Origin: Bacillota bacterium
Lineage (GTDB): Bacteria > Bacillota > Dethiobacteria > Dethiobacterales > Dethiobacteraceae
Reading direction: 5' to 3'
Length of the DNA: 33,458 bases
Assembly: GCA_012522335.1 (NCBI GenBank)
Contig: JAAYKP010000011.1
Coordinates: 1-33,458, forward strand
Shown here piece after piece: positions 1 through 33,458 of this stretch. A model generated the notes under the pieces. The model was not told the DNA's origin. It did no database searches and was given only the letters and a program-made list of their open reading frames with translations. How positions within the stretch are numbered: position 1 is the stretch's first letter; every line of letters begins with the position of its first letter. Both the position numbers and the translations under genes were made by a program.

Positions 1-33
1 AAATTATCCGAAGCTGTTGTTCAGATAATTTTT
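1..33 (+). terminator. Possible terminator of an upstream gene
   Basis: The first bases can fold as AAATTATC (1-8) against GATAATTT (24-31), followed by T residues. The stem is AT-rich and cut by the window edge, so it may be only the end of a larger structure. The rest of the 118 bases before the first gene shows no convincing promoter. Confidence 0.25.
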
Positions 34-118
34 AGAAGGTGGAAATCTTGGGCAGGATAATACTGTTTGTTAAGCAAATAGAATGGTAAAGGATATAGAT
101 AAACAGGAGGTTTTGCTC

Positions 119-1228
119 ATGGTCAATGAAGAACGTATAGTACAATCTTTTCTGGAAATGGTACAGATTAACAGCCAAACAAAAAATGAACGGGCAATTG
201 CGGATTATCTGAAAGGTAAACTGCAGGAACTAGGGCTGACAGTCACTGAAGATCAGGCGGGAGCAGCTATTGGTGGGAATGCCGGCAATGTAATTGGTGT
301 GTTAGAAGGAGTGGCCGAGAAACCGGCACTGCTTTTTTCTGCGCATATGGATCGCGTAACCCCGGGCGAAAATATTAAGCCTGTAGTGGAGGGTGAGATA
401 ATAAAAAGCAGTGGTGATACTATTTTAGCTGCTGATGACTGTGCGGGGTTGGCGGCAATTCTGGAAATGTTACGTGTTGTCAAAGAAAAACAACTGCAGC
501 ACGGGCGTATTGAAGTTGTTTTTACGATTGCCGAGGAAGGCGGTTTAAACGGCGCTAAAGGTTTAGATGTAGAAAAACTGCAGGCAAAATTAGGGATATG
601 TTTAGACAGTACCGGTGATGCGGGCACAGTGATCAATCAAGCACCGGCCCAGGATGAGATTATTGCTAAGATATATGGTAAAGCAGCCCATGCCGGAGTA
701 GAGCCGGAAAAGGGAGTCAATGCCATTGTGGTTGCGGCTAAAGCCATCAGTAAAATGAAGATCGGTCGTTTAGATGAAGAAACTACGGCGAACATAGGAA
801 TTATTAACGGGGGCACAGCTACGAACATTGTGCCGGACTATGTAGAGATACGTGGTGAAGTACGCAGCCTGGTAGAAGAAAAATTAGTGAAAGCGACTGA
901 GGCTATTGTAAAAACTATTGTCGAAACGGCCGCTTTAGAAAATGGGCGTGCTGAAATGGAGGTAAATCGGCTTTATTCTGCATATCATATACAGGAGGAC
1001 CATAAATTATTACAGCTGGTGAAAAAAGCCGGCGCGGCCCTGAACTTACCCATTAACATTCACTCCACCGGTGGCGGCAGTGATGCTAATATTTTTAATG
1101 GTAAGGGCATCTCAACCATTAATCTTGGCATCGGTTATGACCAGGTACATACAGTAAATGAATATTTAAAAATCCCCGAATTGATAAAAGTAGCTGCATT
1201 AACCGTTAAAATTGTGGAATTAGCATAA
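119..1228 (+). CDS. M20-family metallopeptidase, peptidase T-like
   Basis: Probable cytoplasmic zinc exopeptidase of the M20/PepT-like group, releasing amino acids from small peptides; the substrate cannot be read from sequence. The 369-residue protein carries the metal-site motifs in order: HMDRV near residue 76, ADDCAG near 107 and the EEGG general base/metal pair near 139, with a central dimerisation (lid) domain holding HAGVEPEKG and a late HTVNE histidine. Start: an ATG 36 bases further upstream is in frame, but AGGAGG at 105-110 sits eight bases before the ATG at 119, so 119 is preferred. The gene is followed by a small membrane-peptide gene and spoVM on the same strand. The family is certain enough; peptidase T itself is less sure, since several PepT-like proteins in Firmicutes have no tested substrate. 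Confidence 0.88.
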   Translation: MVNEERIVQSFLEMVQINSQTKNERAIADYLKGKLQELGLTVTEDQAGAAIGGNAGNVIGVLEGVAEKPALLFSAHMDRVTPGENIKPVVEGEIIKSSGDTILAADDCAGLAAILEMLRVVKEKQLQHGRIEVVFTIAEEGGLNGAKGLDVEKLQAKLGICLDSTGDAGTVINQAPAQDEIIAKIYGKAAHAGVEPEKGVNAIVVAAKAISKMKIGRLDEETTANIGIINGGTATNIVPDYVEIRGEVRSLVEEKLVKATEAIVKTIVETAALENGRAEMEVNRLYSAYHIQEDHKLLQLVKKAGAALNLPINIHSTGGGSDANIFNGKGISTINLGIGYDQVHTVNEYLKIPELIKVAALTVKIVELA

Positions 1229-1291
1229 TTCACCAAAGCGGCAGGGTGTGCATATACTAAAGTGTGTGCTTAACATCTGGGGGGTGATAAT

Positions 1292-1465
1292 TTGCGCACC
1301 TTTAGGGTGAGCACCCTGGTTCGCAAAATTGCCGGCCTGGCACTGGCGGTAAGCGGCATTGGTATTGTTATAAATAACCTGCCACGGTACATTTGGATTT
1401 TATTACTGGGTTTCGGCCTGATCTGGGCCGGGTGGCTCGTGTTTAAGAAGGAGCGCATTTATTAG
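1292..1465 (+). CDS. Small two-helix membrane protein of unknown function
   Basis: A 57-codon ORF starting at TTG (1292) behind a GGGGGGTG ribosome site at about 1280-1286. The product has a basic N-terminus (MRTFRVSTLVRK), a hydrophobic stretch at about residues 13-28, a short NNLPRY turn, a second hydrophobic stretch at about 34-51, and a basic KKER tail. That pattern predicts a small hairpin membrane protein with both ends in the cytoplasm. It ends 14 bases before spoVM and is probably cotranscribed with it, so a link to sporulation or the forespore membrane is possible but is only inference from position. I do not recognise a family. The good SD, the sensible length and the tight spacing argue for a real gene despite the TTG start. 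Confidence 0.68.
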   Translation: MRTFRVSTLVRKIAGLALAVSGIGIVINNLPRYIWILLLGFGLIWAGWLVFKKERIY

Positions 1466-1479
1466 AAGGGGGGACTAAT

Positions 1480-1557
1480 ATGCGTTTTTACACCGTTAAA
1501 GTGCCGAAATTTATTGGAAAAATTTTAAGCAGTATCCTTGGACTTTGGCAGAAATAA
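1480..1557 (+). CDS. spoVM: Stage V sporulation protein SpoVM (25 aa)
   Basis: SpoVM is a tiny amphipathic helix made in the mother cell. It binds the convex forespore membrane and anchors the SpoIVA coat base layer. The 25-residue product begins MRFYTVKVPKFIGKIL and ends LWQK, matching the known SpoVM pattern (about 26 residues, M-[KR]-FYT-[IV]-K-x-PKF with a central proline and an amphipathic C-terminal helix). It has a GGGGGG ribosome site about 1469-1474 and an ATG at 1480. Its position next to rpmB, facing it, matches B. subtilis. The gene is easily missed because of its length. Its end runs straight into a bidirectional terminator. Confidence 0.93.
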   Translation: MRFYTVKVPKFIGKILSSILGLWQK

Positions 1558-1585
1558 AAAAAGCGCTTGTGCGCTTTTTTGTTTT
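1556..1585. terminator. Bidirectional terminator between spoVM and rpmB
   Basis: The stem AAAAAGCGC / GCGCTTTTT has a TTGT loop (1567-1570) and a T-run on the plus strand. The complementary strand also gives a GC stem followed by T residues. It therefore serves both convergent genes, and the spoVM and rpmB stop codons flank it. Confidence 0.85.
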
Positions 1586-1776
1586 TATACTACACGTTGG
1601 ACTTTGCCGGATTTGAGGCAGCGTGTGCATACGTTTACACGGCGGGGTGTCCCATCTACGAGAACCCTTACTCTTTGCACATTTGCTTTCCAAGTCCTTT
1701 TTGTTTTAACATTAGAGTGACTGATGGTTAACCCTGTCCCAGTACCTTTTCCACAGACAACACATCTTCTGGCCAA
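1585..1776 (-). CDS. rpmB: Large-subunit ribosomal protein bL28
   Basis: bL28 is a small basic protein of the 50S subunit. The 63-residue product begins with the family pattern (M)ARRCVVCGKG and has SHSNVKTKRTWKAN and VCTRCLKSGKVQRVV. Two CxxC pairs (CVVC, CTRC) show the zinc-binding form. Start choice: longer readings exist upstream, but TTG at 1776 (minus strand) gives exactly the usual family N-terminus and length, with a GGGGGTG ribosome site about seven bases before it. It is encoded opposite to spoVM and divergent from yloU, as in B. subtilis. A 19-bp palindrome lies 37 bases upstream of its start. Confidence 0.93.
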   Translation of the reverse strand: MARRCVVCGKGTGTGLTISHSNVKTKRTWKANVQRVRVLVDGTPRRVNVCTRCLKSGKVQRVV

Positions 1777-1812
1777 TTCTGACACCCCCTTGCCTTTTAA
1801 GCAGTATGAAGG

Positions 1813-1831
1813 TATTATGTTGAACATAATA
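1813..1831. promoter_or_regulatory. Perfect 19-bp palindrome upstream of rpmB
   Basis: TATTATGTT-G-AACATAATA is an exact inverted repeat with 9-base arms around one central base, 37 bases upstream of the rpmB start. With a one-base centre it fits a DNA operator better than an RNA hairpin, though a 7-bp stem with a TTGAA loop could also form. It contains -10-like hexamers on the minus strand (TATTAT, CATAAT), so a bound protein could block the rpmB promoter. I do not match it to a known box: it is not the usual Fur, Zur or PerR pattern. Confidence 0.5.
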
Positions 1832-2134
1832 TGTCGTAAATCACTTTTTAAATGATAACATAGGTCAAGAATGGTTGCAAGTAATTTTTAGCCAAGCAGG
1901 AATTTAACTGAAAGGCATGGAATAACTATTCGCAGGATTTGTTTAGGGGAGTTTGCTGAGCACACCAAGGACATAATAACTTTTACAGCAGCGAGTCGCT
2001 CTCATCCCCGGCAGAAAGTTGTAAGCCATGACATGAGCAGTTGTAAATCAATAGTATTACCAAAGGGCCGCAGCCTGGAATAGATTTGGTGGAGCTCGAC
2101 TGAACTTGATAAATATTTGACAGGAGGGATTTAG
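1832..2134. other. Divergent intergenic region, rpmB to yloU
   Basis: No gene is visible here. It holds two GCAGGAWTT words (about 1895-1903 and 1932-1940), a GAATA-AC-TATTC palindrome (1920-1931) and AGCGA-G-TCGCT (1990-2000). A weak promoter-like pair faces yloU: TTGTAA at 2019-2024 and TGTAAA near 2042-2047. The TTGACA at about 2116 is too close to the yloU start to be a -35 element for it. Confidence 0.4.
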
Positions 2135-2497
2135 ATGAGCAATAGAATGCAAACCGAGCATGGTGAAATTATCATTTCTGAAGAATTGATTGCCACTTTA
2201 GCCGGTGTTGCGGCGGTAGAATGTTACGGTTTGGTAGGTATGTCTGCCCGCGCCAAACTAAAGGACGGTATTGCCGAACTGCTGGGCCGCGATAATTTAA
2301 GCCGCGGTGTAGAAGTAAAACAAGTAGAAGATCAGCTGTCTGTTGACTTATACATTATTGTATCCTACGGAACTAAAATTCCTGAGGTTGCAGCCAATGT
2401 ACAGGAAAAGGTAAAATACACTTTGGAGAAACTGACTGGCCTAAATGTGACGCAAGTAAATGTGCATGTTCAGGGAGTTAGGGTGGCTGACAAATAG
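2135..2497 (+). CDS. yloU: Asp23/Gls24-family protein (YloU)
   Basis: A 120-residue protein of the Asp23/Gls24 family (DUF322). These are small soluble proteins that gather at the cell membrane and are linked with envelope stress. Visible family features are GEIIISEELIATLAGVAAVECYGLVG at the N-terminal third (read in pieces), the basic ARAKLKDGIAELLGR segment, and the C-terminal VQEKVKYTLEKLTG / VNVHVQGV. The ATG at 2135 follows CAGGAGGG. It precedes fakA by 11 bases, so the two are cotranscribed, as in B. subtilis (yloU-yloV). The precise cellular role is not known for the family, and nothing here adds to it. Confidence 0.9.
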   Translation: MSNRMQTEHGEIIISEELIATLAGVAAVECYGLVGMSARAKLKDGIAELLGRDNLSRGVEVKQVEDQLSVDLYIIVSYGTKIPEVAANVQEKVKYTLEKLTGLNVTQVNVHVQGVRVADK

Positions 2498-2508
2498 GAG
2501 GCAGAGTA

Positions 2509-4122
2509 ATGGAACAGCTTGTTGGGGCTGATTTAAAAGCTATGGTCGTAGCCGGTGCACGCCTCCTGGAAAATAGTAAAGAAGTAATCAATGCCATGAA
2601 TACATTTCCGGTTCCGGATGGCGATACCGGCACTAATATGTGTTTGACTATGCGTTCTGCACTCAATGAAGTGCTCAAGGTAAATGAAGATACTGTATCT
2701 GCTGTGGGTAATGCTTTAGCTACGGGTTCGCTCTTGGGCGCCCGTGGTAACTCTGGTGTTATTTTATCGCAAATTTTCCGCGGCTTTGCCAAAGGACTGG
2801 AAGGAAAAAAGAAGGTAACACCGCGTGAATTTGCGGCGGCAATGCAGAGCGGTGTACATGCTGCCTATAAAGCGGTCATGAAACCGGTTGAAGGCACCAT
2901 GCTGACGATTGCCAGAGAAAGTGCCAAAGCAGCTGTCACATCTGCCGGCCGTGGTGCCGGTTTTAATGAGATGCTGCGTGAAGTGATTGAACATAGCGAA
3001 GTAGTATTGGCAAAAACTCCGGATATGCTGCCTGTGCTTAAGGAAGCAGGTGTAGTTGATGCCGGTGGAAAAGGTTTAATTGAGATTTATAAAGGTTTTC
3101 TCGCCCAGCTGCTGGGAGAAGAGATTCCGGAAGAAAAGAGTGTGGCGACAGACAGCAAACCGGTTAAACCGCAGGAAGTATTTAGTACTGAAGATATTGT
3201 TTTTGCCTATTGTACAGAGCTAATGGTGCAGGGTGAAAAGCTGAGCACGGATATAATCCGCAGTGATATTAGTTTGCTGGGAGATTCACTGTTAGTAGTA
3301 GGCGATGAAAAAGTAGTAAAGGTTCATATTCATACTAATAACCCCGGCCAGGTGCTGGAAAAATGCCTTGCCCACGGTTCTCTGCATCAAATTAAAATTG
3401 ATAATATGCGGGAGCAGCATCAGCATATCTTGGCAGCCGAGACAGAAGTACCGTCTCAACCTGCGGAAGGTATAGCTGTCGTTGCCGTTGCTGCCGGTGA
3501 GGGCCTGAGGCAAATCTTTGAAAGTCTGGGGGTTGCTAAAGTTATACATGGTGGGCAAACTATGAACCCCAGTACGGAAGATATTTTGCAGGCAGTAAAG
3601 GAATTGCCGCAGCGGGAAGTAATCGTGCTGCCCAATAACAAAAATATTATTCTGGCTGCCAAACAGGTTAATGAACTGATTGAAAAAGATGTCAGGGTAG
3701 TAGAGACACGCTCTATTCCGCAGGGCATAGCGGCAATGTTAGCATATTCGGAAGAGGAAACTCTGGCCGATAATGAGGCGGCTATGGAGCGTGCAGGAAA
3801 ACAGATAAAATCGGCAGCCGTTACCTATGCTGTTTGTGACAGTAAGGTTAACGGACTTGATATTCGTGAGCATGACATCATAGGTTTACTGGAAGATGAC
3901 ATAGTTGTCGCAGGAGCTGATGTAGGGCAAATCGTTAAAGATTTACTGCGGCAGATGGTAGATGATGAAACAGAAATTATTACCCTTTATGCCGGCGAGG
4001 CCGTTGATGAAGCTGCTGCAGCAGGCCTGCAGGAAGAACTTACTTCGCATTTCAGTGACTACGATGTAGAAGTCTATCAGGGAAAACAGCCACATTACTA
4101 CTATATTATCTCTGTTGAATGA
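2509..4122 (+). CDS. fakA: Fatty acid kinase subunit FakA (DAK2/DegV domain, YloV)
   Basis: FakA is the ATP-binding kinase subunit. With a FakB partner it phosphorylates fatty acids to acyl-phosphates, which PlsX/PlsY then use for phospholipid synthesis. The 537-residue length is typical. The N-terminal DAK2-like (dihydroxyacetone-kinase) domain carries the Mg-ATP motif FPVPDGDTGTNM near residues 30-41, followed by GARGNSGVILSQIFRG near 77-92. A middle domain and a C-terminal DegV-like domain (AGADVGQIV, ITLYAGEAVDE) follow. SD TAGGAGG precedes the ATG by seven bases. A likely FakB gene follows 28 bases later, and plsX and acpP, which use or supply acyl-phosphate, lie in the same window. Confidence 0.92.
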   Translation: MEQLVGADLKAMVVAGARLLENSKEVINAMNTFPVPDGDTGTNMCLTMRSALNEVLKVNEDTVSAVGNALATGSLLGARGNSGVILSQIFRGFAKGLEGKKKVTPREFAAAMQSGVHAAYKAVMKPVEGTMLTIARESAKAAVTSAGRGAGFNEMLREVIEHSEVVLAKTPDMLPVLKEAGVVDAGGKGLIEIYKGFLAQLLGEEIPEEKSVATDSKPVKPQEVFSTEDIVFAYCTELMVQGEKLSTDIIRSDISLLGDSLLVVGDEKVVKVHIHTNNPGQVLEKCLAHGSLHQIKIDNMREQHQHILAAETEVPSQPAEGIAVVAVAAGEGLRQIFESLGVAKVIHGGQTMNPSTEDILQAVKELPQREVIVLPNNKNIILAAKQVNELIEKDVRVVETRSIPQGIAAMLAYSEEETLADNEAAMERAGKQIKSAAVTYAVCDSKVNGLDIREHDIIGLLEDDIVVAGADVGQIVKDLLRQMVDDETEIITLYAGEAVDEAAAAGLQEELTSHFSDYDVEVYQGKQPHYYYIISVE

Positions 4123-4150
4123 TTGTAATTAACCGAAAGGACGTGACTTA

Positions 4151-4993
4151 TTGGCTATCAAGATTGTAACAGACAGCACCGCAGACTTGCCTCCAGAGCT
4201 TGTATCTGAACTGGACATAGCTGTGGTGCCCTTAAAGGTCCATTTTGGTGACGTGGAGTATTTAGACGGGATTGATTTAGATCCAGATTCTTTTTTCGCT
4301 AAACTGCAGGCGAGCGACATTATCCCTCGCACTTCGCAGCCTTCACCTGCAGATTTTGAGGCTGTATACGGCAAAATTGCACAGCAGGGTGACACAATCA
4401 TTTCTATCCATCTTTCGGCACAGCTAAGCGGTACTTATCAGTCTGCCATGATTGCCAAAGAAGCACTGCCGGAACTGGACATTGAAATTTTTGATTCACA
4501 AACAGGCAGTATGGCCTTAGGCATGGTGGTACTGGAGGCAGCCCGGGCGGTGAAAGCAGGGAAATCAAAAGCAGAAATAACAGTGCAGATTAAAGAAAAT
4601 TTACAGAAAGCAAAAGTATTTTTTGCTGTGGATACTTTAGAGTATCTGCAAAAAAATGGCCGCATCGGCAAAGCGGCTGCCCTCTTAGGCGGCCTGCTGC
4701 ACCTAAAGCCTCTGTTAACTTTGAAAGATGGTATAATTGTGCCGAAAGAAAAAGTACGCGGCAAAGCAAAGGTACAGCAGCGCTTAATCGAAATCATCGG
4801 TGAAGAATTTGGTCCTGATGTACAGGGAAAGGCTGTAGTCCTGCATACTTGTGAATTAGCTGCTGCGCTGAAAATGAAAGAAATAATCGAAGCAGAATAT
4901 AATTTTTCGGAAGTCCTGCTGGCGGCAGTTGGTTCAGTCATCGGCACACATCTGGGACCGGGAGTGCTGGCCATAGCTGTTTTGCCGGATTAA
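4151..4993 (+). CDS. DegV-family fatty-acid-binding protein, probable FakB
   Basis: DegV-family proteins bind a single fatty acid and present it to FakA for phosphorylation. The 280-residue product has the N-terminal TDSTADLPPEL, the TSQPSPADF segment near residues 60-68 and IHLSAQLSGTYQSA near 86-99, all typical of the fatty-acid head-group pocket, plus VDTLEYLQKNGRIGKAAAL. The start is TTG at 4151 behind AAAGGACGTG. It sits directly after fakA, so FakB function is the natural reading. Chain-length or saturation preference cannot be told. A strong bidirectional terminator follows. Confidence 0.88.
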   Translation: MAIKIVTDSTADLPPELVSELDIAVVPLKVHFGDVEYLDGIDLDPDSFFAKLQASDIIPRTSQPSPADFEAVYGKIAQQGDTIISIHLSAQLSGTYQSAMIAKEALPELDIEIFDSQTGSMALGMVVLEAARAVKAGKSKAEITVQIKENLQKAKVFFAVDTLEYLQKNGRIGKAAALLGGLLHLKPLLTLKDGIIVPKEKVRGKAKVQQRLIEIIGEEFGPDVQGKAVVLHTCELAAALKMKEIIEAEYNFSEVLLAAVGSVIGTHLGPGVLAIAVLPD

Positions 4994-5057
4994 TCCTCAT
5001 GGTAGTCGGCTGTTATCTCCCTTAATCTAAGCTAAACCTGTATGTTTACTAAAGAAC

Positions 5058-5096
5058 AAAAAAATACCTGGGAATTAATTCCCAGGTATTTTTTTG
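5058..5096. terminator. Bidirectional terminator after the fakA-degV operon
   Basis: This is a perfect 19-bp inverted repeat centred between 5076 and 5077 (AATACCTGGGAATT and its complement), with seven A residues on the left and seven T residues on the right. It is the longest perfect stem in the window and works on either strand. Confidence 0.9.
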
Positions 5097-5200
5097 CTTT
5101 TTAGTGTTATCTTATATCTTTTTAGGAAAATGATTCTAGTATATAAGCTTTCCTACGAGATAATAATATAGACACAAAGAGCAAAAGGAGGTGAATGTGA

Positions 5201-5452
5201 ATGGCAACAAACAAAGTCAACCAAACAGGGCGTAACCGTATTTTAGTAAGTGGTGCTGAACAAGCGCTGGAGAAGTTCAAAAATGAAATTGCTGCTGAAT
5301 TGGGGCTTGACTACAGCGGTGATAAAGGGAATCTGACCTCACGTCAAAACGGTTATGTTGGCGGTCTGATGGTGCGGAAGATGATCGCCCAAGCCGAATC
5401 CCAATTAGCAAGTGGCGGTAATCTGGGGGCTGGTGGCAATAACCAAGCCTAA
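5201..5452 (+). CDS. Alpha/beta-type small acid-soluble spore protein (SASP)
   Basis: SASPs coat forespore DNA in an A-like form, protect it from UV and heat, and are degraded by the GPR protease at germination. The 83-residue protein carries both family signatures: KFKNEIAAELG at residues 25-35, including the EIA site cut by GPR, and SRQNGYVGGLMVRKMI at 47-62. A Gly/Asn-rich tail (SGGNLGAGGNN) follows, as is common. SD AAAGGAGGTG precedes the ATG. It is a single-gene unit between two terminators. Upstream, GTATA at 5139-5143 and TAATAAT at 5161 with a 17-base gap loosely resemble a sigma-G promoter, which is the expected class, but the match is poor. Confidence 0.95.
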   Translation: MATNKVNQTGRNRILVSGAEQALEKFKNEIAAELGLDYSGDKGNLTSRQNGYVGGLMVRKMIAQAESQLASGGNLGAGGNNQA

Positions 5453-5463
5453 CTAAGATATAG

Positions 5464-5495
5464 AAAGCGGAAGGTACATAACTTTCCGCTTTTTT
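5464..5495 (+). terminator. Terminator after the SASP gene
   Basis: The stem AAAGCGGAAGG / CTTTCCGCTTT (one G-T pair) has a short loop and runs into TTTTTT. It starts 12 bases after the SASP stop codon. Confidence 0.85.
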
Positions 5496-5680
5496 ACCTT
5501 TCTGCTTATTATCCCTGACCGGAGACAGGCTGCTGACCGGCAACAAGGCAAAAAACACTTTCTGCTGTGTTTGCTATTTATTATGTGATAAAAATAACTA
5601 TTTAATACATTACTTTTAATTAATAATTAATAATGTTATTTTAAAGGGAAAAAAACTAAACAGCACGAAAAAGAAAAAAG

Positions 5681-5708
5681 ACCCTTCGGGCGGGGAGTCC
5701 CGAAGGGT
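5681..5708 (+). other. Perfect 10-bp hairpin, possible structured RNA element
   Basis: ACCCTTCGGG (5681-5690) and CCCGAAGGGT (5699-5708) form a perfect stem with an 8-base loop CGGGGAGT. On the plus strand it is not followed by T residues but by a purine-rich tract, so it is not a plus-strand terminator. On the minus strand it is followed by a T-rich run and could terminate there, but no minus-strand gene is upstream. This leaves a leader-RNA or small-RNA element as a reasonable reading. Confidence 0.5.
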
Positions 5709-5736
5709 GGGAGAGGAGAAACCGGAGGAAGAGCTT

Positions 5737-5760
5737 ATGGGGAATATGTTGTACTCCTAG
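5737..5760 (+). CDS. Possible seven-codon leader peptide
   Basis: GGAGGA at 5724-5729 lies eight bases before ATG 5737, which opens a frame of seven codons (MGNMLYS) ending in TAG at 5758. The SD spacing is ideal, yet the ORF is tiny and lies 108 bases before rsmD. It could be a leader peptide, a translated mark on a small RNA, or chance in a purine-rich stretch. Confidence 0.25.
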   Translation: MGNMLYS

Positions 5761-5868
5761 TATGAACTGCGTCAGCTAAGAATATACATCACAGCAGCAG
5801 GAAATTTATAGTAATTGTCTGGCTTAAGATGATTTGAACAGGCAGCAGTGACCAGAGAGGTGATAGAG

Positions 5869-6450
5869 ATGCGTATTATTGCCGGCTGTGCACGGGGGAG
5901 GCGGCTGAAAACAAGAAAGGGCAGCCAAACGCGCCCTACGGCCGATAGAGTAAAGGAGTCCTTGTTTAACATCCTCGGCAATCGGCTACAGGGCGCGTTT
6001 TTTCTCGATATTTTTGCCGGTAACGGCGGTGTCGGCCTGGAGGCCGTAAGTCGTGGAGCGGAAAAATGTGTTTTTATTGAAAAAAACAGCCAGTGTGTTA
6101 AAATAATAAAAGAAAACCTGTCATTGTGTCAACTACAGGCGCGGGGTGAAGTTTTACAGTCAGATGCTTTAACGGCCATTAAATTACTGGCACAAAAACA
6201 ACAGCAGTTTACCTTTATTTTTCTTGATCCCCCGTATTATAGTCCGGTGTTAGCCCCGGTCCTTGCTCTCCTGGCGGAGAGAAATCTCTTGCTGCCGACA
6301 GGGGTGGTGATTGTTGAACATCACCGCCGGCATACCGGTTGGTGGCAGCCGGAAAAATGGCAAATTATACGTGTCAAAGAGTATGGTGATACAAGGTTAA
6401 CTTTTTTTGTGCCTGGCAGGACAGTTGAGGAGAATAGGGAGGCTTATTAA
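5869..6450 (+). CDS. rsmD: 16S rRNA (guanine966-N2)-methyltransferase RsmD
   Basis: RsmD methylates G966 (E. coli numbering) of 16S rRNA in the 30S subunit, using SAM. The 193-residue protein has RPTADRVKESLFNIL at residues 22-36, the SAM-binding motif DIFAGNGGVGLE at 47-58 and the catalytic DPPY at 120-123, as in N2-guanine/N6-adenine methylases. The ATG at 5869 is chosen over one 21 bases upstream because GAGGTGAT precedes it at the right distance and MRIIAG is the standard family start. The stop codon abuts the coaD ATG, so the two are translationally coupled, the usual arrangement in Firmicutes. Confidence 0.94.
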   Translation: MRIIAGCARGRRLKTRKGSQTRPTADRVKESLFNILGNRLQGAFFLDIFAGNGGVGLEAVSRGAEKCVFIEKNSQCVKIIKENLSLCQLQARGEVLQSDALTAIKLLAQKQQQFTFIFLDPPYYSPVLAPVLALLAERNLLLPTGVVIVEHHRRHTGWWQPEKWQIIRVKEYGDTRLTFFVPGRTVEENREAY

Positions 6451-6933
6451 ATGGATGTAGTAATCTACCCAGGAAGTTTCGACCCGGTTACAAATGGTCA
6501 CCGTGACATCATTGATCGCGCCAGTAAAGTTTTTCCCAAAGTGATTGTTTCAGTCTTGGATAACCCTCGCAAAGCTCCTATGTTCACTCGGGAAGAGCGA
6601 GTGGAAATGCTTAAGCTGGTAGTAAAAGACTACCCAAATGTAGAAGTAGATTCTTTTCAGGGACTGCTGGTCGACTATGCTAAAAAGAAAAACTCTAAAG
6701 TTATTCTCAAGGGTTTGCGGCCCATGGGGGATTTTGAATTTGAGTTTCAAATGGCAATCACCAATCGTCAATTAGATCCGGAGCTGGAAACGCTTTTTAT
6801 GGCCACCACAAATCGCTACTCTTATATATCCAGCAGCGTGGTCAAGGAAGTTGCTTTGTTTGGCGGTGACATCTCTGAACTGGTGCCTCCGGAGATTTAT
6901 GAATTTGTGAAGAAAAAGATAGTTAACGTCTAA
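6451..6933 (+). CDS. coaD: Phosphopantetheine adenylyltransferase
   Basis: CoaD transfers AMP from ATP to 4'-phosphopantetheine, giving dephospho-CoA, the penultimate step of CoA synthesis. The 160-residue length is standard. Visible motifs are the nucleotidyltransferase TNGH at residues 14-17 after YPGSFDPV, KGLRPMGDFEFEFQMA in the pantetheine pocket region, and the ISSSVVKE segment late in the protein. It starts at the base after the rsmD stop. Its last 11 bases overlap the 3' end of the convergent ylbJ. CoA supply links it to acpP downstream, whose product needs a phosphopantetheine arm. Confidence 0.96.
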   Translation: MDVVIYPGSFDPVTNGHRDIIDRASKVFPKVIVSVLDNPRKAPMFTREERVEMLKLVVKDYPNVEVDSFQGLLVDYAKKKNSKVILKGLRPMGDFEFEFQMAITNRQLDPELETLFMATTNRYSYISSSVVKEVALFGGDISELVPPEIYEFVKKKIVNV

Positions 6934-8164
6934 AAACAGCTATTTTTATGCCTTTATAAATATTGAGCAGCACGCCCAAGAGGCATAGGCCGACGGCCAG
7001 GAGCATAAAGAGCCTGCTCATATAACCAAGACGCTGCAGGACTGTCATGCCGTCAGCCTGGTAAAGTCGGGAGAAAACCGGCATTGTCCGTGACATTACC
7101 GGAGCCAAGGGACCCATAAAAAGCCAAGTATAAAGGACAGCAAAAAAAGCGTGGATGACGCGACCGATGACAAAAGGTTTCATTTGTATATCTGTGTCAC
7201 TGGTTATGGCAGCGATTTGGGCAAAAACTGACAGCCCACTCCAGGCAATAATGCCGCTAGTAGCCATAATTTTTTGTATCAAGGGGACAGCATCACTTAC
7301 CTGACTGGCGGCCAGACAGCCTAAATCAATTTCAAAAAAACCGTTGATGACAGCCGGCATTAACTCTGGATGCATACCTAAAGGGCCAAACATAATTTTA
7401 TAAGCGACAGCACTGATAGCACCAGCAACACCAGTGGCTGTCAGAATGCGAATCAGCACGGAAAAAAGGATAATAGTCCCACCAATTAAGAGCAAACTAT
7501 TGACAGAGTTGCGAATGGCATCGCCCATCAGTTGGCCGAAAGCACGGCCGTCTTTTTTTCTTGCCTCATAGAGAGCAGTGGCTGCCCGGGACAACATATG
7601 TCCCCGTTCTCTTGTTTCTGGTGTATTGGGCTGATTTCTGCCATAATGACGTAAGTATAAGCCTGTGGTGAGTGCAGATAAATAGTGGACAGCAACAATG
7701 GTTCCGCCTAGATCAGGACGGCCGAGCATACCTAAAGCGACAGCGCCGCACATAAAAAGGGGATCAGATGTATTGGTAAAGCTGATCAAGCGCTCTGCCT
7801 CTACTTTAGTAATCAGTTTTTTCCGGCGCATCTGCGTACTAATATTGCCGCCTACCAGAAAGCCGGAAGCCAGGCCCATGGCAATGACAAAGGAACCTAC
7901 GCCGGGCACGTTAAATGCAGGACGCATTAACGGTTCTAACAACACACCTAAATAATGGACAACCCCCAGCCCCATCAGTATTTCCGAGCCGATGAAAAAC
8001 GGCAGCAGAGCAGGGAAAACTACGTTCCACCAGACCTCTAAGCCTTTAACGGCAGCATCAAAGGCTTCGCTCGGGTGCAGGATCAGAGCAGCGGCCAGCG
8101 CTACCGCAGCGGCTGCCATTAGATAAGCTGGGACGCGTTCCCTGTTAATTCGTTTTATAATCAT
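6923..8164 (-). CDS. ylbJ: Sporulation integral membrane protein YlbJ
   Basis: YlbJ is a polytopic membrane protein of the nucleoside-transporter (NupC/Gate-domain) type, needed for proper spore formation in B. subtilis, where it is made in the mother cell. The 413-residue product (close to the usual 408) has many hydrophobic segments, including VVFPALLPFFIGSEILMGLG and GFLVGGNISTQMRRKKL with its charged loop. The frame stays open upstream, but ATG at 8164 follows GGAGG (8169-8173) and gives the family length; the longer reading would run into ylbK's region. It is convergent with coaD (11-bp overlap of coding ends) and divergent from ylbK. I could not identify a convincing sigma-E promoter. 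Confidence 0.9.
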   Translation of the reverse strand: MIIKRINRERVPAYLMAAAAVALAAALILHPSEAFDAAVKGLEVWWNVVFPALLPFFIGSEILMGLGVVHYLGVLLEPLMRPAFNVPGVGSFVIAMGLASGFLVGGNISTQMRRKKLITKVEAERLISFTNTSDPLFMCGAVALGMLGRPDLGGTIVAVHYLSALTTGLYLRHYGRNQPNTPETRERGHMLSRAATALYEARKKDGRAFGQLMGDAIRNSVNSLLLIGGTIILFSVLIRILTATGVAGAISAVAYKIMFGPLGMHPELMPAVINGFFEIDLGCLAASQVSDAVPLIQKIMATSGIIAWSGLSVFAQIAAITSDTDIQMKPFVIGRVIHAFFAVLYTWLFMGPLAPVMSRTMPVFSRLYQADGMTVLQRLGYMSRLFMLLAVGLCLLGVLLNIYKGIKIAVFRR

Positions 8165-8249
8165 ATTTCCTCCTACGGTATAATTATTATTGGCATAGTA
8201 ATATATATATTTTAATTTGCGGGAGTATGCCGAAATTGCGAGGTGTGTT

Positions 8250-9059
8250 ATGGTCACAAAAGTAAAAACAGTCGGTTTGGCTTTAGGGGGCGGATCAGCA
8301 CGGGGATTTGCCCACATTGGCGTAATTAGAGTACTAAAAGAAGCGGGTATACCTATAAACCTGATCACAGGAACCAGTATGGGCTCAATAGTCGGTGCCT
8401 GCTACTGTGCCGGCCTGGAATTGTCCCTGTTAGAAAAGTTAGCTGTGCATGCGCACCGCAAATTATGGCTGGACTGGACTTTCCCGCATATGGGTTTAGC
8501 TTCCGGGGATAAACTGGAGCAGTTAATGCTGCTGTTAACCCGCAGAAAAACTTTTGCGCAGCTGGAGCTGCCTTTGGCAGTTGTCGCTGCTGATTTATGC
8601 CACGGTGAAAAAGTTGTCATACAGGAGGGTGTAGTAGCGCGGGCGGTGCGAGCCTCAGCAGCGATACCGGGGATTTTTCGTCCCCTGGAAGAAGAGGAGC
8701 GAGTCATGGTTGATGGCGCAGTGGTGGAACGGGTGCCTGCGCCGACTGCTCGTCAGTTAGGTGCAGATATAGTGATTGCGGTGGATGTGGGCATTTATCT
8801 TAACGGTCATAAACCACAGCATCTGCTAGATGTGATTACACAGAGCATTGATATGATGCAGCGTGATTTATCCCGCTACAGTCATGAGGCTGCCGATCTG
8901 GTAATCTTTCCCGACCTGCGGGAGATAGCCCCGGGACATTTCCACCGGGCTGCTGAAGCTATTAAAGCCGGGGAAGAAGCGGCGCGTCAGGCGCTGCCTG
9001 ACATCAAGCAATTGCTGAAGAAAGAAGGTTTGCTGACGCCAGATGAGAAAATTACGTAA
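8250..9059 (+). CDS. ylbK: Patatin-like phospholipase family protein (YlbK)
   Basis: A 269-residue serine acyl hydrolase of the patatin/RssA type. The oxyanion loop GGGSARG is at residues 13-19, the nucleophile elbow GTSMG at 41-45 (Ser43) and the catalytic-dyad aspartate in VDGAV at 155. All parts needed for activity are present; the physiological substrate is not known for this subgroup. A start 33 bases upstream is open, but ATG at 8250 follows GAGGTG and gives the normal family N-terminus. The C-terminus overlaps the start of ylbL by 17 bases, so the two are translated together. Confidence 0.88.
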   Translation: MVTKVKTVGLALGGGSARGFAHIGVIRVLKEAGIPINLITGTSMGSIVGACYCAGLELSLLEKLAVHAHRKLWLDWTFPHMGLASGDKLEQLMLLLTRRKTFAQLELPLAVVAADLCHGEKVVIQEGVVARAVRASAAIPGIFRPLEEEERVMVDGAVVERVPAPTARQLGADIVIAVDVGIYLNGHKPQHLLDVITQSIDMMQRDLSRYSHEAADLVIFPDLREIAPGHFHRAAEAIKAGEEAARQALPDIKQLLKKEGLLTPDEKIT

Positions 9060-10095
9060 AAGCATTGCTGTCTTAATTGCAGCCGCAGTCTTACTTTTTG
9101 CCAGAACAGGCTATCTGATAGTCAGACCGGGTACGGCTGAAGATCTGTCACAGTTTGTGACAGTGGATGAAGACACAAATAAAGAGCAGGGGACCTTTTA
9201 TTTGGTGACAGTTTCGCAGCAGCGGGCAACGCCCGTTTTACTCTGTTATGCGCTGCTGCATCCTGATGTTGATTTGCTGCCCAGCAGTAGTGTCATTCCG
9301 CCTCAGATGAAGCGCCAGGAGTATAATGAGCTGATGCAGCAGTGGATGACAGAAAGTCAGAATCTGGCTAAAGTGATAGCTTTGCGCCGTAAAGGATACG
9401 AGGTGCCAATCCGTAGTGATGGTGTAGAAGTGGTAGAGGTGGAAGAAGACAGCCCGGCAAAGGGATTGCTTATTCCTGAAGACGTCATTGTGGCGGTGGA
9501 CGGGCAGCCTGTTTACCTGGCAGAAGAACTGATTACCAAAGTACAGCAGCGGGCGATAGGCGACCCTGTTACCTTATCAGTGAAAAGACAGGGCAGGCAG
9601 CATGAGGTTGAAATTACGACAACTAACCATACAGAGCTGCCGGAGCGGGCAGCGATAGGCGTACTGATACAAACCCTTAACTGGCAGCCTGTCTTACCGC
9701 TGGAGATAAAGATTGACGCCGGAAAAATTTCCGGTCCTTCGGCCGGGTTAATGTTTGTGCTGGAAATAATGAATCAGCTCGAAGAGCGAGATTTAACCGC
9801 GGGGCACAAAATAGCCGGTACCGGTACTATTAACCTGCAGGAAGAGGTGGGTGCTATTGGTGGTGTGCGGCAGAAGGTTAAAGCGGCAGAAAAAGTCGGA
9901 GCCGAATATTTTTTTGTGCCGCGTGAGAATTATGAAGAGGCCCGGGAGGCTGCAGAAAAAATTACGCTGGTACCGGTTAGTACATTAACGGAGGCACTGC
10001 TTTTTTTAGAGGATTTGACCGGTGAAGAGGAAAGTACTAATAATTACTCTCTCAGGCGCGAAATAGGACAAAAAACAGCGAAAAAAGCAGCATGA
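9043..10095 (+). CDS. ylbL: Membrane-anchored PDZ/S16 serine protease (YlbL/SepM type)
   Basis: A single-pass membrane protease with the active part outside the cytoplasm. The 350-residue protein has a transmembrane segment at about residues 8-26, a PDZ domain at about 125-195 (VVEVEEDSPAKG, VAVDGQPV), and a Lon-type (S16) protease domain with Ser233 in GPSAGLMF and Lys278 in GGVRQKVKAAEKVGA forming the Ser-Lys dyad. The family includes SepM of streptococci and B. subtilis YlbL, a protease linked to the DNA-damage response. It starts inside the end of ylbK. The charged tail after residue 330 is not conserved in character and may be disordered. Confidence 0.92.
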   Translation: MRKLRKSIAVLIAAAVLLFARTGYLIVRPGTAEDLSQFVTVDEDTNKEQGTFYLVTVSQQRATPVLLCYALLHPDVDLLPSSSVIPPQMKRQEYNELMQQWMTESQNLAKVIALRRKGYEVPIRSDGVEVVEVEEDSPAKGLLIPEDVIVAVDGQPVYLAEELITKVQQRAIGDPVTLSVKRQGRQHEVEITTTNHTELPERAAIGVLIQTLNWQPVLPLEIKIDAGKISGPSAGLMFVLEIMNQLEERDLTAGHKIAGTGTINLQEEVGAIGGVRQKVKAAEKVGAEYFFVPRENYEEAREAAEKITLVPVSTLTEALLFLEDLTGEEESTNNYSLRREIGQKTAKKAA

Positions 10096-10123
10096 ACCAG
10101 TTACCCGGCTTTCTCGTTAAATG

Positions 10124-10152
10124 TTGACAATAAACTTATTCATCTATATAAT
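10124..10152 (+). promoter_or_regulatory. Consensus sigma-A promoter for ylbN-rpmF
   Basis: TTGACA (10124-10129), a 17-base spacer and TATAAT (10147-10152) match the housekeeping consensus at all twelve positions. Transcription would start near 10159, 28 bases before the ylbN ATG. It shows that the upstream in-frame extension of ylbN cannot be the main product. Confidence 0.92.
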
Positions 10153-10186
10153 AAAATTTAGCGCAAGCGAGGTGCTAAGTTTTGCC

Positions 10187-10648
10187 ATGAAAATAAAGAT
10201 AGAAACTTTAAGTAATGCGCCCGGTAAAACTTTTACTTATGACTTTACTGTGGCTGAGGCAGCACTCAGCTTGAACGAGGAGGATATGCAAGTTACTGCT
10301 CCCTTGGAAGTTCAAATGAGAGCAGCATATCGAGATGAAAAAGTAGAAGTGGAAGGAAGCCTGCGCACAAGGGTGATTCTCACGTGCAGCCGCTGTTTAA
10401 AACGATTCCTTTTTTCAGTAAATGAGGAATTTGCAGATGAGATGCCGATGGAAAATGAGGCGGAAATTGATCTCTCTTTGTTGGCCAGAGAAATACTTAT
10501 TACCATGCTGCCTTACAAACCTCTTTGTCAGGCAGCATGCCAAGGTCTCTGCCCGACTTGCGGTTCGGATCTCAATGAAAAACAGTGTTGTTGTCCAGTA
10601 GATAATGTGGATCCCCGTTTGTCTGTCCTAAAGAAACTGCTGGAGTAG
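10187..10648 (+). CDS. ylbN: DUF177 (YceD/YlbN) family protein
   Basis: A 153-residue protein of the DUF177 family (YceD in E. coli, YlbN in B. subtilis), usually encoded just before rpmF and thought to act in 23S rRNA accumulation or ribosome assembly. Visible features are the CSRCLKRF motif and the C-terminal CQGLCPTCGSDLNEKQCCC cluster, a set of cysteines suggesting metal binding. A promoter with a perfect consensus lies immediately upstream, so translation should begin at ATG 10187, although GAGGTG at 10169-10174 is rather far from it (12 bases). rpmF follows after a 20-base gap. Confidence 0.87.
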   Translation: MKIKIETLSNAPGKTFTYDFTVAEAALSLNEEDMQVTAPLEVQMRAAYRDEKVEVEGSLRTRVILTCSRCLKRFLFSVNEEFADEMPMENEAEIDLSLLAREILITMLPYKPLCQAACQGLCPTCGSDLNEKQCCCPVDNVDPRLSVLKKLLE

Positions 10649-10668
10649 TAGTATGAGGAGGTGTAATG

Positions 10669-10845
10669 ATGGCGGTACCTAAAAGAAAAACATCCAAAGC
10701 GAGAAGAAATAAACGGAGAACACACTGGAAACTAACAGTTCCCGGTTTAATCTCTTGCCCACAATGCCATGAACCTAAATTACCTCACCGGGTGTGTGTG
10801 CATTGTGGCCATTATAAAGGCAGAGAAGCTGTAGAAATAGAATAA
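10669..10845 (+). CDS. rpmF: Large-subunit ribosomal protein bL32
   Basis: bL32 of the 50S subunit, 58 residues. It begins [20 protein letters not shown] and has CPQC and CVHC pairs at residues 30-33 and 43-46, so it is the zinc-binding form. SD GAGGAGGTG (10656-10664) is followed by two adjacent ATG codons. The second, at 10669, gives the universal MAVPKRK start and the better spacing. It is cotranscribed with ylbN and followed by a short terminator. Confidence 0.95.
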
Positions 10846-10866
10846 TTGATCAATATAGCATTTACT

Positions 10867-10890
10867 CTTCCTGTCCCAGGAAGGGTTTTT
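10867..10890 (+). terminator. Terminator after rpmF
   Basis: CTTCCTG / CAGGAAG form a 7-bp stem with a TCC loop, then GG and five T residues. It may be leaky, since plsX lies only 68 bases on and no clear promoter for plsX is visible. Confidence 0.62.
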
Positions 10891-10957
10891 GCTATTAGGG
10901 GAAATCCTGCTGTAGGAAAAGCTTGTAAGTCGCAAATGTTGATAAGGGGTGAAGTAA

Positions 10958-11968
10958 GTGATAAAAGTGGCACTGGATGTGATGGGAGGAGATCATGCCC
11001 CTCAAGCAGTAATAGAAGGCGGCCTCTTGGCACTTGCGGAGCTGGCAGATTTGCACATTAGTTTTGTCGGGCCACAGGCCGTGCTGGGGAAATATTTAGA
11101 TAGTAACAAATATGATCAAAAACGGGCAGCATTAATACAGGCGGAAGAAATTGTCGCCGATGATGAGGCGCCTGTTTTAGCGGTGCGCCGGAAAAAAAAA
11201 TCATCAATGATGGTTGCGCTACAAATGCTGCGGGAAAAAAAAGTAGATGCCGTAGTTTCCGCCGGTAATACCGGCGCCCTGATGGCAGGCAGCATACTTT
11301 TAACCGGCCGTGTCAAAGGTATTGAAAGGCCTGCCTTAACTATCGTGCTGCCAACCTTTGAGGGTGGTAATGTGGTGCTGCTTGATGTGGGAGCGAATAT
11401 GGACGCTAAGGCTGAGCACCTACTGCATTATGCTATCATGGGTAAAATATATGCACAGAAAGTATTAGGTAAAGCCGCAGCCCGTGTAGGTTTGCTAAAT
11501 GTGGGCAGCGAGGAAATTAAAGGTAATGAACAGGTAAAAAAGGCCTATCAACTATTAAAAGAAAAACTGCCCGGTTTTACCGGGAATGTTGAAGCGCGCT
11601 ATGTCTTAGCCGGGGCAGCAGATGTTATTGTCTGTGATGGTTTTGTCGGTAATATACTGCTTAAGACTTTGGAGGGTTTGGTTGCCGGCTTGTTTGGTTC
11701 ATTAAAAGAGGCTATGATGGCTGATCTTAAGGGTAAAGTAGCAGCCTCACTTCTGAGACCGGAACTAAGTAAACTAAAAGCCAGTTTAGATTATACAGAG
11801 TATGGTGGTGCACCATTATTGGGTGCTGCCGGTGTCTGTATTAAGGCACATGGCTCATCGAATGCCCGGGCCATCCGCAGCGCCATTGTTAACCAGGCTT
11901 ATCAGTATGCCCGACAGAATGTAAATGAACTTATAGAACGCGAATTATCAGCTCTGTTTACTGACTAA
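10958..11968 (+). CDS. plsX: Phosphate acyltransferase PlsX
   Basis: PlsX interconverts acyl-ACP and acyl-phosphate, feeding PlsY in phosphatidic acid synthesis. The 336-residue length is standard. The N-terminus KVALDVMGGDHAP is the family hallmark; SAGNTGALMAGS, the DVGAN segment and CDGFVGNILLKTLEG near residue 223 are also typical. The start is GTG 10958 behind AGGGGTG. In B. subtilis fapR precedes and fabD-fabG follow plsX; here rpmF precedes and acpP follows directly. Together with fakA and the DegV protein, the window encodes a route from free fatty acid to acyl-phosphate. Confidence 0.95.
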   Translation: MIKVALDVMGGDHAPQAVIEGGLLALAELADLHISFVGPQAVLGKYLDSNKYDQKRAALIQAEEIVADDEAPVLAVRRKKKSSMMVALQMLREKKVDAVVSAGNTGALMAGSILLTGRVKGIERPALTIVLPTFEGGNVVLLDVGANMDAKAEHLLHYAIMGKIYAQKVLGKAAARVGLLNVGSEEIKGNEQVKKAYQLLKEKLPGFTGNVEARYVLAGAADVIVCDGFVGNILLKTLEGLVAGLFGSLKEAMMADLKGKVAASLLRPELSKLKASLDYTEYGGAPLLGAAGVCIKAHGSSNARAIRSAIVNQAYQYARQNVNELIERELSALFTD

Positions 11969-12005
11969 GAGCTTCCTTCCTGCTGCAGCGACTGTAATAT
12001 GGTAA

Positions 12006-12034
12006 TTGACATGAAACTCTGTTTTCTTTAGTAT
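12006..12034 (+). promoter_or_regulatory. Sigma-A promoter for acpP
   Basis: TTGACA at 12006-12011, a 17-base spacer and TAGTAT at 12029-12034 (four of six). Transcription would start near 12041, giving a very short leader before the acpP SD. ACP is needed in high amount, so a separate promoter makes sense. Confidence 0.68.
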
Positions 12035-12057
12035 CTTATGGGGAGGAGGTGAAAGCA

Positions 12058-12285
12058 ATGGATGTCTTGAATATAGTTAAAGGACTAATAAGTGAACAAT
12101 TAGGCGCAGACGAAGACAGCATTGGTATGGAAACTTCTTTCGAGGACCTGGATGCAGACTCCTTAGACATTGTGGAGCTGGTAATGGCGATTGAAGAAGA
12201 ATTTAACCTGGAAATCTCCGATGAGGAAGTGGAAAGTATCAGGACTGTAGGCGACGTTGTGCGCTATCTTGAAACCAAAGTCTAA
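12058..12285 (+). CDS. acpP: Acyl carrier protein
   Basis: ACP carries growing acyl chains on a 4'-phosphopantetheine arm attached to serine. The 75-residue acidic protein has the attachment site [18 protein letters not shown] with Ser35 at the start of helix II. GGAGGAGGTG precedes the ATG at 12058 by eight bases; a GTG nine bases earlier is in frame but lies inside the ribosome site. It has its own promoter and is followed by a GC-rich hairpin before rnc. No fatty-acid synthase genes are adjacent. Confidence 0.95.
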
Positions 12286-12298
12286 GGCGTATGTGCAT

Positions 12299-12325
12299 GA
12301 AGCCCTGCGCCGGCAGGGCTTCTTT
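12299..12325 (+). terminator. Hairpin between acpP and rnc, probable attenuating terminator
   Basis: GAAGCCCTGC / GCAGGGCTTC is a perfect 10-bp stem with a GCCG loop, followed by only three T residues. It starts 14 bases after the acpP stop. A partial terminator here would let abundant acpP message be made with less rnc-smc read-through. It could also act as a 3' stabilising hairpin or an RNase III target. Confidence 0.6.
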
Positions 12326-12362
12326 AAGAAAGGTTTGCCAGCAGAAATTAAGTGGTGAAGAG

Positions 12363-13067
12363 ATGAAAAAACCTGATATTCAAGAACTATTTACATTACT
12401 GCAAATAAAGCCTAAAGTAAGAAAGCTGTACCAACAGGCCTTGACACATTCTTCCTATGCCCATGAGCATCATTTGGGCAGTGAGGCTCATAACGAACGT
12501 CTGGAATTTTTAGGCGATGCCGTCTTAGAGCTTGTTATCTCGGAAGAATTATACAGGCGTTATCCTCGGCTGCCGGAAGGTAAATTAACACGCCTCAGAG
12601 CCGGTTTGGTCTGTGAGGAAACTTTATACCGGCTGGCTGAGAAACTGGAGTTGGGCAGCTATTTAAGGTTAGGAAAGGGCGAAGCTGCCAGCGGTGGACG
12701 GCAGCGGCCCTCCCTTTTGGCAGATGCCTTTGAAGCTGTTTTGGGCGCTATCTATTTAGATTTAGGGTTTAGCCAGGTTCAGTCTGTAGTACATCAGTTG
12801 TTTACGCCTCTTTATGCAGATTTAAACAACGGCAGCCTGCCCTTAGACTATAAAACACAACTGCAGGAATATACCCAGTCAAAGCTGGCAGTTACACCTG
12901 CTTATCGGATTATTGCCGAAACAGGGCCGGACCATGATAAAGTTTTTGTAGCGCAGGTAATAATTAAGGATAAAATATTAGGTGAAGGCAGCGGGCAGTC
13001 TAAGAAAGAAGCAGAGCAGGAAGCAGCCCGCAGGGCTTACTCCCATTTCACAAAAGACAAGAGCTGA
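12363..13067 (+). CDS. rnc: Ribonuclease III
   Basis: RNase III cuts double-stranded RNA, including rRNA precursors. The 234-residue protein has the signature NERLEFLGDAVL at residues 44-55, further catalytic acids in ADAFEAVLGAIYLD (Asp121, Glu124), and a dsRNA-binding domain at about 160-231 ending GQSKKEAEQEAARRAY. The ORF is open to 12291, but that region is occupied by the hairpin. ATG 12363 behind GTGGTGAAG gives the standard N-terminus. The order rnc-smc-ftsY is the conserved Firmicute arrangement; no elp3 homologue lies between rnc and smc. Confidence 0.95.
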   Translation: MKKPDIQELFTLLQIKPKVRKLYQQALTHSSYAHEHHLGSEAHNERLEFLGDAVLELVISEELYRRYPRLPEGKLTRLRAGLVCEETLYRLAEKLELGSYLRLGKGEAASGGRQRPSLLADAFEAVLGAIYLDLGFSQVQSVVHQLFTPLYADLNNGSLPLDYKTQLQEYTQSKLAVTPAYRIIAETGPDHDKVFVAQVIIKDKILGEGSGQSKKEAEQEAARRAYSHFTKDKS

Positions 13068-13120
13068 TTGTTCAGCTTAACCATATGCTTTGAATGATAA
13101 TTATAATTAGTAACCTTTGG

Positions 13121-13147
13121 CCTGCTTGCATCCAAGCAGGTATTTTT
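13121..13147 (+). terminator. Terminator after rnc
   Basis: CCTGCTTG / CAAGCAGG form a perfect 8-bp stem with a CATC loop, followed by TATTTTT. It separates rnc from smc. Confidence 0.82.
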
Positions 13148-13223
13148 ATGCAGACAGAGAAATTATAAGTGTCATAGTGTGAGCAATCCGCGTACCTACC
13201 AGTGTCTGTAGGGGGGAGAAAAA

Positions 13224-16200
13224 TTGTACATCAAGCGTTTAGAAATACATGGCTTTAAATCATTTCCCGATAAAACTGTTTTTGAGTTTACACCCGGTGT
13301 TACAGTCATAGTAGGCCCCAATGGGTGTGGAAAGAGCAATATTACTGATGCCATACGCTGGGTTTTAGGGGAACAATCGGCCCGTTATCTGCGGGGGTTC
13401 CGCATGGAGGATATAATTTTTAGCGGTAGCTCTAATCGTAAACCATTAAGTTTTGCCGAAGTTTCTCTGACTATTGACAATGGTGACGGTGCCTTAGGGC
13501 TGGAGTATGAAGAAATAACAGTTACGCGGCGGCTTTATCGCAACGGAGAGAGCGAATACCTGCTTAATAAAAATCCCTGTCGCTTGAAAGATATTCTGGA
13601 ATTATTTATGGACTCCGGTGTGGGGAAGACAGCTTTTTCTTTAATCGGACAAGGTCGGGTAGATGAAATCATCTCTGCCCGCCCGGAAGAGCGGCGGGAG
13701 ATTTTTGAAGAAGCGGCCGGGATTCTAAAATATAAAAGCCGTAAACGGGAAGCAGAACGACGTTTGGCGGAAACAGCAGAAAACCTTTTGCGTGTCGGTG
13801 ATATCATTCATGAATTGGCGGCACAATTACCGCTTCTGCAGGAACAAGCTGAACAAGCCCAAGCATATCTTACTTTACGTGAGCAGTTAAAAACGCAGGA
13901 AATCAATCTTTTAGTCCATGATGCGCTGACCCTGCGTCAGCGTTGGTATGAGCTGGAGCGACAGGCAAAAGCGGCTGCGGATGATTTATTAGGTCAGCAG
14001 GCGGCTGTTAACCGACAGGAAACAGAGCTGGCTGAAAGGCAGCTGCTGTTGGATCAAGAGCAGGCTGCAGTAGCCGCTCTGCAGCAGGAAGCGCGGCAGT
14101 TAGCATCAGAGATTGAAAAGGAACACTCACAGATTGCAGTTACTGAGGAAAGAATTCATAGTCTGGAGCGACAGCTCAAAGAGGGCAGTACATATTTGCA
14201 GGAATTAGATCAGCAGGATCAGGCTTTAGCTGAAACACAAACGCAGCTGACTGAAAAGCTGCAGGCAGTTAACAGCGCTGTTGAGCAGGCGGAGGCTGAG
14301 CTGGCTGCAGCTCAGGCCGCCTTTACTAAACTTGAAACGGCTCCGGAAGCACAGCGCTTTTTGACGGCGCAGGCAGAACTGGATAAACTGCTGCCTGCTC
14401 TGCAGCATTTACAGCGGGAAGTCGATAAAGTAACTCTGGAAGTTGAGCAGCTTGAATCCCAGGTTACAACTTTGGCGGCACAAGAAAAAGTAAGACAAGC
14501 AGAAGCGGCAGACTTAAGGGAACGAGGACAAGGGCTGCTCAGGGAAAAAGATAAGCTGAGACAGGCTAAAGAGCAGCAAACCGGTGAGCTGGCAGAGTTG
14601 AAAAAAAATCTGCAAAGATTACAGGTGCAGGAAAAACAAGTGCTTGCACAGTGTCAGCAGGAAGAAAAAAAATTAACTGCGCTGCAAAACAAGTTGGCTG
14701 TGCTGCAGGAACTGGAACAGGCCATGGCCGGTTACTACCAAGGTGTAAAAACGATTCTGCAGGCCCGTCAGAAGCAAAATAATCTGCAGGGTATAATCGG
14801 CACAGTGGCCGATATTGTGGAAGTATCCCCTCGCTATATCTCTGCTGTTGAAGCTGCCTTGGGTGCTTCACTGCAGTATTTGGTAGCTGAAAATGAGCAG
14901 GTGGCTAAAGCAGCAATTGCCTATTTGAAGCAGACAAAGGGCGGTCGGGCGACCTTCCTGCCCTTAAATTTGCTCGAGGTTCCTGCCAGACGCCCTGCAG
15001 CTGATAAACTGCTGCAGCTTGATGGTTATCTTGGTGTGGCGGCTGATTTAGTGCAAACCGCACCACGCTATCAAAATGTGATAGAGTTATTATTAGGGCG
15101 CATTCATGTGGTGAAGAATTTAGATCATGCTTTACCTGCTGCCCAGATGCTGCAGTACCGAGAACGGGTCGTCACCTTAGATGGTGACATAATTGCGCCC
15201 GGTGGGGTCATGAGCGGCGGTTTTGATAAAAAGCAGGGTGGAGTGCTGACTCGTCGGAAAGATATTACAGCACTTAAAGAGGAAAGCGAGAAGCAGCAGG
15301 CGGTGCTTGCAGCGCTGCAAAATAAAGAAAAAATACTACAGCAGGAGCAGGCTGGCATCAATCAACAGCTGGCGGCAGCGGAGTCTAAACGGCAGCAAAC
15401 AGAGCTGCAGCTGGTCTTAAAGGAGCAGGAAGTAGCCTACCTGGCTAAACAAGAGCAGGAGCTGACGGCAGCACTGGAAAGTGTACAGCAGGAGCTTAAC
15501 TTTGTGCAGGAAACTTTGGCTGCACGCAAAGACTCCGGGGCACAAGCAGTTGAGCAATTGGCAGCGGCTCAGGCAGAGGCACATAAGCTGCGGGTAGAGC
15601 TGGCCAAACTGGAAGGCGTGCTTTCTGCCCGGGACAAGGAAATGCAGAGCCTGCGTGAACAGTATACAGAGTGCCGCGTACGTCTTGCTTCCCTGGAAAA
15701 GCAGCGTGAGCGCTTTGAAGATGAAGCAGCCCGTACAAAGCGTGAACGTCGTCGGCTGGAGGAAAAAAGACAGCACAAAGCAGCAGAAATATCGCTGGCG
15801 CAAACTAAACAGCAGCAGTTAAGCACTGAGGCTGCAGCCAGAAAGAGGGAAGCGGAGGGCTTACAAAGTAAGCGCCATCAGCTGATCACAGTGTTGGCCA
15901 AGCGGGAAGCAGACTTAAAAAGAATGGCTACCGAGCTGCGTGAGCAGGCAGAGCAGCTTCGTCAGCTGGAAAAGTCTTTCACGGGTTTAGAACGCAAACA
16001 AGCACGTCTGGAAGTTGAACAAGAACGCGTAGAGGGTGATCTGCAGGCTATCCTCGATAGATTGAGAGATAGTTGGGAGCTGGAATTTGCCGCAGCGGAA
16101 AAAATCGCAGCCCCCGTGCAGAACAGGCAGGCAGTGCAGGCGGCCATTTTACAAATAAAAGAACAGATTAATCAATTAGGTACCGTTAATTTAGGTGCCA

Positions 16201-16802
16201 TTGCTGAAGAGCAGCGCGTGAGAGAACGGGTGGAGTTTCTCAGCACGCAGCGCGATGACTTGCGGGAAGGGGAGAAGGATCTGCTGCGCATCATCAAAGA
16301 ACTTGATCAGCGCATGGGTGAAAAATTTACCAGTACTTTTGCCTTAATTAACGAGAATTTTGCCCAGGTTTTTCAGGAATTGTTCGGAGGCGGCAGGGCT
16401 GAATTATGTTTGACGGATCCTGAGCAGCCTTTAACAGCCGGCATTGATATTGTTGCACAGCCCCCCGGCAAAAAACTGCAGCACTTGTCGCTTTTGTCCG
16501 GGGGCGAAAAAGCCTTAACAGCCATCTCTTTATTATTTGCCTTGTTAAAAATGCGGCCCACTTCTTTTTGTGTTTTGGATGAAATTGAGGCAGCTTTGGA
16601 CGAAGCCAACCTGGTACGTTTTAATGATTATGTGCGGGCTTACAGTGCGCAGACCCAGTTTATTTTGATCTCACACCGCAAGCGTACCATGGAACAGGCT
16701 GATATTCTTTATGGTGTTACTATGGAGGAATCCGGCGTTTCTAAACTGATATCTGTACGCTTACGTGCACGCAGCAATCCGCAGCCTAATCTTAGTGCCT
16801 GA
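13224..16802 (+). CDS. smc: Chromosome segregation protein SMC
   Basis: SMC is the condensin ATPase that, with ScpA and ScpB, loads at origin-proximal parS sites and aligns chromosome arms. The 1192-residue protein shows every expected part: Walker A GPNGCGKSNI at residues 31-40, long coiled coils rich in Glu, Gln, Leu and Ala, a hinge around 510-660 (GVMSGGFDKKQGG at its end), a second coil, signature LLSGGEKALTAIS near 1093 and Walker B FCVLDEIEAALDEAN near 1119. The start is TTG 13224 behind GGGGGGAG. Just upstream CCTAC (13195-13199) can pair with GTAGG (13208-13212), partly covering the SD, a possible but weak translational brake. ftsY follows after 61 bases. Confidence 0.97.
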   Translation: MYIKRLEIHGFKSFPDKTVFEFTPGVTVIVGPNGCGKSNITDAIRWVLGEQSARYLRGFRMEDIIFSGSSNRKPLSFAEVSLTIDNGDGALGLEYEEITVTRRLYRNGESEYLLNKNPCRLKDILELFMDSGVGKTAFSLIGQGRVDEIISARPEERREIFEEAAGILKYKSRKREAERRLAETAENLLRVGDIIHELAAQLPLLQEQAEQAQAYLTLREQLKTQEINLLVHDALTLRQRWYELERQAKAAADDLLGQQAAVNRQETELAERQLLLDQEQAAVAALQQEARQLASEIEKEHSQIAVTEERIHSLERQLKEGSTYLQELDQQDQALAETQTQLTEKLQAVNSAVEQAEAELAAAQAAFTKLETAPEAQRFLTAQAELDKLLPALQHLQREVDKVTLEVEQLESQVTTLAAQEKVRQAEAADLRERGQGLLREKDKLRQAKEQQTGELAELKKNLQRLQVQEKQVLAQCQQEEKKLTALQNKLAVLQELEQAMAGYYQGVKTILQARQKQNNLQGIIGTVADIVEVSPRYISAVEAALGASLQYLVAENEQVAKAAIAYLKQTKGGRATFLPLNLLEVPARRPAADKLLQLDGYLGVAADLVQTAPRYQNVIELLLGRIHVVKNLDHALPAAQMLQYRERVVTLDGDIIAPGGVMSGGFDKKQGGVLTRRKDITALKEESEKQQAVLAALQNKEKILQQEQAGINQQLAAAESKRQQTELQLVLKEQEVAYLAKQEQELTAALESVQQELNFVQETLAARKDSGAQAVEQLAAAQAEAHKLRVELAKLEGVLSARDKEMQSLREQYTECRVRLASLEKQRERFEDEAARTKRERRRLEEKRQHKAAEISLAQTKQQQLSTEAAARKREAEGLQSKRHQLITVLAKREADLKRMATELREQAEQLRQLEKSFTGLERKQARLEVEQERVEGDLQAILDRLRDSWELEFAAAEKIAAPVQNRQAVQAAILQIKEQINQLGTVNLGAIAEEQRVRERVEFLSTQRDDLREGEKDLLRIIKELDQRMGEKFTSTFALINENFAQVFQELFGGGRAELCLTDPEQPLTAGIDIVAQPPGKKLQHLSLLSGGEKALTAISLLFALLKMRPTSFCVLDEIEAALDEANLVRFNDYVRAYSAQTQFILISHRKRTMEQADILYGVTMEESGVSKLISVRLRARSNPQPNLSA

Positions 16803-16863
16803 CCTTGGTAAAGGGGTAACGGAAAGGGGAACATAGTAGTCAGAGAAAGGACTGAAGATAAAA

Positions 16864-17778
16864 ATGGGATTATTTAATCGCCTGAAAGCAGGATTACAAA
16901 AAACCCGCAGCAATCTGTTGGGGCGCTTAGGAGAACTGTTCTCCCGTTCCCAGTTTGATGACGACTTTTACGATGAGCTGGAAGAAATACTGATTGGCGC
17001 CGATGTAGGTGTGGAAACGACATTAGAAGTGGTAGAAAAACTGCGGACACAGGTGAAGGCAGCCAAAGTTACTGAAGCTGCACAGGTGATGGAAATTTTA
17101 AAAAAGCAGCTGCTTGAGCTACTGGGAAACGAGCGTAAACCGATTGAGCTGGCTGCCGAAAAGCCGACCGTGATTTTAGTTCTGGGTGTCAACGGAGTAG
17201 GAAAGACCACAACCATTGGTAAGTTGGCGTCACTTTTCCAGGCGCAGGGCAAGAAAGTGATGCTGGCTGCCGGCGATACATTCCGGGCAGCAGCCATTGA
17301 ACAATTGGAAATCTGGGCCTCACGCTCCAAAAGCGAGCTTGTTAAGCACCAGCAGGGTGCCGATCCTTCGGCAGTGCTCTTTGACGGTGTTAATGCGGCC
17401 ATGGCCCGGGGCTGCGATATTCTGCTCTGTGATACGGCCGGACGCCTGCATAATAAAACCAACTTGATGGAGGAATTAAAAAAAGTACTCCGTGTTATCG
17501 GCAAGGCCCTGCCGGGTGCACCCCACGAAATTTTGCTGGTTTTAGATGCCACAACCGGACAGAATGCGCTGGCTCAAGCCAGAGTGTTTAATGAAGTTGC
17601 CCCGCTGACAGGAGTTGTCCTGACCAAACTGGACGGTACGGCCAAAGGTGGCATAGTCATCGCCGTTGCCCGTGAGTTAAAAGTACCGGTAAAATATATC
17701 GGCGTAGGTGAAGGGATAGAAGATCTACAACCTTTTGATCCTGCTGCCTATGTAGACGGGCTGTTGGCTCAGGAATAA
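16864..17778 (+). CDS. ftsY: Signal recognition particle receptor FtsY
   Basis: FtsY is the SRP-receptor GTPase that docks ribosome-nascent-chain-SRP complexes at the membrane. The 304-residue product is the short Gram-positive form with little acidic A-domain. It has the N-domain helices, G1 GVNGVGKTT at residues 108-116, DTFRAAAIEQL at 138-148, G3 DTAGR at 190-194 and G4 TKLD at 254-257, ending in the C-terminal GVGEGIEDLQPFDP helix. Its partner Ffh is also in the window but 8.2 kb away; in most Firmicutes ftsY is followed at once by ylxM-ffh. Confidence 0.96.
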   Translation: MGLFNRLKAGLQKTRSNLLGRLGELFSRSQFDDDFYDELEEILIGADVGVETTLEVVEKLRTQVKAAKVTEAAQVMEILKKQLLELLGNERKPIELAAEKPTVILVLGVNGVGKTTTIGKLASLFQAQGKKVMLAAGDTFRAAAIEQLEIWASRSKSELVKHQQGADPSAVLFDGVNAAMARGCDILLCDTAGRLHNKTNLMEELKKVLRVIGKALPGAPHEILLVLDATTGQNALAQARVFNEVAPLTGVVLTKLDGTAKGGIVIAVARELKVPVKYIGVGEGIEDLQPFDPAAYVDGLLAQE

Positions 17779-17868
17779 GCTTTTTAAAACAACCCCAGCC
17801 TCATTTTCTGCTCACTGCAGTTATTACTGCAGCAGCAAGGCAGTCAAGACAAATTACATTCCACACAA

Positions 17869-17907
17869 AGAAAAAGTGCCGCGACTACAAGATAGGAGCG
17901 GCACTTT
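17869..17907 (-). terminator. Minus-strand terminator of the two-component operon
   Basis: AAAGTGCCGC (17873-17882) and GCGGCACTTT (17898-17907) form a perfect 10-bp stem. Read on the minus strand the stem runs into TTTTTC. It lies 52 bases past the stop of the last minus-strand gene. Upstream on the plus side CTGCAG-TTATTA-CTGCAG (17815-17832) is a weaker hairpin after ftsY. Confidence 0.8.
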
Positions 17908-17958
17908 AGCTGCAATTATGGGGAAAACGCTAAGTATTTATGTTGACGCCGGTGTAAA

Positions 17959-19359
17959 TCAAAGTAAGCTTTGAAAGGTTAGCGTCCAATTTTCTACATA
18001 ATGACCAAGAGCCCATTCGGCCATAATCATTTTTTCCCCCTCCCGCAGAGGAATTTTCAATAAGGGTGTGACAGCCATACTGTGGTGAAACATGGCATAG
18101 ACAATAATCTCGCTGCCGGTAAAAACTAAAGCCAGGTCTTCATTAGGTGAGGTGAGAACATCACTGGCTTGAGGAACATGATTTTTTATCCGCGGCCAGG
18201 GGAGAGCAAGTTCGTTATAGAAAAGAAGATGGCTGGGCGGAATGATGCCTAAGGGGACATCAGACTGATTTGGCAGGCGGCTGACCAGCTGCCAGTAACC
18301 CTTATGGCGGGCCAGGCTGAAATTCTCTTCAGTTAAGCGGTCTGTCTGCAGCTGTTCTGCTTGCTGCTGCAGGTTGATTGTGGGCTCAGCCCTGATCAGG
18401 TCGCTAATTTTCACAGCTCTGATAGCCGGCAAACTATCGACAGATACTGTCAGCAGTCTGCTTGCCTGGTTTGTACTGCCGTCTGCCGCAGCTTGAGCAA
18501 TACTTTCTTCCAGGGAAACAAAATCATTCCCGACATAGGTAATGTGACGTCGGATGGAACCGGTTTTACCCTCCCAAACTGCCGGATCCAGTGTTAATTC
18601 CGGTGCTGCGCTTGTATGGCGTCCGGAAAGTGCAGTGACCAGCAAAAAATCTTCAACTTGTTCTTCCAGGCTTACGGGTACTACTTCCAGTTTATAAAAG
18701 CCGTTTCTGCGAGGGAAAACAATAGTGTCGGTCTGCAGGAGGGGAGCCAGATGTCGATCTTCAGCGGCCAGCCATAGGGTACGATAACGGTTGTCCGGAG
18801 AGCGCAGGCCCAGTAATACTCCTGACTGTAAATTTGCCTGCTGGGGTCCGGTAATATTAGAAATTTCGGTGACTTCCGGAGAGTTAAGGAGAGATTTGTC
18901 TACATGATCCGAGATTTTACGCAGCAGGTAGCTGTTATTAAAAAGCTGTAAAATTAGTTCCTCCTCGTTAAGGGGAAGTAATTCGCATAAGAACAGATGC
19001 TGATCTGCCAAGGTTAAGACCTCCACTTCTTTTTTCCGGGCAAAGAGGTCCTGATAAAAAGCCTGCCTTGTATCAAAATAGCCGGAAACATCAGTTCTTT
19101 TAATCTGGAAGCGGGGGTGGGGTAAGAGATAGCTGCCCAGCAGTACATATTCATCGCTGAAGAGCAGCTTTTTACCGAGCCACTGTTCTGATACAGCAGT
19201 ATTATCCTGTAAGCTGTCGCTTATAACCCAGGTACCTTGCAGAGGAGAGTGACTGTGAGGCGGTACAAGGCGCAGCTTATAGCTGCTGTTGAAGTTGAGA
19301 AAGCCGTAAGTAAAGAAAACGAACAGCAGAAAGAAAGATATTGCTCTTTTTTTAGTCAT
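17959..19359 (-). CDS. Membrane-anchored protein of unknown function, third gene of the two-component operon
   Basis: I do not recognise a named family. The 466-residue protein has a basic start (MTKKR), one transmembrane segment at about residues 6-22, and a large extracytoplasmic part rich in beta-strand-like segments. A block with GTW at 42-44, LGKKLLFS at 61-68 and HPRFQIKRTDVSGYF at 81-95 looks lipocalin-like. A second block has SGVLLGLRS (179-187), YRTLWLA (192-198) and FPRRNGFYKLEV (215-226). The C-terminus has a GEKMIMAEWALGHYVENW segment. The start at 19359 overlaps the kinase stop (ATGACTAA) behind GGAGGAAG, so it is translationally coupled to the kinase. Its position equals that of YycH in walRK operons, which modulates the kinase from outside the membrane. 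That role here is inference. Confidence 0.8.
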   Translation of the reverse strand: MTKKRAISFFLLFVFFTYGFLNFNSSYKLRLVPPHSHSPLQGTWVISDSLQDNTAVSEQWLGKKLLFSDEYVLLGSYLLPHPRFQIKRTDVSGYFDTRQAFYQDLFARKKEVEVLTLADQHLFLCELLPLNEEELILQLFNNSYLLRKISDHVDKSLLNSPEVTEISNITGPQQANLQSGVLLGLRSPDNRYRTLWLAAEDRHLAPLLQTDTIVFPRRNGFYKLEVVPVSLEEQVEDFLLVTALSGRHTSAAPELTLDPAVWEGKTGSIRRHITYVGNDFVSLEESIAQAAADGSTNQASRLLTVSVDSLPAIRAVKISDLIRAEPTINLQQQAEQLQTDRLTEENFSLARHKGYWQLVSRLPNQSDVPLGIIPPSHLLFYNELALPWPRIKNHVPQASDVLTSPNEDLALVFTGSEIIVYAMFHHSMAVTPLLKIPLREGEKMIMAEWALGHYVENWTLTFQSLL

Positions 19360-20737
19360 GAGGCGCTTCCTCCAGCGGTAAGGTGATAGTAATGAGAGTT
19401 CCACGCCCCACCTCACTGGCTATATCCAATGTTCCCTGCATGAGGCGGATAATTTCATCAGCCAAAGAAAGGCCAATACCGTTTTGTGCTTTGCTGGATT
19501 TGCCCTTGAAGAACTTTTCTTTCACATGGGGCAGTTCTTCGGCAGGAATACCGCAGCCGCTGTCCTGCAGGGAAATAGTATAAGTATTCTGGTCGGCAGA
19601 AGTAGTCAGGATGACAGAGCCACCGGAAGGGGTAAATTTAAAGGCGTTATCCAGCAGATTGATCAGCACCTGCTTCAGACGATTGCCGTCTGTATAAAGG
19701 TAGGGTACCCGGTGATCAATCTTTATCTGAAAATCCAGTGCTTCACGGTCGGCGCGCGGTGACAGCTGCAGGTGCAGATGCCCAAGCAGGGTGGGCAAAT
19801 GCACTTTTTCTTTTTTTAGATTGATTTTGCCCGAGACGAATTTAGAGAAATCTAACAGTTCTGTTACCATCTGGGTGAGCCGGTCGCTTTCTTTTTCGAT
19901 AATGGTAAGACCATCCTGCAGCAGTTCTTTATTCTCATAGCCCTGCTGCAGAGTAACTGCCCAGCCTTTAATGGAGGTGAGCGGCGTGCGCAGTTCATGG
20001 GAAACAGAAGAGATAAACTCGTTTTTGAGGGCATCTTTTTTTACTATTTCACCGGCTAAATAGTTCAGCGTGGCAGAGAGTTTATTGATTTCGTCTAATT
20101 TATGGGGAGCACATTTGACGGCAAAGTTGCCGGCAGCCATTACTTCTGCAGCCTTGGTTACTTTGTTTAAAGGCAAAGTGATGGTGTTGGCCAACAAAAA
20201 ACTGACTACACCGGAAAAAAGCATGACAATGCCCCCAAAAGAGAGATATTTATATGCGATCATAAGAATGGCGGCATCAACCTCCCGCAGTGAGGCAATA
20301 AAGCGGAGAACGCCAATTTGCTGCTGCTCCACGGTGAGGGGAATAGAAGCGGCCATCACTCTTTCGCCGGCGCTGCGTCCGATCCAGCTGCCCATTGTAC
20401 CCTGCAGGGCTGCCTCTACATCAGCTGCTGCCGCATCTGTTGCCGTTCCCAGTGAATTCATCAGCACCTGACCATCCATGTTGATAATTTCCACTTGGGC
20501 CGGCACCTGTTTCCAAAAAGTATCAACATTATTCAGGATATTTTCCTCCAGGGTGGCGTCGGCAAAGTAGCGTACATACAGTTCAGCAGAAGTTTGCAGC
20601 TGGCCGGTTAAGGAATCTTCCAGGCTTTGATAATAGTTTTGCCGGATACTGGTGATGAGGAAGAACTCAAAGATAATTACGGTAATAATGATGATGAACA
20701 TAAAGTAAAGCACCATTCTTTGCTTAATACTGCGCAT
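19352..20737 (-). CDS. Sensor histidine kinase (PhoR/WalK type)
   Basis: A 461-residue membrane sensor kinase. Transmembrane helices lie at about residues 9-30 and 160-184 and enclose an extracytoplasmic sensor domain of about 130 residues. A HAMP linker follows (about 185-236), then HisKA with the phospho-acceptor His247 in SSVSHELRTPLTS, and HATPase_c with N-box NLLDNAFKFTPSGG (360-373), G1 DSGCGIP (392-398) and G2 NGIGLSLADEI (419-429). No PAS domain is evident between HAMP and HisKA, unlike full-length WalK. The start overlaps the regulator's end by 14 bases. The signal cannot be read from sequence. Confidence 0.92.
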   Translation of the reverse strand: MRSIKQRMVLYFMFIIIITVIIFEFFLITSIRQNYYQSLEDSLTGQLQTSAELYVRYFADATLEENILNNVDTFWKQVPAQVEIINMDGQVLMNSLGTATDAAAADVEAALQGTMGSWIGRSAGERVMAASIPLTVEQQQIGVLRFIASLREVDAAILMIAYKYLSFGGIVMLFSGVVSFLLANTITLPLNKVTKAAEVMAAGNFAVKCAPHKLDEINKLSATLNYLAGEIVKKDALKNEFISSVSHELRTPLTSIKGWAVTLQQGYENKELLQDGLTIIEKESDRLTQMVTELLDFSKFVSGKINLKKEKVHLPTLLGHLHLQLSPRADREALDFQIKIDHRVPYLYTDGNRLKQVLINLLDNAFKFTPSGGSVILTTSADQNTYTISLQDSGCGIPAEELPHVKEKFFKGKSSKAQNGIGLSLADEIIRLMQGTLDIASEVGRGTLITITLPLEEAPHD

Positions 20738-21431
20738 CGTGCTTAGCTCCTTTTAGTCGGTAACCTACCCCCCAGACTGTCTCAATCCACTGCGGGTCAG
20801 ACGGGTTGTCCTCAATTTTTTCGCGAATGCGGCGAATATGAACATCAACAGTTTTTAGATCGCCAAAATAGTTTTTTCCCCAGATGGCATTGAGAATTTC
20901 ATTTCTGGTAAATGCTTTTTGGGGGTGCTGCATGAACAACTTCATGATGGCAAATTCAGTGGGAGTTAACTCGATCGGCTGTTCCCATTTATAGAAACGC
21001 TGCCCTTGCAGATCCAGCTTTAATTGTTGAAAATGCAAATTACTGCTTTGCCGGGGAAGAAGCTTTAGTTTGCGTAAGTGGGCACGAATGCGTGCGATCA
21101 ACTCCAGAGGGTTAAAAGGTTTAACCATGTAATCGTCGGCACCCAGATCTAAGCCCATCACTTTGTCTAAATCTTCACCCCTGGCGGTCAGCATGATAAT
21201 TACGGCTCGGGGCATCTGGCGGCGAATTTGCAGGCAAACTTCAAAACCATCGATTGTCGGCAGCATGATATCTAAAATTACTACTTCAGGGGAGGCTGTA
21301 TTCACAATGGCCAGGGCAGTCTCCCCATCTGCTGCTTCTAAAACTTCAAAGCCATTTCTATGTAAATTGATAGCAATAAATTTACGGATGGAAAGCTCAT
21401 CTTCAACTACTAACACTTTGCAGGCAGTCAT
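20724..21431 (-). CDS. OmpR-family response regulator (PhoP/WalR type)
   Basis: A 235-residue transcription regulator. The receiver domain (residues 3-118) holds the acidic pair E10-D11, phospho-acceptor Asp54 in VVILDIMLP, Thr82 and Lys104 in MVKPF. The DNA-binding winged helix (about 135-232) ends with the recognition segment LKTVDVHIRRIREKIEDNPSDP and VWGVGYRLKG, closest by eye to the PhoP/WalR group. SD GAGGGGG precedes the ATG. Because PhoP and WalR are much alike, no name is given. An array of TTTACG-like repeats at 10-11 bp spacing upstream is the sort of site such a dimeric regulator binds, which suggests autoregulation. Confidence 0.93.
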   Translation of the reverse strand: MTACKVLVVEDELSIRKFIAINLHRNGFEVLEAADGETALAIVNTASPEVVILDIMLPTIDGFEVCLQIRRQMPRAVIIMLTARGEDLDKVMGLDLGADDYMVKPFNPLELIARIRAHLRKLKLLPRQSSNLHFQQLKLDLQGQRFYKWEQPIELTPTEFAIMKLFMQHPQKAFTRNEILNAIWGKNYFGDLKTVDVHIRRIREKIEDNPSDPQWIETVWGVGYRLKGAKHDAQY

Positions 21432-21517
21432 GAACTAACCCCCTCGTTATATTTTCATCTCCTATTTTACTATAAAGCAGAGGGCTTGTTGGGGGTTAAT
21501 TCCTGGCAAAAGAAAAC

Positions 21518-21566
21518 TGTAACCTTTTCGTAAACAATCTTAAAGGTTTCGTAAATCCTTGTTTAA
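21518..21566 (-). promoter_or_regulatory. PhoP/OmpR-type direct-repeat array
   Basis: On the minus strand the hexamers TTAAAC (from 21566), TTTACG (21555), TTTAAG (21544), TTTACG (21534) and GTTACA (21523) follow one another at 11, 11, 10 and 11 bases. The core 9-mer TTTACGAAA occurs twice exactly, 21 bases apart. This is the layout known for PhoP-group regulators (TTAACA-like repeats, one per helical turn). It lies between the divergent regulator gene and the SGNH gene and could act on both. Confidence 0.6.
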
Positions 21567-21576
21567 GTCAAACAGT

Positions 21577-21582
21577 TACAAT
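21577..21582 (+). promoter_or_regulatory. Probable -10 element of the acylation operon
   Basis: TACAAT matches the -10 consensus at five of six positions, and transcription would start about 19 bases before the ATG at 21608. No -35 element is present 17 bases upstream (AATCCT). Instead the repeat array ends about ten bases upstream, as expected of an activator-dependent promoter. Confidence 0.45.
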
Positions 21583-21607
21583 AATTAGCGGAAAGTAGGT
21601 GTATATA

Positions 21608-22417
21608 ATGTCTAAACGGGGATCATGGCAAGTCTTTGGCTTAATGGCTCTGACCCTTTGCCTGCTGCTTGGCTGGTTATACTATCTTTCCTGCTTTACC
21701 CGGGAACAGGCAGGGACACAAAATGCTGAAAAAGGTCCATCCGGGGTAGCGGCAGCCGCAGACCAGCGGCATACTGCTGTGTATGATTACAGTAAGCCTG
21801 TACCGGCAGCGGAAGGCACCATCGCTGCTGATTACTTTCAGGACGCTGTGTTTATCGGTGACTCCCGGACAACCGGACTGCAGTTATTTGGTGGTCCGCC
21901 CGAAGCCGTTTACTATACTGCTGCCGGTCTGAAAGTAGATACCGTTTTGACAAAGCCGGTAGTGACGGCCGGTGAGCAAAAGATCACCATCATGGAGGCG
22001 CTGCGGCAGCATAAATTTGGCAAGATTTATATTATGCTCGGTGTGAATGAACTGGGCTGGGCATACAGCGAGTTGTTTATTCAGACTTACGGTGAAGTTA
22101 TTGCCGAAATAAAAGAAATAGCGCCGCAGGCTATTATCTACGTGCAGTCAATCCTGCCGGTTACTAAGGAAAAGTCCCTGACGGATAAAATTTACAACCA
22201 GCAAAACATTAATAAATATAACGAGCTGATTCGTAAAATGGCTGCAGAACAGCAGGTTTATTATCTTGATGCTGCTGCCGCTGTTCAAGATGATGAAGGC
22301 TATCTACCTGCCGAGGCAGCGACAGATGGAATTCACCTCAAACCGGCTTACTGCCGGCAGTGGTTTGAATATTTACAGCAGCACTATATAACAGGAGGGG
22401 TAGTTAATGAGGCTTAG
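21608..22417 (+). CDS. SGNH/GDSL-family hydrolase, membrane-anchored
   Basis: A 269-residue protein with an N-terminal membrane anchor (about residues 9-27) and an extracytoplasmic SGNH esterase/acyltransferase fold. Block I is FIGDSRT with Ser86, block III is GVNE with Asn147, and block V is DGIHL with Asp240 and His243; all four expected catalytic residues are present. ATG 21608 with AGTAGGTG at seven bases is preferred over GTG 21599. As first gene of a cassette with an MBOAT protein and a DHHW protein, it probably transfers or removes acyl groups on an exported polymer. Direction and substrate are not shown by sequence. It overlaps the next gene by 11 bases. Confidence 0.87.
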   Translation: MSKRGSWQVFGLMALTLCLLLGWLYYLSCFTREQAGTQNAEKGPSGVAAAADQRHTAVYDYSKPVPAAEGTIAADYFQDAVFIGDSRTTGLQLFGGPPEAVYYTAAGLKVDTVLTKPVVTAGEQKITIMEALRQHKFGKIYIMLGVNELGWAYSELFIQTYGEVIAEIKEIAPQAIIYVQSILPVTKEKSLTDKIYNQQNINKYNELIRKMAAEQQVYYLDAAAAVQDDEGYLPAEAATDGIHLKPAYCRQWFEYLQQHYITGGVVNEA

Positions 22418-22889
22418 AAAAATGAGGTTTTTGGGGCTGCTGATGATTATCCTGCTGCTGAGCGGCTGCAGACAACAAAGCAGCTATGATCTGCAGGCAG
22501 CAGAATGTGCGGCGGTACTGGCAGAAAAAATTCCTTTTGCTGATACTTTAAGTCCCCTGAGTAAAGAAATGGGCCTGGTGCTTTATCCGGTGGCTGCAGA
22601 AGATGTGGCAGAGCATAGTATTTATGTCAGTACCGGTGCCACAGCCGAGGAAATTGCCGTTTTTGCAGCCGTTGACTCAGAGGCTGCCGAGCGGGTAAAA
22701 AGCGCAGTTTTGCAGCGTGTGGAAGAACAAAAAGCAAGTTATGCTGCTTACCGGCCGGCAGAGCTGCCGAAACTGGAGGAACCATATTTGCAGGTTGCTG
22801 GATCCCATGTGATTTTTTGTGTTTCAGATCACAATGATCAGGTTAACAAAATTGTGGAACAGCTGCTGTATGGCAAGGAAGAAAGGTAA
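22407..22889 (+). CDS. DUF4358-type lipoprotein
   Basis: A 160-residue lipoprotein. A basic start is followed by a hydrophobic stretch and lipobox LLSGC (Cys21), so it should be cut by signal peptidase II and held on the outer face of the membrane. The rest has the pattern of DUF4358 proteins (VLAEKIPFADTL, VYPVAAEDVAE-like and IAVFAAVDSEAAERVKSAV segments), a family of unknown function often found beside SGNH, MBOAT and DHHW genes. SD AGGAGGGG lies seven bases before the ATG. Tight overlap with the SGNH gene implies joint function, perhaps as a periplasm-side partner of the acyl transfer machinery. Confidence 0.82.
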   Translation: MRLRKMRFLGLLMIILLLSGCRQQSSYDLQAAECAAVLAEKIPFADTLSPLSKEMGLVLYPVAAEDVAEHSIYVSTGATAEEIAVFAAVDSEAAERVKSAVLQRVEEQKASYAAYRPAELPKLEEPYLQVAGSHVIFCVSDHNDQVNKIVEQLLYGKEER

Positions 22890-22894
22890 GCGGC

Positions 22895-24298
22895 ATGATC
22901 TTTAGCAGTCTTTTTTTTCTCTTTCTCTTTTTACCGCTGGCTTTGCTATGCTATTATTTGCTGCCGCACAATTGGCGCAACGGAGTTTTATTTGCCGCCA
23001 GTTTACTTTTTTACGCCTGGGGAGAACCCGTCTATATCTGGCTGATGTTATTTTCTATTTTTATTAATTACCTGTACGGTCTGCTGCTGGCCAGATATGA
23101 AAAACAACAGCAGGTAGCGAAAAATATTCTGCTTTCTGCTGCAGCTGTCAATATCGCTTTGCTTTGTTTCTTTAAATATGCTGACCTGCTGTTACAAAGC
23201 ATTAATTTCGTCTGTGATACAGAGCTGCAGGCGTTAAACCTGCCCCTGCCGGTAGGCATATCTTTTTACACTTTTCAGGCGATGTCATATTTAATCGACC
23301 TCTACCGGGGTGAGGTGGCTGTGCAGCGCAATCTGCTGTCCTTTGGTACCTATGTCGCGCTTTTCCCCCAGTTAATTGCCGGACCGATTGTACGTTACCA
23401 AACGGTGGCGGACCAGCTCAGGCAGCGTAAAGAAGACATTAACAGCTACGGTTATGGTGTGAGCAGGTTTGTGCTTGGTTTGGCGAAAAAAGTGCTGCTG
23501 GCTAATAATCTCGGCTTACTGTGGCAGGAAGTACAGCAGCTGCCGGCAGGGGAACTGGCGACTATCACGGCCTGGTTGGGCATGATAGCCTTTGCCTTAC
23601 AGCTTTACTACGACTTCAGCGGCTATTCAGATATGGCCGTTGGTTTAGGGCGGATGTTTGGTTTTACTTTTTTGGAGAATTTTAATTATCCTTATATCTC
23701 ACAAAGCATTACGGAATTTTGGCGCCGCTGGCATATTTCCCTGGGCAGTTGGTTTCGCGAATACGTATATATTCCCCTGGGCGGCAGCCGCGTTAGTCCC
23801 CTGCTTATGTACCGCAACCTGCTTGTTGTCTGGTGCTTAACGGGATTATGGCATGGTGCCAGCTGGAATTTTGTGCTGTGGGGGCTTTATTTTGGCCTGC
23901 TTTTGGCCTTGGAGAAGGCCTTTTTACAGCGCTGGCTGGAACTGCTGCCTCGTCTTTTCCGACATCTTTATGCCCTTGTTTTAATCCTTTTCGGTTGGGT
24001 CTTATTTGTGTTTAGTGATTTATCTCAGGCCTGGCAGTATTGGCAGGCGCTGCTTGCCCTTAATCACAGCAGTTGGCTGGATCAGCAGACGCTGTACCTG
24101 GTTACCAATTATGCCTTACTGCTGCTCCTTGCCGGGCTAGCAGCCGTACCCTGGTGGGAGAAAATTGCGGTAAAAAAACAGCGAAATAAACAGGCCTGCT
24201 ATTATGCAGCGGCTGCAGCCCATCTACTGCTGTTAATCCTCAGCACTGCTTATTTAGTTGATTCTACTTATAACCCATTTTTGTACTTTCGTTTTTAG
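22895..24298 (+). CDS. MBOAT-family membrane O-acyltransferase (AlgI/DltB type)
   Basis: A 467-residue multi-pass protein that passes acyl groups, usually acetyl, from a cytoplasmic donor across the membrane for transfer to a polymer. The MBOAT marks are QLIAGPIVRY near residues 159-168, YYDFSGYSDMAVGLGRMFGF at 238-257, FWRRWHISLGSWFREYVYIPLGGSR at 275-298 in pieces, and the catalytic His320 in GLWHGASWNFVLWG. It is closest in kind to AlgI (alginate) and PatA (peptidoglycan). It starts five bases after the lipoprotein gene and is followed by the DHHW gene, which is the usual periplasmic partner. The polymer acted on is not identifiable. Confidence 0.93.
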   Translation: MIFSSLFFLFLFLPLALLCYYLLPHNWRNGVLFAASLLFYAWGEPVYIWLMLFSIFINYLYGLLLARYEKQQQVAKNILLSAAAVNIALLCFFKYADLLLQSINFVCDTELQALNLPLPVGISFYTFQAMSYLIDLYRGEVAVQRNLLSFGTYVALFPQLIAGPIVRYQTVADQLRQRKEDINSYGYGVSRFVLGLAKKVLLANNLGLLWQEVQQLPAGELATITAWLGMIAFALQLYYDFSGYSDMAVGLGRMFGFTFLENFNYPYISQSITEFWRRWHISLGSWFREYVYIPLGGSRVSPLLMYRNLLVVWCLTGLWHGASWNFVLWGLYFGLLLALEKAFLQRWLELLPRLFRHLYALVLILFGWVLFVFSDLSQAWQYWQALLALNHSSWLDQQTLYLVTNYALLLLLAGLAAVPWWEKIAVKKQRNKQACYYAAAAAHLLLLILSTAYLVDSTYNPFLYFRF

Positions 24299-24309
24299 AT
24301 AGGGGAGAT

Positions 24310-25431
24310 ATGGTGCAGGGCTATCATAAAGCTTTGACTGTTTTACTAATTGTGTATATAGGCATTTTCTGCTTTCTGTTTTTCGCCCTTCCTGAACGTT
24401 CTTTTTCTGCGGCAGAAAACAGGTTTCTGCAAACCAGACCCGTTTTGAGCCGGCAGAAGCTGCTGTCCGGTCAGTTCAGCCAAGCGGCTGAAAAGTACCT
24501 TGCCGATCAATTTGTCCTGCGTGATAGCTGGATCAGGCTGAAAGCATGTTTTGAACTGCTGCTGCAAAAAATGGATCATCGCGGCGTTTACTTTGGCCGG
24601 GACGGTTATTTGCTGCAAAAACCGCAGCGCCGGGAAAAAGAACAGCTGGAACAAAATATCAGTGCCGTAAGTAACTTTGCCCAACAGGCCGGGAAGAGTG
24701 TTTATTTTTTGCTGGCACCTGTCTCAGCACAGATTTTGCGAGAGAAATTACCGCGCTATGCCGTTCCACCAATTGTTGAGCCTTCAGCAGTCAGGGAAGA
24801 AATGACTGCAGATATTATTTTTGTCGATCCTTCCGCACTGCTGTGTGCGCACAAACAGGAAAATATTTACTATAAAACAGACCACCACTGGACAAGCCGG
24901 GGTGCTTATTATGCATACCAGGAGTTAGGTAAAGCTATGGGGTTTAAAGCACTGCCAGAAGATTCTTTTGTGATAAAACAGGTGAGTGACAACTTTTACG
25001 GCAGTCTTGCCTCACAAAGCGGTTACCGCTGCCAACCGGATAACCTGCAGCTGTTTTTACCTAAAGTAAAGCTGCCGTATACAGTTGAATATGTGTACCG
25101 GCAGAAAACAAGCACTACTGTGTATGCCTGGGAGCATTTACGGCAAAAGGATCAGTATGCAGTATTTCTCGATGGCAACCACGCTCTGATTAAAATTACG
25201 ACAGAAAACCAAACAGGAAGGAGGCTGCTGGTTGTTAAGGATTCTTATGCCAATGCCCTGGTACCCTTTTTAATTCCTCATTTTTCTGAAATCCATCTGC
25301 TTGATCTGCGCTATTTTCATCATCAGGTTAAGGACTATCTGCTGCAGAACGAAATGACGGAAATTCTGTTTGTCTACAACACCATTACTTTTGCTGAAGA
25401 AACGTCTTTACGCAAATTAAGCAGCAGATAA
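24310..25431 (+). CDS. DHHW-family (AlgJ/AlgX-like) acyltransfer protein
   Basis: A 373-residue protein with an N-terminal membrane anchor (about residues 8-27) and an SGNH-like extracytoplasmic domain. The eponymous DHHW is at 191-194 in YKTDHHWTSRGAYYAYQELG, and VVKDSYANALVPFL holds the probable nucleophile Ser312. The preceding GVYFGRDGYLLQKP segment is typical of the AlgJ/AlgX group, which takes acetyl groups from an MBOAT partner and places them on the polymer. The ribosome site AGGGGAG is close to the first ATG; GTG 24313 is an alternative. It is the last gene of the cassette, followed by a terminator. Confidence 0.9.
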   Translation: MVQGYHKALTVLLIVYIGIFCFLFFALPERSFSAAENRFLQTRPVLSRQKLLSGQFSQAAEKYLADQFVLRDSWIRLKACFELLLQKMDHRGVYFGRDGYLLQKPQRREKEQLEQNISAVSNFAQQAGKSVYFLLAPVSAQILREKLPRYAVPPIVEPSAVREEMTADIIFVDPSALLCAHKQENIYYKTDHHWTSRGAYYAYQELGKAMGFKALPEDSFVIKQVSDNFYGSLASQSGYRCQPDNLQLFLPKVKLPYTVEYVYRQKTSTTVYAWEHLRQKDQYAVFLDGNHALIKITTENQTGRRLLVVKDSYANALVPFLIPHFSEIHLLDLRYFHHQVKDYLLQNEMTEILFVYNTITFAEETSLRKLSSR

Positions 25432-25457
25432 AAATAATCCGCAGGCTGCCGGCCCGA

Positions 25458-25488
25458 TAAAAAGACGCATCTCTAAATGCGTTTTTTT
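25458..25488 (+). terminator. Terminator after the acylation cassette
   Basis: ACGCAT / ATGCGT with a CTCTAA loop, preceded by AAAAAG and followed by seven T residues. It closes the accessory block 27 bases past the DHHW stop. Confidence 0.85.
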
Positions 25489-25530
25489 ACTGTCCAGGCA
25501 ACAGGTTTAGGTAAAAAAACAGCGCAGATC

Positions 25531-25559
25531 TTGCATGGTCAGTGTATTTTCGTTATAAT
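25531..25559 (+). promoter_or_regulatory. Promoter for ylxM-ffh
   Basis: TATAAT (25554-25559) with TTGCAT (25531-25536) 17 bases upstream. The -10 is perfect, the -35 weak. It directly adjoins an inverted repeat (25561-25590) that covers the likely start point. Confidence 0.7.
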
Positions 25560-25560
25560 C

Positions 25561-25590
25561 ATCCTGTAAAGTATTTTTGCTTTACAGGAT
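25561..25590 (+). promoter_or_regulatory. Perfect 11-bp inverted repeat at the ylxM transcription start
   Basis: ATCCTGTAAAG (25561-25571) and CTTTACAGGAT (25580-25590) are exact complements around the 8-base TATTTTTG. It begins two bases after the -10 element and ends 17 bases before the ylxM ATG. It could be a DNA operator or, if transcribed from about 25566, a shortened leader hairpin near the ribosome site. Confidence 0.55.
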
Positions 25591-25607
25591 TGATGGGATG
25601 TGGTACA

Positions 25608-25943
25608 ATGCTTGAGGACACAACACGAATCAACTTACTATATGATTTCTATGGCAATCTGCTGACAGAAAAACAGCGTGAATACCTGGAGCTCTACTAT
25701 CAGGATGATTTGAGCCTGGGTGAGATAGCTGATAATGACGGCATTTCACGTCAGGGAGTGCACGATCTGGTGAAACGGGCAGTGCGCGCTTTAGAGAATG
25801 CTGAAGAACGTCTAGGTTTAGTGGCTCGTTTTCTGGTCCAGGAAAAAGAACTGCAGCGTTTACGTGATTTACTAAGCAGCAGTGAGATGCCGGAGGACGC
25901 CCGCCGGGAAGCGCTGAACATAGTGGAGAGGTTAATGGAATAA
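25608..25943 (+). CDS. ylxM: YlxM/p13-family SRP-associated DNA-binding-like protein
   Basis: A 111-residue helix-turn-helix protein of the UPF0122 family, resembling sigma-factor region 4, always near ffh. In some streptococci it affects SRP function. Visible features are INLLYDFYGNLLTEKQREYLELYYQDD in pieces, the HTH at LSLGEIADNDGISRQGVHDLVKR (residues about 39-61), then a leucine- and arginine-rich C-terminal helix. An in-frame start 66 bases upstream lies in the promoter, so ATG 25608 is used. The SD is weak (GGGATG). Spacing to ffh is 20 bases. Confidence 0.9.
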   Translation: MLEDTTRINLLYDFYGNLLTEKQREYLELYYQDDLSLGEIADNDGISRQGVHDLVKRAVRALENAEERLGLVARFLVQEKELQRLRDLLSSSEMPEDARREALNIVERLME

Positions 25944-25963
25944 ATGCCTGGAGGATATAAAAT

Positions 25964-27304
25964 ATGATTTTTGAAAGTTTGTCCAGCAAACTGCAAGCTA
26001 CCTTTAAACGCCTGCGGGGAAAAGGTAAACTTACTGAAAAAGATGTGTCAGCAGCTTTGCGGGAAGTTCGTTTAGCCCTGCTGGAAGCTGACGTGAACTT
26101 TAAAGTTGTTAAAGATTTTGTGAGTAAGGTTAAAGAGCGTGCCTTAGGCAGCGACGTTCTGGCCAGCCTCACCCCCGGGCAGATGGTAATCAAAATTGTT
26201 AATGAAGAGTTGACAAAACTGATGGGGGAGAAGGCTGCTAAATTAAATCAAGCCAGCCAGCCACCCACGGTTATTATGATGGTTGGCCTGCAGGGTGCCG
26301 GGAAAACTACTTCTGCGGCTAAACTGGCCAACTTACTAAAAAAGAAGCATCATACACCGTTGTTGGTGGCGGCTGATATTTATCGTCCGGCAGCCATTAA
26401 ACAGCTGCAGGTGCTGGGGGAACAGCTGGCAGTACCTGTTTTTCAAATGGGTCAGCAGGATCCTGTGCAAACTGTCAGGGCCGCCCTGGAACATGCTAAA
26501 AAGACGCAGCATGATTATGTCATTATTGATACAGCGGGACGTCTGCATGTAGACGAAGAATTAATGGACGAGCTGGCACGGATGGAAAGCGCGGTGCAGC
26601 CACAGGAAATATTACTGGTTGTTGATGCTATGACCGGTCAGGATGCTGTGAATGTAGCCCAATCTTTTAAAGATAGATTGGGGCTGACAGGTGTGGTTTT
26701 AACTAAATTAGACGGCGATACTCGCGGGGGGGCAGCGCTATCGGTGCGGGCCGTTACCGGCGCACCAATTAAATTCGCGGCCACCGGAGAAAAAATTGAT
26801 GCCTTTGAGACTTTCCACCCGGACCGGATGGCTTCGCGTATTTTAGGTATGGGTGATGTACTGTCATTGATTGAAAAGGCCGAGGCTACTTTTGATGAAG
26901 AAAAAGCGCGGGAGCTGGAACAAAAAATGCGCTCCCAGCAGTTTACCCTGGAAGATTTTTTAGAGCAGATGCAGCAGTTAAAGAAAATGGGACCGCTCAA
27001 TCAGCTGATGGAAATGATGCCCGGCATGGGGGGGATGGGCAAAAAGCTTAAGGGGATGAATGTGGATGAAAAGCAATTTGCCCGGACCGAAGCCATCATT
27101 AAATCGATGACAAAAAAGGAGCGACTGAATCCTGCCATAATTAACAGCAGCCGCCGTAAGCGCATTGCTGCCGGCAGCGGTACCAGCGTGCAGGATGTTA
27201 ACAGCCTGCTTAAACAGTTTAGTACGATGCAAAAGATGATCAAACAGTTAAGTAAACTTGAGAAAGGCAAATTTAAGGGCAGAGGAAAATTTCCTTTTAT
27301 GTAA
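25964..27304 (+). CDS. ffh: Signal recognition particle protein Ffh
   Basis: Ffh binds 4.5S/6S RNA and signal peptides and works with FtsY to bring membrane and secreted proteins to SecYEG. The 446-residue protein has the N domain, G1 GLQGAGKTT at residues 108-116, [12 protein letters not shown]3 DTAGR, G4 [10 protein letters not shown] and the methionine-rich M domain from about 325 ([17 protein letters not shown], then the RNA-binding [11 protein letters not shown]). SD TGGAGGAT precedes the ATG. It forms one unit with ylxM and probably continues into rpsP, whose SD begins within 20 bases of the ffh stop. Confidence 0.97.
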
Positions 27305-27339
27305 TAGAGCAACTACTATTTGGAGGAGGTGAAAAAGTA

Positions 27340-27585
27340 ATGGCTGTAAGAATTCGTTTGAAAAGGGTTGGTGCAAAAAAGCGTCCTTTTTATCGCATAG
27401 TGGTTGCGGATTCCCGTTCACCCCGTGATGGAAGGTTTATTGATGAAATTGGCGTATACAATCCGACTACCGATCCGATTACACTGAAAATTGATGACGA
27501 GAAAGCTCAAGCATGGCTGCAGAAAGGTGCTCAGCCTTCCGACACAGTGAAGTCGCTGCTGGCGAAAGCAGGAATTAGTAAATAG
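27340..27585 (+). CDS. rpsP: Small-subunit ribosomal protein bS16
   Basis: bS16 of the 30S subunit, 81 residues, with the conserved start [31 protein letters not shown] (seen in pieces) and IGVYNP. SD GGAGGAGGTG is strong. It opens the ribosome-maturation run rpsP-khpA-rimM-trmD, where the products include bS16, an RNA-binding KH protein, a 30S maturation factor and a tRNA methylase. Confidence 0.97.
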
Positions 27586-27609
27586 TTTATGAAATGGACG
27601 GTGATGAAG

Positions 27610-27840
27610 GTGAAGGATTTGGTTGAATTCATCGCCAAAGCTTTAGTGGACAACCCGGAAGCAGTGCATGTGGAGCAGCTTGAGGATGAGCGGACCATCA
27701 CGCTTGAGCTGCGTGTGGCTGCAGACGATATGGGGAAAGTTATTGGCAAACAGGGACGTATAGCCAAGGCTATCCGTACTGTAGTTAACGCCGCTGCTGC
27801 CACAGAAAAGAAACGTGTGTTTGTAGAAATTGTCCAGTAG
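27610..27840 (+). CDS. khpA: KH-domain RNA-binding protein KhpA (YlqC)
   Basis: A 76-residue single KH-domain protein that, with KhpB/Jag, binds RNA and affects cell division and elongation in some Firmicutes. The GxxG loop is in GKVIGKQGRIAKAIRT near residues 40-55. Start: ATG codons at 27589 and 27604 are in frame, but GGACGGTGA (27596-27604) is a good SD for GTG 27610 and gives the usual KDLVEFIAKALVDNPE N-terminus and family length. It lies between rpsP and rimM; B. subtilis has ylqD after it, which is missing here. Confidence 0.9.
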   Translation: MKDLVEFIAKALVDNPEAVHVEQLEDERTITLELRVAADDMGKVIGKQGRIAKAIRTVVNAAAATEKKRVFVEIVQ

Positions 27841-27851
27841 GCGGTGATTTG

Positions 27852-28358
27852 GTGGAGCAGATGGCAACCATAGGCAAGGTGATCAGCACCCATGGTGTCA
27901 GAGGCGGTTTGAAAGTCCAACCCTTTTCTGATTTTCCTGAGCGCGTAAAAACTCTGCACAGGGTTTTTGTTGAGACAGCAGCGGAGGTTAAGGCATATCA
28001 AGTGCGGGAAGCCTTTGTGCACGGGCGCTTTTGGATAATCTTTCTGCAGGATGTTGAGCATATTGACAGCGCTGAACAGCTGAGAGGTGCCCTGCTGAAA
28101 ATTCCCTTAACAGAAAGGGTTGAACTTCCGGCTGATGTCTATTACCTGGACCAGATTATCGGTCTCACAGTTTTTACGCTGGAAGGGCAGAGGCTTGGTC
28201 AGGTTAGTGACATTTTGCAAACCGGAAGTAACGATGTCTATGTGCTGCGCCAAGCAGACGGGTCAGAAATCTTAATTCCGGCACTTAAATCAGTTGTTAA
28301 AAAGATCGATCTGCAGCATGGCTTACTGGTCGTGGATTTACCTGAGGGACTGATTTGA
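27852..28358 (+). CDS. rimM: Ribosome maturation factor RimM
   Basis: RimM binds uS19 and helps mature the 30S head. The 168-residue protein has the N-terminal beta-barrel start ATIGKVISTHGVRGGLKV, then a C-terminal PRC-barrel beginning near YYLDQIIGLTVFT and ending ILIPALKSVVKKIDL. Start choices are TTG 27849, GTG 27852 and ATG 27861; GGCGGTGA suits GTG 27852 best, so the N-terminus is uncertain by up to three residues. It is followed by trmD after nine bases, the universal order. Confidence 0.94.
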   Translation: MEQMATIGKVISTHGVRGGLKVQPFSDFPERVKTLHRVFVETAAEVKAYQVREAFVHGRFWIIFLQDVEHIDSAEQLRGALLKIPLTERVELPADVYYLDQIIGLTVFTLEGQRLGQVSDILQTGSNDVYVLRQADGSEILIPALKSVVKKIDLQHGLLVVDLPEGLI

Positions 28359-28367
28359 GGTGAAAAG

Positions 28368-29111
28368 ATGCGGATTGACATCTTGACCATTTTTCCCAAT
28401 ATGTTTGCTCCACTAACGGAAAGTATTATCAAACGGGCCGCTGAAAGCGGGCTGGTTAAGATTGTAATTACAGATTTGCGTGATTATGCTCAGAATAAAC
28501 ACCGGCGTGTCGATGATTATCCCTATGGTGGCGGACCCGGTATGGTGATGCAGGCTCAGCCTTTTTTCCTGGCGCTTAAACATCTGCGTCAGGCCGCAGA
28601 ACCGCCCGGGCGGGTTATTTTGATGTCACCCCGGGGGAAGCCCTTCACGCAGCAGAAAGCCCGGGAACTGGCCCAAGAGGAAAGACTTATACTGCTTTGT
28701 GGACATTATGAGGGCGTTGACGAAAGAGTGAGGGAAGCCCTGGTGGATGAAGAAATATCACTGGGTGACTTTATCCTGACCGGGGGGGAAATCCCCGCGA
28801 TGGCCGTTGCAGATGCCGTCGTTCGTTTGCTGCCGGGAGTTTTGCCTGAGGCGTCAACTGCCGAAGAATCATTTGCCGATAATTTGCTGGAATATCCCCA
28901 ATATACGCGACCTGCTGAATACCAGGGGCTAGCGGTACCGGAAGTTTTATTGTCCGGGAATCACCAGCAGATTAAACAGTGGCGGCGTAAACAGGCATTA
29001 TTACGCACGTTAATTTCTCGCCCCGATCTCTTAGCTAAGGTAGAATTAACTGCAGAAGAAAAAGATTTTCTGGCAGCAGAAGCCAGGCGGCGTAAAGTAG
29101 ATTTGTTGTAA
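28368..29111 (+). CDS. trmD: tRNA (guanine37-N1)-methyltransferase TrmD
   Basis: TrmD makes m1G37 in tRNAs with a G36, which prevents +1 frameshifts. The 247-residue protein has the SPOUT trefoil-knot motifs YGGGPGMVMQ, LLCGHYEGVDERV and SLGDFILTGGE, the last binding SAM. SD GAGGTG lies seven bases before the ATG. Its last codons overlap the -35 element of the rplS promoter, so the usual trmD-rplS read-through is supplemented by a separate start. Confidence 0.97.
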   Translation: MRIDILTIFPNMFAPLTESIIKRAAESGLVKIVITDLRDYAQNKHRRVDDYPYGGGPGMVMQAQPFFLALKHLRQAAEPPGRVILMSPRGKPFTQQKARELAQEERLILLCGHYEGVDERVREALVDEEISLGDFILTGGEIPAMAVADAVVRLLPGVLPEASTAEESFADNLLEYPQYTRPAEYQGLAVPEVLLSGNHQQIKQWRRKQALLRTLISRPDLLAKVELTAEEKDFLAAEARRRKVDLL

Positions 29112-29134
29112 ACAAATAATTTGTATGGTATAAT
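29106..29134 (+). promoter_or_regulatory. Promoter for rplS at the trmD stop codon
   Basis: TTGTAA at 29106-29111, a 17-base spacer and a perfect TATAAT at 29129-29134. The -35 hexamer includes the trmD TAA stop. The expected start is near 29141, at the head of the rplS leader. Confidence 0.8.
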
Positions 29135-29137
29135 TTT

Positions 29138-29237
29138 GCTTGCACTGCTGGAGAAATAATTCGCTTTATTAAAGCGGTGCTGCTGAAAAAAGCATGCTCT
29201 AAGCCTGCAAGCGGAAACTGAAAGCACCGGCTTTTTT
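29138..29237 (+). promoter_or_regulatory. rplS leader with terminator and competing helix (L19 leader)
   Basis: Two helices cannot coexist here. GCTTGCA (29138-29144) pairs with TGCAAGC (29206-29212). AAAGCGGTGCT (29171-29181) pairs with AGCACC-G-GCTTT (29223-29234, one bulged G), followed by a T-run to 29237, giving a terminator. A small GCTTTA-T-TAAAGC hairpin (29163-29175) also competes with the terminator's left arm. L19 leaders with autoregulation are known in low-GC Gram-positives. The exact match to that family was not tested. If transcription starts at 29141, the first helix loses three pairs. Confidence 0.6.
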
Positions 29238-29270
29238 ATTGCCATCATTGTAATGAAAGGAGGCAATGAC

Positions 29271-29615
29271 ATGGATGTGATCCGTCAAATCGAAGCGGAA
29301 CAGATGAAAAAAGATCTCCCGCCTATTTCACCTGGTGACACAGTACGTGTACACGTTAAAGTTGTAGAAGGAACTCGTGAACGTACTCAAATATTTGAAG
29401 GTGTTGTTATTAAAAGACAGGGCAGTGGGTTACGGGAAACATTCACCGTACGCCGTATCAGCTATAACGTTGGTGTAGAGCGGACTTTCCCGCTGCACTC
29501 GCCTAAGGTTGAAAAAATTGAAGTTGTACGTCGTGGTGCTGTGCGTCGCGCCAAATTGTATTACCTGCGGAATCTTACCGGTAAGGCAGCCCGCATCAAA
29601 GAAAGACGTAATTAA
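29271..29615 (+). CDS. rplS: Large-subunit ribosomal protein bL19
   Basis: bL19 lies at the 30S-50S interface. The 114-residue length is standard, with [18 protein letters not shown] at the start, [23 protein letters not shown] in the middle (in pieces) and [16 protein letters not shown] at the end. ATG 29271 behind AAAGGAGG is used in place of an upstream in-frame ATG (29253) that overlaps the SD. It has its own promoter and leader and its own terminator, so it is an independent unit. Confidence 0.97.
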
Positions 29616-29619
29616 GAAA

Positions 29620-29645
29620 GAGGACTGTCTACACAGTCCTTTTTT
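29620..29645 (+). terminator. Terminator after rplS
   Basis: AGGACTGT / ACAGTCCT form a perfect 8-bp stem with a CTAC loop, followed by six T residues. Confidence 0.9.
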
Positions 29646-29788
29646 ACAACGACTGATTAATTACTGCGTTTCATAGTTAGTCAGGCTAAAATACTTACTA
29701 TTTTTGCAATCATACAACTATCTCAGACTGATTTTATTCTGGCGAGGGTAGTTAACATATCTCTCAGGTGTGAGAAAGAAGGAAAGAG

Positions 29789-30313
29789 ATGCAAGAATTG
29801 GATAGGAATGAAATGTGGGAATGGATTAAGTCCATTTTACTGGCGATTATCCTGGCGCTGTTTATTCGTGCTTTTCTGATCGAGGTTTTCCTGGTACAGG
29901 GTGATTCCATGTTACCCACGCTGCATGACCGTGAGCGTGTTTTAGTTAGTAAAGTGCAGTATTATTATCGACAACCGCAGCCGGGGGAAATAGTTGTATT
30001 CAAGGCGACAGAAGAGCGTGATTTTATCAAAAGAGTGATTGCGGCAGCCGGTGATGAAGTACTGATTAACGCGGATGGAGTTTTTGTCAATGGTGAAAAG
30101 TTAGAGGAAGATTATATCTTAGCCAAAACCAGAGAACCATATGGTCCGGTGACTGTACCGGAGGGAACATTATTCGTGATGGGAGATAATCGTAACAACA
30201 GCATGGACAGCCGACATCCCAATGTTAGTTTTGTGGAATTAGCCAGGATTAAAGGGAAAGCAGTGTTTATTTTCTGGCCCTTAAACAGCATCCGCACAAT
30301 TTCCCAGCCCTAG
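29789..30313 (+). CDS. lepB: Signal peptidase I
   Basis: Cleaves N-terminal signal peptides of Sec- and Tat-exported proteins at the outer face of the membrane. The 174-residue protein is the short Gram-positive (SipS/SipT) type with one transmembrane segment at about residues 14-34. The Ser-Lys dyad is Ser40 in GDSMLPTL and Lys81 in FIKRVIAAAGD; box E MGDNRNNSMDSR is near 131-142. SD GAAGGAAAG is present. The 143 bases between the rplS terminator and its SD show no clear promoter. Confidence 0.95.
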   Translation: MQELDRNEMWEWIKSILLAIILALFIRAFLIEVFLVQGDSMLPTLHDRERVLVSKVQYYYRQPQPGEIVVFKATEERDFIKRVIAAAGDEVLINADGVFVNGEKLEEDYILAKTREPYGPVTVPEGTLFVMGDNRNNSMDSRHPNVSFVELARIKGKAVFIFWPLNSIRTISQP

Positions 30314-30328
30314 GTAGGGGATGATGAT

Positions 30329-31216
30329 ATGGATATACAATGGTATCCCGGACAAATGGCCAAGGCCAAACGTCTGCTCAGGGAAAACCTAAAATTAGTT
30401 GATGCGGTCATTGAAGTACTTGATGCCCGCATTCCCTATTCCAGCCGCAACCCTGATATCCGGGACCTGATAGAAAGAAGGCCTGTAGTTGCGGTCTTAA
30501 CACGTGCTGACTTGGCAGATCCCGAGGCTACTTCTGTCTGGATACAGGCATTATCTAAAGATTATTTTGCTGCAGCTGCCGTTAATGCCAACAGCGGTAT
30601 GGGTGTAAAAAAGCTGCTGTCGATCCTGAATAAGATTCCCCAGCGGCGCCAACGATCACGGCGTCCCCTGCGGTTAATGGTTGTAGGTATCCCTAATGTA
30701 GGCAAATCCTCCTTGATTAACCGCCTGCTTGGGCGCAGTGCAGCTATCACCGGGGATAAACCCGGTGTCACGAAAGGAAAGCAGTGGCTGCGTCTAGCGG
30801 GGAATCTGGAATTAATGGATACTCCCGGTTTGCTGTGGCCTAAAATAAGCAGCAAACGCCAGGCCTTTGCCTTAGCAGCCGTGGGGGCAGTAAAGGATGA
30901 AATTTACGATCCTGTAGAATTGGCTTTAGAATTAGCGGCTTACTTTCAGGCTTCTGCCCCGAAAAATCTGCAGCAGCGCTATAAATTAAGCAGTGTGCAG
31001 GGGGAAGCACGTCTGCTGCTGGAGGAAATCGGACGACGGCGTGGTTGTTTAAGCAAAGGTGGGGAGATAGATCTGGAACAGGCCGCCCGCCTTTTTATTA
31101 AAGATTTTCGTGAAGCACGACTAGGTCGTTTGACGTTGGAGCAGGTAGGAGAAATAGGAGAAAATAATGAGCAGTTTTGCGAAAATGACGGTAGCGGAAA
31201 TCAGCCGTTACCTTAA
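30329..31216 (+). CDS. ylqF: Ribosome biogenesis GTPase YlqF/RbgA
   Basis: RbgA is needed for a late step of 50S assembly. The 295-residue protein is a circularly permuted GTPase. The G4-type motif (LTRADLAD, in place of NKxD) comes first, then G1 GIPNVGKSSLIN near residues 119-130, the G2 threonine in GVTKGKQW, and G3 DTPGL near 166. The start DIQWYPGQMAKAKR is the family hallmark. Its last 50 bases overlap rnhB in another frame. The tail after VGEIGENN is therefore dual-coded and probably not conserved. Confidence 0.95.
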   Translation: MDIQWYPGQMAKAKRLLRENLKLVDAVIEVLDARIPYSSRNPDIRDLIERRPVVAVLTRADLADPEATSVWIQALSKDYFAAAAVNANSGMGVKKLLSILNKIPQRRQRSRRPLRLMVVGIPNVGKSSLINRLLGRSAAITGDKPGVTKGKQWLRLAGNLELMDTPGLLWPKISSKRQAFALAAVGAVKDEIYDPVELALELAAYFQASAPKNLQQRYKLSSVQGEARLLLEEIGRRRGCLSKGGEIDLEQAARLFIKDFREARLGRLTLEQVGEIGENNEQFCENDGSGNQPLP

Positions 31217-31949
31217 AGAAACAGTCCCTACAGCTGCAGAATTGGCTGAATTGAGTGCTGATGGGCGTGTAGGGGTACGGCGTCTGGTACAAAGCTGTTT
31301 ACATAGGCTGGAAGCCCAGCGAGCAGAAAAAGAGCGTTTGTTTGCTTTGTACGAGTTTGAAAGAACAGCCCGTCAGGCGGGCTATAGCTATATTGCCGGT
31401 GTGGACGAAGCCGGACGCGGTCCTTTGGCAGGACCTGTGGTAGCTGCCGCGGTCATCCTGCCGCAAAACTTTTTTGCTGCCGGTTTAAAAGACTCAAAAA
31501 AAGTAGCGCCGCGCAAACGGGAAGAATTGTATCATGAGATTACGACACATGCCATTGCCTGGTCAGTAGGGATGGGGCAGGTGGCGGAAATTGACCGCTA
31601 TAATATTCTTAATGCAACAAAACTGGCGATGCGCCGCGCCATCCAGTCCCTGACAACTAAACCGGATTATGTTTTAGTGGATGCTTTAGCATTGGAGGAC
31701 TTATCCTGCCCACAGCAAAGTATCATTGGCGGCGACCGGCTTTCTGCCTCCATTGCCGCAGCTTCCATCATCGCCAAGGTGACGCGGGATCGCCTAATGT
31801 GTGAGCTGGCTGAACTTGTGCCAGGGTATGGTTTTGCTGAACATAAGGGCTATCCTACACGCGAACACCGGCAAGCTATCGCTCGGCTGGGTCCCTCCCC
31901 CTTTCACCGCCGCTCTTTTTTACTTTTACCCAGCGAGGAAGAAAAATGA
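31167..31949 (+). CDS. rnhB: Ribonuclease HII
   Basis: RNase HII removes single ribonucleotides and RNA-DNA hybrids from DNA. The 260-residue protein has a 70-residue N-terminal extension as in B. subtilis, then GVDEAGRGPLAGPVVAA with catalytic Asp80 and Glu81, Asp172 in VLVDAL, and Asp207 in KVTRDRLM. ATG 31167 follows AGGAGA and lies inside the end of ylqF. Another ATG (31182) has no ribosome site. The stop overlaps the next gene's start in ATGA, so rnhB and the YraN gene are coupled. Confidence 0.94.
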   Translation: MSSFAKMTVAEISRYLKETVPTAAELAELSADGRVGVRRLVQSCLHRLEAQRAEKERLFALYEFERTARQAGYSYIAGVDEAGRGPLAGPVVAAAVILPQNFFAAGLKDSKKVAPRKREELYHEITTHAIAWSVGMGQVAEIDRYNILNATKLAMRRAIQSLTTKPDYVLVDALALEDLSCPQQSIIGGDRLSASIAAASIIAKVTRDRLMCELAELVPGYGFAEHKGYPTREHRQAIARLGPSPFHRRSFLLLPSEEEK

Positions 31950-32284
31950 AAGCGCTGGGCCGTAAAGGAGAAGCATTGGCGGCCGCTTATCTATCTGAAC
32001 GCGGCTATCAAATATTGGAAGTAAACTGGCGGTGTGCCAGGGGAGAGTTAGATCTGGTGGCCAGGGATGGTAAAGTGCTTGTTTTTATCGAAGTTAAAAC
32101 AAGGCGCTCACAGCGGCACGGCACAGCGGCAGAAGCTGTGGATGCCCGCAAGCAGGAAAAAATACGCAGTTTAGCTCTGAATTATATTCATCAAACCGGG
32201 AAGACAGCTGCGGCATATCGCTTTGATGTTGTTACTGTTGATGCCAGAACGGAACAAGTGACAGTTATTCAAAATGCGTTTTAA
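31946..32284 (+). CDS. UPF0102 (YraN) family nuclease-like protein
   Basis: A 112-residue protein with the restriction-endonuclease-like fold of the YraN family. ARGELDLVARDGKVLVFIEVKTR holds the conserved E..D...E-x-K residues (near 34-58) typical of this fold. Its function is not settled; it often stands next to rnhB. The ATG overlaps the rnhB stop by four bases. The C-terminus (VTVDARTEQVTVIQNAF) is the usual family ending. Confidence 0.9.
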   Translation: MKALGRKGEALAAAYLSERGYQILEVNWRCARGELDLVARDGKVLVFIEVKTRRSQRHGTAAEAVDARKQEKIRSLALNYIHQTGKTAAAYRFDVVTVDARTEQVTVIQNAF

Positions 32285-32316
32285 AGGCCAAAGCCGGGCT
32301 AGCTTGTGACAGTTTT

Positions 32317-32358
32317 AAGCACAGATGAAGGGTGATTACCACTTATCTGTGCTTTTAT
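32317..32358 (+). terminator. Terminator after the ylqF-rnhB-yraN operon
   Basis: AAGCACAGAT (32317-32326) and ATCTGTGCTT (32345-32354) form a perfect 10-bp stem whose 18-base interior can itself pair (GTG / CAC), followed by TTATTT. Confidence 0.8.
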
Positions 32359-32551
32359 TTGCTTTTGTGCAAACTTTCCATAGCTGAGGATGGTGACGGA
32401 TTAGGTCGAAAAAGTCCAGATCCCATTTTGCCTTTGGTCAGCCCTTTTTTGAGCATGGTTAGTTCCGCCTAAGACAGGCTCTCGCTTTTTGCCCCGGCAG
32501 AGGAAACATGTTATCATTGTTGGGACACTCCACAGGTTTAAAGGAGGTAAC
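32359..32551 (+). other. Intergenic leader region of the SleB-like gene
   Basis: No convincing gene here. It holds short hairpins such as GCCT-AAGAC-AGGC (about 32467-32479) and two short T-runs. I see no match to a riboswitch class I know. The likely promoter is at 32489-32517, so most of this region is upstream of the message. Confidence 0.35.
32489..32517 (+). promoter_or_regulatory. Probable promoter for the SleB-like gene
   Basis: TTGCCC at 32489-32494, a 17-base spacer and TATCAT at 32512-32517 (five of six). Cortex-hydrolase genes are usually read by sigma-G in the forespore. If this gene follows that rule, the sigma-A-like site would be coincidental. Confidence 0.45.
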
Positions 32552-33319
32552 ATGATGAACAAAAAGTTAACAGCATTTTTAACAATGTTATATATTGTGT
32601 TAACGGTTGTCACAGGTGCAGCAGCAGAAACTCTGCAGTTTGGTGAACGGGAATTAAAAATTGGCGACCGTGGTGAAGATGTGGCCGTGATGCAGGAGTT
32701 TCTTAATGAACATGGATTTCGTGAAGGACATGTCGACGGTGTTTTCGGCCCACTAACCTACGGCAGCTTGCTTGCTTTTCAAGAAAAAAATGATTTACAA
32801 ACCGATGGAGTGTTGGCCGGTGAAACCCTGGTCCTGATGCAGGAACTGCTGTCTGCCAAAACGGCAGTAACTGCAAAAACGGCAAGTACAGCAGCTGTGG
32901 TAGAAAGAGAAAACAACCAGACTCTTGCGGCAGCAGACAAATATAATTTTACGGAAGCTGAACTGGAACTGTTTGCGCGCCTGGTACATGCTGAATCTGC
33001 CGGCGAACCTTTTGAAGGCCAGGTGGCAGTAGCAGCTACTATTTTAAACCGACTGGAAAATGAACGTTATCCCAATACCCTCAGTGATGTCATTTACCAG
33101 GTTGAAAGTGGACGTTATCAATACAGCCCGGTGTTGGACGGGCGCATCAAGCAACCGGCCGGTGATAGTGCTAAACGAGCGGTGCGGGAAGCCCTGAAAG
33201 GATGGGATCCTACCGCCGGGGCAACAGGCTTTTACAACCCGGCTAAAACCAGTAATGCCTGGGTGCGCAGTCATCCTGTGACTACCAGCATTGGTTCCCA
33301 TGTCTTCTTCCTATACTAA
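32552..33319 (+). CDS. SleB-like spore cortex-lytic enzyme
   Basis: A 255-residue secreted peptidoglycan hydrolase, probably used at spore germination. It has a signal peptide (about residues 1-25, ending VTGAAA), a PG_binding_1 domain (about 35-100, LKIGDRGEDVAVMQEFL and DGVFGPLTYGSLLAFQ), a Thr/Ala-rich linker and a Hydrolase_2 (SleB/CwlJ) domain from about 134. That domain carries the catalytic glutamate in ARLVHAESAGEP and the NPAKTSNAWVRSHP segment. Two ATG codons (32552, 32555) follow AAGGAGG; either is possible. It lacks the second repeat that some SleB proteins carry. No YpeB partner gene is adjacent within the window. Confidence 0.9.
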   Translation: MMNKKLTAFLTMLYIVLTVVTGAAAETLQFGERELKIGDRGEDVAVMQEFLNEHGFREGHVDGVFGPLTYGSLLAFQEKNDLQTDGVLAGETLVLMQELLSAKTAVTAKTASTAAVVERENNQTLAAADKYNFTEAELELFARLVHAESAGEPFEGQVAVAATILNRLENERYPNTLSDVIYQVESGRYQYSPVLDGRIKQPAGDSAKRAVREALKGWDPTAGATGFYNPAKTSNAWVRSHPVTTSIGSHVFFLY

Positions 33320-33347
33320 GAATAGGTAAGGACCTTGATTAGCAACC

Positions 33348-33376
33348 TTGACAAAAGAAAAATTTATTTGTATACT
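33348..33376 (+). promoter_or_regulatory. Near-consensus sigma-A promoter for a gene beyond the window
   Basis: TTGACA (33348-33353), a 17-base spacer (33354-33370) and TATACT (33371-33376, five of six). Nothing is coded downstream within the window, so it drives a leader that runs off the end. Confidence 0.85.
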
Positions 33377-33382
33377 ATTTAC

Positions 33383-33458
33383 GCTGAACAAAGGCGTTCA
33401 TCAAATGATGCAGAAATTAGCAAATTGGATCTGCTTAGCGCAGCCCGGCTAATTAATA
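33383..33458 (+). other. Start of a structured 5' leader, cut by the window end
   Basis: The region after the promoter can form several small hairpins: TGAAC / GTTCA, CATC-AAAT-GATG, GCAGA / TCTGC (enclosing AATT / AATT) and TTAGC / GCTAA. No ORF starts here. The long untranslated start suggests a riboswitch or T-box, but the part shown holds no diagnostic motif. Confidence 0.4.

Follow-up and report, generated by a model that had tools for sequence, protein, structure and literature searches.

The seven genes that lie between ftsY and ylxM in this window, a 33-kb contig (33,458 nucleotides) of a 2.0-Mb genome assembled in 169 contigs (G000), raise the question of whether a two-component system and a neighbouring set of acylation enzymes form a single circuit. 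We consider it quite probable, from gene order, conserved motifs and a shared putative operator, that the block is one regulatory unit, in which a dedicated two-component system of WalRK/MtrAB-like type controls the O-acylation of an envelope polymer, and in which the acylation enzymes themselves have been exchanged.

Open reading frame calls and Pfam matches resolve the interval from ftsY (16864-17778, the left flank) to ylxM (25542-25943, the right flank, followed by ffh) into two divergent and tightly packed operons, and they bear out the gene order given by a first-pass annotation, namely a regulator, a kinase and a third protein on the minus strand and SGNH, DUF4358, MBOAT and DHHW genes on the plus strand. 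We refer to the response regulator as RR, the sensor kinase as HK, the third gene as UNK and the two-component system as the TCS. On the minus strand, RR (20724..21431) encodes an OmpR/PhoB-type response regulator with receiver and Trans_reg_C domains, HK (19352..20737) a sensor histidine kinase with HAMP, HisKA and HATPase domains and no PAS, and UNK (17959..19359) an anchored extracytoplasmic protein of 466 amino acids; RR and HK overlap by 14 nt, and HK and UNK by 8 nt once the start of UNK is corrected from the listed ORF start at 19416 to the ATG at 19359. The plus-strand operon consists of a membrane-anchored SGNH/GDSL esterase-type protein (21599..22417; Lipase_GDSL_2, PF13472, 5e-20; GDS, GVNE and DGIH motifs), a DUF4358 lipoprotein predicted to be an accessory factor (22407..22889; PF14270, 9e-20), a PatA/AlgI-like MBOAT acyltransferase (22895..24298; PF03062, 3e-24) and a PatB1-like SGNH O-acyltransferase of the DHHW family (24310..25431; PF14286, 3e-27), separated successively by an 11-nt overlap and by gaps of 5 and 11 nt. 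The terminators that had been placed at both ends of the block were recovered by folding, with z scores of -6.3 to -7.0: a bidirectional terminator-like hairpin with a 10-bp stem (17873..17907, both strands; z -6.3 on the minus and -7.0 on the plus strand) closes the minus arm, and a plus-strand hairpin with a 13-bp stem that includes U-tract pairs (25458..25489; z -6.8) closes the plus arm, its end being corrected to near 25489 from 25530. Consensus promoter and terminator scans were at background level, and listed neither the operator described below nor the two closing terminators as such.

The site of the block is incidental, since the ftsY-ylxM junction is empty in 14 of the 16 relatives with a visible junction when the smc-ftsY-ylxM-ffh region is read within the family (G011 gave no match to ylxM). 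A peptide/nickel-type ABC transporter operon is inserted at the junction in G014 (L029:3765-8727), and one minus-strand gene in G001. The junction simply tolerates inserts, and no meaning attaches to the position as such.

Six genomes from two families carry the complete set of seven genes as one uninterrupted block with an unchanged divergent order (G000 and G013, together with G053, G054, G055 and G058, which represent a second family of the class), and the blocks sit at differing chromosomal sites; in G013 the complete block is on another contig than ffh. Further loci are partial: in G059 the block runs to the contig end and UNK is degraded, in G015 the TCS faces SGNH and DUF4358 with MBOAT and DHHW about 19 kb away, in G002 contig ends break a locus whose arrangement is compatible with contiguity, and in G001, a genome 90% complete, the cassette is present without UNK or a comparable RR. 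SGNH faces RR in all eight class loci that have assembled sequence beyond RR. The first-pass annotation had taken the two arms to belong together, and a check of their co-occurrence, which found the seven genes together in six genomes, did not refute this. Of 30 DUF4358 loci read across Bacillota (L159-L188), most have an SGNH gene, an MBOAT gene or both next to DUF4358, and most lack the RR-HK-UNK TCS, which makes it probable that the cassette is the older of the two, a module in its own right that was taken over by this TCS. The same 30 neighbourhoods point to an accessory role for DUF4358 in polymer acylation. We note that G000 also encodes a second, diverged MBOAT-DHHW pair at C78 (L023:4288-6857; 49% and 29% identical) that lacks SGNH, DUF4358 and TCS, and that similar pairs are present in six other genomes of the family.

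The minus arm has a wider distribution of its own. A profile search with UNK gave matches in 24 of 399 Bacillota genomes, with RR-HK-UNK present in Clostridium ihumii and in Tissierellia and Clostridiales MAGs, and at every Bacillota neighbourhood read UNK comes after an RR and an HK, which are 41-74% identical to those of the window. Directly upstream of RR, six genomes from four families, all outside the window's class (G282, G256, G210, G414, G381 and G398), carry an AT3 acyltransferase with a C-terminal SGNH domain, which is the architecture of OatA (PF01757 at E about 1e-30 to 1e-34, with SGNH motifs present). A polysaccharide deacetylase takes this place at three further loci (L052, L054 and L125), and a VanY-type carboxypeptidase gene follows UNK in G013, with a similar gene at the same position in G012. 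The neighbours of RR-HK-UNK are thus repeatedly wall-modifying enzymes, and none was recognised directly upstream of RR at L118, L119, L122, L127, L128, L053 and L055. Several Clostridium-type loci (L053, L055, L127 and L128) have neither an acyltransferase nor a full operator, and the TCS is therefore not universally about acylation. At the G210 locus (L123:14604-16982), SGNH and MBOAT genes and a DHHW fragment of 110 amino acids lie directly upstream of AT3-RR-HK-UNK, such that both acylation machines are found together, one of them apparently decaying.

UNK itself matches nothing in Pfam, NCBIfam or PDB sequences, and no relatives were found among viral contigs. It is anchored by an N-terminal transmembrane segment in the window and by a lipobox in many relatives. 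A structural model built from 15 sequences is mostly beta (pLDDT 78, an earlier model from six sequences having been poor at pLDDT 58) and has no confident match among PDB folds; 3cyg was returned with probability 1.0 but a TM score of 0.36, RsiV-lysozyme (5jen) scored 0.26 and propellers about 0.2, and in view of such weak matches we do not assign UNK a propeller or an RsiV-like fold. The window HK has a short extracytoplasmic domain with a weak Cache-like match, and its orthologue in the AT3 lineage matches Cache_WalK weakly (E 0.001).

What ties the two arms together is the DNA between them. Comparison of the RR-SGNH intergenic regions revealed one strongly conserved stretch, TGTAAC-N5-YGTAAC-N4/5-TTAA...YGTAAA, which in the window forms the putative operator array TGTAACCTTTTCGTAAACAATCTTAAAGGTTTCGTAAA (21518..21555, plus strand), in which four half-sites recur at intervals of about 11 bp, the spacing to be expected of tandem OmpR/PhoB-type dimers. 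It is conserved in eight of eight class promoters and in the split MBOAT promoter of G015, a genome that has one operator copy before SGNH and another before the detached MBOAT. The window array is the only full, mismatch-free operator match in G000, and a 38-nt operator pattern allowing up to three mismatches has four matches across 20 family genomes, all of them at this cassette, with no match to a reversed control in the same genomes; since these sites served to define the pattern, its zero mismatches are so by construction, and its absence elsewhere is still informative. In G001, in which no TCS was seen, the aligned promoter keeps the -10 region and the half-sites are gone, this being a single genome at 90% completeness. 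When a wider regulon was sought, the operator pattern with one mismatch matched about as often as its reversed control, and only exact extra sites were kept as leads; these copies of the operator core, in UNK-bearing genomes (L138:1501, L131:1501 and L129:1501), precede lipoprotein genes and another RR-HK pair.

A weight matrix built solely from the nine class sites was then run on the loci of other families. At each of the six AT3 loci its highest-scoring site immediately precedes AT3 (25.8-45.7 bits), and in G213, G078 and G113 it lies upstream of RR (25.4-32.6 bits), as compared with at most 9.1 for the next-best site at the same locus, 11.1 for the best of 19 control loci and a maximum of 23.3 over 900 shuffles. 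The separate DUF4358-MBOAT cassettes of G210, G213 and G078 have no operator among the sites listed. Every one of the 17 operator promoters compared has a TAnnnT hexamer, which in the window is the -10 hexamer TACAAT of the cassette promoter (21577..21582, plus strand), with its first base exactly 27 nt beyond that of the fourth and last half-site (background 1.7%), and that half-site overlaps the expected -35 position, where no -35 box is recognisable. The spacing of the putative operator and the predicted -10 is the geometry of an activated promoter. The sites share ancestry, so that the 17 promoters are not independent inventions; they show selective retention across deep divergence and across exchange of the downstream gene. 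In most class promoters, and in that of G001, the stretch from the last half-site to the -10 also contains TGTCGAA, the sequence of a Spo0A box (loci L015, L080, L082, L083, L086 and L020); this element is degenerate in the window (TGTTTAA, 21560-21566) and absent in G059, and may provide another regulatory input or serve as a fifth half-site.

The MBOAT protein has the catalytic WHG histidine and a C-terminal FLYFRF, which fits FXYXXF, and both are invariant among the block orthologues; in PatA, the tyrosine of this FXYXXF acyl-shuttle motif carries acetyl (PMC12148441). The DHHW protein matches Bacillus cereus PatB1 (5v8d, E 7e-27) and keeps the Ser, DXRY and DHHW blocks as KDSYANA, DLRY and TDHHW (cf. 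PMC9487903). By these motifs the two proteins carry the residues needed for acyl transfer, and have the features of an MBOAT-SGNH pair, with histidine and FXYXXF in the one and Ser, DXRY and DHHW in its partner. DltB, of teichoic acid D-alanylation, was considered as an identity for the MBOAT protein and rejected, with 151 bits against a cut-off of 375 and neither dltA nor dltC in the operon. MBOAT-SGNH pairs and AT3-SGNH proteins are two bacterial routes to the acylation of envelope polymers (PMC9487903), and one predicted regulator with its putative operator is linked to both. The first-pass proposal of a self-contained acylation unit gains from the linkage in six genomes, from the operator that ties regulator to cassette and from the MBOAT and DHHW residues; it has to be tempered in that the TCS and the cassette are each found alone too, outside this lineage.

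It could be supposed that the TCS is simply the organism's own WalRK or MtrAB-LpqB, with the cassette as part of a large wall regulon. WalK is the best-scoring match for HK, RR falls near YycF and PhoB, two half-sites fit the WalR box TGTWAH-N5-TGTWAH (exactly in the SGNH promoters of G055, G053, G058 and G059 and the MBOAT promoter of G015, with one mismatch in the window), and the wal locus of Clostridium difficile includes a gene for a lipoprotein and encodes a WalK that lacks PAS (PMC9210968). Because HK is most like WalK, WalRK identity was tested, and it was rejected: RR scores 232 of the 340 needed with the YycF model and HK 249 of 725, and a canonical WalRK-YycH-YycI operon lies separately at G000:C119 (RR 334.5 and HK 576 bits; YycH and YycI by Pfam). 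Identity with MtrAB-LpqB was rejected likewise, given an RR score of 226 of 300, an UNK without a Pfam domain and a better candidate at G000:C40 (L090:3998-8252), where an MtrA-like RR, an HK and a lipoprotein with Germane and beta-propeller domains occur in a row. We note that this is an actinobacterial MtrAB-LpqB architecture inside a Bacillota genome. With separate WalRK-YycHI and MtrAB-LpqB-like operons in G000, the TCS of the block is a third system and the supposition is largely refuted; it is also at odds with the single occurrence of the full operator in that genome, and we regard it as very improbable.

A PhoPR-type phosphate-starvation system that alters wall polymers at low phosphate is unlikely, although the best NCBIfam score of RR is to PhoB (233 of 296 needed), PnpS is second-best after WalK for HK (200 of 400 needed), and PhoB/PhoP boxes are 11-bp direct repeats too; against this, no pst or phoU was recognised beside any RR-HK-UNK locus read, and G000 has but one full operator. 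Least credible is the notion that two unrelated operons happen to lie together, or form a passive gene island, without a regulatory link. The ftsY-ylxM junction does take other inserts, as the ABC transporter of G014 and the single gene of G001 attest, and each arm occurs alone elsewhere, but the same divergent order recurs at differing sites in six genomes of two families, and the operator is conserved, moves with MBOAT and is common to the AT3-SGNH promoters of other families.

Under the reading that we prefer, that of a dedicated TCS controlling envelope acylation, HK and the anchored UNK would monitor some envelope state, as their topology suggests, and HK would phosphorylate RR, with UNK presumably a modulator of HK. 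Binding of RR to the four-half-site array at 21518-21555, over the -35 region, and activation of SGNH-DUF4358-MBOAT-DHHW are strongly suggested by the operator and promoter geometry, from which we infer activation rather than repression. MBOAT would charge the tyrosine in its C-terminal FLYFRF with an acyl group (probably acetyl, donated by acetyl-CoA), and DHHW would accept the group on its serine and pass it to an extracellular wall polymer, a relay that we infer from motifs conserved with characterised relatives. As accessory proteins, the SGNH esterase and the lipoprotein DUF4358 may adjust or assist, AlgF and an esterase being analogies only. The substrate is presumably the wall, and peptidoglycan or an attached glycan is favoured by the recurrence of OatA-like, deacetylase and VanY-like alternatives at the same place. 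Since the same TCS and operator precede AT3-SGNH in other families, it would appear that the circuit has been conserved and the enzyme exchanged. We give about even chances to a broader proposal, in which RR-HK with UNK and its own four-half-site operator constitute a third, previously undescribed branch of WalRK/MtrAB-like envelope systems in Bacillota, dedicated to wall-polymer modification, with the enzyme swapped between MBOAT-DHHW and AT3-SGNH and a deacetylase there in some lineages, and with UNK sensing either the polymer, in its modified or its unmodified form, or an enzyme that cuts the wall.

The timing of Gram-positive wall O-acylation is poorly known outside a few pathogens, and among CC-licensed PMC papers we found none in which a TCS is tied to MBOAT-SGNH or AT3-SGNH. 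The locus offers a specific candidate regulator, a base-level definition of its putative operator and a promoter layout common to two unrelated acylation machines, and this makes the question testable in cultivated, non-pathogenic Bacillota. It also provides a functional context for two uncharacterised families, DUF4358, named in a single paper of the literature searched, and UNK, the latter without a family name.

Among known systems, the window cassette resembles PatA1/PatB1 (of Bacillus cereus SCWP O-acetylation), AlgI/AlgJ-AlgX and CcsH/CcsI in having an MBOAT-SGNH pair with shared catalytic blocks (PMC9487903, PMC12148441, PMC7710045); it differs from them in the added SGNH protein and DUF4358 lipoprotein, in the absence of adjoining polymer-synthesis genes and in its dedicated divergent TCS. 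The link to OatA is that the same TCS and operator in other Bacillota precede an AT3-SGNH protein of OatA architecture, in whose place the window lineage has SGNH-DUF4358-MBOAT-DHHW. With WalRK (YycFG) the TCS shares an OmpR-type RR, a WalK-like kinase, predicted wall targets and a direct-repeat operator near TGTWAH-N5-TGTWAH, but it lacks PAS, YycH and YycI, and its third gene is UNK. MtrAB-LpqB and the walA-walR-walK genes of C. difficile likewise combine an RR-HK pair with a lipoprotein and have a kinase without PAS (PMC9210968), whereas UNK, in contrast to the lipoprotein of MtrAB-LpqB, has no GerMN or recognisable propeller domain.
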